DNA from: a bacterium endosymbiont of Escarpia laminata
Lineage (GTDB): Bacteria > Pseudomonadota > Gammaproteobacteria > Chromatiales > Chromatiaceae
Reading direction: 5' to 3'
DNA length: 64,000 nt
Assembly: GCA_003660235.1 (NCBI GenBank)
Contig: QGON01000071.1
Location: forward strand, 1 to 64,000
Shown: one piece after another, positions 1 through 64,000 of the stretch
How positions within the stretch are numbered: position 1 is the stretch's first letter
How the letters are laid out: each line of letters starts with the position of its first letter
The notes under the pieces: generated by a model
What the model saw: the letters and a program-made list of their open reading frames with translations, nothing else
What the model was told of the DNA's origin: nothing
The model's database searches: none
Made by a program: the position numbers and the translations under genes

Positions 1-208
1 TCTTCATCCGGCGACTGCCGTAGCTATACCTTGAGCTCTCAGCAATATCTTTTACCCAGTCAATCATTTCCTGATGCATTGGGTCGTCCGGTCTATTGTT
101 CTTCCGGACCTCGTGGCTGTAATAACCATTGCGCGTCACACCCAATATCCTGCATTGCAGGCTGATCGGATAGGTATTCTTATGCCGGGTGATGAACGAA
201 TATTTCAC
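1..208 (-). CDS. IS3-family transposase OrfB, N-terminal fragment at window edge
   Basis: This is the start of the DDE integrase subunit of an IS3-family transposase. Translation on the minus strand gives KYSFITRHKNTYPISLQCR and then a segment ending RYSYGSRRMK, the usual N-terminal part of OrfB before the catalytic core. A GTG at 208-206 overlaps the orfA stop, but the same frame is open upstream into orfA, so the protein is probably made as an OrfAB fusion by -1 frameshifting. The catalytic DDE residues would lie left of position 1 and cannot be checked. Confidence 0.75.
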   Translation of the reverse strand, partial: MKYSFITRHKNTYPISLQCRILGVTRNGYYSHEVRKNNRPDDPMHQEMIDWVKDIAESSRYSYGSRRMK

Positions 209-498
209 TTCGTTTCTGCTGCAAAGAATACCGTCGCTTTTTTTAAGATCTCTTTCTCCATTTGAAGCCGTTTGACCTGCGTCCTCAAATTCCTCAGCTC
301 CTCCTGTTCAGGTGTCAGCTTGCCATTTCCGCGAAACGCCTGGCCATCATCTGCCTGGTGTTCCTTCACCCAACGACCCAGCATGTTGGCATTGATATCC
401 AAGCTCCTGGCTGCTTCTGCTCGGCTATAATCCTGCTCAAGTACCAGACTGATTGCATCCAATTTGAACTCTTTCGAATACTTCTTTCGTGTCGTCAT
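205..498 (-). CDS. IS3-family transposase OrfA (helix-turn-helix subunit)
   Basis: This 97-residue protein begins MTTRKKYSKEFKLDAISLV, the typical start of IS3 OrfA proteins. A helix-turn-helix (residues about 10-50, including SRAEAARSLDINANMLGRWV) is followed by a leucine-zipper-like coiled coil (about 65-90, EELRNLRTQVKRLQMEKEIL) used for multimerisation. It binds the element ends and is the N-terminal half of the OrfAB transposase. The ATG at 498 has a good AGGAAAG ribosome site. The reading frame is intact. Whether the whole element is active cannot be judged because the rest lies outside the window. Confidence 0.88.
   Translation of the reverse strand: MTTRKKYSKEFKLDAISLVLEQDYSRAEAARSLDINANMLGRWVKEHQADDGQAFRGNGKLTPEQEELRNLRTQVKRLQMEKEILKKATVFFAAETK
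238..244 (-). promoter_or_regulatory. A7 slippery site for -1 programmed frameshift (orfA to orfAB)
   Basis: On the minus strand the run A AAA AAA is followed by G, in phase with two lysine codons near the end of orfA. Slipping back by one base enters the orfB frame, which is open through the GTG at 208. This is the standard IS3-family arrangement for making the transposase. Confidence 0.75.
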
Positions 499-544
499 TT
501 TTACTTTCCTCAGTTAAGATGATTATCCTTAACTGGGTTGTACA

Positions 545-748
545 AAGCTATTGGACCACGTCAGATATTGCGTTTGGCTTTTCGGGCGCAACCAATAGAT
601 CAACGTGATTCGTCATAAGAACGTATGCGTGAACAAGCGTGCCATACTTTTCGGCAGCTGTACTCAAGGCATCGCAGAAATTGTTCTCTGCCCCGGGTTT
701 TTCCGGAGGCCGAATCAGAGGGTGTTTGTCTGCTAAACTTATCGTCAA
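545..748 (-). pseudogene. remnant of a REP-associated tyrosine transposase (RAYT, Y1_Tnp)
   Basis: Minus-strand codons between about 676 and 548 encode AAEKYGTLVHAYVLMTNHVD and then LLVAPEKPNAISDVVQ. This is recognisable as the HUH core of RAYT/TnpA-REP proteins, which normally reads HAYVLMTNHVHLLV and continues for about another 100 residues. Here it stops at the IS3 end, the second histidine of the HxH pair is aspartate, and the residues upstream of about 676 no longer resemble the family. It is therefore a broken fragment, probably cut by the IS3 insertion after earlier decay. RAYT proteins mobilise GTAG-type REP palindromes, which occur elsewhere in this window. Confidence 0.72.
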
Positions 749-767
749 TCTTTAAGCATCCGATAAG
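738..767. promoter_or_regulatory. inverted repeat upstream of the TIR gene
   Basis: CTTATCG (738-744) and CGATAAG (761-767) form a perfect 7-bp inverted repeat ending 9 bases before the ATG at 777. It could be an operator, or an mRNA hairpin next to the ribosome site (GGATTGAG). No regulator can be named. Confidence 0.3.
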
Positions 768-776
768 GATTGAGAA

Positions 777-1505
777 ATGAGCAAAATCTTTGTGAGCTAT
801 AGACAGCAGGGCACGCTGATGCGTGCTGGGAGGATTGCTGATACGCTCGTTTCGCATTTTGGAGCCGGCAATATTTTTCAGGATCAAGCGACCTTGCATG
901 GTGGTTCAGACTGGCAGCAAGCGATCGATAAGGCGCTAAATGACTGCTCCGTTTTAGTCGCTGTGATTGGTCCGCACTGGTTGGAGCACAAGAGTGCGGA
1001 CGGCGGCCGACGTATCGATGAACCGAATGATTACGTTCTCCTGGAAATTGCCACGGCTCTGAATCGTGACATACCTGTTATTCCAGTTCTTGTCGGTGGT
1101 GCGAAAAGATTTCACCTGGAAGAGTTGCCCGATCCTCTGAAGAAGCTCGCGTATATCGAGCCGCTGAACATAGAGGATAGTGCATGGCACACAGGTATGC
1201 ATTCACTTCTTGAATCGATCAAACGCTTTGATATAAATCCAAAAAAGATTGGTTGGAAGACTTTTACAAGTCTCGCGCTATCTGTAGTTGGCATGTTTGC
1301 TATAGGTTCAGACGACGTATCGTTAGAGGCTGCTGTAGCTGGGTTGGTTTTCGGCCTACTGGCGCTGGTCTTGAGTCTGCGGTCATATTACGAGTTCCGC
1401 GAGGGTACTCAAAGGGGAAGAAGCTGGGCAGTCGGTGCCATAATTTACTCTGGATTGATCGCATTAGTAGCATTGGATGAAATGATCCCGGATAAATATT
1501 TCTAA
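777..1505 (+). CDS. TIR-domain protein with three C-terminal membrane helices
   Basis: Residues about 1-150 form a bacterial TIR domain. It starts MSKIFVSYRQQGT (the box-1 FxSYR motif), continues with CSVLVAVIGPHW, and has VLLEIATALNRDIPVIPVLV, where the Glu of LLEIA is at the position of the catalytic glutamate of TIR NAD-cleaving enzymes. Residues about 160-240 hold three hydrophobic stretches predicted to span the membrane. Bacterial TIR proteins act in NAD+ degradation or signalling, often in phage defence, but no partner such as a sensor or NLR gene lies next to it. It stands alone between a RAYT/IS3 scar and a convergent phosphodiesterase gene. The start is supported by a GGATTGAG ribosome site. 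NADase activity and a defence role are inference. Confidence 0.8.
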   Translation: MSKIFVSYRQQGTLMRAGRIADTLVSHFGAGNIFQDQATLHGGSDWQQAIDKALNDCSVLVAVIGPHWLEHKSADGGRRIDEPNDYVLLEIATALNRDIPVIPVLVGGAKRFHLEELPDPLKKLAYIEPLNIEDSAWHTGMHSLLESIKRFDINPKKIGWKTFTSLALSVVGMFAIGSDDVSLEAAVAGLVFGLLALVLSLRSYYEFREGTQRGRSWAVGAIIYSGLIALVALDEMIPDKYF

Positions 1506-1565
1506 CGTCTGTGGATTGTCAGGCCTCGTGAAATCAATCAAATCCGCCCCTATCGATTCATTGGT

Positions 1566-4500
1566 TTAGTGACTTATGTTGGAAAGCAATGCATCGATAT
1601 CCACCTTGTCGATTTGTTCAGGTAATAGATACTCTTCTGCATAGCGGAAATAGACGCCAGATGTCAGAAATAATTCATACAAGTGAGGACATATTTTATT
1701 CTCCTTACTCATTTGACTCATAATTTTAAGCGCTGTACTGACTGACTTTGATTTTTTATAAGGCCTGTCAGATGCTGTCAGGGCCTCAAAGATATCAGCA
1801 ATCGTCATGATGCGTTCAGGGATTGAAAGGGAGTCTGCGAAACGACGGCGTGGGTATCCGCTTCCGTCAAGCTTTTCATGATGACTGCCAGCCCAATCAG
1901 GGACATGCCGCAGTTCTTTTGGGAACGGCAGTTGCTTCAGCATGATGATGGTTTGTGTGATGTGCTCATTGATCTTAAAACGTTCTTCTTTTGTAAGTGT
2001 GCCGTGTTCAGTGCTGAGGTTGTAAAGCTCGCCCCGGTTGAAGGCATATTTTGGCACCTCCATTTGAAAGCCATAGGGGTTGTCTGAAAATGGGCCGAAC
2101 TCGTCTCTGTGAGGAATAATGTGTTCGGCTTTGTTTGCCAGAAGAGATTCATTGGTAGGAAGTGTGGGTGGAGTCCCTTGCGTGGACTCCTTTCGGGACA
2201 GCTCCTTTGGTGAAATGCCAAGGCGATCATCCAGGTTGCGCGTCCATGTTTGTGTTGCAATTTCATTTAATCGTAAAATTTTTTCAGTTGCCATGCGTTC
2301 TTCCCCGATATTGCATTCGGCCACAAAAGCATAGTCTTGACGGATTTTATTAATCTGCGCACCCAATCTTTTTTGCAGCACCTCCTTATTGTCTTTTTTT
2401 TCTGAAAGTGCCTTTAAATAGCTGATTTCAGCATCCCTCCAAAGGAGTTCAAAACGTAATCGTATCTCATGGATACGGTTATAGATGGTCTCCAGTTTTG
2501 TCGCTTTGTCGACAACATATTCCGGTGTGGTGACTTTTCCACAATCATGCAGCCAACTTGCAAGATAGAGTTCATACCACTGTTCTTCTGAAAGGGTGAA
2601 ATCCCTGAATGGAGCAGCTGTTGATAGGGTGGCCTCAATAGCCAGTTCATGCGCCAGGATTGGCACCCGTTGACAATGCCCGCTGGTGTAGTGCGACTTT
2701 GCATCAATGGCCCCGGCCAACACCTGAACGACGGCATCAAATAGATCCTTTTGTTCTTTTAGCAGGCGTCGATTATCGAGGGCAATGGCGGCGCTTGATG
2801 AGAGGGCCTCCACATAAGAGACTACCGCTGGGCTGAAGCCTATCAACTCGTCAGTGGTTGGATGGCGGGCGTTGATCAATTCAATGATTCCGATGATTTC
2901 AGACCGTTGATTGATTAACGGGAGGGCCAGCATGGAAACACACGGGTGGTCCTTTCTCTCAAATCGCCGTCGAATCTCACTGCTGTTGTCATGGACAGAC
3001 AGATCTTCAATGGCCAGGGTTTTACCTGATCGAACAACACTCTCAGTAATTGTTGCGCTATCTCCTTCTTTTTCGCTGGATAGGAAAATCGGCTCGAATG
3101 GGGGTTTGTTCGTTGCTGATCCACCATAAAATTCATCTGTTTTATCATTTCTCAGAATTGAAAATTCAAGTTTGTCTTCATCCTTATTTAAAAGACAAAT
3201 AGACCCTGCATCCGCATTGCAAACTTGTTGAGCCTCAAGAAGAATCTTCTCCAGGAGATGATCCAGATTCCTCTCAGTTGAAAGCGCCTTACCGATTTCA
3301 ACGAATTGTTGAATGGAAGTCTTCATGACTGACATGGTCTCAGACAGAGCGTGAATCTCGTTGATATGCGAATGTACCTCAATCGGGGTATCCAACTTCA
3401 TTTTTCGAATTTCCTGTGCCTCTTGAGCAAGAAGATGAATAGGCAGAGAGATGCGCCGGGCAATCCACCAGCCAATCAAAATTGATATAAAAAGTAGCGC
3501 CAAGGAGATCTGTACACTCTCTGTTCGGATCTTTTCCAGCGGAGCCAGGAGTTCGTCGCGTGGAGAGAGAATCGCAAGATAGGCGTTCTCACCACTTTGC
3601 AATGGTAACGGTGACAGGGTTCCTATCCATTCCTGAGTCTCTGTCGATATATTTAGCCGCCTGCTATGGCTACCTGAAGTAAGGGTCTTATTTAACTGAT
3701 GCAAAACAGGATTACGGAGATCAGACAAATGAGCCGTAATTAAGGATTTATGACCTCCCTCTCCAGCATGTCGGCTTACTTGTTCCACATCTGAGTAAGC
3801 GATTACAGTCCCTTCAGAATCAAATACGACAACCTCTGTTGAGGGTGTAATTAGATGACTCGACAATTCTGTCGATATTTCATTCAACCTGAGATCTACA
3901 GCCACAACACCAGAGGATTGCGGCAGGTGACGCGCCAGCGTTACACCCACATCACGGGTAGTAAAAAAGATATACGGCGCGGTTTGTATCAGTTTTTCAC
4001 TGTTAAGAGCCGTCTGATACCAACTCCGTTGCCTTGGGTCATAGTTTGAATCAACGCCTTCCAGACGACCAACAGGTTTGAGATCCGAATCATAATAGAC
4101 ATAGTTGATCTCCTGTTGGCTGTCTTCACGTTGCGCTCCGTACTGAACCATGAACACAGTATTAACAGGCAGGTTTGCGTTAGACCATTCATCCTTGCCA
4201 TCGCGTATAGCCCTTACAAGATAGTGTTTCCCATCCGCATACCCAATGTAGATGGATGCCAAATAGGGATTCCCCCTCAGTGCGGCAATGAACGCATGAA
4301 ACAGTTTTTGGTGTTGTGCTGCTTCATTGTTTTGTGCCTGCTCAAGCTCGGCAGTGAGATTGACCAACATTGCCGCTGGCGAATAGATGCCTTGTATGCG
4401 TTCAGCCGTCTGCCGCTCAATGCGGTTGAACAGCGCCTGTGTGGCGGACAAGGTGATGGCCTTGTTTTTTTCGAAGTTATACCAGGATATTGAAAGGCTT

Positions 4501-4640
4501 ACAGAGCTAAGTAGTAAAGTAATAAGAAACCCAATGATTATCTGAAGCGGGAATCTCATAGGTTTCCGGGTGAATTCTTGAGAATGTTTCTGAGAAGCAG
4601 AAACCGGGATGTCTTGTGCAATACTTTCTGACACTTGCAT
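1566..4640 (-). CDS. membrane dCache-HAMP-GAF-HD-GYP cyclic-di-GMP phosphodiesterase
   Basis: This 1024-residue sensor enzyme has, in order: a first membrane helix (about 33-53), a periplasmic dCache-like domain (about 70-350), a second membrane helix (about 375-393), a HAMP linker (about 393-445), a GAF domain (about 445-620) and an HD-GYP domain. HD-GYP enzymes hydrolyse cyclic-di-GMP. The metal motif HDCGK (about 698) and the signature HHEKLDGSGYP (about 918) are both present. They are about 220 residues apart, far more than usual, because a charged, largely helical insert lies between them. Two starts are possible: the ATG at 4640, or the ATG at 4559 (residue 28), which has a better GGAAACC site. 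A promoter-like pair at 4662-4691 favours the longer form. The periplasmic ligand is unknown. Confidence 0.9.
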   Translation of the reverse strand: MQVSESIAQDIPVSASQKHSQEFTRKPMRFPLQIIIGFLITLLLSSVSLSISWYNFEKNKAITLSATQALFNRIERQTAERIQGIYSPAAMLVNLTAELEQAQNNEAAQHQKLFHAFIAALRGNPYLASIYIGYADGKHYLVRAIRDGKDEWSNANLPVNTVFMVQYGAQREDSQQEINYVYYDSDLKPVGRLEGVDSNYDPRQRSWYQTALNSEKLIQTAPYIFFTTRDVGVTLARHLPQSSGVVAVDLRLNEISTELSSHLITPSTEVVVFDSEGTVIAYSDVEQVSRHAGEGGHKSLITAHLSDLRNPVLHQLNKTLTSGSHSRRLNISTETQEWIGTLSPLPLQSGENAYLAILSPRDELLAPLEKIRTESVQISLALLFISILIGWWIARRISLPIHLLAQEAQEIRKMKLDTPIEVHSHINEIHALSETMSVMKTSIQQFVEIGKALSTERNLDHLLEKILLEAQQVCNADAGSICLLNKDEDKLEFSILRNDKTDEFYGGSATNKPPFEPIFLSSEKEGDSATITESVVRSGKTLAIEDLSVHDNSSEIRRRFERKDHPCVSMLALPLINQRSEIIGIIELINARHPTTDELIGFSPAVVSYVEALSSSAAIALDNRRLLKEQKDLFDAVVQVLAGAIDAKSHYTSGHCQRVPILAHELAIEATLSTAAPFRDFTLSEEQWYELYLASWLHDCGKVTTPEYVVDKATKLETIYNRIHEIRLRFELLWRDAEISYLKALSEKKDNKEVLQKRLGAQINKIRQDYAFVAECNIGEERMATEKILRLNEIATQTWTRNLDDRLGISPKELSRKESTQGTPPTLPTNESLLANKAEHIIPHRDEFGPFSDNPYGFQMEVPKYAFNRGELYNLSTEHGTLTKEERFKINEHITQTIIMLKQLPFPKELRHVPDWAGSHHEKLDGSGYPRRRFADSLSIPERIMTIADIFEALTASDRPYKKSKSVSTALKIMSQMSKENKICPHLYELFLTSGVYFRYAEEYLLPEQIDKVDIDALLSNISH

Positions 4641-4661
4641 CTCCAGCGTTGGTTGAGTTTT

Positions 4662-4691
4662 TTTATAAACAGGCAGTCGGACTGGTTACAA
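4662..4691 (-). promoter_or_regulatory. possible sigma-70 promoter of the HD-GYP gene
   Basis: On the minus strand, TTGTAA (4691-4686), an 18-base spacer and TATAAA (4667-4662) make a fair sigma-70 match. Transcription would start about 15 bases before the ATG at 4640. Confidence 0.35.
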
Positions 4692-5091
4692 AAAAACGGG
4701 TTTCGAGGGCAATAACCGCAAATATAGCGCACGTTGAGGATATTGGGGTTCTGAATAACCATCACCTCTTGCAATCCGCCTGAAGTGAAATAGCCTCGTC
4801 TTCACCCAGGCCAAAGAAAATCCAAAGGAAATAGAGACGCTGACAGGGTGTTGTGCCACTCCATTAAAAAACAGGACATTGTAATAACCACAGGATGGTT
4901 AAGCAGGGATTGCGATACTGATCCCCCCCTCTGCATTTTGTTGATCTGCATCACTATTTTTCACGGCAGTTGTTCTATGTTGAAAGTATAGGCGTCTTAT
5001 TCGTCTCGTCATTTTGCTTGTCTGGCAGCATCCAGAATCCGAAGACGGAATTTCATGTGTAGGTATTTCCAGGGAAATGGAGGAGGATCCG
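4692..5091. other. intergenic region without a recognised gene
   Basis: This stretch separates the divergent HD-GYP gene and the broken repeat-protein gene. It must carry their upstream regions. I see a strong GGAGGAGG ribosome site just before 5092, but no convincing RNA element, repeat or small gene. Confidence 0.5.
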
Positions 5092-7629
5092 ATGAAAGCA
5101 ATCATTTTAGCGCTTGCGCTGGTGGGGGGTGCTTGTCGCACCTTCCACTGCTCTGGCCGAAGATACACCACTGGATAAAACAGGATGGACTACATCTGAG
5201 TCAACTTGGTGGTGGATCCGATGGTTCGACCCCAGTTGCGACGGCAAGGCATTCCATGTGGTAGACGGTGTCTACACCTTGCGCTATCCGGATGATCCCT
5301 GCGGTAGGTACCGGAGTTTTTTTTCGCCAGACAATGCGATCAACAATCACGGCCAGTGGTTCCAGATCGATTTTGGAGCGTCCACGACCCTGACGGGTAT
5401 CCACTTCTATCAGGTTGTCGAAAACACGCTGATGTCGAGTTTGCCTGGCATGAGCAAGTATTCCCGTTACATTGACGAGATGCGATTCACTTTTTCCGAT
5501 GGATCCGAAGAATTGGTGGCCTTCCCGCCAGGAACTCTATTTTCAACAATAGAAACGGTGACTTAAGCAGATTTCGCCACACCGCACACCACCGAGTCGA
5601 TTCGTGCCACCATCGTCAGTTTTCATAACGACTATTCAATGGCGGGTTTGTATGCGTTGGAGATCGACTTCTTCGGGGCTGCAGGTGATCCCGATGACCT
5701 GGATGGCGACGGCATCGTCAACGCCGACGACAACTGCCCGTTAAGTGCCAACCCGGATCAGCTAGATATGGATCACGATGGTATCGGAAATGTCTGTGAC
5801 GACGATATCGACGGTGATGAATTCGCCAACGCTGATGACAATTGTCCGGAGGCAGCCAACTCCTTGCAGTCTGACGGTGATCTGGACGGCATAGGTGACG
5901 CCTGCGATCCTGAATGTAATCCCAGGCTGACCGTCAAAGACGGCTGGATCGGCAACCAGTCCTCATGGTGGCTGCAGCCCTGGCGAAACACTTGCGATGG
6001 AAAGGCGCAGAACGCCATTGACGGCAACTACCGCTTTACCTACAGCAACTACCGGGCCTGCAATGGCGACCTGAGTCCACGCAGTTTCTTCGCCCCCCGC
6101 TTTACTGGTACGGACGTGGGGACCTGGATGCAGGTGGAGTTTCCCGAGGTCTACACCATTAACGGCATCACCCTGGCGCAGATCAAGGAACGGACCTACT
6201 TTTCCGGTCTGGTGAGACCCCACAAGTACGGTGCCTACCTGAAGGATGCCATGGTTGAATTTTCCGACGGCAGCAGTGTGGAAGTAACCTTTCCGCAACA
6301 GTTGGAAGCGAGCGTGACTTTTCCCGAGATCGCCACCCAGTCGGTGCATATCACCGCACGCAGTTTCCATCCGACGGAATGGGCTGATACTGATGGTGAC
6401 GGTGTTGGTGATAACAGTGATAACTGCATCACCGGTTACAACCCGGGTCAGGCCGATGCAGACAACGACGGTATCGGTGATCCTTGTGACCGGCCGATTG
6501 CCAATGCCGGAATGGATCAGTCAGCCCACCCGGGTACGGCAGTCACCCTGGACGGGGCCGGCAGCACTGACCCCGATGAAGAGTATCCGTTGCTGTTCGC
6601 TTGGCAACTGATCTCTGCACCACCGGGCAGTCTTGCCAGCGTGCAAAATCCGGCTTCGGCAACACCTTCGCTGACACCGGATCTGATGGGTGATTATCTG
6701 CTCGAACTCAGCGTCACCGATCAGCAGGGACACGTCAGTGACACTGATAAGGTGATGGTCAGCACGGTCAACACCGCGCCAGTGGCCGATGCGTGTGAAG
6801 ACCAGGCGATCACACAGACGGGGCAGTGGATCGCGCTGAGCGGTCTGGTCAGTTACGATCTGGATGGTGATGATCTGATCGCATTCCAATGGATGCTGGT
6901 CTCCAAACCGGACGGCAGTTTCGCCGAACCTACACCGGCAGATACAGCGGAAACTCTGTTTCTTGCCGATCTCTACGGCAGCTATGTGTTTGAGCTGACG
7001 GTGACTGATGCCTATTACGCAGTGAGCGAACCGGATCAGGTGACGGTCAGTCTTGCGAATGTGCAACCGGTGGCAGACGCAGGGGACAACCTGTCAGTCT
7101 GGACGGAACAGGTAGTCACGATGCCAATGGTGATCCGCCGACCTACCATTGGTCGCTGGTGCTCAAACCGGATGGCAGTGCAGCAGAACTGGCTGCCCCG
7201 GATCAGGCCGTGACGGCATTTACAGCGGATCTTGCCGGAACCTATCTGTTTAGCCTGGTCGTGAATGATGGCTTGCTGGACAGTGATCCAAGTAGTGTGA
7301 CGATTATCGCCCTGACCTGGCAGGATGAGATTGTGACATTGGTTCAGGATGTCATGGACAGGGTCAACGGCTTCGATTCGTCGGTGTTCAAAAACAAGAA
7401 CCTGGCCAAGCCGTTTACCAACAAGCTCAATGCGGTGCTGTCGAAGTTAGATAATGGGGACTACGCGGATGCGCTCAACAAACTCGAGCACGATATCCTG
7501 CCAAAGATCGACGGTTGTGCCGCTTCCGGTCAGCCCGACAAGCAGGATTGGTTGACAACCTGTGAGGCGCAGGACGAGATCTATCCGCTGGTTCAGCAGG
7601 CGATTGAGCTGCTCCGTTCGTTGATCTGA
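5092..7629 (+). pseudogene. broken secreted protein gene: duplicated discoidin-like domains, thrombospondin type 3 repeats, PKD domains
   Basis: A strong GGAGGAGG site precedes ATG 5092 and a signal peptide MKAIILALALVGG, but the frame is lost in a run of six G at about 5131-5137. The +1 frame then gives the expected end of the signal peptide (PSTALAED). Lesion two is an in-frame TAA at 5564-5566, with homology continuing on both sides. Lesion three, at about 7120, is a deletion of roughly 20 bases that moves the PKD coding frame. Read through the lesions, the protein has two related F5/8C-like modules (about 5165-5680 and 5930-6380), Ca-binding DxDxDG thrombospondin-3 repeats (5690-5920 and 6385-6490), three or four PKD-like repeats (6490-7310), and a helical C-terminus (7320-7629) resembling FIMAH-type domains. 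Three separate lesions argue for a real pseudogene rather than a sequencing slip. Confidence 0.8.
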
Positions 7630-7643
7630 GTTGGTGTGTTTCA

Positions 7644-7675
7644 GGGGCCGTCAGGGAGGACTGCCCCGGCGTTTT
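7644..7675 (+). terminator. weak terminator-like hairpin after the broken repeat-protein gene
   Basis: GGGGC (7644-7648) and GCCCC (7663-7667) can pair and are followed by GGCGTTTTCG. The stem is short and the T run poor, so this is only a candidate. Confidence 0.3.
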
Positions 7676-7774
7676 CGTTCGCTGAATCTATGTTGGGAAA
7701 AGTGGTGCAGTTGGCGGTAAAAGCAGTTGTCAGGTATAGCTTCCTGTCGTTGTTTGCCGCTGTGAAGGTTCCGA

Positions 7775-9745
7775 CTAAACAACCCGCTCGTTTCCCCCAT
7801 CAATCGGGATCTGCGCGGCAGTGGTTTTGGCGAACAACGGACCGCAGAGCTCGGCGGTGAGTTCCGCCACGTCGTGGCTGGTAATCTCGGTCTTCAGCAG
7901 ATTCCTTGTCTTGTAATCCTGCACGCTCATGCCGTAGTGGTCGGCGCGGGCCTGCAGCACTTCCTGAGTCCAGATGCCGGTGTCGAAAACGGCATCGGGA
8001 TGCAGGATATTGATGCGAATGCCGTCTTTGGCCCACTCCAGAGCGACAATCCGGGCAAGCTGGGTGAGTGCGGCTTTTGAGGCGGAGTAGGCTGCCGCGC
8101 CCGCACCTGGTGCGGGTACGTTCTTTGATCCGATCACCACCACCCGGCCATTGTTCGGCGCCTGTTTCAGCAGAGGGTGAGATGACCGTAACAGGGCCAG
8201 ATTGGCATTCAGATTGACCTGCATGACCTGGTTCCACTCGTCGTCGGGGAGTTCCGCCACCGCGCAGCCGCCGGGAAACATGCCCGCATTCAGCACCAGC
8301 ATGTCGAGCCCGCCGAAGGCGAGGGTCGATTTTTGCAAAGATTGTTGCAGGGCCGCGCTGTCGGTGATGTCGCAGCAGATACCGAGATAGTCTGGGCGCA
8401 GGCAGAGGGTCTCGATGACAGGATCGATATCCAGACCCACCACGGCAGCTCCCCGTGCCAACAATGAATCCACACAGGCCTTGCCGATGCCGGAAGCGGC
8501 GCCCGTCACCAGCGCAACCTCGCCCTGAAACTGTGGCGCCTTTCCGCCTTTGCGTAGTTTGGCCTGTTCCAGCTCCCAGTACTCGACGTCGAAGATATCC
8601 CGCGCGGGCAGGGCGCGCCAGCCGCCGAGTCGTTCGGCGCGCTGAATGATCTCGATGGTGTGGCGATAGATATCTGAGATGATCTTCGCTTCTTTGGGAC
8701 TCTTACCGACGGTGAGCAGTCCCAGTGCCGGATCCAGCACCACCCGGGGTGCAGGGTCGAGCATCTTGACCGGTGCGCGTGACTGGGGCGATTGCTTTTC
8801 GAAGTATTGGCGATAGTTCCGGGCATAGCTTTCTACATCACGACCCAGCTGAGGAAGACGTTTGGTGCGGATGACGTGATCCGGAGTTGCCGGTCCCTGT
8901 TGCGAGATCACAGCGAGGTCATCCCGTTGGCAGAAGGCCATCTCGGCAGGCTTGCGATGACTGCGCAGTACTACCGGGAAACCGGCGGCAGCAGAGATGT
9001 CGCGGCGCAGGGACGCCAACACAATCGGATCTGTTGCAGTCGCTTCATAGGCGGGCTTAGGCAGTTCCCAGGCTCCCTCGGCCTGAAGGTATCTCTCCGC
9101 CCGGTCGACCAGCGCTATCATGCGTTCATAGGAGGCCTTGGCAGTGTCGCCAAAGGTGAAGAGGCCGTGGTTCATCAGCACCATGCCGAGGGTGCCCTCG
9201 TGGGCCTCTTTTGGGAATTGCTCCGCGACTCTCCGGGCCAGGTCGAAGCCGGGCATCACGTAGGGGATGATCACCAGGTCGTCGCCGTAGAGTTCGCGGA
9301 TGCGTGCTTCGCCATCCGGGGTGTTGGTGATGGTGACCAGGGCGTCGGCATGGGTATGGTCGACAAATTTGTAAGGCAGCGCCGCGTGCAGGATCGCCTC
9401 TACAGAGGCAGTCGGGGCGGAGGCGATGGTCTGCTGGGTCTTGAGCTGGTTGACCATCTCAAGATCGGAGAGCGACTCCAGGGTTGCCAGCTTCAGCAGA
9501 TGTGCCATGCGGACCGGGGTGTAACCCTCAGTCTCGATGGTGGCCAGATCCCAGCCGCTGCCCTTGACGTAGAGGATCTCCTCTTCATCTCCGAAGAGAT
9601 CGGGCTGGCGGATTTTTACCGAGGTGTTGCCGCCTCCGTGCAGCACCAGCGAGGGATCGCTCCCCAACAGTCTTGAGCTGTAGACCCGCAGTTGCAGATC
9701 ATCGGTGAATCGGGCGGCTTCGGTATCGTTCCAGAGGGTTTTCAT
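7775..9745 (-). CDS. bifunctional class II aldolase / short-chain dehydrogenase
   Basis: This is a 656-residue fusion. Residues about 1-380 are a class II aldolase domain, with the metal histidine pair in FVDHTHADALV and a later NHGLFTFG. Residues about 405-656 are a short-chain dehydrogenase with the NAD-binding glycine motif TGAASGIGKA, NAGMFPGG, and the catalytic YSASK. The fusion matches the family of rhamnulose-1-phosphate aldolase/alcohol dehydrogenase proteins, which split a phosphorylated sugar into dihydroxyacetone phosphate and lactaldehyde and then oxidise or reduce the aldehyde. No sugar kinase, isomerase or transporter lies next to it here, so the true substrate is open. The gene is convergent with the broken repeat-protein gene. 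Confidence 0.85.
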   Translation of the reverse strand: MKTLWNDTEAARFTDDLQLRVYSSRLLGSDPSLVLHGGGNTSVKIRQPDLFGDEEEILYVKGSGWDLATIETEGYTPVRMAHLLKLATLESLSDLEMVNQLKTQQTIASAPTASVEAILHAALPYKFVDHTHADALVTITNTPDGEARIRELYGDDLVIIPYVMPGFDLARRVAEQFPKEAHEGTLGMVLMNHGLFTFGDTAKASYERMIALVDRAERYLQAEGAWELPKPAYEATATDPIVLASLRRDISAAAGFPVVLRSHRKPAEMAFCQRDDLAVISQQGPATPDHVIRTKRLPQLGRDVESYARNYRQYFEKQSPQSRAPVKMLDPAPRVVLDPALGLLTVGKSPKEAKIISDIYRHTIEIIQRAERLGGWRALPARDIFDVEYWELEQAKLRKGGKAPQFQGEVALVTGAASGIGKACVDSLLARGAAVVGLDIDPVIETLCLRPDYLGICCDITDSAALQQSLQKSTLAFGGLDMLVLNAGMFPGGCAVAELPDDEWNQVMQVNLNANLALLRSSHPLLKQAPNNGRVVVIGSKNVPAPGAGAAAYSASKAALTQLARIVALEWAKDGIRINILHPDAVFDTGIWTQEVLQARADHYGMSVQDYKTRNLLKTEITSHDVAELTAELCGPLFAKTTAAQIPIDGGNERVV

Positions 9746-9844
9746 GGGCGTTGCAAATGTTGAGCGCTCGCGCAGAACGCGATACTTTGATTGAAGGAGG
9801 CCAGTCTATCCGTTTTCTGCGACAAAGGAATCTGTGAATGGGTT

Positions 9845-10330
9845 TCACAATTCCCGTTCAACGACGATCAGCTTGTAACCCAGCTCCAGGTATTGGCTGA
9901 TCTGTGCGGGACCGGAGGGCGCCACATCCACATAGTCGGGAAAGTCTTCATCCGTGTCGCCATACCAACTGGCATGGGTGCCGCAGACGTGTACATCGAC
10001 CCCTTGGTCCTGGGTGAGTGACTGGACGATTTCGTGGGCCTCGGGAAAGGCGTCCCGGTCGGATGATTTCAGGGCAAACATCTCCGGGCCATGGGTGACA
10101 ACGGCAATATCGAGATCGGGGAAGCGTGCACGCAATGCCTTGATATGGCGCAGGGTTTGGGAGATAGCCCAACCGAGATCATCCACGTCACTCTCCAGAA
10201 TCTCGAATACCACGCCATCGGGGGCAGTTTCAGATCGTAACAGGCGGTTGACTTCGGAAGCCTGCGGGACTGAACAAAAGAGCAGCGTGGCTGCCAGGAG
10301 TAGAATCAGCGCTCTACGGTGCCCTTTCAT
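9845..10330 (-). CDS. exported DsrE-family protein
   Basis: A 161-residue protein starts at the ATG at 10330, giving a clear signal peptide (MKGHRRALILLLAATLLFCS, cleavage near PQASE). A longer frame from 10408 runs into fabA and lacks a signal peptide at its N-terminus. The rest is a DsrE/DsrF-like fold: a segment around DIAVVTHGPEMFAL and a conserved cysteine in VDVHVCGTHASWYG. Cytoplasmic DsrE relatives relay sulfur on a cysteine. This exported type is often found in sulfur-metabolising bacteria, but its role is not established. It lies 10 bases after fabA on the same strand, so the two are probably co-transcribed. Confidence 0.75.
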   Translation of the reverse strand: MKGHRRALILLLAATLLFCSVPQASEVNRLLRSETAPDGVVFEILESDVDDLGWAISQTLRHIKALRARFPDLDIAVVTHGPEMFALKSSDRDAFPEAHEIVQSLTQDQGVDVHVCGTHASWYGDTDEDFPDYVDVAPSGPAQISQYLELGYKLIVVEREL

Positions 10331-10340
10331 ATTGAAGGGA

Positions 10341-10856
10341 TTAAAAGTTTTCTGTCGAGGTAAAGAGACCGACCCGCAGATCCTTGGCAGTGTAGATCTC
10401 CCGGCCATCCACCTTCATCACGCCGTCGGCCACGCCGAGAACCAGCTTGCGGCTGATGACCCGTTTCATGTCGATGTGGTAGGTCACCTTTTTTGCTTTC
10501 GGTAGTACCTGGCCAGTGAATTTAACCTCACCAACTCCTAATGCGCGACCGTGTCCGGGATTGCCGATCCAGCCCAGAAAGAAGCCCACCAACTGCCACA
10601 TGGCATCGAGTCCAAGGCAACCGGGCATCACCGGGTCACCGGGGAAGTGACAGTCGAAAAACCAGAGATCCGGGTTGATATCCAATTCAGCGAGTATCTC
10701 ACCTTTACCGAACTCCCCTCCCTCGTCGGAGATGTTGATGATGCGATCCATCATCAGCATGTTGGGCGTGGGCAACTGGGCGTTGCCGGGGCCGAACATC
10801 TCGCCGCGTCCGCAGGCGAGCAGTTCATCACGGGTAAAAGAGGGCTGTTTCGTCAT
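10341..10856 (-). CDS. fabA: 3-hydroxydecanoyl-ACP dehydratase/isomerase FabA
   Basis: This 171-residue enzyme dehydrates 3-hydroxyacyl-ACP and isomerises the C10 product to the cis-3 form, the entry point for unsaturated fatty acids. The active-site segment [20 protein letters not shown] carries the catalytic histidine, and the following helix carries the aspartate. The ATG at 10856 ([20 protein letters not shown]) matches the family start; the upstream extension to 11024 does not. The usual partner fabB is not downstream. An exported DsrE-family gene takes that place. Confidence 0.95.
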
Positions 10857-11306
10857 TCTGGGAGCCTTGGTTTGATTACAGCAGCAATGGTGCCAAAGCC
10901 GGGTAGTTTCCTTGTTTACGGCGGGGTGTGTCAAATGCTTCATTGGTGGTCGGGGTGGTGGTGTATCGGAGGTGAGTGATAGGGAAATAGCGGTTGCTAC
11001 CGGGTTTGCGCATAAATGAAACACCTATAACGAGTAGGTGTTTACAATGTTTATAAATTACGTCATTCTTAAACCAAATATAAAAGGGAGAGGTGCAGCG
11101 ATGTTACATTCGGTAAGAGAGAATGGCTGGCTATGGAAGGAGTGTAGATATCTGCGGCGACCCCCGTCACCGCCAATCCGTTTGATACCCAAGAAGACCC
11201 AATAATATTCGAGTAGCTGCCCGTCCTGGATGGAGGCAGTCGTGCGTACGCTTGGCATGAAGACCGAATCGCTATCGTGTTGGATATAGACCTGAAAGGA
11301 AATACC
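10857..11306. other. divergent intergenic region between fabA and the giant lipoprotein gene
   Basis: No convincing gene is present. It holds the upstream regions of two divergent genes and one perfect dyad: AAACACCTA (11019-11027) and TAGGTGTTT (11035-11043) with a 7-base loop, about 165 bases upstream of fabA. The dyad has no T run on either strand, so it looks more like an operator than a terminator. It does not match FadR or FabR sites as I know them. An AAGGA ribosome site lies just before 11307. Confidence 0.45.
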
Positions 11307-14300
11307 ATGAGTTCCCAGCAAACCCGGAAGAGATCCCCGCTGTTGTTTCGCGCCTCCTTACTTGTTGCCTCTATGGCGCTGGTCCTGTCAGGGTGCGGTG
11401 GTGGCGGTGGAGATGATCCAGGTGTAGCTCCCCGTGGCATAGGCGGTGGCGGTGTCAAAGGGCCTCTGGCAAACGCGGTGGCCACGGCCACCCGCTTCGA
11501 TGCATCTCAGCCGGGGTTCAAGGGCGCAGTGGTGGATACAGGCACCACCGACAACGCAGCAGCGATCCAGGGGCTGGCCTTGCCCTTTCCCCTGACTCCC
11601 CCCTATATCCTCGAGTTCACCAGTAACGCGGGTACCACAGATATCACCACCGGTGCCTTTCCTGTGATCAGCACCATGCGCACCGTGATCACCCAGGCGT
11701 TGCTCGACAAAGGCGAGCAGATCTATGCCACGCCGTTGACTACCATGGCCACCGACCTGGCGGTGATGAATGCGGACTCCAGCACGGCGCCATTCACCGG
11801 TGATGGCGATGGCACCACCACAGCCGCCGAGTTTATTGCGGCGCTGCCGATAGCGGCCGCCCAAGTGGCCTCCACCGTCGGCTTTGGTATGAGTGGCGAT
11901 ATCGACATCTTCGACACACCACCACTGGTGGACGATACCACCGTTACCGCCGCCGAGCAGGCGGATGTGGCCAGCTACCGCGCCGCCGTAGAGGCGTTGA
12001 CCGCAGTGGTCGCACAGATTGATGACCAACTCCCCGGTGCCGATGCCAATGCAGTGCTGGAAGAGTTGGCCGCTGACCTTTCCACCGGTCAGATCAATGG
12101 CCAGGTACCTGATGCAGCGGGCAATCCCACCCCCAGCTCGGTGCTGACCGAGACCTCCGCCACCGTGCTGCAGCAGGATCCGGCCACGCTGCCGATCCCC
12201 GGCACTGATGATGGCACCGGCAACCCGCTGACTGTCGACCAGGTCCAACAGATCCTCATCGATGAAAAGGCCACTACGGGTTCCACCACCAATACAGACG
12301 ATCTCGATCCCACCACAGGAACCATCGAATTGGTTCTGCAACCGGCTGAGCCAGATCCGGATCGCGACGGCGATAATGTGCCGAATGCCCAGGACGCCTT
12401 CCCCGACGATGCCACCGAATCGGTGGATAGCGATGGCGACGGCGTCGGCGACAATGCCGACACTGATGACGACAACGATGACACCAGCCCTGGTGTAAGT
12501 TTCGCCTCCCAGGATCCTGACGGCGACGGCATCCCCAACGATGTCGATACGGATGACGATAACGACGGCGTACCGGATGTTCAGGATGCCTTCGATACCG
12601 ATCCCAACGAATTCCTCGATACCGACGGCGACGGCACTGGTGACAATGCCGACACAAATGACGACAATGACGCCGAGCCGGATGCGAACGACGCCTTTCC
12701 CAAAGACGCCAGCGAAACGGTGGACACCGACGGCGACGGTATCGGTGACAACGCCGATGCCGACGACGACAACGACGGTCTTTCCGATATCGATGAAGGC
12801 GACGGTGCAGTCGATACCGACGGTGACGGTACGCCTGACTCTCGTGATATCGACTCCGACGGCGACGGATACCTTGATAGCGTCGACCTTGATCCTACCG
12901 ACCCCAACATTACCGTAAACAGCGCCCCGGCTGCCTCGAACGGCACCCTGACCACTGCCGAGGCTACCGTGGGAACCGGAATTCTCCTCGGGGAAGATGT
13001 CAATGCAGGTGACGTACTGAACTTCAGCGTGGTCAGCCAGGGCACCAACGGTGCCGTAGTTATCACTGATGCTGCGACCGGCGCATATACCTACACCCCG
13101 GCGGACAACGACTTCAACGGTACTGACTCCTTCACCTTCCGGGTGAGTGACGGCACCGCCAACTCCAATATAGCCACCGTGGCGGTCACTATCACCCCGG
13201 TGAACGATGCGCCCACGGCTGATGACGATGCAGGTGCCACGGCTGAAGGCGGCTCAGTCACCGTCAATGTGCTCGATGGCGATGCCGACGTGGAGGGCGA
13301 TGCCCTGAGCGTCACCAACCTGAGCGTCCCTGCCAACGGCACGGCCACCCTCAACGCCGACGGCACCGTGACCTACACCCACGACGGTGGTGAGACTATC
13401 AGTGACAGCTTCACCTATACCGCCAACGATGGTACCGACGACTCCGCCCCCGCCACGGTGAATATCACCGTCACCCCGGTGAACGATGCGCCGGTCGGTG
13501 TTGCCGATAGTGGCGCCACCCTCGAGGGAGGTACGGTCACCATCGATCTGCTGGCCAACGACAGCGACGCGGAGAGTGATCCGCTCACTATCAGCGGCAT
13601 GACTCTGCCGGCAAATGGCCTGCTTGCCAACAACGCCGACGGCACCGTGACCTACACCCACAACGGTGGCGAAACGGTCAGCGACAGCTTCACCTATCGC
13701 GCCGATGACGGCAATCTCACCTCCGACCTCACCACCGTTACTATCACTATTACGCCGGTGAACGATTTGCCCACCGCAGATGACGATGCGGGTACCACGG
13801 CTGAAGGTGGTTCGGTTACGGTCAGCGTGCTTGATGGCGATGCCGATGCGGAAGGCAGCGCCCTGACCGTCACCAATTTGAGCGTTCCCACCAATGGTAC
13901 GGCGACGCTCAATGCCGACGGCACCGTGACCTACACTCACAACGGTAGTGAGACTATCAATGACAGCTTCACCTATACTGCCAATGACGGTACCGCTGAC
14001 TCTGCTGTAGCGACAGTCAATATCACCGTCACACCGGTAAATGATGTACCGGTGGCAGGTGCGGATAGCGGCACGGTCGACGAAGGTGGGACTGTTACCA
14101 TCGATCTGCTGGCCAATGATACCGACGGCGAAAATGATTCGCTCAGCGTCGCTGGTTTGATCCTCCCATCCCACGGAAACCTGATTAATAATCAGGACGG
14201 TACCGTGGTCTATGAGCATGACGGGGGTGAGACCACCAGCGACAGCTTCACCTATACCGCCTTTGACGGTACCGCCAACTCGGCGGTAACCACGGTAACG

Positions 14301-17300
14301 ATCACCATCAACCCGGTGAACGATGTGCCAGTGGCCAACGATGACGGCTTCAGTGTTGGTTTCAACAGCAGCAATAATTCGTTTGATGTACTGTTCAACG
14401 ACACCGATGCCGAAGGCTCGGCACTGACCATCAATACACCACTGGGTGCAACTTCAAGTGGTGGCGTGGTCAGCACGGACGGCAGCACTATTACCTATAC
14501 TCCTGCCAGCGGTTTCGATGGTACTGAGACCTTCACCTATAGCATGACCGACGGTACTGCCAACTCGGCGGATGCCACCGTGACCGTGATAGTCAGTGAC
14601 AACCAGGCGCCGGTGATCACCGAAGGGGTCTCCACAGCAGTGACCATGGATGAGGATGGTTCGCCTTTGGCTTTCATCCTGACCCTTCATGCCACCGATA
14701 CTGAGGGTGATACCCTGAACTGGAGTATCGATACCCAGGCCGCCAATGGCACTGCCACTGCCAATGGTCCAGGTGACGTCAAGGTCATCCTCTATGTGCC
14801 CAATCCTGACTTCAACGGCGCGGACAGCTTTGTCGTCGCGGTTACAGACGGCACCAACTCCGACACAATCATCGTCAACGTAACTGTTACGGCTCAGCCT
14901 GATGCGCCGGAGATCACCGAGGGTGCAACCACCACGGTGAACATGGATGAGGATGGCTCACCGACGGCCTTTGCACTGACCCTCAACGCCAGCGATGCCG
15001 ACGGCGATACCCTGACCTGGAGCATCTCCTCTGCTGCGACCAAGGGTGCGGCCACTGCCTCCGGCACCGGTGCCTCCAAGGTCATCGGCTACACGCCGAA
15101 TGCGGACGCCAACGGCACCGATACCTTCACGGTACAGGTGGATGACGGCACCGGTAGTACCGATACCATCGACGTGACGGTGAACATCGCGCCGGTCAAC
15201 GACGCGCCGACCATCGGCGGCACGGTGCCTGACGGAGAAGTAGGTGTTGCCTACTCCTTCACCCCGGCCTCCGATGACACTGAAGGTGACACCCTGACCT
15301 TTACTGCCGCCAATCTGCCCAGCTGGGCCGGCATCAACGGTGCCACTGGTGAGATCAGCGGTACGCCAGATGCCGCAGGGGTACAGATTGATATCACTAT
15401 TACCGTCACCGACGATGGTACCCCGCCGGAATCAGCCGATCTGGGTCCGTTCTCCATCACGATCAATCCGGCTACAGCGGTGGATGATCTGAGCGGCGTC
15501 TACAGGCTGACTGACACCGTCATCAGCATCGATCGCACCCTGTCCGGCACCGGTAGTTGTTTCACCGACGAGGCCGACGGTGATATCCGCCGTGTCTATA
15601 TTTCGATGAGCCAGACCGGCACGACTGTGACCGCGACGGACGGAGATCCCGGCGGAGGTGCCGCAACGGGAGTCGTCGACTCGCTCAACGACACGTTTAC
15701 GTTAACCTGGAGTATGAGTGTTAATGAAGATGGCTGGGATTTCACCGAGTCGTTTAGCTTTACCGGCACCTATGACCTGATACTCGGCGCCTTCAGCGGA
15801 GAAATTATCGAGACCGAGACGGGTGTAGATACCAACGACGGATTCAACAGCTACGACTGCACAAGCACCGCCGATGCGACCGGTACCTTCGTCTACAAAC
15901 ACAACGGCACCGAAGACTACAACGGTGTCTACGGCATGGAGTACCGGGAACGCGACCCGAATCCGGATCGTGGCTCCATACCTGTGGAGGTTGTCATAAA
16001 CGGCACTTCGATTACGCCGTATATCCCGCAGGGTGCTAATAATGCCACGTACACCAACACCAGTTTTGATCCCAATACCGGTCTCTTCACATTTACCGAA
16101 GAGATGTACGAGTTGCTTGATGAAGACGGCGACGGACTTGAGGACGATATTCGATGCGAGACTGTGATGTTTGGGGGTATCTTCGTGCGCGCACCGACGG
16201 ATGTCAGTGGATTGCCTGTCGTTGTCTTTCAGAGCGATGGAGAGGAGAAGCCTTTCCTGGACCATGTGGATCCTGCGATCTGTTCTGATCCAACTGCCAC
16301 GCCTGTATATACCGAGTATTGGGAGGACGAGATTTACGGCAAACTTCTGATCACCGAGCCCTACACCCTAAGGGTCACCAGCGCCGTCTCTGATAGTCTC
16401 ACTGAAGATGTTCACATCATGGGGCTGCTCAACCCTCCGATGCGCTCGGCAACTACCGGCAGTACCCTGCGGGCGGAGGTCTACGGCGCGACAGGTACTG
16501 TCTTGCTTTGCTCCCGGGCGTACGACCAAGGTGGTTTCAGGTTCGTGAGCCGATTGCCCCATGCGGACTTCGACAGCGAAGCGTTCCAGGACGGTTTCTA
16601 CAGCTTCGCCAGCTGCGATACCAACCAGAATGGCATGGGTACTCCTCTGGTTGATGGTGGGAACTATGTCGTGAAGATCATGGACGACATGGGTACAGCC
16701 GATGGTGGTGTTGACGACCAAGTGGTTGTCTCCCAAAATGCGGTCGCTCAACTCGCCCTGCCGGTGGCGGACCGTATCAGTCGCAGAGATGTGGACCTGA
16801 ATGGTGTCGTCTCCTCGGAGACGGAGCGGGGTCGGGTGATCGGCCTCTACGGGTTCTTCAACCCCTACCAGGCCATGACCGCGACCTTCCCAGGCGTACC
16901 CGGCGCCGACGGCTATCACTTCGACTTCGACAACACCGAGAGTCCGGAACGGAAACGGGTCTCCAGTAGCAGTCCGACTGTCACCCTGCCTGCGGGTGTG
17001 ATCAACGAGTGGGATGGTCTTTCGGAACTGCGTGTCTGGTCGGTTCACGATGACGGTCCCCGCAGGGCAATCTCCTGGAGTCGCCGTCTGGGTGTGTCGG
17101 CGGGCATGAACGGTTTCTTTACCGTTGAGACGGATAATCCGGATCTCGCCCTGGGTAAATTCGCCCTGCAGGTGATCAGTGACGGAAGTGATGTCACCTG
17201 CGTCGTGCCGACCTTCACCGGGCTCTCCTGCAGTCCGTGGCAGCAAGGAGCCTCAGGGTTCACTCCAAACGCCATCGACTGGGCCAACAATCGGGTGAGT

Positions 17301-18224
17301 CTGACGCTGTATGATCTGGAAAATGGCGGTGTGCCGATACCCACGACCCTGACCTTCACCGACAGCGGCAATGCCACGGTGACCATGGGGACATCAACGG
17401 GTGTTGCGCGGGCGGTGAATCCCGAGCTGATGGTCAGATCCCAGTTGACCGAAGGTGGCTCACCGAGGACGGTGATCTCTTTCGGTAACGCGCCGGCCGC
17501 TTTCCTCAATGCGGATGTATCACTGCTGGATGAAACTTTCGATGGTGAAGGTAATAGCTTTGCTCTCTGGGATGAGACGGTTACGGGTGATGGCGACGAT
17601 TACATGGATGCCGTTGATGCCTACATGCAGTTCCCGTTCGATGACGGTAAGGCACAGCGGGTGGGAAGCTATGCCAGTACCCGCGACCATTCAATATTGG
17701 TAGCGGATACCGTCACTGCAACCTTCACCAACGACCGACTGGGTTTGGGTATCCCGCCCATGACATTTTCGCTGGACTACACAGTGCTGGATTCCACAGC
17801 GGTAGCGGCTCCGCCCCGGTCGGCGATTACGGTCAATCTGAGTGATATGACATCGTTCACGGGTAACACCGCAACCATTATTGACGATGCCCATGATATC
17901 GGCGCAGCAACGATTTCGTCGGTCAGTTGGACTAGTGCGCTGCCTGCGGACACCCTCTGGCTCGTCCGTGGGCGGGTATCGGATCCTGTCACCGGGGATG
18001 CGTTCAAGTATGGAGAGTTCCGTTCGGAGCCAATGAACCATGCGACTTCCGCCGACTTGGCTTACGATGGAACCAATACCTGGACCTGGACTGCTCCGGT
18101 AGGGCTCGATCCCTCCCTGGAGCCGGGTGAGCTTATGCGGCTAGACCTGCGTACTATGGACCCTGCCAGGACTATGCAAGGCGACACGAGAAGCATCTTC
18201 ATCAAGCGATCGGCCGTGCCTTAA
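11307..18224 (+). CDS. giant repeat lipoprotein: thrombospondin type 3 region plus tandem cadherin/Ig-like repeats
   Basis: The start at 11307 follows an AAGGA site; an earlier in-frame start at 11277 lacks one. The 2305-residue product has a lipoprotein signal ending in the lipobox LSGC, followed by glycines. Residues about 30-340 form an N-terminal domain. About 350-535 is an Asp-rich, Ca-binding thrombospondin-3 region full of DxDGDG units. About 538-1290 holds tandem bacterial cadherin/Ig-like repeats with the boundary motif VNDAP or VNDVP. About 1295-1388 is a He_PIG-like domain. The last 900 residues are mostly beta-rich and I do not recognise them. Acidic composition and Ca motifs suggest a cell-surface adhesin or matrix protein. 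No RTX GGxGxD repeats or neighbouring secretion genes are seen. A terminator follows. Confidence 0.85.
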   Translation: MSSQQTRKRSPLLFRASLLVASMALVLSGCGGGGGDDPGVAPRGIGGGGVKGPLANAVATATRFDASQPGFKGAVVDTGTTDNAAAIQGLALPFPLTPPYILEFTSNAGTTDITTGAFPVISTMRTVITQALLDKGEQIYATPLTTMATDLAVMNADSSTAPFTGDGDGTTTAAEFIAALPIAAAQVASTVGFGMSGDIDIFDTPPLVDDTTVTAAEQADVASYRAAVEALTAVVAQIDDQLPGADANAVLEELAADLSTGQINGQVPDAAGNPTPSSVLTETSATVLQQDPATLPIPGTDDGTGNPLTVDQVQQILIDEKATTGSTTNTDDLDPTTGTIELVLQPAEPDPDRDGDNVPNAQDAFPDDATESVDSDGDGVGDNADTDDDNDDTSPGVSFASQDPDGDGIPNDVDTDDDNDGVPDVQDAFDTDPNEFLDTDGDGTGDNADTNDDNDAEPDANDAFPKDASETVDTDGDGIGDNADADDDNDGLSDIDEGDGAVDTDGDGTPDSRDIDSDGDGYLDSVDLDPTDPNITVNSAPAASNGTLTTAEATVGTGILLGEDVNAGDVLNFSVVSQGTNGAVVITDAATGAYTYTPADNDFNGTDSFTFRVSDGTANSNIATVAVTITPVNDAPTADDDAGATAEGGSVTVNVLDGDADVEGDALSVTNLSVPANGTATLNADGTVTYTHDGGETISDSFTYTANDGTDDSAPATVNITVTPVNDAPVGVADSGATLEGGTVTIDLLANDSDAESDPLTISGMTLPANGLLANNADGTVTYTHNGGETVSDSFTYRADDGNLTSDLTTVTITITPVNDLPTADDDAGTTAEGGSVTVSVLDGDADAEGSALTVTNLSVPTNGTATLNADGTVTYTHNGSETINDSFTYTANDGTADSAVATVNITVTPVNDVPVAGADSGTVDEGGTVTIDLLANDTDGENDSLSVAGLILPSHGNLINNQDGTVVYEHDGGETTSDSFTYTAFDGTANSAVTTVTITINPVNDVPVANDDGFSVGFNSSNNSFDVLFNDTDAEGSALTINTPLGATSSGGVVSTDGSTITYTPASGFDGTETFTYSMTDGTANSADATVTVIVSDNQAPVITEGVSTAVTMDEDGSPLAFILTLHATDTEGDTLNWSIDTQAANGTATANGPGDVKVILYVPNPDFNGADSFVVAVTDGTNSDTIIVNVTVTAQPDAPEITEGATTTVNMDEDGSPTAFALTLNASDADGDTLTWSISSAATKGAATASGTGASKVIGYTPNADANGTDTFTVQVDDGTGSTDTIDVTVNIAPVNDAPTIGGTVPDGEVGVAYSFTPASDDTEGDTLTFTAANLPSWAGINGATGEISGTPDAAGVQIDITITVTDDGTPPESADLGPFSITINPATAVDDLSGVYRLTDTVISIDRTLSGTGSCFTDEADGDIRRVYISMSQTGTTVTATDGDPGGGAATGVVDSLNDTFTLTWSMSVNEDGWDFTESFSFTGTYDLILGAFSGEIIETETGVDTNDGFNSYDCTSTADATGTFVYKHNGTEDYNGVYGMEYRERDPNPDRGSIPVEVVINGTSITPYIPQGANNATYTNTSFDPNTGLFTFTEEMYELLDEDGDGLEDDIRCETVMFGGIFVRAPTDVSGLPVVVFQSDGEEKPFLDHVDPAICSDPTATPVYTEYWEDEIYGKLLITEPYTLRVTSAVSDSLTEDVHIMGLLNPPMRSATTGSTLRAEVYGATGTVLLCSRAYDQGGFRFVSRLPHADFDSEAFQDGFYSFASCDTNQNGMGTPLVDGGNYVVKIMDDMGTADGGVDDQVVVSQNAVAQLALPVADRISRRDVDLNGVVSSETERGRVIGLYGFFNPYQAMTATFPGVPGADGYHFDFDNTESPERKRVSSSSPTVTLPAGVINEWDGLSELRVWSVHDDGPRRAISWSRRLGVSAGMNGFFTVETDNPDLALGKFALQVISDGSDVTCVVPTFTGLSCSPWQQGASGFTPNAIDWANNRVSLTLYDLENGGVPIPTTLTFTDSGNATVTMGTSTGVARAVNPELMVRSQLTEGGSPRTVISFGNAPAAFLNADVSLLDETFDGEGNSFALWDETVTGDGDDYMDAVDAYMQFPFDDGKAQRVGSYASTRDHSILVADTVTATFTNDRLGLGIPPMTFSLDYTVLDSTAVAAPPRSAITVNLSDMTSFTGNTATIIDDAHDIGAATISSVSWTSALPADTLWLVRGRVSDPVTGDAFKYGEFRSEPMNHATSADLAYDGTNTWTWTAPVGLDPSLEPGELMRLDLRTMDPARTMQGDTRSIFIKRSAVP
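13194..14309 (+). repeat. four in-register 279-bp coding repeats (93 residues each)
   Basis: The boundary sequence coding for (T/N)PVND(A/V/L)P recurs at 13194, 13473, 13752, 14031 and 14310, exactly 279 bases apart each time. The units are similar but not identical at DNA level and encode cadherin/Ig-like domains of the giant lipoprotein. Confidence 0.85.
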
Positions 18225-18250
18225 CGCTTTTTACTCAATTGGAGACAGAA

Positions 18251-18274
18251 CCCCGGCCCTGCCGGGGTTTTTTG
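18251..18274 (+). terminator. rho-independent terminator of the giant lipoprotein gene
   Basis: CCCCGGC (18251-18257) pairs with GCCGGGG (18261-18267) and is followed by seven bases that are nearly all T. It lies 27 bases after the stop codon. Confidence 0.85.
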
Positions 18275-18313
18275 TTTCCGGCGTTTTTTGCAGGAACCAA
18301 TCGACTGCGATTC

Positions 18314-18329
18314 TGTGAGTCAAATCACA
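18314..18329. promoter_or_regulatory. CRP/Vfr-type operator TGTGA-N6-TCACA
   Basis: TGTGAGTCAAATCACA is a perfect match to the CRP core, and the flanking C and G extend the symmetry. It sits about 138 bases before the PAS gene start at 18467 and after the terminator of the gene upstream, so the PAS gene is the likely target. The match is exact; binding is inferred. Confidence 0.55.
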
Positions 18330-18466
18330 GGAGAAATCCAATAATTCCCAACCTGTGAATCTCATTCTCAGCTTCCTCAATATCCATACTGCTTCGCCGA
18401 CTCATTGATCAAGCAACCGGCCTTGCAAACGCCGGTACTCAGTTTGATTCGTGAGGAACCAAGCCT

Positions 18467-19246
18467 ATGGATGATGTAGGGAAGAGCAGAAATGAGCTGA
18501 TCGAAGAGGTATCCCGCCTGCACAGGGCGCGGCACCATGTCAGGCAGACCGGTTTTGAGGTCTTGCAGGAGCAGGTGCGCCTGCAGGAGATGCTGCGGGA
18601 ATCGATGGATGCCATCGTGATGTTCGATGCCGACGGTCTGGTGCAGCTGTTCAGCCGCGGCGCGGAGAGGCTCTTCGGCTGTGAAGAGGCCGATGTCCTC
18701 AACCGCTCCTTGGATGGCTGGATCCCCTGTCCCCCTGAATTTGGTGAGGATGTGCCCCGTTACCTGGCGGATGTCTGCGCCTCCAAGGCCGACCTGTTTC
18801 AGCACCCGATTGAAGTCAGCAACGCAACGGGCGAAAAACGGCTGCTGACTGTGACCGTTTCTCTATCAGGTTTCAGGAACTCCCCGGTGGAACACGATTA
18901 TTCCTCAGCGCTCTGTTTCTTTCAGGATATTACCCGGCAGAAGCATGCGCTACAGGAAGTGGGGGCCTACAGGGATAATCTGGAGCATCTGGTGAAGGAT
19001 CTCAGCAATGAACTCCGGGTGTCGAAAGAGGACCTGTCGTTGGCCAGCCATGCGGAACAGGATGCCGTGGAGTTGCTGCTGCAGGAGATTCGTGCGCCTT
19101 TGGGACGTATCCTCGATGTGGCGAATGCTGCGGCGGCGATGCGGATCGGTGCTGAATGCAACGATATGCAGGAAGGGGTGAGGACCATCCGCCATACGGC
19201 GGGTGAGTTGATGATGCTGCTGAAGGCACTGACACAGGAGAAGTAG
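18467..19246 (+). CDS. PAS-domain protein with a degenerate histidine-kinase dimerisation segment
   Basis: This 259-residue soluble protein has an N-terminal coiled coil (about 8-45), a PAS domain (about 40-155; SMDAIVMFDADGLVQLFSRG, ending in ALCFFQDITRQKH) and a helical region (about 160-258). The helical region resembles the DHp helices of sensor kinases. At the H-box, LLLQEIRAPLGRIL has glutamine (Q206) where kinases have the phosphorylated histidine, and there is no ATPase domain. It therefore cannot autophosphorylate in the usual way. It may be a sensory partner that heterodimerises with a kinase, or a relic. The GAGGA ribosome site supports the start, a CRP-like box lies upstream, and a terminator follows. 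Confidence 0.75.
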   Translation: MDDVGKSRNELIEEVSRLHRARHHVRQTGFEVLQEQVRLQEMLRESMDAIVMFDADGLVQLFSRGAERLFGCEEADVLNRSLDGWIPCPPEFGEDVPRYLADVCASKADLFQHPIEVSNATGEKRLLTVTVSLSGFRNSPVEHDYSSALCFFQDITRQKHALQEVGAYRDNLEHLVKDLSNELRVSKEDLSLASHAEQDAVELLLQEIRAPLGRILDVANAAAAMRIGAECNDMQEGVRTIRHTAGELMMLLKALTQEK

Positions 19247-19291
19247 GTTTCTTACGCTTGCAGGAAAAACCTGGCTGGTTGGCAGGTGCAG

Positions 19292-19334
19292 AACCCACCA
19301 TCGGATGCGTACCCGGTGGTGGGTTTTGTTTTTT
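19292..19334 (+). terminator. rho-independent terminator of the PAS gene
   Basis: AACCCACCA (19292-19300) pairs with TGGTGGGTT (19317-19325) around a 16-base loop, followed by TTGTTTTTT. It lies in the convergent gap between the PAS gene and proS. Confidence 0.8.
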
Positions 19335-19364
19335 GACGAGCCGCTCCTACAAATTCATATCCGC

Positions 19365-21080
19365 TTACCACTGCCCTTTGATATGGTCGAGAATCTCATC
19401 CAGCGGGATGAAGCTGTTCTCTGATGCGGTGCGGGCACGGTATTCCACATTGCCCTCATCCAGAGAGCGCTCTCCCACCACGATGCGATGGGGGATACCG
19501 ATTAGCTCCATGTCGGCAAACATGAAGCCGGGGCGCACATTCCGGTCATCCAACAGCACCTCGATACCCGCGGACTCGAAGGCATCGTACAGTTGTTCGA
19601 CGGCCGCCTGCACCCGGTGGGATTTGTTCATCTTCATCGGGCAGATGGCGACCTGAAAAGGCGCAAGTCCAGCAGGCCAGCAGATGCCTTTGTCGTCGTG
19701 GTGCTGCTCGATGGTGGCGGCCACCACCCGGGAGACGCCGATGCCGTAGCAACCCATGGTCATGGTGACGGATTTGCCGTTCTCATCCAGCACCTTGGCG
19801 TTCATCGCTTTGCTGTACTTCTGGCCGAGCTGAAAGATGTGACCTACCTCGATGCCCCTTGCAATGGTAAGGGTGCCGTTACCATCTGGGCTGGGGTCAC
19901 CCTCCACGACGTTGCGCAGATCGGCGATGTTCTCAGGTTCCGGCAGATCCCGTCCCCAGTTGATGCCGAAGTGGTGTTTGCCGTCCTGGTTGGCGCCGGC
20001 ACTGAAATCGGCCATCTGTGCCACGGTACGATCGACGAAGAGCGGGATGTTCAGATTGACCGGTCCCAATGAGCCGGTGCCCGCGCCGGTGGTTGCCCGG
20101 ATCTGCTCTTCGTCGGCAAAGGTCAGAGGTATCGCCACCTGGGGCAGCTTCTCCGCCTTGACCTCGTTCAGTTCGTGATCCCCGCGCAGCAGCAGGGCGA
20201 CGAGATCGGCATCGCTCTCTTCGTCCGCCATTACGATCAGGGTCTTGACCGTCTGTTCGATCGGTTGGCTGAACTGTTCCACCAGCTCCTGGATGGTCTT
20301 TGCATCCGGTGTGTCCACCAGTTCCATCTCACGGCCAGGGGCGGGGCGGTCACCAGTGGGCGTCACCGCTTCTGCCAGTTCGATATTGGCGGCATAATCA
20401 CTCTCGGTGGAAAAGGCAATAGCGTCCTCGCCGGATTCCGCCAGCACATGGAATTCATGGGAGGCGCTGCCGCCGATGCTGCCGGTATCCGCTGCCACCG
20501 GGCGGAAGTCGAGGCCGCAACGGCTGAAGATGCGTGTGTAGGTCTCATACATCCGGTCGTAAGTTCCCTGCAGTGATTCCTGATTCTGATGGAAGGAGTA
20601 GGCGTCCTTCATGAGGAATTCACGGGCGCGCATGATGCCGAAACGGGGGCGGATCTCGTCGCGAAACTTGGTCTGGATCTGATAGAAGTTGATCGGCAGC
20701 TGTTTATAGCTTCGCAGCTCGTTACGCGCCAGATCGGTGATGATCTCCTCGTGGGTGGGACCGAAGCAGAACTCCCGGTTGTGGCGGTCGCGGAAACGCA
20801 GCAGCTCCGGACCATATTTCTCCCAGCGGCCCGACTCCCGCCAGAGTTCGGCTGGCTGCACGGTCGGCATCAGCACCTCCAGCGCCCCAGCGTGGTTCAT
20901 CTCCTCCCGCACGATGTGTTCCACCCTGCGCAGTACCCGCAGTCCCAGCGGTAGCCAGGTGTAGAGTCCGGCGGCCAGTTTACGGATCATGCCGGCGCGC
21001 AGCATCAGCTTGTGGCTGGCGGTCTCCGCATCGGCGGGGGTTTCCTTGACGGTTTGCAGCGGGAAGTCAGAAGTACGCAT
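19365..21080 (-). CDS. proS: prolyl-tRNA synthetase
   Basis: This 571-residue enzyme, the usual bacterial length, charges tRNA-Pro with proline. It begins [19 protein letters not shown], the family start. It has class II aminoacyl-tRNA synthetase motifs (around [14 protein letters not shown] and [21 protein letters not shown]), an inserted YbaK-type editing domain at about residues 225-390 that removes mischarged alanine, and a C-terminal anticodon-binding domain (about 470-571). It is a single gene between convergent and divergent neighbours. Confidence 0.97.
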
Positions 21081-21220
21081 TGCGGTAAAAGATCCTGTGG
21101 TGAAAACACGCCATCTTAGCCTGCAATCTGCGGTGGGTCATCCACTCTGCAGGAACGGCTTGACGCCGGGTGGGCAGGGGCATACTTTCAGAACTGTTCC
21201 CGGTATTGGAAATCTCAGTC

Positions 21221-22084
21221 ATGACCCAGGTCTACCTCAATGGTGAGTTTCTCCCTCTGGAAGAGGCTCGGATCTCTGTACTGGATCGTGGATTTCTCTT
21301 TGGCGACGGGGTCTATGAGGTCATACCTGCCTACGGTGGGCGGCTGTTTCGTCTGCAGCAGCATCTGGACCGGCTTGATCAGAGCCTGCAGGGTATCCGT
21401 TTGGCGGTGTCGATCTCCCATGACGATTGGCGGGACATCCTCCAGTCTCTGCTGCCAACGGGGGAGATGGGTGATCAGGCGGTCTATCTTCAGATCACCC
21501 GTGGGGTTGCGCCGAAACGGGATCACAGCTTTCCTGTGGTGCCAACGCCGACGATCTTTGCCATGGCCTACCCGGTCCCACAGCCGGAACCGGGGCAAGT
21601 GGAGCAGGGTGTCAGCGCCATCACACTGCCGGACACCCGCTGGCTACGCTGTAACATCAAGGCGACTACCCTGCTTGCGAATGTGCTGTTACGTCAGCAG
21701 GCGGTGGACGAGGGTGCGGCGGAGGCAATTCTCATCCGGGATGGTGTGGCCCATGAGGGAACCGCCTCCAATCTTTTTGTGGTGGAGGATGGAGTGATTA
21801 CCACGCCTCCCGATGGGCCGGAGCTGCTGCCGGGTATTACCAGGGACCTCGTGGTGGAACTTGCCGGGTTGCACAACCTGACATTGATCCAGGCGCCGAT
21901 TGCGGAGAGCCGCCTGTTTGGGGCGGATGAACTCTGGATCACCAGCTCCACGAAAGAGATCGTGCCGGTGATCCGCTTGAATGAGCGACCGATTGGTGAA
22001 GGGGTTGCCGGCCCTATGTGGAGCCGTGTCTGGTCACTGTTTCAGGCCTACAAACAGCAGATCCGGGCAGGATTGATCGAGTAA
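21221..22084 (+). CDS. dat: D-amino acid (D-alanine) aminotransferase
   Basis: This 287-residue fold-type IV PLP enzyme makes or interconverts D-alanine and D-glutamate for the cell wall. The start at 21221 (MTQVYLNGEFLPLEEARISV) matches the family; the longer frame from 21170 does not. LDRGFLFGDGVYEV is the N-terminal signature. The PLP lysine is in RCNIKATTLLANVL, and the cofactor phosphate site is near EGTASNLFVV. Branched-chain transaminase IlvE is related, but the RCNIK context and length favour a D-amino acid transaminase. The gene is divergent from proS. Confidence 0.9.
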   Translation: MTQVYLNGEFLPLEEARISVLDRGFLFGDGVYEVIPAYGGRLFRLQQHLDRLDQSLQGIRLAVSISHDDWRDILQSLLPTGEMGDQAVYLQITRGVAPKRDHSFPVVPTPTIFAMAYPVPQPEPGQVEQGVSAITLPDTRWLRCNIKATTLLANVLLRQQAVDEGAAEAILIRDGVAHEGTASNLFVVEDGVITTPPDGPELLPGITRDLVVELAGLHNLTLIQAPIAESRLFGADELWITSSTKEIVPVIRLNERPIGEGVAGPMWSRVWSLFQAYKQQIRAGLIE

Positions 22085-22086
22085 AC

Positions 22087-22171
22087 GTAGGCCTGATCAA
22101 GCGCAGCGGATCAGGCAAAATATACATGAAAAAACACTCATGCCGGATCCGCTACGCTTGATCCAGCCTAC
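22087..22171. repeat. BIME-like pair of GTAG-type REP palindromes (locus A)
   Basis: Two 30-nt REPs lie in opposite orientation (22087-22116 plus, 22142-22171 minus). Each has a GTAG head, an 8-base arm beginning GCC or GCT, an AAGCG(C/T)AGCG loop and a complementary 8-base arm. They fill the gap between the convergent dat and tautomerase genes and may act as a bidirectional terminator or mRNA stabiliser. Confidence 0.85.
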
Positions 22172-22195
22172 GTTCAGGATGCGATCCCTGAATAA

Positions 22196-22540
22196 CTAAA
22201 AAGTCCCGCCGCTCCAGCCCCACATGTGGCGCTCCGCTATGGCGAATTCGATATAGATTCGATCCATCGGGATGTGTAGCTGTTCCGAGATCAGGTTGCA
22301 GAGCCGGTCGGAGAACTCGCCGGTCCGGTCTCCCGGCAGGCCGATACTTTTCAGTTCAAGGTAGGCCATTGGAGCGCTATCGCCCGCGAACAGCATATAG
22401 GCGTTGGTTTCGATGAACACCATGACATAGCGTTCTGGTTTGCCGAGCATCTCTGCGACCTGCGCAGAGGCCTTTTGGAGCAGCCGGGTCTCGACGTCTT
22501 CCGGGATTTCGGCATTGGTCTGTATCTTTAACACCGGCAT
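22196..22540 (-). CDS. MIF-like tautomerase (phenylpyruvate tautomerase family)
   Basis: This 114-residue protein matches macrophage migration inhibitory factor-type tautomerases in length and sequence. Pro2, exposed after removal of the initiator methionine (MPVLKIQTNAEIPED), is the catalytic base. Conserved positions include NAYMLFAGDSAPMAYLELKS and a late RIYIEFAIAERHMWGW. It should form a trimer that interconverts keto and enol forms of arylpyruvates. The physiological substrate in bacteria is unclear. A GGAGG site 7 bases before the ATG and the 12-base gap after the DUF4124 gene suggest co-transcription. Confidence 0.88.
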   Translation of the reverse strand: MPVLKIQTNAEIPEDVETRLLQKASAQVAEMLGKPERYVMVFIETNAYMLFAGDSAPMAYLELKSIGLPGDRTGEFSDRLCNLISEQLHIPMDRIYIEFAIAERHMWGWSGGTF

Positions 22541-22552
22541 AAAATGCCTCCG

Positions 22553-23014
22553 TTATTTTTTACAGTTGTCCTCGATATCCTTCCGGGCCTGCTCCATTCT
22601 GGTTTGGCGCTCTTCCTCAGTCAACCGCAGGTACTCTCCGTCCTGGGTGCGCAATTTGCGGTTACCGAGGGCAGTCAGATTGCGCAGATTGGAGCGCCCA
22701 ACCTCACAATTCTGCAAACGAGTAGCGGCGGCTTGTTGCTGCTCATCCTGCGCCTGCTTGGCCAGTTTGCGGTCTTCCCGGCGATCTTCCAGGTCCTGAC
22801 GCGCCTTGTTCAGCCTTTTATTGGCCGCTTCGGTGTCGGCCGGATTACTCTTTGGTGTCTGACGATGTTTTATCACCTCTGCCGAACCCGATGGCGGTGG
22901 CGTCTGTGAGTAAACGGTGACGCCGTCTTTGCCCACCCATCTGTAGGTTTGAGCGCCTGCTGCGAGAGAGATTGCAGCCAGGAAAAAGCCTGAAAAAAGT
23001 CTATATCGCTTCAT
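22553..23014 (-). CDS. DUF4124 domain-containing exported protein
   Basis: A signal peptide (MKRYRLFSGFFLAAISLAAG) is followed by the DUF4124 motif QTYRWVGKDGVTVYSQTPPP (about 22-42). The rest, about residues 60-150, is a charged helical region rich in Lys, Gln and Arg. Proteins of this type are common in the periplasm or envelope of gammaproteobacteria and their function is unknown. It precedes the tautomerase gene on the same strand with a 12-base gap. Confidence 0.85.
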   Translation of the reverse strand: MKRYRLFSGFFLAAISLAAGAQTYRWVGKDGVTVYSQTPPPSGSAEVIKHRQTPKSNPADTEAANKRLNKARQDLEDRREDRKLAKQAQDEQQQAAATRLQNCEVGRSNLRNLTALGNRKLRTQDGEYLRLTEEERQTRMEQARKDIEDNCKK

Positions 23015-23227
23015 TTTTTATCGTTATATCCATCCATCAACCAGCCACTCTAATTATGGAGCAAGGACGTGGAATGGCAAGTGGCGTCGCTCAATTTGAA
23101 AAGAAAACCTGGAAGGCATTGTGGAATACCGGTTATTGCTTGACCTCCAGTGTGACTATTAGTAGTTTGTACGGTTTTGATATTGTCCGCTGCCCGTGAC
23201 TCAGGGCAGCATTTGGAGGTTGCTGAA

Positions 23228-24946
23228 GTGGAATTGAGTGGTGCCGAGATCGTCGTTCAATGCCTGAAGGATGAGGGCGTTGAACATTTGTTCGGTTATC
23301 CGGGTGGATCCGTCCTGCATATCTACGATGCGATCTATCGGCAGGATGCGGTCAAGCATATCCTGGTACGGCACGAACAGGGTGCCACCCATGCGGCGGA
23401 CGGTTATGCCCGTTCCACTGGCAAGCCCGGCGTGGTGTTGGTCACTTCCGGCCCCGGTGCGACCAATGCTGTAACCGGCATTGCCACCGCCTACATGGAC
23501 TCCATTCCGCTGGTGGTGCTGACCGGGCAGGTTCCGACCCCGGTGATCGGCAGTGACGCCTTTCAGGAGGTCGATACCGTCGGTATCACCCGCCCCTGTG
23601 TGAAACACAACTTCCTTATCAAGGATGTCAAGGATATCGCCTTGACCCTGAAGAAGGCATTCTACATTGCCACCACCGGGCGTCCCGGCCCGGTGGTGGT
23701 CGATATTCCCAAGGATGTGACGGATCCGGGCATCAAGATCCCTTACGACTACCCAAAGAAGATCACGATGCGCTCCTACAACCCGCAGGCCAAGGGGCAC
23801 TTGGGGCAGGTCAAGAAGGCGGTCAACAAAATGCTCTCCGCCAAGAAGCCGGTCTTCTATACAGGTGGCGGCGTCGTGTTGGGGAATGCCTCCAAGGAGC
23901 TGACCGAGCTGGTGGATGAACTCGACTATCCGATCACCAGCACGCTGATGGGTCTCGGCGCCTATCCGGGCAGCGACCGCCACTTCCTCGGTATGCTCGG
24001 CATGCACGGCACCTACGAAGCCAACATGTCGATGCACGAAACCGATGTGCTGATCGCTGTGGGCGCAAGATTCGACGACCGTGTTACCGGCCATATTCAG
24101 CAGTTCTGCCCCAACGCAGAGATCATCCATGTCGATATCGATCCGGCTTCCATCTCCAAGACCGTGCGGGTGGATGTGCCGATCGTGGGTCCGGTCAAGC
24201 AGGTACTGCGTGACATGCTCAGGGTCGTGAAGGAGCATAAAAAGAAGCCGGATAAGGATGTGCTGGCAAAATGGTGGGTGCAGATCGAAAAGTGGCGCGG
24301 TATGCACTGCCTCAAATACGATCAGAATAGTGACCGCATCAAACCGCAATTTGCCGTGGAGACCCTGTACAAGGTGACCAAGGGCGATGCCTTCGTGGCC
24401 TCGGATGTGGGACAACACCAGATGTTTGCGGCCCAGTTCTATGTGTTCGACAAACCCCGTCGCTGGATCAACTCCGGCGGTCTTGGCACCATGGGGTTTG
24501 GTCTGCCTGCATCGATGGGCATCCAGCTCGCCCACCCCAAAGCGGAGGTTGCCCTGATCACCGGCGAGTCGAGCATTCAGATGTGTATTCAGGAGCTTGC
24601 AACCTGTCAGCAGTACAATCTGCCGATCAAGATACTGCTGCTGAACAACGGTTATATGGGCATGGTGCGGCAGTGGCAGGAGTTCTTCTATGACAGCCGC
24701 TACGCGCAATCGACCATGGATGTGACGCCTGATTTCGTCAAGCTGGCAGAGTCCTACGGTCATGTCGGCATGCGTATCACGGATCCTGCAAAGCTGGAGG
24801 GGGCAATGAAGGAGGCCTTTGCCATGAAGGATCGTCTGGTGTTTATGGATGTGGTGGTCGATCCGGAAGAGAACGTTTTTCCGATGATTGCGGCGGGCAA
24901 GGGCCACCACGAGATGTACCTGTCACCTGAGAGCGAGCTGGTCTGA
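23228..24946 (+). CDS. ilvI: acetolactate synthase large (catalytic) subunit
   Basis: This TPP enzyme condenses two pyruvates, or pyruvate with 2-ketobutyrate, in the first shared step of valine, leucine and isoleucine synthesis. The GTG at 23228 gives MELSGAEIVVQCLKDEGVEH and is preceded by GGAGG at 8 bases; the longer frame from 23177 is not supported. The 572-residue length matches E. coli IlvI. The catalytic glutamate is in HEQGATHAADGYARSTG. The TPP motif begins GESS where textbook sequences have GDGS, and ends LLNNGYMGMVRQWQEFF. The small-subunit gene overlaps the stop by one base. The ilvB name is equally used. Confidence 0.96.
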   Translation: MELSGAEIVVQCLKDEGVEHLFGYPGGSVLHIYDAIYRQDAVKHILVRHEQGATHAADGYARSTGKPGVVLVTSGPGATNAVTGIATAYMDSIPLVVLTGQVPTPVIGSDAFQEVDTVGITRPCVKHNFLIKDVKDIALTLKKAFYIATTGRPGPVVVDIPKDVTDPGIKIPYDYPKKITMRSYNPQAKGHLGQVKKAVNKMLSAKKPVFYTGGGVVLGNASKELTELVDELDYPITSTLMGLGAYPGSDRHFLGMLGMHGTYEANMSMHETDVLIAVGARFDDRVTGHIQQFCPNAEIIHVDIDPASISKTVRVDVPIVGPVKQVLRDMLRVVKEHKKKPDKDVLAKWWVQIEKWRGMHCLKYDQNSDRIKPQFAVETLYKVTKGDAFVASDVGQHQMFAAQFYVFDKPRRWINSGGLGTMGFGLPASMGIQLAHPKAEVALITGESSIQMCIQELATCQQYNLPIKILLLNNGYMGMVRQWQEFFYDSRYAQSTMDVTPDFVKLAESYGHVGMRITDPAKLEGAMKEAFAMKDRLVFMDVVVDPEENVFPMIAAGKGHHEMYLSPESELV

Positions 24947-25437
24947 TGCGACATATCATTTCTATTCTGATGGAAAACGAGTCCGGCGCGCTCTCCCGTG
25001 TATCCGGCCTGTTTACCGCCCGTGGCTACAATATCGAGTCACTGACCGTGGCGCCGACCCAGGACCCCAGCCTCTCCCGGCTTACCCTGGTGACAAGTGG
25101 CAGCGAGGAGATCATCGAGCAGATTACCAAGCAGCTCAACAAACTGATCGATGTGGTGAAGCTGGCGGATCTCTCCGAAGGCATCCACATCGAGCGGGAG
25201 ATGATGATGATAAAGCTGCGTGCCGAGCGCACCCAGCGCGAGGAGATCAAGCGTCTGGTGGAGATCTTCCGCGGCAAGATCATCGATGTCACCGACACCA
25301 GCTACATCGTCGAGCTGACAGGCGCGTCCTGTAAACTTGATGCCTTTGTCGAAGCGGTGAACGCCGATCTGATTGTCGAGATGGTGCGCACCGGCCCATC
25401 GGGCATTGCCCGTGGTTCAAAAGGGCTTGGGATCTAA
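24946..25437 (+). CDS. ilvH: acetolactate synthase small (regulatory) subunit
   Basis: This 163-residue subunit matches E. coli IlvH in length. An N-terminal ACT domain (RHIISILMENESGALSRVSG) binds valine for feedback inhibition, and a C-terminal domain (about 80-163) contacts the large subunit. Its ATG overlaps the large-subunit TGA by one base, so translation is probably coupled, giving balanced amounts. Confidence 0.96.
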   Translation: MRHIISILMENESGALSRVSGLFTARGYNIESLTVAPTQDPSLSRLTLVTSGSEEIIEQITKQLNKLIDVVKLADLSEGIHIEREMMMIKLRAERTQREEIKRLVEIFRGKIIDVTDTSYIVELTGASCKLDAFVEAVNADLIVEMVRTGPSGIARGSKGLGI

Positions 25438-25447
25438 AAGCCAAAGC

Positions 25448-26576
<1,129 letters not shown>

Positions 26577-26593
26577 TCCGGTAACAGTGACAG

Positions 26594-26628
26594 AAAAAGC
26601 CGCCTGTGGAGATGCAGGCGGCTTTTTT
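26594..26628 (+). terminator. rho-independent terminator after ilvC
   Basis: AGCCGCCTG (26598-26606) pairs with CAGGCGGCT (26614-26622), preceded by A5 and followed by a T run. Confidence 0.9.
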
Positions 26629-26692
26629 TGTGCCTGGATGGACCAACGGGACGGTTTTGCCTTTTGGAGCGGCGCCCTCGCCGCAAGGCGTT

Positions 26693-26722
26693 GTAGGCCC
26701 GATCAAGCGAAGCGGATCGGGC
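26693..26722 (+). repeat. GTAG-type REP palindrome (locus C)
   Basis: A single 30-nt REP with GTAG head, arms GCCCGATC / GATCGGGC and loop AAGCGAAGCG, between the ilvC terminator and dnaE. Confidence 0.85.
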
Positions 26723-26821
26723 ATTGCGGGGAGGGGGGACTTTGGGATCGCCGGTTTCGTTGCCCTGTTGGTCAAAAATCAGCCAACCCGATACGCCTCC
26801 CTTTGCTAGAATTCCAGCCCC

Positions 26822-29800
26822 ATGGAACCTGCTTTCATCCATCTCCGCGTTCACTCCGAATACTCCCTGGTCGATGGCCTGGTGCGGGTAAAACCGCTGG
26901 TCGCCAAGCTGGTGGAGATGGGTATGCCCGCCGTGGCGCTCACCGACCAATGCAACATGTTTGCCTTGGTGCGTTTCTATCAGGCGGCGCTGGGTGCCGG
27001 GGTGAAACCTATCACTGGAGTGGATGTCTGGATTCGCAACCCGGAAGATGCCAATACACCCTTCCGGCTACTCCTGTTGGTGCAGAATCAGGTTGGCTAT
27101 AACAATCTCACCCGCCTTGTCTCCCGAAGTTACCGGGAGGGCCAACACCTTGGCCGCCCGATGCTGGAATGGGAGTGGCTGGAGGGTAATGCAGATGGCC
27201 TGATTGCCCTCTCCGGCGGGCGTGAGGGGGACCTGGGTCGGGCGTTGCTCGCAGGGAATGAGGAGAAGGCACAGCGCCTGTTGGCCGGATGGCTGGGGCT
27301 GTTTGGTGATCGCTACTATCTGGAGCTGACTCGAACCGGCAGGTCGGAGGAGGAGTTCTGTCTGCACGCCAGCGTGGCACTGGCGGAAAAATATGATGTG
27401 CCGGTGGTGGCGACCAACGATGTCCGCTTTCTCTCCCCGGAGGATTTTGAGGCCCATGAGGTGCGGGTCTGCATCCACGATGGAAGAACCCTGGATGACC
27501 CCCGCCGTCCCAGGCTCTACAACGAACAGCAGTATCTGCGCAGTACAGAGGAGATGCAGGCGTTGTTCTCCGATATTCCTGAAGCACTGGAAAACTCGGT
27601 CGAGATCGCCCGGCGCTGTAACATCGAGCTGTCCCTGGGCAAGAACTACCTGCCCGATTTTCCCATTCCGGAAGGGATGACCATCGATGAGTATTTCGCT
27701 GCGGAGTCCCAAAAGGGGTTGGAGTGGCGGCTTGAACAGATCTTCGATGCGACGGCTGCGGAGTTCAGCAATCAGCGCAAGGTTTATGATGAACGGTTGC
27801 AGATCGAGCTGGGTGTCATCAATAACATGGGGTTTCCGGGCTACTTCTTGATCGTGGCCGACTTTATCCAGTGGGCCAGGGACAATGACATCCCGGTGGG
27901 ACCGGGACGCGGCTCCGGTGCAGGTTCCCTGGTTGCCTATGCGCTGAAAATCACCGATCTTGATCCTATCGAACACGAACTTCTGTTTGAGCGATTCCTT
28001 AATCCTGAGCGTGTCTCCATGCCCGACTTCGATGTCGACTTCTGCATGGACAAGCGTGACCGGGTGATCGACTATGTGGCGCGCACCTACGGCCGCGATT
28101 CTGTTTCCCAGATCATCACCTACGGCTCCATGGCGGCGAAGGCGGTGGTGCGGGATGTGGGACGGGTGCTGGGACATCCCTACGGTTTCACCGACCGGGT
28201 GGCGAAGATGGTGCCCTTCGAGATCGGCATGACGCTGAAAAAGGCGCTAGAGGAGAGCGAGGATCTCAAGCAGGCCTATGAGACCGACGAGGAGGTCACC
28301 GAACTCATCAAAATGGCGAGAAAGCTGGAGGGGTGTGCGCGCAACGCCGGCAAGCATGCGGGTGGCGTGGTGATCGCCCCCGGCCTGCTCACCGACTTCA
28401 CACCGCTCTACTGCGAAGCCAGCGGTGAAGGTCTGGTCACTCAGTTCGACAAAGATGACGTGGAGAAGGTCGGGCTGGTGAAGTTCGACTTTCTCGGCCT
28501 GCGCACCCTTACCATTGTCGACTGGGCGTTGAAAACGGTGAACGCCGGCCGTGCTGCAACCGGAGAGGAACCCATCGATATCACCGCCATCGACATGGCG
28601 GACAAGGCGGCTTTCAAGCTGCTGTTGAGTGCTGAAACCACCGCCGTGTTCCAGCTTGAGTCCCGGGGTATGAAGGAGCTGGTCAAAAAGCTCAAGCCCG
28701 ACTGTTTCGGTGATATCACTGCCCTGGTGGCCCTGTTCCGCCCTGGTCCGCTGCAGTCGGGTATGGTGGATAACTTCATCGCCCGCAAGCATGGCAAGGA
28801 GAAGATCTCCTACCCTGATGCCAACTACCAGCATGAGTCGCTGAAACCGATTCTCGAGGCTACCTACGGCGTCATCCTCTACCAGGAGCAGGTCATGCAG
28901 ATTGCTCAGGTGTTGGCGGGTTACTCCCTCGGCGGCGCTGACATGCTGCGCCGGGCGATGGGTAAGAAAAAGCCGGAGGAGATGGCCAAGCAGCGGGCAG
29001 TGTTCAAGGAGGGGGCTGAGAAGAACGGCGTCGATCCCGATCTGGCGATGAAGATCTTCGATCTGGTGGAGAAGTTCGCGGGTTATGGTTTCAACAAGTC
29101 CCACTCCGCCGCTTACGCACTGGTCTCGTACCAGACCATATGGCTCAAGGCGCACTACCCGGCGGCTTTCATGGCGGCGGTCTGCTCCGCTGACATGGAT
29201 AATACCGACAAGGTGGTGCCTCTTATCGAGGAGTGCCGGCGCATGAAGCTCAAGGTGGAGCCGCCGCAGGTCAATATCTCCGAATACAAGTTCACTATCG
29301 ATGGTGACAACAAGGTGGTCTATGGCCTGGGCGCGATCAAGGGCGTGGGTGAATCCGCCATCGAATGCATCATCCAGGAGCGCAAGGATAATGGCGCCTT
29401 TAAGGATATCTTCGAATACTGCCGTCGCATCGATTTGAAACGGGTCAACCGGCGGGTGCTGGAGTCCCTGGTTCGGGCGGGTGCGCTGGACGGGCTGGGC
29501 GCCAACCGGGCGACGCTGATGATGCAGCTGCCCCTGGCGCTGAAGATGGCGGAGCAACATCATGAAGATTTAGCGCGGGGGCAGAACGATCTCTTCGGTA
29601 TGGGCGATCCCCAGCCCGCCACGGCAAACGAGCCTCAGGTGGTGCCCGACGATGTGGAGGAGTGGGAGGACGAACAGCGTCTCCAGGGCGAGAAGGAGAC
29701 CCTGGGACTCTATCTCACCGGCCATCCTATCGACCGTTATGAGGCCGAGCTGCGGCAGATTGCCGGGACTAGCATTGCCGATCTCTCGCTGGATAGTGGG

Positions 29801-30358
29801 TCGGGAAATGGCGGCGGTGGGCGTCGTCGTGGTGTTCCTGTCGTAGTGGCGGGACTGGTGGTGCAGACCAGTCACCGGCAGACCCAGCGGGGGTATATGG
29901 GTACAGTGCTGCTGGATGACCGCAGTGGTCGCATCGAAGCCACGCTGTTCAATGAAACCTACGAGTCCTATCGTGATCTGCTGGCCACAGACCGTATTCT
30001 GGTGGTTTCCGGCAGCCTGAATTACGACGAATACCGGGGAGGGCTGAACATTCGGGTGGATAATGTGCTGGCGTTTGAACAGGCGCGGGCGCTCTATGCG
30101 GGCCACCTGGGTCTGAACGTCCAGCTCAACGGCAGTGATGCCGGTAGTTTCTGCCATGAATTGCAGCAGTTGCTGTCACCCTTCACCGGCGGGACCACCG
30201 GGATTAAATTGCACTACCGCTCAGCCAGGGCCGAAGGTGATATCGTCCTGGGACAGGAGTGGCGGGTCAATCCGGTCGATGAGCTGTTGCGGCGTCTGGA
30301 ACGTTTCCTGGGGAAGGGGAGTGTCAGCGTGGTCTACAATAAACGGTTGCGTCAGTGA
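26822..30358 (+). CDS. dnaE: DNA polymerase III alpha subunit
   Basis: This 1178-residue replicative polymerase is slightly longer than the E. coli enzyme (1160). The N-terminal PHP domain starts FIHLRVHSEYSLVDGLV. The palm holds catalytic aspartates in PDFDVDFCMDKRDRVIDY (about 400-418) and a third near residue 560. Helix-hairpin-helix, OB-fold (about 1000-1080) and tau-binding regions follow. The ATG at 26822 has no obvious ribosome site but matches the family start. accA follows at 38 bases and tilS after that, the conserved gammaproteobacterial order. Confidence 0.97.
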   Translation: MEPAFIHLRVHSEYSLVDGLVRVKPLVAKLVEMGMPAVALTDQCNMFALVRFYQAALGAGVKPITGVDVWIRNPEDANTPFRLLLLVQNQVGYNNLTRLVSRSYREGQHLGRPMLEWEWLEGNADGLIALSGGREGDLGRALLAGNEEKAQRLLAGWLGLFGDRYYLELTRTGRSEEEFCLHASVALAEKYDVPVVATNDVRFLSPEDFEAHEVRVCIHDGRTLDDPRRPRLYNEQQYLRSTEEMQALFSDIPEALENSVEIARRCNIELSLGKNYLPDFPIPEGMTIDEYFAAESQKGLEWRLEQIFDATAAEFSNQRKVYDERLQIELGVINNMGFPGYFLIVADFIQWARDNDIPVGPGRGSGAGSLVAYALKITDLDPIEHELLFERFLNPERVSMPDFDVDFCMDKRDRVIDYVARTYGRDSVSQIITYGSMAAKAVVRDVGRVLGHPYGFTDRVAKMVPFEIGMTLKKALEESEDLKQAYETDEEVTELIKMARKLEGCARNAGKHAGGVVIAPGLLTDFTPLYCEASGEGLVTQFDKDDVEKVGLVKFDFLGLRTLTIVDWALKTVNAGRAATGEEPIDITAIDMADKAAFKLLLSAETTAVFQLESRGMKELVKKLKPDCFGDITALVALFRPGPLQSGMVDNFIARKHGKEKISYPDANYQHESLKPILEATYGVILYQEQVMQIAQVLAGYSLGGADMLRRAMGKKKPEEMAKQRAVFKEGAEKNGVDPDLAMKIFDLVEKFAGYGFNKSHSAAYALVSYQTIWLKAHYPAAFMAAVCSADMDNTDKVVPLIEECRRMKLKVEPPQVNISEYKFTIDGDNKVVYGLGAIKGVGESAIECIIQERKDNGAFKDIFEYCRRIDLKRVNRRVLESLVRAGALDGLGANRATLMMQLPLALKMAEQHHEDLARGQNDLFGMGDPQPATANEPQVVPDDVEEWEDEQRLQGEKETLGLYLTGHPIDRYEAELRQIAGTSIADLSLDSGSGNGGGGRRRGVPVVVAGLVVQTSHRQTQRGYMGTVLLDDRSGRIEATLFNETYESYRDLLATDRILVVSGSLNYDEYRGGLNIRVDNVLAFEQARALYAGHLGLNVQLNGSDAGSFCHELQQLLSPFTGGTTGIKLHYRSARAEGDIVLGQEWRVNPVDELLRRLERFLGKGSVSVVYNKRLRQ

Positions 30359-30396
30359 GACTGTTCTAAAAAAACCATTTCCGGTATAGTCCGCGC

Positions 30397-31356
30397 ATGG
30401 ATCTGAACTTTCTCGAATTTGAGCAGCCGATCGCCGAACTTGAGGCGAAAATCGAAGAGCTTCGCCTGGTGGGCGACGACAATGAGATCAACATTCAGGA
30501 CGAGATCACCCGTCTTGAAAGCAAGAGCCGTATGCTTACGGAGACCATCTTCTCCGGTCTTAAACCCTGGCAGATATCCCAGCTCGCCCGGCATCCCCAA
30601 CGGCCCTACCTGCTGGATTATGTCAGCCGGATATTCGACGAGTTCCATGAGCTCCACGGCGACCGCACCTTTGCCGATGACCATGCCATCGTTGGTGGCG
30701 TGGCGCGCATCGACGGTCTGCCGGTAATGGTGATCGGCCAGCAGAAAGGCCGTGATACCAAGGACAAGCTGCACCGGAATTTCGGTATGCCCCGTCCCGA
30801 GGGCTATCGCAAGGCACTGCGGCTGATGGAGATGGCGGAGCGGTTCCAGCTACCGATCCTCACCTTTATCGACACACCCGGCGCCTATCCCGGCGTAGGC
30901 GCTGAAGAGCGCGGGCAGAGCGAGGCGATTGCCAGAAACCTGAAGGTGATGTCCAGTCTGCGTACCCCGATCATCTGCACTGTGATCGGTGAAGGTGGAT
31001 CCGGCGGCGCGTTGGCCATCGGTGTTGGAGATCGGGTGATGATGCTGCAATACAGCACCTATTCTGTGATCTCGCCGGAGGGGTGTGCTTCCATTCTGTG
31101 GAAGAGTGCGGAAAAGGCCCCCCTTGCCGCAGAGGCAATGGGTATCACCTCCGATCGACTGAAAGAGTTGGATTTGATCGATGAGATCATTCCCGAACCC
31201 CTGGGTAGCGCCCACCGGGACTTGGAGACGATGTCAAAGAGTCTCAAACATTCCCTGCTGGAGGGACTGGAGAATCTCGGCAGCATGGCCATCGACAAAC
31301 TGCTGGACACCCGCTATCAGCGGCTTATGCAGTACGGCCAGTACAGCGGAGAGTAG
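30397..31356 (+). CDS. accA: acetyl-CoA carboxylase carboxyltransferase subunit alpha
   Basis: This 319-residue subunit works with AccD to transfer the carboxyl group from biotin to acetyl-CoA, giving malonyl-CoA. The N-terminal coiled coil ([20 protein letters not shown]) and the crotonase-fold core ([35 protein letters not shown]) are typical. It sits 38 bases after dnaE and 22 bases before tilS. Confidence 0.97.
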
Positions 31357-31378
31357 TTCCTCTTTTCCGCCTTCCTGT

Positions 31379-32728
31379 ATGGAATTTTCTCCGGCCCGTC
31401 TGCTCGAAGGGATGCCGCCACTACCCCGTTCCGGTGACTGTCATGTCGCCTTTAGCGGTGGCCTCGACTCTTCTGTTTTACTGCACGCGCTTGTGCAGAT
31501 TCGCGACCGGATTCCCGCTGAACTCAAAGCTATCCATATTCACCACGGACTCCAGTCTGAAGCGGATGCCTGGGGCGATCACTGTCGAGATTTCGCAGGA
31601 GCCCTCGAAGTTCCCTATCAGCAGATCAATCTGGCGCTGAATCCATCACCTGGAGAGAGTGTCGAGGCGCTGGCGCGTGAGGGGCGCTACCGGGTTTTGG
31701 CTGATCTGCTGCAGCCCGATGACTGGCTGCTCACCGCCCAACACCAGGATGACCAGGCAGAGACCCTGCTGCTGCAACTGCTGCGCGGCAGCGGACCCGC
31801 TGGTCTGGCGGCGATGGCGAAAACGTCCCGGCTTGGAAAGGGGTGGCTGCAACGTCCTCTGCTCGGTTTTACCCGGCAGGCACTCGAAGCCTATGCGCAG
31901 AGCGAAGGTTTGACCTGGGTGGAGGATCCCAGCAACCGCGACCTCGAATTTTCCCGGAACTATCTGCGCCATGAAATCATGCCGCGTATTCAGATGCACT
32001 GGCCCGCTGCCAGCGTGACGCTTTCCCGCAGTGCGGGGCTCTGTGCCGATGCCCAGGTGCTGATCGATGAGTTGGCGGCGGAAGATATGTTGCGGTGCCG
32101 TGGCTCCGAGTCTGGAAGATTGTCGGTGAAGGTCCTCAGTCGGCTCTCTGAGCCGAGAATCCGCAGTCTGTTGCGGCATTGGGTTCGGGAGCAGGGTGCC
32201 GCAGCGCCCGGTTACAGGCACCTGCAGCGCATGTTGGATGAGTGTGTGCTGGGACGTGTGGACGCCAACCCGCTGGTGGGCTGGGGGGGGATGGAGGTGC
32301 GCCGCTATCGGGATGACCTTTTTCTTGGTCCCCGGCTGCCCCCCCATGATGCTGGATTATGCCTGAGTTGGAATGGTGAAGCGGCGTTGACACTGCCATC
32401 CGGCCTGGGAAGGCTGAAGGTCTCTCTCTCCGCACATGGGGTTGATGCGGAACAGTGGCAAAAAGGTCGTATCGAGGTGAGATTCCGCCGGGGCGGTGAG
32501 CGCTGTCGTCCGGCGGGTGACAGTCATCACCGTTCCCTGAAGCAGTTGTTTCAGACCTGGGGTGTACCGCCCTGGTTGCGGGATCGTATCCCTTTGATCT
32601 TCCTGAGTGGGGAGTTGGCGATTATCCCCGGATTTGCCGTTTGCCAGCCCTTTGTGGCGGCAGAGGGGGCTGCTGCGGTGCAGCTGTATTGGAATGGTTC
32701 TCTATGCGGAAACCTGGAATTGACATGA
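31379..32728 (+). CDS. tilS: tRNA(Ile)-lysidine synthase
   Basis: This 449-residue enzyme attaches lysine to cytidine 34 of the CAU-anticodon tRNA-Ile, so that it reads AUA. The PP-loop motif HVAFSGGLDSSVLLHAL (about 20-36) binds ATP. The N-terminal nucleotidyl domain ends near 215 and is followed by TilS-specific substrate domains (FRRGGERCRPAG, about 370-381). The ATG at 31379 was chosen because the longer frame from 31181 overlaps accA out of frame. It closes the dnaE-accA-tilS cluster. Confidence 0.95.
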   Translation: MEFSPARLLEGMPPLPRSGDCHVAFSGGLDSSVLLHALVQIRDRIPAELKAIHIHHGLQSEADAWGDHCRDFAGALEVPYQQINLALNPSPGESVEALAREGRYRVLADLLQPDDWLLTAQHQDDQAETLLLQLLRGSGPAGLAAMAKTSRLGKGWLQRPLLGFTRQALEAYAQSEGLTWVEDPSNRDLEFSRNYLRHEIMPRIQMHWPAASVTLSRSAGLCADAQVLIDELAAEDMLRCRGSESGRLSVKVLSRLSEPRIRSLLRHWVREQGAAAPGYRHLQRMLDECVLGRVDANPLVGWGGMEVRRYRDDLFLGPRLPPHDAGLCLSWNGEAALTLPSGLGRLKVSLSAHGVDAEQWQKGRIEVRFRRGGERCRPAGDSHHRSLKQLFQTWGVPPWLRDRIPLIFLSGELAIIPGFAVCQPFVAAEGAAAVQLYWNGSLCGNLELT

Positions 32729-32739
32729 TCTTTGAGGTT

Positions 32740-32769
32740 GCCGGTTCCGCAACGCTTGAACCGGCCTGC
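32740..32769 (-). repeat. GCAG-type REP palindrome (locus E)
   Basis: On the minus strand: GCAG head, arms GCCGGTTC / GAACCGGC, loop AAGCGTTGCG, 30 nt in all. It lies between convergent tilS and the DUF692 gene. A separate 12-bp perfect palindrome GCGAGGCCTCGC follows at 32791-32802. Confidence 0.82.
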
Positions 32770-32801
32770 GTCTAAGCCAAAAGGTTTGGGGCGAGGCCTC
32801 G

Positions 32802-33638
32802 CTAGCTTTTCTGGGTAATAGTCCTGGCTTGTTCCAATTCTTTAACCATCTCCTCCAGCGGTGGGATGTTATCATTGCGTTCGATCATAGTGGCAACCTG
32901 GCCGGTATGTTTCAGTGTATCGCTGTAGAGTTGCCAGATTGGGTCGGATTTGACTGCTTCGGCGGTATCTCCCTGATATTCCACATTGCTGAGCAGTGGG
33001 GCGAGATGAATCTGCCGGATGCGTTGGGCCGGCAGGTTGTGCACAAATGCCATGGGTTCCAGCCCCAGTTTGTTGCAGTTCGACAGGACATTGTTCAGAT
33101 CCAGCAGGATCAGTGAATCGGAGGCTTCGGCAACTGCCGTCATGAAATCCCACTCCGGCATCTGATCACCACTCTCCTGATGATAGACGGAGATATTCTC
33201 CAGCATGAGACGTCTGCCCAGTCTCTCCTGGACCTCGAGAATACGGGGGGTCAGGTGATCGATCATCTCAAGCGTCCTGGGCAGGGGGCGCAGATCATAG
33301 CTGTGGGACTGGCCCGGCAGGGTCCAGCAGAGGTGGTCGGAAATCGCGCTGGGTTTCACATGCTGCATTAGGGTTATAAGTTGCTTGATATAAGCCGCAT
33401 CCAGCGGATCCGGCCCCCCAATTGAGAGCCCCGCGCCGTGCATGAACAGGGGATATTCAGCGCGGATCTGCAGCAGCTGATCCATCGTCTCTTCATCGGC
33501 ATCCAGATAGCTGTCGGAGAGAATCTCGAACCAGTCCACGTCCGGTCGCTGTGCTATGACTGGTCTGACCAGCTCGCGCCGCAAGCCTAGGCCAAAGCCG
33601 GGATCGGTTCTATTATTGGCAGGATGGTCGATAGTCAT
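32802..33638 (-). CDS. orphan DUF692 / MNIO-family protein with an incomplete metal-site motif set
   Basis: This 278-residue protein fits the DUF692 family of multinuclear non-heme iron oxidases (MbnB, TglH and BufB relatives), which modify cysteines in ribosomal peptides. Retained likely ligands are H67 (MHGAGLSIG), H102 (ISDHLCW), E147 (ENIS), D180 and N183 (LLDLNNV), H211 (QIHLA) and E253 (MIERNDNIPP). The usual HLAGH is HLAPL, and the downstream D-x-H motif (commonly near DTHDHPV) is replaced by GDTAEAVKSDPIW. The metal site is therefore partly altered. No BufA-like precursor or BufC-like partner gene is next to it: tilS is convergent and trxC divergent. Function unknown. Confidence 0.82.
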   Translation of the reverse strand: MTIDHPANNRTDPGFGLGLRRELVRPVIAQRPDVDWFEILSDSYLDADEETMDQLLQIRAEYPLFMHGAGLSIGGPDPLDAAYIKQLITLMQHVKPSAISDHLCWTLPGQSHSYDLRPLPRTLEMIDHLTPRILEVQERLGRRLMLENISVYHQESGDQMPEWDFMTAVAEASDSLILLDLNNVLSNCNKLGLEPMAFVHNLPAQRIRQIHLAPLLSNVEYQGDTAEAVKSDPIWQLYSDTLKHTGQVATMIERNDNIPPLEEMVKELEQARTITQKS

Positions 33639-33768
33639 GATTGGAGCATCTAGTTGAGATCAACACTATTATTATACCGGTTTGCGCCTGATTGGTAGCG
33701 CCTTGAAATCGAGAGATGGATCCCCATTTATAGACGGGATCTGATAATCTTTTTCGGGGATTGAGTTC

Positions 33769-34236
33769 ATGTCGGAAGCAATGCATATCGTCTGCCCCCA
33801 TTGTGGCGGTGTCAATCGGGTTCCAGCGGCGCGGCTGAAAGACAACGCCAACTGCGGCAAGTGCCATAACCCTCTGTTTACCGGGCAGCCGATCGCTCTG
33901 GATGGGGCGCAATTCCAGCGCCACAGTCAGAAGAGCGATCTTCCGTTGTTAGTCGATTTCTGGGCCTCTTGGTGTGGTCCCTGTAAAATGATGGCGCCGG
34001 CTTTCGAGCAGGCTGCGGTGCAACTCGAACCGCAGGTGAGGTTGGCAAAGGTGAATACGGAAGAGCAGCAGCAGCTGGCAGCGCAGTTCGGTATCCGCAG
34101 TATTCCCACATTGATGCTACTGCATCGGGGCAGGGAGGTTGCCCGGCAGCCAGGTGCCATGGATGCTGGAGGCATCATTAACTGGACCCGGCAACATCTT
34201 AGGGACGGTTTATTCGACGGTGACTTATCCACGTAG
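33769..34236 (+). CDS. trxC: thioredoxin TrxC (thioredoxin 2, zinc-binding N-terminus)
   Basis: This 155-residue protein has an N-terminal zinc motif of two CxxC pairs (CPHC at about 9-12 and CGKC at about 29-32), then a thioredoxin fold with the active site WASWCGPCKMMAP (about 64-76) and the cis-proline IPTLML. It reduces disulfides in the cytoplasm, and the zinc form is linked to oxidative stress. The ATG at 33769 is preceded by GGGGA at 8 bases; MHIVCPHC four residues in is the alternative start. Confidence 0.93.
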   Translation: MSEAMHIVCPHCGGVNRVPAARLKDNANCGKCHNPLFTGQPIALDGAQFQRHSQKSDLPLLVDFWASWCGPCKMMAPAFEQAAVQLEPQVRLAKVNTEEQQQLAAQFGIRSIPTLMLLHRGREVARQPGAMDAGGIINWTRQHLRDGLFDGDLST

Positions 34237-34371
34237 ACAGAATTGCTCTCTTTCAAGTAGAATCGCCTTGGTTTGACGTGGCACTTTCAGCCACTGATCC
34301 CATACGATTCGATTGGAGCGGGGTAAGTCGCAGGGCTTATCCCGTTTCGTGCGCTCGCAGTGGAGAATTTT

Positions 34372-35511
34372 TTGAACAAACCAGCAGTTCTGGTCCTGGA
34401 AGACGGTACCACTTTTCGGGGCGAAGCCATTGGTGCAGATGGGCAGTCTGTCGGTGAGGTGGTCTTCAATACGGCCATGACCGGCTATCAGGAGATTCTT
34501 ACCGATCCTTCCTACAGTCGTCAGATCGTGACCCTGACCTATCCCCATATCGGCAATACCGGCGCCAATGAGGATGACGAGGAGTCGGGACATATCCATG
34601 CCGCTGGCCTGGTGATTCGCGACCTCCCCCTCTTGAGCAGCAACTGGCGGAGCCAGGAGGCACTGGATGCCTACCTGCGCCGCAACAATATCGTCGCTAT
34701 TGCCGGTATCGACACTCGCAAGCTGACCCGAATCCTGCGGGAGAAGGGGGCACAGAGCGGTTGCATCCTGGCCGGTGACGGCATTGATGAGCAGACGGCA
34801 CTGGCGGCGGCAAAGGCTTTTCCCGGTCTTAAGGGCATGGATCTGGCGAAAGAGGTCACTACCGATACCCCCTACGAATGGGCTCAAGGCACTTGGTCCC
34901 TTGAGGGTGGAATGCCTGAGGCCGAACACCCTATCGAAGATAAGTTACCACTGCATGTGGTGGCCTACGACTACGGGGCCAAACGCAATATCCTGCGCAT
35001 GCTGGTGGATCGGGGCTGCCGCCTGACGGTGGTGCCGGCCCAGATGTCCGCGAAGGATGTGCTTGCCATGAATCCAGACGGGGTATTCCTCTCCAATGGA
35101 CCCGGCGACCCGGAGCCCTGCGACTACGCTATAGAAGCGATCCAGGAGATTGTCGACACAGGTACGCCGGTGTTCGGCATCTGTCTGGGGCATCAGCTGT
35201 TGTCCCTTGCCAGCGGTGCCAAGACGGTCAAGATGAAATTCGGCCACCATGGCGCGAATCATCCGGTGCAGGACCTGAGGGAAAAGACGGTCATGATCAG
35301 CAGTCAGAACCACGGTTTTGCAGTGGATGAGGAGAGTCTGCCGGAGATTCTGAAGGCAACGCATCGCTCGCTTTTCGATGGTTCGCTGCAGGGTATCCAC
35401 CGTACCGACAAACCAGCTTTCGGCTTTCAGGGACACCCTGAAGCCAGTCCCGGTCCCCACGACGTGGCGCCGGTGTTCGACCATTTCATCGAATTAATGG
35501 AAAAGAATTAA
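34372..35511 (+). CDS. carA: carbamoyl-phosphate synthase small subunit
   Basis: This 379-residue glutaminase subunit releases ammonia from glutamine for CarB. The TTG at 34372 is chosen as start because GGAG lies 6 bases upstream and the product ([20 protein letters not shown]) aligns with known CarA N-termini; the GTG at 34360 lacks a ribosome site. The class I amidotransferase nucleophile is in [10 protein letters not shown], with histidine and glutamate in [14 protein letters not shown]. carB follows after a 75-base gap filled by an inverted repeat. Confidence 0.96.
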
Positions 35512-35578
35512 CCGCAAAGGACGCCAAGTTCGCAAAGGTTTTGTTGGACGCTTGGCGCTCTTTGCGCCCTTCGTGGTT
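35510..35578. repeat. imperfect inverted repeat between carA and carB
   Basis: AACCGCAAAGGACGCCAAG (35510-35528) and, on the opposite strand from 35578, AACCACGAAGGGCGCAAAG face each other and fill almost the whole carA-carB gap. The motif is unlike the GTAG REPs. A similar half-copy lies at 44727-44751. Confidence 0.65.
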
Positions 35579-35586
35579 GAAAAACT

Positions 35587-38799
<3,213 letters not shown>

Positions 38800-38824
38800 T
38801 TGCAATGAGGCGAGGAGACAGAAT

Positions 38825-39301
38825 ATGAGCAAGGTACCTCTGACCGCCAGAGGCGCGAAGCGTCTGCAGGAAGAACTTGTGGAGCTTAAGCGGGTTGCCC
38901 GCCCCAAGGTGATCAAGGCGATCGCCGAAGCCCGTGCGCATGGCGATCTGAAAGAAAATGCTGAGTATCACGCCGCTCGTGAGCAGCAGGGTTTTATTGA
39001 AGGTCGTATCAAGGACCTGGAGGGTAAGCTATCCCACGCCCAGATCATAGATGTCACCACCCTCAATGCTGGAGGCAAGGTGGTGTTCGGCGCCACCGTA
39101 GATGTGCTGGAACTCGATAATGATGCGGAGTTGACCTACCAGATCGTCGGCGAAGATGAGGCGGATATCAAAAACGGTCTGATATCGGTTGGTTCACCCA
39201 TTGCACGGGCGCTGATCGGCAAATCCGAGGGTGATGATGTCTTTCTCGAGACGCCGGGTGGAGTGCGGGAGTTTGAGATACTGGACGTCCGTTACATCTA
39301 A
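38825..39301 (+). CDS. greA: transcription elongation factor GreA
   Basis: This 158-residue protein has an N-terminal antiparallel coiled coil that enters the RNA polymerase secondary channel; the acidic tip is in [22 protein letters not shown]-terminal FKBP-like domain follows (about 80-158). It rescues backtracked polymerase by stimulating transcript cleavage. A GAGGAG-type ribosome site precedes the ATG. The carB-greA-yhbY-rlmE-ftsH order is conserved in gammaproteobacteria. Confidence 0.97.
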
Positions 39302-39311
39302 CTCTCATTTT

Positions 39312-39399
39312 GCAGGCCGGTTCAAGCGCAGCGGAGTTGGCAAGTATTGCTTGTAGTGCTGGATCGTGTGCCTGATCCGCTACGCTTGATCATGCCTGC
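39312..39399. repeat. BIME-like pair of GCAG-type REP palindromes (locus D)
   Basis: Two 30-nt REPs in opposite orientation (39312-39341 plus, 39370-39399 minus) lie between convergent greA and yhbY. The heads are GCAG and the loops AAGCGCAGCG and AAGCGTAGCG. Arm mismatches in the first copy are all wobble-compatible; the second has one mismatch. Confidence 0.82.
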
Positions 39400-39429
39400 G
39401 AACCCCAACACGGTGCTTCCGGGTGGGAG

Positions 39430-39726
39430 TTAAACCACGATTCGGTTTTTCTTTTTATCCGGATTGGGCCGGTAGAAGATGGCGACGCGGCCAATAATCT
39501 GGAGCAGATCGGCATTTTGGCGGGTGGCAATCTCACCGCTGAGCTGTACACGATCGGCTTTATCGGCGCCGGCAATCTTTACCTTGATCAGTTCATGGCT
39601 GTCGAGGGCGATATCGATTTCATCCTGCACACTCTCCCGGAGCCCATGTTGACCTACCATGACCACAGGTTTGAGGTGGTGCGCCATTTTTTTCAGTTCG
39701 CGTTTTTGCTGGGGAGAGAGGGCCAT
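39430..39726 (-). CDS. yhbY: YhbY family RNA-binding protein (CRM domain)
   Basis: This 98-residue single-domain CRM protein starts ALSPQQKRELKKMAHHLKPV and contains the GxxG-type loop in VVMVGQHGLRESV. It binds pre-50S ribosomal particles. A short C-terminal basic tail (PDKKKNRIVV) is typical. It is divergent from rlmE and convergent with greA. Confidence 0.93.
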   Translation of the reverse strand: MALSPQQKRELKKMAHHLKPVVMVGQHGLRESVQDEIDIALDSHELIKVKIAGADKADRVQLSGEIATRQNADLLQIIGRVAIFYRPNPDKKKNRIVV

Positions 39727-39831
39727 GATCGGGTGCCGTATAAAGATTGGGGCGGAATTCTACCTTAGATGGTGCCCCTCCTGAAAGGCGCGTTGTGGGA
39801 TTATTTGCCGGAATAGTGGTCTGATATTGAT

Positions 39832-40452
39832 ATGAAGCGCAGTAAAAGCAGTCGCCAGTGGCTTGATCGCCACTTCAATGATGAGTATGTAAAGCGTGCC
39901 CAGAGAGAGGGGTACCGCGCGCGCGCGGTCTTCAAACTCATGGAGATCCAGGAGAAGGACCGGCTCATTAAACCAGGAATGCGGGTGGTGGACCTGGGCG
40001 CCGCGCCGGGGAGCTGGTCGCAATTTTCCCGGCAGTTGGTCGGTGATAAAGGCATGGTGGTGGCCTTGGATATCCTGGAGATGGATCCTATTGCCGGGGT
40101 GCCGTTCATTCAGGGGGATTTCCGGGATCAGGAGCCACTCGATGAGTTACGCGGAATTCTGCAAGAGAACCCCGTGGATCTTGTAATTTCCGATATAGCC
40201 CCCAATGTTACGGGTATGGCCACCGTGGATCAGCCCCGTTCCATGTACCTGTGTGAATTGGCACTGGATTTTGCCAAAGAGGTGCTGCGCCCCGGTGGCG
40301 GTTTTGTGGTCAAGGTCTTCCAGGGCGAGGGTTTTGAACAATATATACGGGATATGCGTGAGGCGTTTGGCAGGGTGGTAAGCCGTAAGCCCAAGTCTTC
40401 CCGGTCTAAAAGCCGCGAAATCTATCTGGTAGCGACAGGCTTTAAGTTGTAG
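39832..40452 (+). CDS. rlmE: 23S rRNA 2'-O-methyltransferase RlmE (FtsJ/RrmJ)
   Basis: This 206-residue SAM-dependent enzyme methylates U2552 of 23S rRNA. The SAM site is [15 protein letters not shown] (about 50-64) and the K-D-K-E catalytic set includes the D of VISDIAPN and the K of [10 protein letters not shown]. It precedes ftsH on the same strand, as in E. coli, where the pair is heat-shock controlled. I could not find a convincing sigma-32 promoter in the 141-base gap before ftsH. Confidence 0.97.
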
Positions 40453-40593
40453 TACCGTACAAGACTGCCAAAATTCCAGGTATCCCTTTGGTTGCGGCGC
40501 TAAAGTGGTTGGAGGACGGTGATCGTTTTCTTGCTGATTGCTTGATGTGAAAAGCTATTTTTAGCTGCCGGGATAATTTGAGAGGAAAGAAGT

Positions 40594-42513
40594 TTGAACG
40601 ATATGGCAAAGAATCTAATTCTTTGGGTGGTGATCGCCGTTGTATTGATGACGGTTTTCAACAATTTCACCACCACCCAGACCAAGGCCCAGCCGAAAAG
40701 CTACTCTGAGTTTATCGGTGATGTTAAGTCCGGCGCAGTGAAAGATGTCACCATCAATGGGCGCACCATTGATGGCACCATGAGTTCCGGGCAGCATTTC
40801 TCCACCTACAGCCCAGGCGACGATGGTCTGGTGAGCGACCTGCTCAACAACAATGTTGAGATTGTGGCCACGCCGCCGGAGAAGCCGTCGCTGCTGATGA
40901 ATATCCTCATCAACTGGTTCCCCCTGTTCGTGCTTATCGGCCTGTGGATCTTTTTCATGCGCCAGATGCAGGGTGGCGCTGGAGGCCGCGGTGCCATGTC
41001 CTTTGGTAAGAGCAAGGCGCGTCTGCTCAGCGAGGATCAGGTGAAGGTGACATTCAGCGATGTGGCCGGTGTCGAAGAGGCGAAGGAAGAAGTCTCCGAG
41101 ATGGTGGACTTTCTGCGAGATCCCTCCAAATTCCAGAAACTTGGCGGCAAGCTCCCCCGCGGCGCGCTGATGGTGGGGGCGCCGGGTACGGGCAAGACGC
41201 TCCTGGCCCGCGCCATTGCCGGTGAAGCCAAGGTGCCTTTCTTTAACATCTCCGGTTCCGATTTCGTGGAGATGTTCGTGGGTGTCGGCGCATCCCGTGT
41301 ACGCGACATGTTTGAGCAAGCGAAGAAACATGCGCCCTGCATCATCTTCATCGACGAGATCGATGCGGTGGGTCGGCATCGTGGTGCGGGCCTCGGTGGT
41401 GGTCACGACGAACGTGAGCAGACACTGAACCAGCTGTTGGTTGAGATGGACGGTTTTGAAGGTAATGAAGGCGTTATCGTGATCGCTGCCACCAATCGTC
41501 CCGATGTGCTTGATCCGGCGTTGTTGCGCCCTGGCCGCTTCGATCGTCAGATTGTCGTGCCCCTGCCGGATGTGCGGGGACGTGAGCAGATCCTCAAGGT
41601 CCACCTGCGCAAGGTGGCTGCTGACGACGACGTAAAACCCTCTATCATTGCCCGTGGCACACCGGGCTTCTCCGGCGCCGATCTGGCTAACCTCGTCAAT
41701 GAAGCAGCGCTTTTTGCCGCCCGCACCAACAAAACCCTGGTGGAGATGGGGGACATGGAGCAGGCGAAGGACAAGATCATGATGGGTGCCGAGCGGCGCT
41801 CCATGGTGATGAATGATGATGAGAAGAGACTCACCGCCTATCATGAGGCCGGCCACGCCATCGTTGGGCGATTGGTGCCATCTCATGACCCTGTCTACAA
41901 GGTCAGTATCATCCCCCGTGGACGGGCGCTCGGCGTGACCATGTTCCTGCCGGAGGAGGATCGTTACAGTTTCAGCAAGGAGCTTCTCGAGAGCCAGATC
42001 TCCAGCCTGTTTGGTGGTCGCATTGCCGAAGAGCTGATTTTCGGCAGTGACAAGGTAACCACTGGCGCCTCCAATGATATCAAGCGGGCGACAGAAATCG
42101 CTCGCAACATGGTGACCAAATGGGGCCTCTCCGAGCGCCTGGGTCCATTGCTGTACGGAGAGGAGGAGGAGGAGGTCTTTCTCGGCCGATCCGTCACTCA
42201 GCACAAAAATGTCTCCGACGATACCGCACATATCATCGATGAGGAGATTCGCGGTTTCATTGATCGCAACTACCAGCGTTCCGATCAGATTCTGAAGGAC
42301 AATCTCGACAAACTGCACCTCATGGCGGAGGCGCTGATCAAGTATGAAACCATCGATGCTGATCAGATTGACGATATCATGACGGGCAAAAAGCCTCGTC
42401 CCCCGGCAGATTGGGATGAGTCCGACTCGGGTGATTCGGAAAAAACCTCTGGTGAGGCGCCTGCTTCAGACGGTTCCTCGGATACTATTGGAAACCCCGC
42501 CAACCAGCACTGA
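40594..42513 (+). CDS. ftsH: ATP-dependent zinc metalloprotease FtsH
   Basis: This 639-residue membrane AAA+ protease degrades LpxC, sigma-32, SecY and damaged membrane proteins. Two membrane helices (about 5-25 and 100-120) flank a periplasmic domain. Walker A is GAPGTGKT, Walker [12 protein letters not shown], and the zinc motif HEAGHAIVG. The TTG at 40594 is preferred because AGAGGAAAG lies at the right distance; the ATG at 40603 is too far from it. folP follows 17 bases later. Confidence 0.98.
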
Positions 42514-42530
42514 TCCGTCAGCCGTTCCCG

Positions 42531-43358
42531 TTGATTCTTGATTGTGCAGGCAAGCCCGTTGACCTGGGGACCCCCCAAGTCATGGGCATCCTCAACGTCA
42601 CCCCTGACTCCTTTTCTGATGGTGGTCGTTTTACTCGAACCGACCCAGCGCTGAGACATGCTCTCGGCATGGTGGAGGCGGGGGCTGCGATCATCGATAT
42701 CGGCGGCGAATCGACCCGGCCGGGCGCCAGTCCCGTATCCGAGGCGCAGGAGATCGATCGGGTTGTGCCGCTGATAGAACGGCTCAGTCGGGAGCTCGAC
42801 GTTCCCCTCTCCATCGATACCAGCAAGCCGGCGGTGATGCGTGAAGCGGTTGCGGCCGGTGCCGGATTGATCAATGACGTGCAGGCTTTGCAGACGGAAG
42901 GTGCGCTTGAAGTCGTTGCGGAGTTGGCGGTGCCGGTCTGCCTGATGCATATGCGGGGTGAGCCACGCACCATGCAGGCGGCGCCGGAATATGCTGATGT
43001 TGTGGCCGATGTGCGTGATTTTCTCGCTGGGCGCATCAAAGCCTGCCGCAGTGCAGGAATCCCCCTTGAGCGGCTATTGGTGGATCCAGGGTTTGGTTTC
43101 GGCAAGACCCTGGCGCATAATCTTGTCCTCTTGAAGAATCTGTCGGAATTTTCTGCGTTATCGGTGCCGCTGCTGGTAGGCATCTCGCGCAAATCGATGA
43201 TCGGGGCGTTGCTCGGTGATGCGCCGGTGGATCAGCGATTGTACGGCAGCGTTGCAGCAGCCGTTTTGGCTGCCATTCAGGGTGCGTCGATCATTCGTGC
43301 ACACGATATCAAAGCAACGGTTGATGCGCTGCGGATTGCTGTTGCAGTGATGGAATAA
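42531..43358 (+). CDS. folP: dihydropteroate synthase
   Basis: This enzyme joins p-aminobenzoate to dihydropterin pyrophosphate in folate synthesis and is the sulfonamide target. Signatures are VMGILNVTPDSFSDGGRF (about 18-35) and DIGGESTRPGA (about 56-66), with the basic RAHDIKATVDAL near the C-terminus. The start is uncertain: the TTG at 42531 has no clear ribosome site and there is no in-frame ATG between the ftsH stop and the conserved region, so translation is probably coupled to ftsH. The 275-residue length is normal. Confidence 0.95.
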   Translation: MILDCAGKPVDLGTPQVMGILNVTPDSFSDGGRFTRTDPALRHALGMVEAGAAIIDIGGESTRPGASPVSEAQEIDRVVPLIERLSRELDVPLSIDTSKPAVMREAVAAGAGLINDVQALQTEGALEVVAELAVPVCLMHMRGEPRTMQAAPEYADVVADVRDFLAGRIKACRSAGIPLERLLVDPGFGFGKTLAHNLVLLKNLSEFSALSVPLLVGISRKSMIGALLGDAPVDQRLYGSVAAAVLAAIQGASIIRAHDIKATVDALRIAVAVME

Positions 43359-43376
43359 CCGAAAAAGGAGAGTAGG

Positions 43377-44726
43377 GTGGAACGCAAATATTTTGGCACA
43401 GACGGCATTCGCGGGTTGGTCGGTCAGGGTGCGATAACCCCGGAGTTTGTGCTCAAGCTCGGCTGGGCGGCTGGCCGTGTTCTGGGTGCTGGGGCCAATA
43501 GCAGTGTGCTGATCGGCAAGGATACCCGCATCTCCGGCTATCTTTTGGAATCGGCGCTTGAGGCTGGCTTGTCGGCTGCCGGAGTTAACATCAAACTGCT
43601 GGGACCCATGCCGACCCCTGGTATCGCCTATCTTACCCGAACCCTGCATGCCCAGGCGGGAATCGTGATCAGTGCCTCCCACAATCCCTTTCACGACAAC
43701 GGCATCAAGTTTTTTTCCGCCCAGGGTACCAAGCTGCCTGATGATGTTGAAACCGCCATCGAACAAGAGCTGGGCAAAGAGATTACGACAGTTGATTCCG
43801 CCAGTCTCGGCAAAGCCTACCGCCTGGATGACGGCGAAGGCCGGTACATCGAATTCTGCAAGAGCACGATCCCCATGAGCCTGAGCTTCAGGGGCCTGAA
43901 GATCGTGGTCGACTGTGCCCACGGCGCCACCTACAACATCGCCCCCTATGTGTTCGACGAGTTGGGCGCAGACGTGGTGGCAATCGCTGTGCAGCCTGAT
44001 GGATTGAATATCAATGACGGCGTGGGTTCCACCCATCCTGAGCACCTTAAGGCGGCTGTGTTGGAGCACAAGGCCGATCTTGGGGTTGCCTTCGATGGCG
44101 ACGGCGATCGGCTGATCATGGTGGATGACCGGGGGGAAGAGGTCGATGGTGATGAGATTCTCTTCATTATCGCCAGTTCCCGCATGCGGAAGGGAACCCT
44201 TAAAGGGGCGGTGATCGGCACCCTGATGAGTAATCTGGGACTGGAGGTTGCATTACGCGAGCAGGGCGTGGTGCTGGAGCGAACCCAGGTGGGGGATCGT
44301 TACATCATGGAGCGCCTGACCGAAAAAGGCTGGAATCTCGGTGGGGAGCAGTCCGGTCACATCATCTGCCTCGACCGGACTACCACAGGAGATGGCATTA
44401 TCTCAGCGCTGCAAGTGCTGGCGGAGGTTCAGCTCTCCGGTCAGCCTCTACGGGAACTGGCAGCCGGCATGACGAAATATCCCCAGAAACTGGTCAACAT
44501 AAAGCTCGGGGATATGACGCCTGCCGATGTAATGGCCTCGGCCGAGGTGGCCAATGCCGTGCATGATGTAGAAACGGAACTGGGACGTAGTGGCCGGGTG
44601 CTGTTGCGGCCGTCAGGTACTGAGCCATTGATTCGGGTTATGCTTGAGGGCAACGAGGCGGCGCAGGTCGACCGGCTGACAGAGCAACTCGCGGATGTGG
44701 TGCGCGGACTGGTCAAAGCGGATTGA
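43377..44726 (+). CDS. glmM: phosphoglucosamine mutase
   Basis: This 449-residue enzyme converts glucosamine-6-phosphate to glucosamine-1-phosphate for peptidoglycan and LPS precursors. The phosphorylated serine is in [19 protein letters not shown] (about residue 101), the metal-binding loop is [11 protein letters not shown], and the substrate loop is GGEQSGHI. The start is GTG at 43377 with AAGGAG 6 bases upstream. It follows folP by 18 bases. Confidence 0.97.
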
Positions 44727-44824
44727 GTGCGGTCTTTGCGTCTTTGGGTTGATGGTTGGAGACTAAATGATTCCCATCCATAAACATCAAAATTTCTTTC
44801 GCTGTTTCTGGATGGAGACTAAAT
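44727..44824. repeat. repeat-bearing gap between glmM and tpiA
   Basis: Bases 44727-44751, read on the minus strand, begin AACCCAAAGACGCAAAG within the segment, resembling the carA-carB inverted repeat unit. Next to it, TGGAGACTAAAT occurs twice as a direct repeat (44757-44768 and 44813-44824). No gene is seen in the gap. Confidence 0.5.
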
Positions 44825-44899
44825 AGTCTTTCCGCCATTGATTTCAGGCGCGTTGCCCGTTAAGCTAGCCCGCTTTGTTCGTTCAGCAGGAGTTTTGAC

Positions 44900-45652
44900 A
44901 TGCGTAGGCCGCTGGTAGCCGGAAACTGGAAGATGAATGGTTCCATCGAGAGTGTTCGTGAACTGCTCGAAGGCCTCAAGGCCGGTGCGGGTGAAGTCGA
45001 AAATGCTGAAATGGCAGTTTGTCCCCCTGCTGTGTTCATTCCGCAGGTCCAGGAACAGCTCTCGGGGTCTGTGATTGCCTGGGGGGGGCAGGATCTATCC
45101 GTCGAGGCCTCCGGTGCCTTCACGGGTGAGATTGCAGCTTCCATGCTGAACGGCTTTGCCTGCAAGTATGTCATTGTCGGCCACTCTGAGCGCCGTACCA
45201 ATCATGGGGAGAGCGACGCGTTGGTGGCAAAGAAGTATGCTGCCGCGCGTGCCGCTGGCCTGGTTCCCATTCTCTGTATCGGGGAGACCCTCGAAGAGCG
45301 TGAGCAGGGTATCACCGAGGATGTCTGCGCGCGTCAGCTGAATGCGGTGATCGAACTTGAAGGCGTCGAGGCGCTGGCTGATGGCGTTGTCGCCTACGAG
45401 CCGGTCTGGGCGATCGGCACCGGTAAGACGGCGACCCCGGAACAGGCCCAGGATGTACACGCCTTTATCCGCAGTCGCGTGGCAGAGAAGAGCGGGGAAG
45501 TGGCTGAAGGGCTGCGCATCCTCTATGGCGGTTCCATGAAGCCGGACAACGCCAAGGAGCTGATCGGCAAGCCCGACATCGATGGTGGACTGATTGGCGG
45601 TGCTTCACTCAAGGCGGCGGATTTTCTGGGCATTTGTACCGCCGCAAATTAA
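44900..45652 (+). CDS. tpiA: triosephosphate isomerase
   Basis: This 250-residue TIM-barrel enzyme interconverts dihydroxyacetone phosphate and glyceraldehyde-3-phosphate. Catalytic residues are the Lys in AGNWKMNG, the His in VIVGHSERR and the Glu in AYEPVWAIGTGKTA. The phosphate loop is ILYGGSM. secG follows at 25 bases. Confidence 0.98.
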   Translation: MRRPLVAGNWKMNGSIESVRELLEGLKAGAGEVENAEMAVCPPAVFIPQVQEQLSGSVIAWGGQDLSVEASGAFTGEIAASMLNGFACKYVIVGHSERRTNHGESDALVAKKYAAARAAGLVPILCIGETLEEREQGITEDVCARQLNAVIELEGVEALADGVVAYEPVWAIGTGKTATPEQAQDVHAFIRSRVAEKSGEVAEGLRILYGGSMKPDNAKELIGKPDIDGGLIGGASLKAADFLGICTAAN

Positions 45653-45677
45653 ATTCTGATAGGCAGCGAAAAGTTTC

Positions 45678-46061
45678 ATGCAGACGATTCTTGTTGTATT
45701 TCACCTGTTTCTGGCACTGAGCCTGGTCGGGCTGATTCTGATTCAGCACGGTAAGGGTGCAGATGCCGGTGCGGCATTTGGCAGTGGCGCCTCGGCAACC
45801 GTATTTGGCGCGCAGGGCTCCGCCTCGTTCTTGTCGCGGGCCACCGCAGCACTGGCGGCACTCTTTTTCCTTACCAGTATGGCGCTGGCTTACTACTCCA
45901 GTCAGAGCCGGCAGCCGAAAGGGCTTATGGAGTCGATGCAGACTGAGCAGGTGGAGACGGCGATTCCCGCTGCAGAGACGATCAATTCTGACGTGCCTGT
46001 GGTTCTCGCGCCTGAGCAGGAGGTGCCGGCAGCGGTGCCTGAATCAAAGGTGCAAGAGTAA
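45678..46061 (+). CDS. secG: preprotein translocase subunit SecG
   Basis: This 127-residue small subunit of the SecYEG channel has two membrane helices (about 3-22 and 53-73) joined by a glycine-rich loop (GADAGAAFGSGASATVFGAQ). The acidic, Ala/Pro-rich tail after residue 80 is variable in the family. tRNA-Leu(GAG) follows 17 bases later, as in E. coli secG-leuU. Confidence 0.96.
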   Translation: MQTILVVFHLFLALSLVGLILIQHGKGADAGAAFGSGASATVFGAQGSASFLSRATAALAALFFLTSMALAYYSSQSRQPKGLMESMQTEQVETAIPAAETINSDVPVVLAPEQEVPAAVPESKVQE

Positions 46062-46078
46062 TATTCAACGATTTTATT

Positions 46079-46163
46079 GCCGATGTGGTGGAATTGGTAG
46101 ACACGCTATCTTGAGGGGGTAGTGGCGTAAGCCGTGCCGGTTCAAGTCCGGCCATCGGCACCA
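46079..46163 (+). tRNA. leuU: tRNA-Leu (anticodon GAG)
   Basis: An 85-base class II tRNA with CCA encoded. The acceptor stem pairs GCCGATG with CATCGGC. The anticodon arm CTATC-TTGAGGG-GGTAG gives GAG. A short variable arm and the T arm (CCGG-TTCAAGT-CCGG) follow. It sits directly after secG with no promoter of its own, so it is probably processed from that transcript. Confidence 0.96.
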
Positions 46164-46172
46164 TTCATGAAC

Positions 46173-46205
46173 GGTATCGCCCATAATCGGGTGATGCCGG
46201 TTTTT
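46173..46205 (+). terminator. rho-independent terminator after tRNA-Leu
   Basis: GGTATCGCCC (46173-46182) pairs with GGGTGATGCC (46189-46198), using two G-T pairs, and is followed by GGTTTTT. It separates the secG-leuU unit from nuo. Confidence 0.75.
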
Positions 46206-46232
46206 CATGCCTAAAAAAAATAGAATAACTTC

Positions 46233-46246
46233 TTGATAAACATCAA
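46233..46246. promoter_or_regulatory. perfect FNR/Anr-type box upstream of nuoA
   Basis: TTGAT-AAAC-ATCAA is an exact match to the FNR consensus TTGAT-N4-ATCAA. Its centre (46239.5) lies about 62 bases before the start expected from the -35/-10 pair at 46267-46295, the position of class I activation. Oxygen-responsive control of the nuo operon is inferred. Confidence 0.65.
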
Positions 46247-46266
46247 TTTATTCGGTGGAGTGCGAC

Positions 46267-46295
46267 TTGACATGAATTGGGTGCTGCTCTAAACT
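46267..46295 (+). promoter_or_regulatory. sigma-70 promoter of the nuo operon
   Basis: TTGACA (46267-46272), a 17-base spacer and TAAACT (46290-46295) give a near-consensus promoter. Transcription would begin near 46302, leaving a leader of about 60 bases before nuoA. Confidence 0.75.
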
Positions 46296-46361
46296 TTTGC
46301 GTTCATAAAGAGAGTTCGCTTTGGCGATAATTATGATCGTTCTGAGGGGGGCGACATAACA

Positions 46362-46718
46362 ATGCTCGAAAATTATCTTCCAATCCTGATTTTTCTGGTT
46401 GTGGCCTTTGTCCTGGGGGGGGTGGTGATCGGGATGGGGTTTCTGCTTGGAACCCGCAAGCCCGATGCGGAGAAGCTCTCGCCCTACGAGTGCGGCTTTG
46501 AGGCGTTCGGAGACGCCCGCATGAAGTTTGACGTCCGTTACTACCTCGTTGCCATCCTCTTTATTATCTTTGATCTTGAGATTGCCTTCCTCTTTCCCTG
46601 GGCTGTCGTTTTGACCGAGCTCGGCATGGTCGGCTACGTCGCAATGATGGTCTTTCTCGGTATTTTGGTTATCGGCTTTATCTACGAGTGGAAGAAAGGG
46701 GCGCTTGAATGGGAGTAG
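46362..46718 (+). CDS. nuoA: NADH-quinone oxidoreductase subunit A
   Basis: First gene of the complex I operon. The 118-residue membrane subunit has three predicted helices (about 5-27, 63-83, 88-108) and the conserved loop [20 protein letters not shown], which lies at the membrane/peripheral arm junction near the quinone site. A GAGGGGGGCGAC sequence upstream can serve as ribosome site. Its 3' end overlaps nuoB by 10 bases. Confidence 0.97.
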
Positions 46719-47185
46719 AAGGTCTTCTCGAAAAGGGTGTCATCACCACTACCGCTGACAAGCTGATCAACTGGGCGCGAACCGGGTCTCTCTGGCCCAT
46801 GTCTTTCGGTCTGGCCTGCTGCGCCGTGGAGATGATGCATGCCGCTGCGGCCCGCTACGATATGGATCGCTTTGGTATCATCTTTCGTCCCAGTCCCCGG
46901 CAGTCGGATGTGATGATCGTGGCCGGCACCCTGGTCAACAAGATGGCGCCTGCCCTGCGTAAGGTCTACGATCAGATGGCCGAGCCTCGCTGGGTGATCT
47001 CCATGGGTTCCTGCGCCAACGGTGGTGGTTACTACCACTACTCCTATGCGGTGGTGCGCGGTTGTGATCGCGTGGTACCGGTCGATATCTATGTGCCGGG
47101 GTGTCCGCCGACCGCAGAAGCGCTGTTGTACGGCGTACTGCAATTGCAGGACAAGATTCGTCGCACCAGCACGATCGCGCGATAG
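46709..47185 (+). CDS. nuoB: NADH-quinone oxidoreductase subunit B
   Basis: This 158-residue peripheral subunit binds the last iron-sulfur cluster, N2, which reduces quinone. Ligands are the adjacent cysteines of [12 protein letters not shown], the Cys of [12 protein letters not shown] and the Cys of [15 protein letters not shown]. The ATG lies inside the end of nuoA, so translation is probably coupled. Confidence 0.98.
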
Positions 47186-47190
47186 GTGAT

Positions 47191-47916
47191 ATGGAAATGA
47201 GTGATAGCGCGCAGACTCCCCTGACAGCAAGAATGGCGTCTCTGGCGGAAGAGCTGGCCGGACGATTTACCGACCTGGGTTGCGAGGTTGAACAGGGTTT
47301 TGGCGAGGTGACGCTGGTTGTGCCCCGTGATCATCTCCTGCCGGTCGCGCAGACCCTTCGCGATGATGAGGTGTTCTATTTTGAAGAGGTGATCGATGTC
47401 TGTGGTATCGATTACTCGGCCTATGGCGTGGCGGAGTGGGATGTAACCACGGCTTCATCGACTGGCTTTGGACGCGGTGTGGAGTCTGCCCGGACATTTG
47501 ATATCGAGGCGGAGAAACGCTTTGCAGCGGTCTACCATCTACTCTCCGTAAAGAATAATATGCGCCTGCGGCTGCGTGTGTTCGTGGATACGACACACCC
47601 AATCGTCGCCTCTGTGGTGGATATCTGGAATGCGGCCAACTGGTTCGAGCGCGAGGCTTTCGATCTGTTCGGCATCCTGTTCGAAGGGCACCCGGATCTG
47701 CGACGCATACTCACTGACTACGGTTTTATCGGTCACCCCTTCCGCAAGGATTTTCCGCTTATCGGCCAGGTGGAGATGCGCTATGACCCGGAGCAGGCGC
47801 GTGTTATCTACGAGCCGGTAAGCATTGAGGGACGCACGCTGGTTCCCCGTGTTATTCGGGATAATCATCGCAACGCCCCGGAAGTGTCTGAACAGCAGGA
47901 TTCCAGCGATGCCTGA
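47191..47916 (+). CDS. nuoC: NADH-quinone oxidoreductase subunit C
   Basis: This 241-residue, 30-kDa-type subunit of the peripheral arm is a separate gene here, unlike the fused nuoCD of E. coli. The conserved region is [24 protein letters not shown] split over about 154-175, followed by [12 protein letters not shown]. The ATG at 47191 follows nuoB by 5 bases; the ATG at 47197 is an alternative. The frame upstream of 47191 overlaps nuoB and is not used. Its end overlaps nuoD by 8 bases. Confidence 0.95.
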
Positions 47917-49162
47917 GATTCGTAACTACACCCTGAATTTCGGACCACAGCATCCTGCCGCTCACGGTGTTTTGCGCCTGGTGCTGGAGATGGATGGCGA
48001 GGTCATCGTGCGTGCCGACCCCCATGTCGGTCTGCTGCACCGGGCAACCGAGAAGCTGGCGGAGACCAAGCCCTATAACCAGAGCATCCCCTACATGGAT
48101 CGTCTCGACTACGTCTCCATGATGTGCAGTGAGCACAGCTATGTGCGGGCGATCGAGAAGCTGCTGGGGGTAGAGGTGCCGGAGCGTGCCCAATACATCC
48201 GCACCATGTTCGATGAGATTACACGGATTCTCAACCATCTGATGTGGTTGGGGACCCATGCACTAGACGTCGGCGCGATGACGGTTTTCCTCTACGCCTT
48301 CCGCGAGCGTGAGGATTTGATGGACTGCTACGAGGCGGTCTCCGGCGCGCGCATGCATGCTTCCTACTATCGGCCCGGCGGGGTCTATCGTGATCTGCCG
48401 GGGCAGATGCCCCAATATCAGCAGAGCCAGTGGGTGACCGGTCGTGATGCCGAGCGGCGCAACGATGCCCGCCATGGTTCCCTGCTCGATTTTATTGAGG
48501 ATTTCACCCATCGCTTCCCGGCCTGTGTCGATGAGTATGAGACGCTGCTGACCGATAATCGGATCTGGAAACAACGTACCGTCGGCATCGGTGTCGTCTC
48601 GCCCGAGCGCGCTCTGCAGTTGGGTTTTACCGGCCCTATGCTACGGGGTTCCGGTGTCGAATGGGATCTGCGCAAAAAGCAGTCCTACGCCGCCTATGAT
48701 AAGGTCGACTTTGAAATCCCGGTGGGTGTTGAGGGCGACTCGTATGATCGCTATCTGGTACGCATCGAGGAGTTGCGGCAGTCCAATCGGATCATCAAGC
48801 AGTGTGTCGAGTGGCTGCGCTACAATCCCGGTCTGGTGATGGTGGATGACCACAAGGTCGCTCCGCCGATGCGGGCCGACATGAAGGGCGATATGGAGAG
48901 TCTGATTCACCATTTCAAACTCTTCACCGAGGGTTACTGCACCCCGCCCGGGGAAGTCTACGCCGCAGTGGAGGCACCCAAGGGCGAGTTCGGTTGCTAC
49001 ATCGTCTCCGATGGGGCCAACAAGCCTTACCGATTGAAGATCCGTGCTCCAGGTTTTGCCCACATGGCTGCGATGGATGAGATGGTCAAGGGTCATATGC
49101 TTGCCGATGTGGTGGCCGTGATAGGTACCATGGATGTGGTATTTGGTGAGATCGACCGCTAG
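47909..49162 (+). CDS. nuoD: NADH-quinone oxidoreductase subunit D
   Basis: This 417-residue, 49-kDa-type subunit forms the quinone pocket with NuoB. It begins [20 protein letters not shown] with the conserved HPAAHG loop. Later blocks are [13 protein letters not shown] and [20 protein letters not shown]. The ATG at 47909 lies inside the nuoC end and gives the family start; the longer frame from 47825 is not supported. Confidence 0.97.
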
Positions 49163-49171
49163 AGCACTGAG

Positions 49172-49678
49172 ATGAACACGATAGAAGTGAATAACAGAGC
49201 GGAACTTTTTTCTCCCCAGGTTCGGGAAGAGATTGACCTGTGGGTGGCCAAATATCCCGCGGAGTGGAAGCAGTCGGCGGTGATGGCGGCATTGCGCATC
49301 GTCCAGGACGCCAACGGCGGCTGGCTGACCACCGAGCTGATGAACGATGTGGCGGCCTATCTTGATATGGCGCCGATAGCGGTCTACGAAGTGGCCACCT
49401 TCTACTCGATGTACGAGTTGAAACCGGTCGGTAAACACAAGATCTGCATCTGTACCAATGTCTCCTGCATGATCAACAACTCTGACCGGGTTGTTGATCA
49501 CCTGGAGGATCGGTTGGGTATCAAGCTGGGCCAGACCACAGAAGATGGTCGCTTTACCCTCAAAGAGGTCGAGTGTCTGGGTGCCTGTGGCGGCGCACCG
49601 ATGATGCAGATCGGCAAGCAATATTACGAAAACCTGACACCAGAGATCATCGATTCGATCCTGGAAGGACTGGAGTAA
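49172..49678 (+). CDS. nuoE: NADH-quinone oxidoreductase subunit E
   Basis: This 168-residue thioredoxin-like subunit holds the 2Fe-2S cluster N1a. The four cysteines are in ICTNVSCMI (about 89-97) and [12 protein letters not shown] (about 130-141). It works with NuoF and NuoG in the NADH-oxidising tip. It lies 9 bases after nuoD and 5 before nuoF. Confidence 0.97.
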
Positions 49679-49683
49679 GACGG

Positions 49684-50958
49684 ATGGTGAATGAAGTCTG
49701 TTTGCGTACTCTGGATCTGGATCGTCCCTGGCTGCTTGAGCAGTATCAGAGCCGGGGTGGCTATGAGATGCTGACCAGGATTCTGAAAGAGAAGACTCCA
49801 CCGGAAGAGATCATTGAAGAGGTGAAGAAGTCCGGCCTGCGTGGTCGCGGAGGTGCCGGTTTTCCCACTGGTCTGAAGTGGAGTTTTATCTCCCGTAATG
49901 CCCCGGGACAAAAGTACGTGGTCTGCAACTCGGACGAGGGTGAACCGGGTACCTTCAAGGATCGCGATATCCTGCGCTACAATCCGCACCAGCTGGTCGA
50001 AGGCATGATCATTGCAGGATATGCGATAGGTGCGACCCAGGGCTACAACTACATTCGCGGCGAGTTCTGGGAACCCTACGAACGTTTCGAGGCGGCACTG
50101 AAAGAGGCCCGCGAGGCTGGTTTCCTGGGTGAAAACCTGCTGGGTTCCGGCTTCGATTTCGAGTTGTACTCCCATCTTGGTGGTGGTGCCTATGTCTGCG
50201 GTGAGGAGACGGCCCTGCTGGAGTCGATCGAAGGTAAGAAGGGGCAGCCCCGCTTCAAGCCGCCGTTCCCAGCCCATTTCGGTCTCTATGGCCGTCCGAC
50301 GATCATCAACAACACAGAATCCCTGGCCTCCATTCCAATGATCCTGAAAGAGGGCGGGCCTTGGTTTGCCGATATCGGTGTCAAGAACAGCGGGGGTTCC
50401 AAGCTCTTCTCCATCTCCGGCAATCTGAACAATCCGGGCGTATTTGAGATCCCCATGGGTACGCCTTTCTCTGAGCTGCTGGAGATGGCTGGTGGCGTAA
50501 AAGGGGGACGCAAGCTCAAGGCGGTTATTCCGGGCGGCTCCTCCGCGCCGGTTATTCCCGGCGAGCAGATGATGGATCTGACCATGGACTATGATGCCAT
50601 CGCCGAAGCGGGATCCATGCTGGGATCCGGCGCAGTCATCGTGCTTGACGATACCAACTGCATGGTCAAGGTGCTTGAACGGATGTCCTACTTCTACCAC
50701 GAGGAGTCCTGTGGTCAGTGCACTCCCTGCCGCGAGGGTACCGGCTGGCTCTATCGCGTGGTGAGTCGTATCGAAAATGGTCAGGGCCGCCAGGAGGATC
50801 TGGATCTGCTCAATGATGTGGCAGCCAGAATCGGTGGCCGCACCATCTGTGCCCTGGGTGATGCCGCCGCAGGACCGGTGGCTGGCATGCTCAAGCACTT
50901 CCGGGATGAATTCCAATACCACATCGACCACAAAAAGTGTCTGGTCGGTGCGGGTTAA
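49684..50958 (+). CDS. nuoF: NADH-quinone oxidoreductase subunit F
   Basis: This 424-residue subunit binds NADH, FMN and the 4Fe-4S cluster N3. The nucleotide sites are [15 protein letters not shown] and [18 protein letters not shown]. The cluster ligands are in [15 protein letters not shown] (about 343-357) and ICALGDAA. The start at 49684 was chosen because the earlier frame from 49573 overlaps nuoE. Confidence 0.97.
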
Positions 50959-50983
50959 AGGTCAGTAGAGACGAAATACGACG

Positions 50984-53344
50984 ATGACTCAGGATTCCAT
51001 GGTAACCATCGAGATTAACGGCCAGGAGCTGAAAGTAAAGGCCGGGGCCATGCTCATCGAAGTGACCGATGAGGCGGGCATCAATATCCCTCGTTTCTGC
51101 TACCACAAAAAACTCTCTATCTCCGCCAACTGTCGTCAGTGCCTCGTCGAAGTGAAAAATGCGCCCAAGCCGCTGCCCGCCTGCGCCACGCCGGTGATGG
51201 AGGGCATGAAGGTGTTTACCCGCTCACCGCTGGCGCTTGCTGCACAAAAGGGCACCATGGAGTTCCTGCTCATCAACCATCCGCTTGACTGCCCGATCTG
51301 TGATCAGGGTGGTGAGTGCGAGCTGCAGGATGTGGCCATGGCCTGTGGCAGTGATGTCTCCCGCTTTGTGGAAGGCAAGCGCGTGGTGCTGGCAAAGAAC
51401 ATCGGGCCACTGATTGCCACCGAGATGACCCGTTGCATCCACTGTACACGCTGTATCCGATTCGGTGAGGAGATCGCCGGCATCCGGGAGATGGGCGCCA
51501 CTGGCCGTGGTGAACATATGGTGATCGGTACCTATATTGAAAAGAGCATCGACTCTGAACTTTCAGGCAATATCATCGATCTCTGCCCGGTGGGGGCCTT
51601 GACCTCCAAGCCTTTCCGTTTCCAGGCCCGTGCCTGGGAGTTGACCCAGGTTGAAGGTGTGGCGCCACACGACTCCGTCGGTTCCAATCTGCATCTCCAC
51701 CTGCGTGGTAACAAGGTAATGCGGGTAGCGCCCAAGGATAACGAGTCGATCAATGAGTGCTGGATCTCCGACCGGGACCGTTTCAGCTATCAGGGTCTCT
51801 ACAGCGATGACCGCCTGACCGTGCCGAAGATCAAGCAGAATGCTGAATGGCGGGATGTGACCTGGGAAGTGGCGCTGGATATGGCAGTCGCAGGGCTGCA
51901 GGAGATCGGTGAAGGGGAGCAGATTGCCACTTTGGTATCTCCTTCGTCGACCCTCGAAGAACTCTACCTTGCACAAAAGGTGACTCGGGGGCTGGGCAGC
52001 AACAATATTGACTACCGTCTTCGTCAGGGCGACTTCCGTTTGGATGGCGCGGAACCGGCCTTCAGTTGGCTCGGTTTGAAGATAACTGAGATAGAGGGTT
52101 TGAATGCGGCGCTGCTGGTGGGTTCCAATACCCGCAAGGAGCAGCCGATCCTGGCGCACAATCTGCGTAAGGCTGCAGTGAGGGGTGCCAAGGTGCATTT
52201 CATCAATCCGCTGCAGTTGGAACTGAATTATGCTGCCAGCCAGCAGGTAACCACCCCTGCGGGCATGGTGCAGAGCCTGGCCGCTGTTGCCAAGGCATTG
52301 GGCGCGACGTGTGAGGGGGCTGTGGCCAAGGTCATCGATAAAGCGGTTGCTGACGATGATGCAAAAGCCATTGCAAGCGCCATGAAAGATGCGGATAACG
52401 CAGCAGTGATGCTGGGAAATATCGCGGCGGCCCATCCCGACTATTCAATACTCTGTGTTTTGGCCTCGGCGGTAGCAAACGCGAGTGGCGCGACATTCGG
52501 TTTTCTTGCAGAAGCGGCCAACAGTGTTGGCGCCCGTCTTGCCGGTGCACTGCCGCATCTGCTGCCCGGCGCCAAGGCGGCGGCTGAAAAAGGGCTGGAT
52601 GTCATGAAGTTGCAGAAACTGCCCCGTAAAGGTTATCTGTTGCTTGGGGCCGAGCCAGGTTATGACTTCTGGGATGCAGGCCTGACCCGGAGCGCCCTGG
52701 AGAGCGCGGATCTGGTGGTTGTGCTGAATACCCATACTTCCCCTGCCTTGGAAGCTGCTGCCGACATTATGCTGCCGATAGCCGCATTTGCGGAGACCTC
52801 CGGCACCTATGTCAATACCGCAGGTGAGTGGCAGAGTTTCCGCGGCGCGGTAAAACCGCTGGGCGAAGCCAGGCCAGCCTGGAAAGTCCTGCGGGTGCTG
52901 GGTAACCTCCTGGATCAGAAGGACTGCGAATATACCTCATCTGAGCAGGTTCGTGATGAACTGGCTGCGCTCTGCGAGGATGTGGTGCCAGACAACAGTA
53001 TTGGAAAGGCAGGGAGTGCGGACCTGCACAGTGCCGTCGAAGGCCTGATCAGGATCGGCGATGTGCCGCCCTACGCGCTGGATAGTCTGGTGCGCAGGGC
53101 AAGTGCGCTGCAGCAGACCAAGGATGCGCCTCCCGCTGCGATCTGCATCAATGCGGAGGAGGCCAAAAAAGTGGGCCTTGCCGATTGCGACTCCGCAGTG
53201 GTGACACAGGATGGCAGAGAGGCAACGCTGCCGGTTTCGATCGACGCGAATATTCCGGACGGTTGCGTCCGAATCTCTGCCGGACTGGCCGGCACCGAGA
53301 CCCTCGGTGCACAGTTTGGCGAAGTGACCCTGGAGAAGGCGTAA
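50984..53344 (+). CDS. nuoG: NADH-quinone oxidoreductase subunit G
   Basis: This 786-residue, 75-kDa-type subunit has an N-terminal ferredoxin region. The 2Fe-2S ligands are in [20 protein letters not shown], followed by the His/Cys motif [18 protein letters not shown] and [14 protein letters not shown] with later cysteines for N4 and N5. The rest is a molybdopterin-oxidoreductase-like fold without cofactor residues. The extra cluster N7 of E. coli is missing: where CxxCxxxC would be, the sequence is [13 protein letters not shown]. The shorter, N7-free type resembles the mitochondrial form. Confidence 0.96.
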
Positions 53345-53348
53345 ACCG

Positions 53349-54404
53349 ATGGATTTTTTTATCAGCATCTGGGAAGCCCTGCCGCTTGGGTTACAGACTC
53401 TGATCTGGACCCTGCTCAAGATCATCGCCATCGTGGCGCCGGTGATGGTTTGCGTGGCCTATTTCACCTACGCCGAGCGTAAGATTATCGGCTATATGCA
53501 AGTGCGCATCGGCCCCAACCGGGTTGGTCCTAAGGGCTGGCTGCAACCCATTGCAGACGCGGTCAAGCTGATGTTCAAAGAGATCGTGATCCCGACCAGC
53601 GCCAACAAAGTGCTGTTTCTGATCGCACCGACCCTGGTTCTGGGTCCGGCACTGGCGGCTTGGGCGGTCTTTCCATTCAATGAAGAACTTGTGCTGGCGG
53701 ATATCAACGCCGGACTACTCTATATTCTGGCACTGACCTCGGTGGGCGTATATGGCGTCATCATCGCCGGTTGGGCCTCCAATTCGAAATACGCTTTTCT
53801 TGGCGCCATGCGCTCTGCAGCGCAGATCGTCGCCTATGAGATCGCCATGGGTTTTGCCCTGGTGGGCGTGCTGGTCGCAGCGGGAAGTTTGAATCTGGGC
53901 GACATCGTCAGAGCCCAGCAGGGCGGACTCTTCTCCTGGTTCTGGTTGCCGTTACTGCCGCTGTTCGGTGTCTATGTGATCTCCGGTGTGGCCGAGACCA
54001 ATCGCGCCCCTTTTGATGTGGCGGAGGGTGAGTCTGAGATCGTTGCAGGTTTCCATGTTGATTATTCGGGCATGACCTTCGCGGTCTTCTTCCTTGCGGA
54101 GTACGCCAACATTATCTTGATCTCTGCCTTGACCGCAGTACTGTTCCTGGGTGGCTGGTTGTCTCCTTTCGAAGGCTGGCCCGTCCTTGGTCCCCTGTTT
54201 GACTGGGTGCCGGGTTTTGTCTGGCTGGTGATGAAGACGGCGCTGTTCGGTTTTATGTTCCTCTGGTTGCGCGCCACATTCCCCCGCTATCGCTATGATC
54301 AGATCATGCGTCTCGGATGGAAGGTGTTCATACCCATTACCATTGTTTGGATTGCCGTAGTGGGCCTGGCTGTGGTCTATCAGCTCCCTTGGTGGTTCGA
54401 TTGA
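53349..54404 (+). CDS. nuoH: NADH-quinone oxidoreductase subunit H
   Basis: This 351-residue membrane subunit has about eight helices and links the quinone site to the proton channels. Conserved loops are [20 protein letters not shown] and [20 protein letters not shown], whose acidic residues are needed for coupling. It begins 4 bases after nuoG. Confidence 0.98.
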
Positions 54405-54417
54405 GAGGCTCTGACGC

Positions 54418-54906
54418 ATGAACGCCCTGACCAACTATTTCAAGAGCCTGTTCCTGTTGGAGTTGTTCCGTGGGCTTAGCGTGACTGGCAGATATCTGTT
54501 CAAGCGCAAGTTCACAGTTATGTACCCGGAAGAGAAGGCGCCGGTTTCGCCGCGCTTCCGCGGTCTGCATGCACAACGCCGCTATCCGAATGGGGAAGAG
54601 CGCTGCATCGCCTGTAAACTGTGCGAGGCAACCTGCCCGGCGCTGGCAATCACTATTGAGGCGGAGCCTCGTGACGACGGCTCCCGCCGGACTACGCGCT
54701 ATGACATCGATCTTTTCAAGTGTATCTTCTGCGGCTACTGCCAGGAGTCCTGTCCCGTGGATGCAATTGTCGAGACACGACTCTACGAGTACCACTTCGA
54801 AAATCGTGAAGACAGTCTGATGACCAAGGAGAAGTTGCTGGCGATGGGGGATAAATACGAATCCCAGATTGCCGCCGACCTTGAGGCTCAGGCGGAACAT
54901 CGCTGA
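54418..54906 (+). CDS. nuoI: NADH-quinone oxidoreductase subunit I
   Basis: This 162-residue ferredoxin-type subunit carries 4Fe-4S clusters N6a and N6b, with ligands in [12 protein letters not shown] (about 62-73) and [12 protein letters not shown] (about 101-112). It passes electrons from NuoG towards NuoB. It follows nuoH by 13 bases. Confidence 0.98.
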
Positions 54907-54940
54907 TTTGGATATGACAGGCTAACTGGCTGGAAACCTG

Positions 54941-55543
54941 ATGACTTTCGAAAAGTTTATCTTTTATGTGCTGGCATTCGTGTTGATTGCTTCCGCAAGC
55001 ATGGTGATTACACGGCGTAACCCCGTGCACTCTGCGCTGTTCCTCATCCTGGCCTTTGTGGCCAGCAGCGGAATTTGGCTACTGGCGGAAGCGGAATTTC
55101 TCGCCATTACACTGGTACTGGTCTACGTCGGAGCGGTGATGGTGCTGTTTCTCTTCGTGTTGATGATGCTCGATATCGACGTGGCAACACTGCGGGCCGG
55201 TTTTATGAAGGTACTGCCGCTGGGTGTGTTGATGATGCTCGCCATGTTGGCGGAACTGGTGTTCGTGGTTGGGCCGCAGAACTTCGGGTTGGAAAAATTT
55301 GCTGCACCGGCCCGACATGCTGCTGATTACAGCAATACCGCAGAGTTGGGCAATGTGCTCTACACCGTCTATATGTATCCCTTCGAGATCGCTGCGGTGA
55401 TCCTGTTGGTAGCAATTATTGCTGCTATTGGTCTGACCATGCGCAAACGTCCGGAAACAAAATATCAGGATCCCACTAAACAGGTGGCGGTCAAGCGTGC
55501 TGACCGGGTACGCATGGTCAAAATGGATGTGGAAAAGGGTTAG
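54941..55543 (+). CDS. nuoJ: NADH-quinone oxidoreductase subunit J
   Basis: This 200-residue membrane subunit has five predicted helices. The third ([20 protein letters not shown]) contains the pi-bulge region of the family. A charged cytoplasmic tail after residue 165 ends the protein. It follows nuoI by 34 bases and precedes nuoK by 11. Confidence 0.96.
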
Positions 55544-55554
55544 GAGCCGGGAAT

Positions 55555-55860
55555 ATGATTGCACTTTCAGATTACCTCATACTCGGCGCGATCCTGTTTT
55601 CGTTGAGCATCGCCGGCATCTTTATCAATCGCAAAAACCTCATCGTACTTATGATGTGTGTTGAGTTGATGTTGCTTGCGGTCAATATGAATTTTATTGC
55701 CTTTTCACATTTTCTCGGGGATACGACTGGGCAGGTCTTTGTCTTTTTTATCATGACGGTTGCTGCTGCAGAAGCGGCAATCGGTCTGGCGATTCTGGTG
55801 GTGCTGTTTCGCAGCCGCCGCTCGATCAATGTTGAAGATCTGGGTAGCCTGAAGGGTTAA
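55555..55860 (+). CDS. nuoK: NADH-quinone oxidoreductase subunit K
   Basis: This 101-residue, MrpC-like subunit has three helices. The conserved glutamates are in [19 protein letters not shown] and [13 protein letters not shown], which form part of the proton path next to NuoJ and NuoN. Length and motifs are normal. Confidence 0.97.
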
Positions 55861-55916
55861 AGTCCCGTCTGGCTGTTAAGGTCTATTACTGCGAATTAAT
55901 TAAAAGAACGACGATC

Positions 55917-57905
55917 ATGGAAAAACTCTACCTCGTCATAGTGTTGGCTCCGCTCTTGGGCGCTATTGTTGCCGGCTTCTTCGGCAGCCGCATAGGCCGT
56001 AAGGGGGCGCACTGGGTGACCAGCGGCGGTGTCGGTCTCTCCGCACTGCTCTCGCTGTTTGTGCTCAAACGCTTTATATTCGACGGTGAGCAGGTCTTTA
56101 ATGACTCCATCTACACCTGGATGGTGAGCGACGGACTGACCATGGAAGTCGGATTTCTGGTTGACCAGCTGACGGCAGTGATGATCAGCGTGGTGACTTT
56201 CGTCTCCTTCTGTGTGCACATCTATACCATTGGATATATGGCGCACGACGAAGAGAACTGGCCGAACAACAGTTTGGCCGGCATCAACAGCTACCAGCGT
56301 TTCTTCAGTTATATTTCGCTATTCACCTTCTCCATGTTGATGCTGGTGATGGCCAACAACTTTATGCAGCTCTTCTTTGGTTGGGAGGCGGTGGGGCTGG
56401 TCTCCTACCTGCTGATCGGTTTCTGGTCGGTTCGTCCCACAGCGGTGTTCGCCAACCTCAAGGCCTTTCTGGTCAACCGGGTGGGTGATTTCGGTTTCAT
56501 CCTGGGTATTGCTGCTGTAGCGATGTATTTCGGCAGCATCGATTATGCCGAGGTTTTCGCCAAGGCCCCCGCGTTGGCTGATACCCAGATCACCATCTGG
56601 GGCGATAGCAGCTGGTCGTTGATGACGGTCATCTGCATCTTGCTGTTCATCGGCGCGATGGGAAAATCGGCGCAGGTGCCGTTGCATGTCTGGTTGCCCG
56701 ACTCGATGGAGGGTCCGACGCCAATCTCTGCACTCATCCATGCCGCAACCATGGTCACCGCCGGTATCTTCATGGTGGCGAGGATGTCGCCGCTCTACGA
56801 ATTCTCCGAGACCGCATTGAGTTTCGTGTTGATAATCGGTGCGACTACCGCGTTATTTACCGGCCTTATCGGCATCGTGCAGAACGACATCAAACGCGTC
56901 GTTGCCTACTCCACACTCTCACAGCTCGGCTACATGATGGTGGCATTGGGTGCTTCTGCCTACGCAGCAGGCATCTTCCATCTGATGACCCACGCCTTTT
57001 TCAAGGCGTTGCTCTTCCTGGCGGCAGGTTCTGTCATCATCGGCATGCACCATAATCAGGATATTCGCAAAATGGGCGGCATCAGGAAGTATATGCCCAT
57101 TACCTATTGGACCTCCCTGATCGGTTCGCTGGCGTTGATCGGCTTTCCGGGTTTCTCCGGGTTCTTCTCCAAGGATGCGATCATCGAGGCAGTACACCAC
57201 TCCGATATTGTGGGCTCTACCTACGCCTATGTGCTGGTTGTCGCGGGTGTTTTTGTTACCGCTCTCTACAGCTTTCGAATGTTCTTCCTGGTTTTTCATG
57301 GCGAAGGTCCCCGTGATGCTCATGCCAAGGAGCATATTCATGAGACAACCAAGGTAGTTACCATTCCGCTGATTCTGTTGGCGATCCCATCGATCTTTTT
57401 GGGTTACCTGACCATCGGGCCAATGCTCTTCGGTGACTGGTTCGACGGCGTACTCTTCGTGCTGCCGGAACATGCTGGGTTGGCGCAGATGGGTGAACAT
57501 TTTCATGGTGCGGCCGGTTTTATCCTGCACGGCATGATGGGGCTGCCGTTCTACCTGGCAATGGGTGGTCTCGCCGTGGCCTGGTATATCTATATGAAGA
57601 ATCCGTCGATTGCCGACAGGATCAAGTCGATGGCAAGCCCTGTCTACAACATGCTTGACAAGAAATACTGGTTCGACGAAGCCTACCAGCTGGTATTTGC
57701 CGGCGGGAGCCGTGGGCTGGGCAAGATACTCTGGATGGTGGGTGATCGTGGCCTGATTGATGGACTGGCTGTGAACGGCTCCGCGCGTACTGTTGGTTGG
57801 CTGGCAGGTATTGTTCGCCATGTGCAGACTGGTTACCTCTATCACTATGCCATTGCGATGATTCTGGGTCTGCTCTTGATGCTGACCTGGTTTGTGATTG
57901 TCTAA
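55917..57905 (+). CDS. nuoL: NADH-quinone oxidoreductase subunit L
   Basis: This 662-residue antiporter-like subunit is the distal proton pump. It has about 16 helices and the long C-terminal lateral helix region (about 520-600). Key residues are the Glu in FFGWEAVGLVSYLLIGFW and Lys/His positions in GKSAQVPLHVWLPDSMEGPT. It follows nuoK by 56 bases. Confidence 0.97.
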   Translation: MEKLYLVIVLAPLLGAIVAGFFGSRIGRKGAHWVTSGGVGLSALLSLFVLKRFIFDGEQVFNDSIYTWMVSDGLTMEVGFLVDQLTAVMISVVTFVSFCVHIYTIGYMAHDEENWPNNSLAGINSYQRFFSYISLFTFSMLMLVMANNFMQLFFGWEAVGLVSYLLIGFWSVRPTAVFANLKAFLVNRVGDFGFILGIAAVAMYFGSIDYAEVFAKAPALADTQITIWGDSSWSLMTVICILLFIGAMGKSAQVPLHVWLPDSMEGPTPISALIHAATMVTAGIFMVARMSPLYEFSETALSFVLIIGATTALFTGLIGIVQNDIKRVVAYSTLSQLGYMMVALGASAYAAGIFHLMTHAFFKALLFLAAGSVIIGMHHNQDIRKMGGIRKYMPITYWTSLIGSLALIGFPGFSGFFSKDAIIEAVHHSDIVGSTYAYVLVVAGVFVTALYSFRMFFLVFHGEGPRDAHAKEHIHETTKVVTIPLILLAIPSIFLGYLTIGPMLFGDWFDGVLFVLPEHAGLAQMGEHFHGAAGFILHGMMGLPFYLAMGGLAVAWYIYMKNPSIADRIKSMASPVYNMLDKKYWFDEAYQLVFAGGSRGLGKILWMVGDRGLIDGLAVNGSARTVGWLAGIVRHVQTGYLYHYAIAMILGLLLMLTWFVIV

Positions 57906-57923
57906 GAAGGAAGGACGTATAGC

Positions 57924-59444
57924 ATGATTGCCGATTGGCCCATCCTCAGCCTGACCATTTGGCTGCCGATTATCGGCGGGATAATGGTGCTCGCCAGTGG
58001 TGACAGGGAGCCCAATGCGACCCGCTGGACAGCGCTCATTGTTGCTGCCCTTACCTTTGTTTCGAGTCTGCCGCTCTGGTTTGGCTTTGACAGCGGCACT
58101 GCAGCGATGCAGTTTGTCGAACGGGCCTCCTGGATCTCCCAGTTCAAGATCGAGTACTACCTGGGTGTTGACGGCATCTCTATGCCGCTGATTATTTTGA
58201 CCACCTTTATCACGCCGTTGGTGATCATCGCCGGCTGGGAAGTGATCAAATACAAACCCTCTCAATACATGGCGGCCTTTCTCATTATGGAAGGCGTCAT
58301 GGTTGGCGTATTTTCCTCTCTGGATGCCATGCTCTTCTATGTCTTCTGGGAGGCGATGCTGATTCCGATGTTCATCATCATCGGAGTCTGGGGTGGTCCC
58401 AACCGGGTCTACGCGACCATCAAGTTCTTCCTCTATACCTTCTTCGGATCGGTCTTCATGCTGGTCGCTCTGATCTACATGTTCTACCAGTCCGGGAGTT
58501 TCGATATCCTCGGATTCCATGAGCTGAAGTTAACCCTGACGGAACAGATCCTGATCTTTATCGCTTTCCTGATGGCGTTTGCCGTAAAGGTTCCCATGTG
58601 GCCAGTGCACACCTGGTTGCCGGACGCCCACGTTGAAGCGCCTACCGGCGGCTCTGTCATCCTGGCCGCGATCATGCTGAAGATCGGTGGTTACGGTTTT
58701 CTCCGCTTCAGTCTGCCGATTACACCGGATGCGAGTCACACCCTCGACTGGATGATCATCAGCATGTCTCTGATCGCAGTCGTCTACATCGGCTTTGTGG
58801 CGTTGGCTCAGCAGGATATGAAAAAGCTGATTGCCTACTCCTCGATCGCGCATATGGGTTTTGTCACCCTCGGCTTTTTTATCATCTTCATCATCATGAG
58901 TGACGCTGGACCCGGAACGGGTAGTGGTGCCCTGCTGGGTGTGGAAGGCGGCATGGTGCAGATGGTCTCTCACGGCTTTATTTCTGCCGCCATGTTCCTC
59001 TGCGTCGGTGTGCTCTATGATCGGATGCATAGTCGTCAGATCGACGACTACGGTGGCGTGGTGCACACCATGCCTGTATTTGCGGCATTCATGGTCTTTT
59101 TTGCCATGGCTAATGCAGGTCTGCCTGGCACATCCGGCTTTGTCGGTGAATTCATGGTGATCCTGGCCAGTTTCCGCGCCGATTTCTGGTATGCGTTCCT
59201 GGCGGCAACGACACTGATTATCGGTGCGGCCTATACTCTCTGGATGATCAAGCGGGTGCTGTTTGGCGAAGTGTCGAATGACAATGTTGCCGCGCTGGAA
59301 GATATGAATTCTCGGGAACTCATCGTGCTGGGGACGCTTGCAGTGGCTGTCATGGTCCTTGGCCTCTGGCCCGCACCCTTGGTTGAGGTGATGGATGCCA
59401 GTATTGCCAATCTGCTGCAGCATGTTTCCATCTCGAAGCTCTGA
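57924..59444 (+). CDS. nuoM: NADH-quinone oxidoreductase subunit M
   Basis: This 506-residue antiporter-like proton pump has about 14 helices. The conserved Glu is in LFYVFWEAMLIPMFIIIGVW and the Lys/His motif is KVPMWPVHTWLPDAHVEAPT. A long insert around GPGTGSGALLGVEGGMVQM is within family range. It follows nuoL by 18 bases. Confidence 0.97.
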   Translation: MIADWPILSLTIWLPIIGGIMVLASGDREPNATRWTALIVAALTFVSSLPLWFGFDSGTAAMQFVERASWISQFKIEYYLGVDGISMPLIILTTFITPLVIIAGWEVIKYKPSQYMAAFLIMEGVMVGVFSSLDAMLFYVFWEAMLIPMFIIIGVWGGPNRVYATIKFFLYTFFGSVFMLVALIYMFYQSGSFDILGFHELKLTLTEQILIFIAFLMAFAVKVPMWPVHTWLPDAHVEAPTGGSVILAAIMLKIGGYGFLRFSLPITPDASHTLDWMIISMSLIAVVYIGFVALAQQDMKKLIAYSSIAHMGFVTLGFFIIFIIMSDAGPGTGSGALLGVEGGMVQMVSHGFISAAMFLCVGVLYDRMHSRQIDDYGGVVHTMPVFAAFMVFFAMANAGLPGTSGFVGEFMVILASFRADFWYAFLAATTLIIGAAYTLWMIKRVLFGEVSNDNVAALEDMNSRELIVLGTLAVAVMVLGLWPAPLVEVMDASIANLLQHVSISKL

Positions 59445-59470
59445 ACCGGCAACTTACTCGGTAGCGTTCA

Positions 59471-60925
59471 ATGCATTTTGACTCGTCAATATTGATTCCG
59501 GTTCTGCCGGAGATTTTCGTCCTCACCCTGGCGTGTGTCGTGCTGGTGGTCGATCTCTTTTTGAAAGATGAACAGCGCATCATTACTTACGGGATTACTC
59601 AGATCGGTCTGATTCTTGCCGCTGTGATCACCCTGGCAGTGGTACAGCCCGACGCGCAGATAGTGTTTGATGGCAGCTATATACGCGATGCCATGAGCGA
59701 TGTGTTGAAGGTTGCGATCTACCTGGTCAGCTTCGTAGCCTTTCTTTATGCCAAGGATTATCTGAAGGACAGGGGATTGTTCAAGGGAGAGTTCTACACC
59801 CTTGGGCTGTTTGCCGTGCTTGGCATGAGTATCATGGTCTCCGCCAATAGTTTTCTGGTGATCTATCTCGGCCTGGAACTGCTGGCGCTCTCTCTCTACG
59901 CCATGGTTGCCTTCAACCGGGATTCGAAGCAGGGCGCGGAAGCCGCCATGAAGTATTTCGTCCTGGGTGCGCTTGCCTCCGGCATGCTGCTCTATGGTAT
60001 CTCAATGATCTATGGCGCCACCGGAACCATTCGTTTCGATGAATTGAGTACTGCGCTTGCCAATCCCGATCTGAACGATATGGTCCTGGTGTTCGGTCTC
60101 GTTTTTGTAGTCGTCGGCTTGGCGTTCAAGTTTGGCGCGGTGCCCTTCCACATGTGGGTGCCGGATGTCTACCATGGTGCACCCACCGCTGTTACCCTGT
60201 TTATCGGCAGTGCGACAAAAATCGCAGCATTTGCACTGGCAGTTCGTCTCCTGAAAGATGGATTGGGCGAGCTGCAGATGCCTGGAGGCTGGGAGGGTTG
60301 GCAGGGCATGTTGATCATCCTGGCGGTACTCTCCATGGGCGTGGGTAATCTGATCGCGATCGCGCAGACCAATATCAAACGCATGCTCGCGTATTCCACT
60401 ATATCTCATGTGGGCTTTATTCTGCTGGGCATACTCGCGGGTACCCAGGAGGGCTATACCGCAGCAATGTTCTATACTCTGGTTTATGCAATCATGTCGC
60501 TGGGCGGATTTGGCATGGTCATCGTCATGAGTCGTAAGGGTTTTGAGGCAGACAGTCTCGACGACTATAAGGGGCTGAGTCATCGTAGCCCTTGGTTTGC
60601 CGCTATGATGTTGCTATTGATGTTCTCCATGGCGGGTGTGCCGCCGACGGTGGGCTTCTTTGCGAAACTGTTCGTACTCAATGCAGTCGTAAGCGTCGAT
60701 TTGACCTGGGTGGCCTTGGTAGGCGTTTTCTTCTCCATTATCGGCGCCTTCTACTACATACGCATCATTAAGCTGATGTATTTTGACAAGCCGCTTGATG
60801 ATAGTCCCTTGACTGCAGGCATGGACACACGGATTGTATTTTCCTTGAATGGCCTATCCGTACTGGCGTTGGGCATGTTTCCAGCGGGCCTCCTTTCGAT
60901 TTGTACTGCGGCGTTTGGGGGTTAG
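59471..60925 (+). CDS. nuoN: NADH-quinone oxidoreductase subunit N
   Basis: This 484-residue antiporter-like subunit ends the operon. Conserved blocks are [20 protein letters not shown], with its glutamate, and [19 protein letters not shown]. It follows nuoM by 26 bases. No terminator is seen directly after it; a tRNA promoter begins 12 bases after its stop. Confidence 0.97.
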
Positions 60926-60937
60926 ATAAATTCGTGC

Positions 60938-60966
60938 TTGCCAAAACAGGCCAGCCCGGTTAATAT
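60938..60966 (+). promoter_or_regulatory. sigma-70 promoter of the initiator tRNA
   Basis: TTGCCA (60938-60943), a 17-base spacer and TAATAT (60961-60966) lie just ahead of the tRNA at 60979, with a predicted start near 60973. The bases after the -10 (TCACCGCG) are partly GC-rich, as in growth-regulated stable RNA promoters. Confidence 0.7.
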
Positions 60967-60978
60967 TCACCGCGTTGT

Positions 60979-61055
<77 letters not shown>

Positions 61056-61063
61056 ATTATAAG

Positions 61064-61088
61064 AAACCCCGGCTACCGGGGTTTTTTT
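61064..61088 (+). terminator. rho-independent terminator after tRNA-fMet
   Basis: AAACCCCGG (61064-61072), loop CTA, CCGGGGTTT and a T run. It should end the tRNA transcript before rimP, possibly with read-through. Confidence 0.88.
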
Positions 61089-61225
61089 GTTTCCGGCGTC
61101 CAGCGTTGCAGTTTAGCGCAACGGGGTGGCCCTGACCCGGTATCGGGATCGTAACTGACCGATATGCAAGGAAAAGCCGGATTTTTGGAGTGGGCCATTG
61201 GCCCATTTTTTGTGCGGTGAGGAAA

Positions 61226-61684
61226 ATGCGTTCTGCCCCTGAGAATTTGACAAAACTGGTGCGTCAAGAGGTCGAGTTGCTTGGTTATGAGTTGGTCGGT
61301 GTGGAATTGACCAGCCGGGGTACGGGTGGATTGCTGTTACGTATCTATATTGATCATGCCGATGGCATCAATGTTGATGATTGTTCCCAGGTGAGTCACC
61401 AGGTAAGTGGTGTGCTGGACGTGGAAGATCCGATCAAAGAGCATTACAGCCTTGAGGTCTCCTCGCCGGGGCTGGACAGGCCGCTGTACAATGAGGCTGA
61501 CTTTGAGCGCTTCAATGGGCAGAAGGTGCGTTTGAAGACGTGTAGCAAGATTGAGGGTAGACACCGTTTCACCGGGGAACTGGGTGGAGTGGAGGGAGAC
61601 GAGGTTCTCATCATCGATGAGGGAACGTGTTATCACATTCCTCTAGATGAGATTGATTCGGCGCGGTTGATTCCGGAATTCTGA
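61226..61684 (+). CDS. rimP: ribosome maturation factor RimP
   Basis: This 152-residue protein is needed for 30S subunit maturation. It starts at the ATG at 61226 behind GTGAGGAAA; the frame from 61190 is a non-homologous extension. An alpha/beta N-terminal domain ([33 protein letters not shown]) is followed by an SH3-like C-terminal domain (about 85-152) with [10 protein letters not shown]. nusA follows at 17 bases. Confidence 0.96.
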
Positions 61685-61701
61685 ATTGGGAAACAACAGA
61701 G

Positions 61702-63195
61702 ATGAGTAAAGAGATTCTGCTGGTTGTTGATGCCGTTTCCAACGAAAAAGGCGTGGAAAAAGGGATCATCTTTGAGGCAATCGAGGCTGCTTTGGCTTCG
61801 GCCACAAGAAAGAAGAACGGCGACGATATCCTGGTGCGGGTCGCGATCGATCGCGATACCGGCGACTACGATACCTTCCGTCGATGGGAAGTGGTTGAAG
61901 CTTATACCGAGGATGAACCAGATGCCGCGTTGCGCCAGGTTTTGCTCGATGTGGCAAAAGTGGATCAAGCGGATATCGAACCTGGCGACATCGTGGAGGA
62001 GCCAATCGACTCCATTGAGTTCGGTCGCATTGCAGCCCAGGCAGCCAAACAGGTAATCGTACAGAAGGTTCGGGAAGCTGAGCGTGCCAAGGTTGTTGCA
62101 GCCTATCAGGATCGTAAAGGCGAACTGGTCACTGGTGTGGTCAAGCGCGTCGAGCGAGGTAACGTGTTTTTCGATCTGGGCGGCAATGCTGAGGCGTTCA
62201 TCGGCCGTGAGCACATGATTCCCAAGGAGTCGGTTCGGGTTGGTGACCGTCTGCGTGGCTACCTCTACGAGATTCGCTCCGAGCCACGCGGCCCCCAGCT
62301 TTTTGTCAGCCGAGCCATGCCGGAACTGTTGATCGAGCTGTTCAAACTGGAAGTCCCGGAGGTCGGTGAAGGTTTGATCGATATCCGAGGCGCCGCACGG
62401 GATGCCGGTCTGCGGGCCAAGATTGCCGTCAAGGCACTGGATAACCGTATAGATCCGGTCGGTGCCTGTGTCGGCATGCGCGGATCGCGGGTACAGGCGG
62501 TTTCCAATGAGCTAAACGGCGAGCGCGTCGATATCATCCTCTGGAACGAAAATCCGGCCCAGTTTGTGATCAATGCCATGTCTCCGGCAGAGGTTGTCTC
62601 CATCGTGGTTGACGAGGATGCGCACTCGATGGATGTCTCCGTGAGCGAAGAGAACCTCTCCCAGGCGATAGGCAGAGGCGGTCAGAACGTACGCCTTGCA
62701 AGCCATCTGACCGGTTGGGAACTCAATGTCATGGACGAGGCTGAAGCGCAGGAGAAGAGTGAATCCGAGTCACGGGTCTTCATCGAAACCTTTATGGAAC
62801 AGCTCGATGTGGACGAGGACGTCGCTGTCATTCTGGTGCAGGAGGGTTTTACCTCTATCGAAGAGGTGGCCTACGTGCCCATTGAAGAGATGATAGCTAT
62901 CGAAGAGTTCGATGAAGAGTTGATCGAAGAGCTGAGAAATCGCGCCAAAGACATGCTGCTCACCAAAGCGATCGCGAGCGAAGAGAGTTTTAAAGAGCCT
63001 GCAGAAGACCTGCTGGGTATGGAAGGTGTGGATAAGGATCTGGCCTATGCACTTGCCGCCAAAGGCGTGGTGTGCATGGAGGATCTGGCGGAACAGTCCA
63101 CCGATGAGCTCATGGAGATTGAGGGTATGGACGAAGAGCGGGCAGGTAAGTTGATCATGACCGCGCGTACACCCTGGTTCGAAGAAGCGGAATAG
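61702..63195 (+). CDS. nusA: transcription termination/antitermination factor NusA
   Basis: This 497-residue RNA polymerase factor controls pausing, termination and antitermination. In order: an N-terminal polymerase-binding domain (about 1-130), S1 (about 135-200; [20 protein letters not shown]), two KH domains (about 205-345; ends with [20 protein letters not shown]) and two acidic C-terminal AR repeats (about 360-497), as in E. coli. Length matches E. coli NusA. Confidence 0.98.
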
Positions 63196-63284
63196 GGTGT
63201 GCCGGCGGAAGACCTCCGTTGGATAGTGATGATTCAAGTGCGTGGCAATATGATGGGTAAGGCAAAGTCGAGAGGCCTGAACAA

Positions 63285-64000
63285 ATGAGTGAAGTAACGG
63301 TAGAACAGCTTGCCAAGGTCGTTGGCATTCCCCCCGAGCAGTTGCTGGGACAGTTGGCTGACGCCGGGATCCAGGCAAAAGGCCCCGACGACAGAATTTC
63401 GGATGATGAGAAGAGTAAACTGCTCAACCATCTGCGACAGATCCATGGCAAAAAGGCCACAATATCCGCCAGTGCGCCCAATAAGGTGACGCTGCAGCGC
63501 AAGACGGTCAGCGAATTGCGTCAGCCGGGCGCAACCCGCCGCAATCCACTGAATCGTGCAACCAGTACGCCGAGCAAAACTGTCAGTGTCGAGGTGCGGA
63601 AGAAACGTACCTACGTGAAGCGCAGCGCAGTCGCTGGTGATGACGCAACGCAGAAGGAGGCTGAAGCCGCCCGTCTGGCGTTGGAAGAGCAATCAAAGCA
63701 GCAGGCGGTTGTTGAGGCTGAAGTGGAAGCGCGTAAGGCTGCGGAAGCGAAAAAGCGTGAAGAGGAGCAGGCAGAAGTCCGCAAAGCTGAAGAAGAGGCG
63801 CGCCTGAAGGCTGAAGAAGAGTCCAGACTACAAGCTGAAGAGGCGAACGAGGCGGCCCGTCAGGCAGAACAGGCCCGTGTCAAGAAGGAACAGGAAGCGA
63901 AACAGCAGGAAACAGCTCGGGGCAAAAAGGGCAACAAGGAGAGCAGGGGCAAGGAACAGAAAGATTCAAAAGGTGGCTCGTCCCGCTACGGCCGCAAAGA
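63285..64000 (+). CDS. infB: translation initiation factor IF-2, N-terminal part (runs off window)
   Basis: The frame starts at the ATG at 63285 behind GAGAGG and is open to the window end. It encodes an IF-2 N domain (about 1-50; EVTVEQLAKVVGIPPEQLL), a segment with LQRKTVSELR, and a long charged Ala/Glu/Lys coiled-coil region, the usual variable N-terminus of gammaproteobacterial IF-2. The GTPase core lies outside. It is 89 bases after nusA, the conserved rimP-nusA-infB order. Confidence 0.95.
   Translation, partial: MSEVTVEQLAKVVGIPPEQLLGQLADAGIQAKGPDDRISDDEKSKLLNHLRQIHGKKATISASAPNKVTLQRKTVSELRQPGATRRNPLNRATSTPSKTVSVEVRKKRTYVKRSAVAGDDATQKEAEAARLALEEQSKQQAVVEAEVEARKAAEAKKREEEQAEVRKAEEEARLKAEEESRLQAEEANEAARQAEQARVKKEQEAKQQETARGKKGNKESRGKEQKDSKGGSSRYGRK

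Follow-up and report, generated by a model that had tools for sequence, protein, structure and literature searches.

What an MNIO enzyme can still do when its third metal site is degenerate and no partner protein accompanies it is the question raised by one gene of the window, as we call the whole 64,000-nucleotide stretch of DNA that was analyzed. In TglH, Fe1 and Fe2 are described as bound by His71, His107, Glu151, Asp184, His216 and Glu258, and Fe3 by Asp184, Asn187, Asp229 and His231, low activity being reported for the D229A and H231A variants (PMC10880893). HvfB is described as requiring a mixed-valent Fe(II)/Fe(III) diiron center, reached solely with its partner HvfC, and its N175A, D242A and H244A variants are all reported inactive, though iron need not fill site 3 (PMC13419390). 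A first-pass annotation had recognized in the window a DUF692/MNIO protein with a two-iron site and a lost third site, an observation that our analysis confirms as a whole; several of its details, discussed below, need amendment.

The gene, its family and its predicted fold

The product of the gene (278 aa; Table 1) matched PF05114 with 273 bits (cut-off 25) over residues 15–275 and was, in a genome-wide profile search, the sole PF05114 match in its 4.25-Mb genome; a PHROGs search with the protein gave no match. The gene is present in 6/6 genomes of the window's genus, the other five copies being 89–91% identical to that of the window, and identity to the other genera of the clade defined below is just 38–47%. 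Over 15 genus pairs dN/dS ranged from 0.11 to 0.22, so the gene is under purifying selection and has been retained by selection. These data bear directly on the possibility that the gene is decaying and about to be lost, which would account for the many family-conserved residues that have been lost and for the long stem (1.4 changes per column in a quick 76-row tree) of the tubeworm-symbiont branch; given the low dN/dS, the occurrence in every genus genome, the invariant metal ligands and the lack of internal stops in 23 strong clade matches, decay was already disfavored and is very improbable.

Among curated models, the protein scored 262 bits with BufB (NF050167), below the equivalog cut-off of 310, and 216 bits with HvfB, below the cut-off of 360. 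The six clade proteins tested with the BufB model all fell short of 310 (260–273 bits), while the five intact MNIOs tested all exceeded the BufB or the HvfB cut-off, three of them being BufB-like at 387–400 bits. Such scores agree with a putative departure of the clade from BufB.

The AF2 model of the protein is a TIM barrel with a mean pLDDT of 86.7, falling to 68 at residues 211–220 and to 53 at residues 221–230, the region of the would-be third site; for the intact relative L009, modeled with AF2 on nearly the same alignment, pLDDT in the same loop was 94 (201–210) and 89 (211–220). The closest solved fold was 3bww, a homolog of HvfB (Z 28.5, rmsd 1.9, 238 aligned), then TglH (Z 27.2), MbnB (Z 23.4–24.5) and sugar epimerases (18.4).

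Table 1. Coordinates of the features discussed, as positions in the window; counts under Basis refer to the 22 clade rows and the 105 other MNIO rows of the alignments.
Feature	Position	Strand	Basis
tilS, ORF as listed; neighbor in the window and in four named members of its genus	31181..32728	plus	ORF list, synteny
MNIO (DUF692) coding sequence, 278 aa	32802..33638	minus	ORF listing and PF05114 match
E253, ligand position	32880..32882	minus	TglH Glu258; 22/22 clade, 105/105 others
Degenerate site-3 stretch, residues 211-226 (HLAPL ... D224-T-A226)	32961..33008	minus	Alignments; low AF2 confidence 211-230
H211, ligand position	33006..33008	minus	TglH His216; 22/22 clade, 105/105 others
N183, site-3 Asn, retained	33090..33092	minus	TglH Asn187; 22/22 clade, 105/105 others
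D180, ligand position	33099..33101	minus	TglH Asp184; 22/22 clade, 105/105 others
E147, bridging ligand position	33198..33200	minus	TglH Glu151; 22/22 clade, 105/105 others
H102, Fe1/Fe2 ligand position	33333..33335	minus	TglH His107; 22/22 clade, 105/105 others
H67, Fe1/Fe2 ligand position	33438..33440	minus	TglH His71; 22/22 clade, 105/105 others
130-bp intergenic gap, flanked by the divergent MNIO and trxC genes	33639..33768	.	ORF boundaries
trxC-like thioredoxin 2, divergent neighbor	33769..34236	plus	Pfam; synteny
carA, conserved neighbor	34360..35511	plus	ORF list, synteny
carB, conserved neighbor	35587..38799	plus	ORF list, synteny

Metal-site residues

Residues were compared between 22 clade rows, i.e., 22 of the 23 strong loci (all but the G005 locus, which is 89% identical to the window), and 105 other MNIO rows, which include at least four genes twice (L114/L009, L115/L011, L116/L010 and L124/L008); rows L112 (the window's own gene again), L117, L125, L140 and L180 (partial, from genome G034) were left out of the counts. 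Correspondences to TglH were established by motif and fold, TglH being absent from the alignments. On this basis H67, H102, E147, D180, H211 and E253, proposed in the first-pass annotation as the core ligands, all align with the Fe1/Fe2 set of TglH.

The third site was found to be altered as annotated at the HLAGH motif, which reads HLAPL in the window, L215 replacing the second His; this His is present in 0/22 clade rows vs. 99/105 other rows. The annotated disappearance of the D-x-H motif stands in part. The site-3 His is lost, A226 standing at the position of TglH His231, but the Asp position is still an Asp (D224, equivalent to TglH Asp229, retained in the window's genus and ungapped to the next conserved D-P-x-W) and the Asn, N183, is kept. 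Since residues 212–234 of the window protein contain neither a His nor a D-x-H, the ligands have not simply shifted, and displaced site-3 ligands were rejected for the clade as well: the same stretch is without D-x-H in all 22 clade rows, whereas D-x-H occurs in the site-3 stretch of all 105 others. In one clade row, L047, the alignment places a D directly followed by H on the two D-x-H columns, and six other clade rows have a His elsewhere within the 212–234 stretch.

Residues have also been lost at further positions where other MNIOs vary little or not at all, as seen also when the 22 clade rows were compared with 29 other rows. H191 and D255 are found in none of the 22 clade rows, D115 and N182 in five each and Y152 in six; outside the tubeworm-symbiont branch D115 and N182 are missing throughout and Y152 in all rows but one, so that the window's own branch is less degenerate at these three positions than its sister branches. 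Judged by their conservation, the lost residues may belong to the second shell or to the pocket, and an altered chemistry of the window MNIO is plausible.

In a sister subclade, whose motifs are of HLAGA/HLAGS type, a Leu-Cys pair is conserved in the degenerate site-3 loop, four residues past HLxGx, in 10/10 rows (L036–L039, L041–L043, L047, L050 and L170), and 5/7 Sedimenticola-type rows have a Cys in this loop. The loop Cys could be a new ligand or a redox residue.

Distribution and phylogeny of the clade

A clade profile searched against 194 genomes of the family recovered 23 loci from eight genera at 388–460 bits, the next match scoring 342, so the gene is not universal in the family (23/194 genomes sampled); a further member is probably the partial gene that G034 has at a contig edge. 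In a search of 369 genomes sampled from the class, the highest score apart from the window's own was 347 bits, and 26 of the 29 best other matches, compared for their motifs (L117, L125 and L140 being left out), all had HLAGH and D-T-H.

Whether the loss is shared by a clade had been proposed as a check by means of a family tree. In a 60-row tree computed without the trait columns, all 19 clade rows fell on one side of a branch with support 100/98, recovered in 100% of 200 bootstrap trees. In the quick 76-row tree the clade adjoins the BufB-like intact rows; all trees were midpoint-rooted. A two-iron site with loss of the third is thus supported as a statement about sequence, and the loss defines a clade. 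Because the site-3 motif is present in all 105 other MNIO rows, it would have been lost in the clade and not gained elsewhere. The clade includes Sedimenticola, and the nearest named relatives of the window are symbionts of the tubeworms Lamellibrachia and Escarpia, which makes a deep-sea tubeworm symbiont its probable source.

Genomic neighborhood

The gene had been called an orphan with neither precursor nor partner alongside. The second part holds, as no PME match was found at the locus and the intergenic distances, 130 bp to trxC and 73 bp to the tilS ORF, leave no room beside the MNIO gene for any known type of precursor gene; neither a sigma-70-like site (promoter scan) nor an Rfam match was found in the 130-bp gap. 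The word orphan is apt for the want of RiPP neighbors, but the gene has a fixed setting: upstream of it are carA and/or trxC in 16/17 named clade loci and in the window, the 17th (L047) starting inside the gene, vs. 0/63 intact named loci. The clade MNIO is therefore at an inherited housekeeping position, outside any RiPP cluster. The names carA, carB and tilS are presumed assignments from the sequences. As listed, the tilS ORF shares about 175 bases with the end of accA; the actual start codon is probably a more internal ATG.

Downstream of the MNIO, the named clade loci have a GT2 glycosyltransferase (9/17), TrmO (4/17) or tilS (4/17, and the window). The GT2 gene, directly after the MNIO in those nine loci, was considered as a new partner and rejected: genes of this kind occur once each in 57/194 family genomes, are missing from the Sedimenticola loci, lie about 389 kb from the MNIO in the window genome, and at L186 travel with c12, SDR and TrmO away from any MNIO. 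A conserved cassette of GT2, c12, a short-chain dehydrogenase and TrmO was in fact seen at L179 (window genome, C11:413000-432900), L181, L186 and L050, and some clade genomes have it linked to the MNIO, others apart from it; c12 had no Pfam match and is presumably nucleosidase-like. Nor is the thioredoxin-TPR gene that we take to be cnoX a constant associate, as it lies upstream in 4/17 named clade loci (L037, L039, L043 and L050), with a weaker match (96–99 bits) in 4/63 intact loci.

Partner and precursor searches

A PME profile, built from four DUF2063 proteins beside intact MNIOs and iterated on the fetched loci, detected a PME/DUF2063 gene in 62/63 intact named loci; the only exception, L065, ends at a contig edge, and in 57 intact loci the PME ORF starts within 400 bases of the MNIO end. 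The same profile matched none of 18 clade loci (17 named and the window; best E 7.7). At the genome level, Pfam PF09836 matched 3/16 genomes, with all five matches adjoining an intact MNIO, and was without match in the other 13, all of which carry clade MNIOs, the window's included (one of them, G054, also has an MNIO fragment, and the clade MNIO of G034 is partial). An 18-row partner alignment gave a match with E below 1e-50 in 9/9 genomes with an intact MNIO and was unmatched in 16 of the 17 genomes whose only MNIO is of the clade (best E 0.08); the remaining one, G029, has a 75-residue partner fragment at a contig start. In the window genome the best match to this alignment (A3) had E 0.2 and an internal stop, and no PME partner was detected in it or in five sister genomes.

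Precursors were searched for in 26 genomes. DUF2282 exceeded the cut-off in seven, none of them among the six of the window's genus, where two sister genomes reached 17.6 bits, below the cut-off. With the oxazolin-type query, matches came from two intact-MNIO genomes and from not one of the 17 clade-only genomes. The nine intact-MNIO genomes served as a control: both searches together recovered 8/9, missing G440, which has a partner. The suggestion that a substrate is encoded elsewhere was thus unsupported for the precursor kinds searched for, since the window genome and its five sisters gave no DUF2282 above the cut-off, no oxazolin-type match and no PME.

Small upstream ORFs with at least three Cys were uninformative by number, being found at 56/59 intact and 17/17 clade loci. 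In the 17 clade loci examined (the window included, L047 excluded) there were 39 such ORFs, 30 of them mostly inside named genes; the nine others, at L034, L038, L042, L052 and L055, are dissimilar by eye and none is in the window. In most of the intact loci inspected, signal-peptide or EGKCG-like precursors were seen. One clade locus, L042, has outside its named genes a 33-aa ORF with CSAACGKCG upstream of the MNIO (7877-7978), possibly by chance. G034 (C131:8071-8220 and C87) combines a strong DUF2282 match with only a partial clade-type MNIO and has no partner match. On G054 contig C28 (14837-14989), a 51-codon MNIO N-terminal fragment lies in a 65-aa open frame, the clade MNIO being on C63; the fragment may be what is left of a former bufferin locus.

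These searches are most relevant to the alternative that the protein is still a RiPP maturase, served by a remote, divergent partner of PME-type 2 and by an unrecognized precursor. It shares its fold and diiron site with RiPP MNIOs; PME-type 2 proteins are described as having no Pfam signature and a variable length (PMC12452194), so such partners, as well as other kinds of precursor, could possibly escape our profiles; the partner gene of the pes cluster is reported as not adjacent to the MNIO gene (PMC13060819); and stray Cys ORFs in 5/17 clade loci, together with the DUF2282 gene of G034, might be read in its favor. The missing partner match in nearly all clade-only genomes and the precursor results argue the other way, as do a housekeeping locus with none of the stray ORFs in the window and the loss of site 3, HLAGH and other residues that RiPP relatives conserve. 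On balance we consider this alternative unlikely.

Comparison with known MNIO systems and proposed function

BufB is the closest curated family, sharing fold and diiron ligands with the window MNIO and standing beside the clade in the tree, and it differs from the window protein by the sub-cut-off score of the latter, its lost site 3 and the failure to find a partner or precursor. With HvfB and 3bww the likeness lies in the fold and the diiron site; however, HvfB needs N175, D242, H244 and HvfC, whereas the window protein has only the equivalents of the Asn and Asp, and no partner. TglH and MbnB share the fold, and TglH the Fe1/Fe2 ligands, but both are described as having a third site and working with TglI or MbnC. 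PesH and PflD, reported as active Asp-hydroxylating MNIOs, likewise have no Fe3 HxD motif (PMC13060819); unlike the window protein, PesH works in a RiPP cluster and depends on its partner PesI (PMC13060819), and PflD is described as a nitroreductase fusion in a RiPP cluster (PMC12636437). Since such active enzymes have been described, a two-iron MNIO is an already known kind. The novelty lies in a single inherited lineage having lost site 3, partner and cluster together. The literature searched, which covers part of the MNIO papers, contained no lineage that lacks all three while strictly keeping the diiron ligands, and nothing that links DUF692 to Endoriftia or MNIO to Sedimenticola.

As the two-iron core is kept and the third-site residues and helper gene are lost, the clade probably does a different job from its relatives. 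We consider it an even call that the window MNIO is a partner-free diiron oxidative enzyme acting on a non-bufferin substrate. Such an enzyme would have the MNIO fold, derive from bufferin-maturase-like (BufB) ancestors and have left RiPP maturation. Its two-iron core would still activate O2 and oxidize a substrate, most likely by hydroxylation, in what would probably be a two-electron oxidation as in PesH and PflD. HvfB needs both its site-3 residues and its partner for the active Fe(II)/Fe(III) state and both are lost here, which suggests that the working state would be reached by another route. The substrate would need no leader peptide or partner and might be a protein or a metabolite encoded away from the MNIO; the trxC neighbor is a hint, nothing more, of a redox-linked protein substrate.

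Three comparisons weigh against a partner-free oxidative enzyme. By analogy with the inactive HvfB variants, a natural loss of site 3 may entail the loss of O2 chemistry; PesH, itself without the Fe3 motif, still needs PesI; and the modeled fold is also that of sugar epimerases, which are non-oxidative. The first and the last of these would also fit a metal-binding protein that is no oxidase, i.e., a scaffold, a regulator or an isomerase-like enzyme on the MNIO/xylose-isomerase fold, for which PesX, an MNIO-like protein proposed to act as a regulator, offers a precedent (PMC13060819). PesX, however, is described as without metal ligands (PMC13060819), while all six are strictly kept in the clade, and a PesX-type competition for a partner has no target where no partner is found; we regard a non-oxidase as improbable.

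Extending the partner-free diiron oxidative reading to the whole clade, we tentatively propose, at somewhat less than even odds, a vertically inherited MNIO lineage outside the RiPP world, in which Sedimenticola and tubeworm symbionts would share a stand-alone diiron oxygenase that has neither partner nor third-metal His and acts on an ordinary cellular protein or metabolite. If true, nature would here have uncoupled the two-iron engine from the partner and site-3 system that HvfB needs for its active state. The case bears on the purpose of the third iron site of MNIOs, the HvfB residues being reported as essential even though iron need not occupy the site (PMC13419390). This clade has lost the site-3 His along with the partner in the course of evolution, with the two-iron ligands still guarded, and comparing the window MNIO with an intact relative would show directly whether the diiron core is competent by itself. 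Should it prove so, this would suggest that MNIO substrates extend beyond RiPP clusters.
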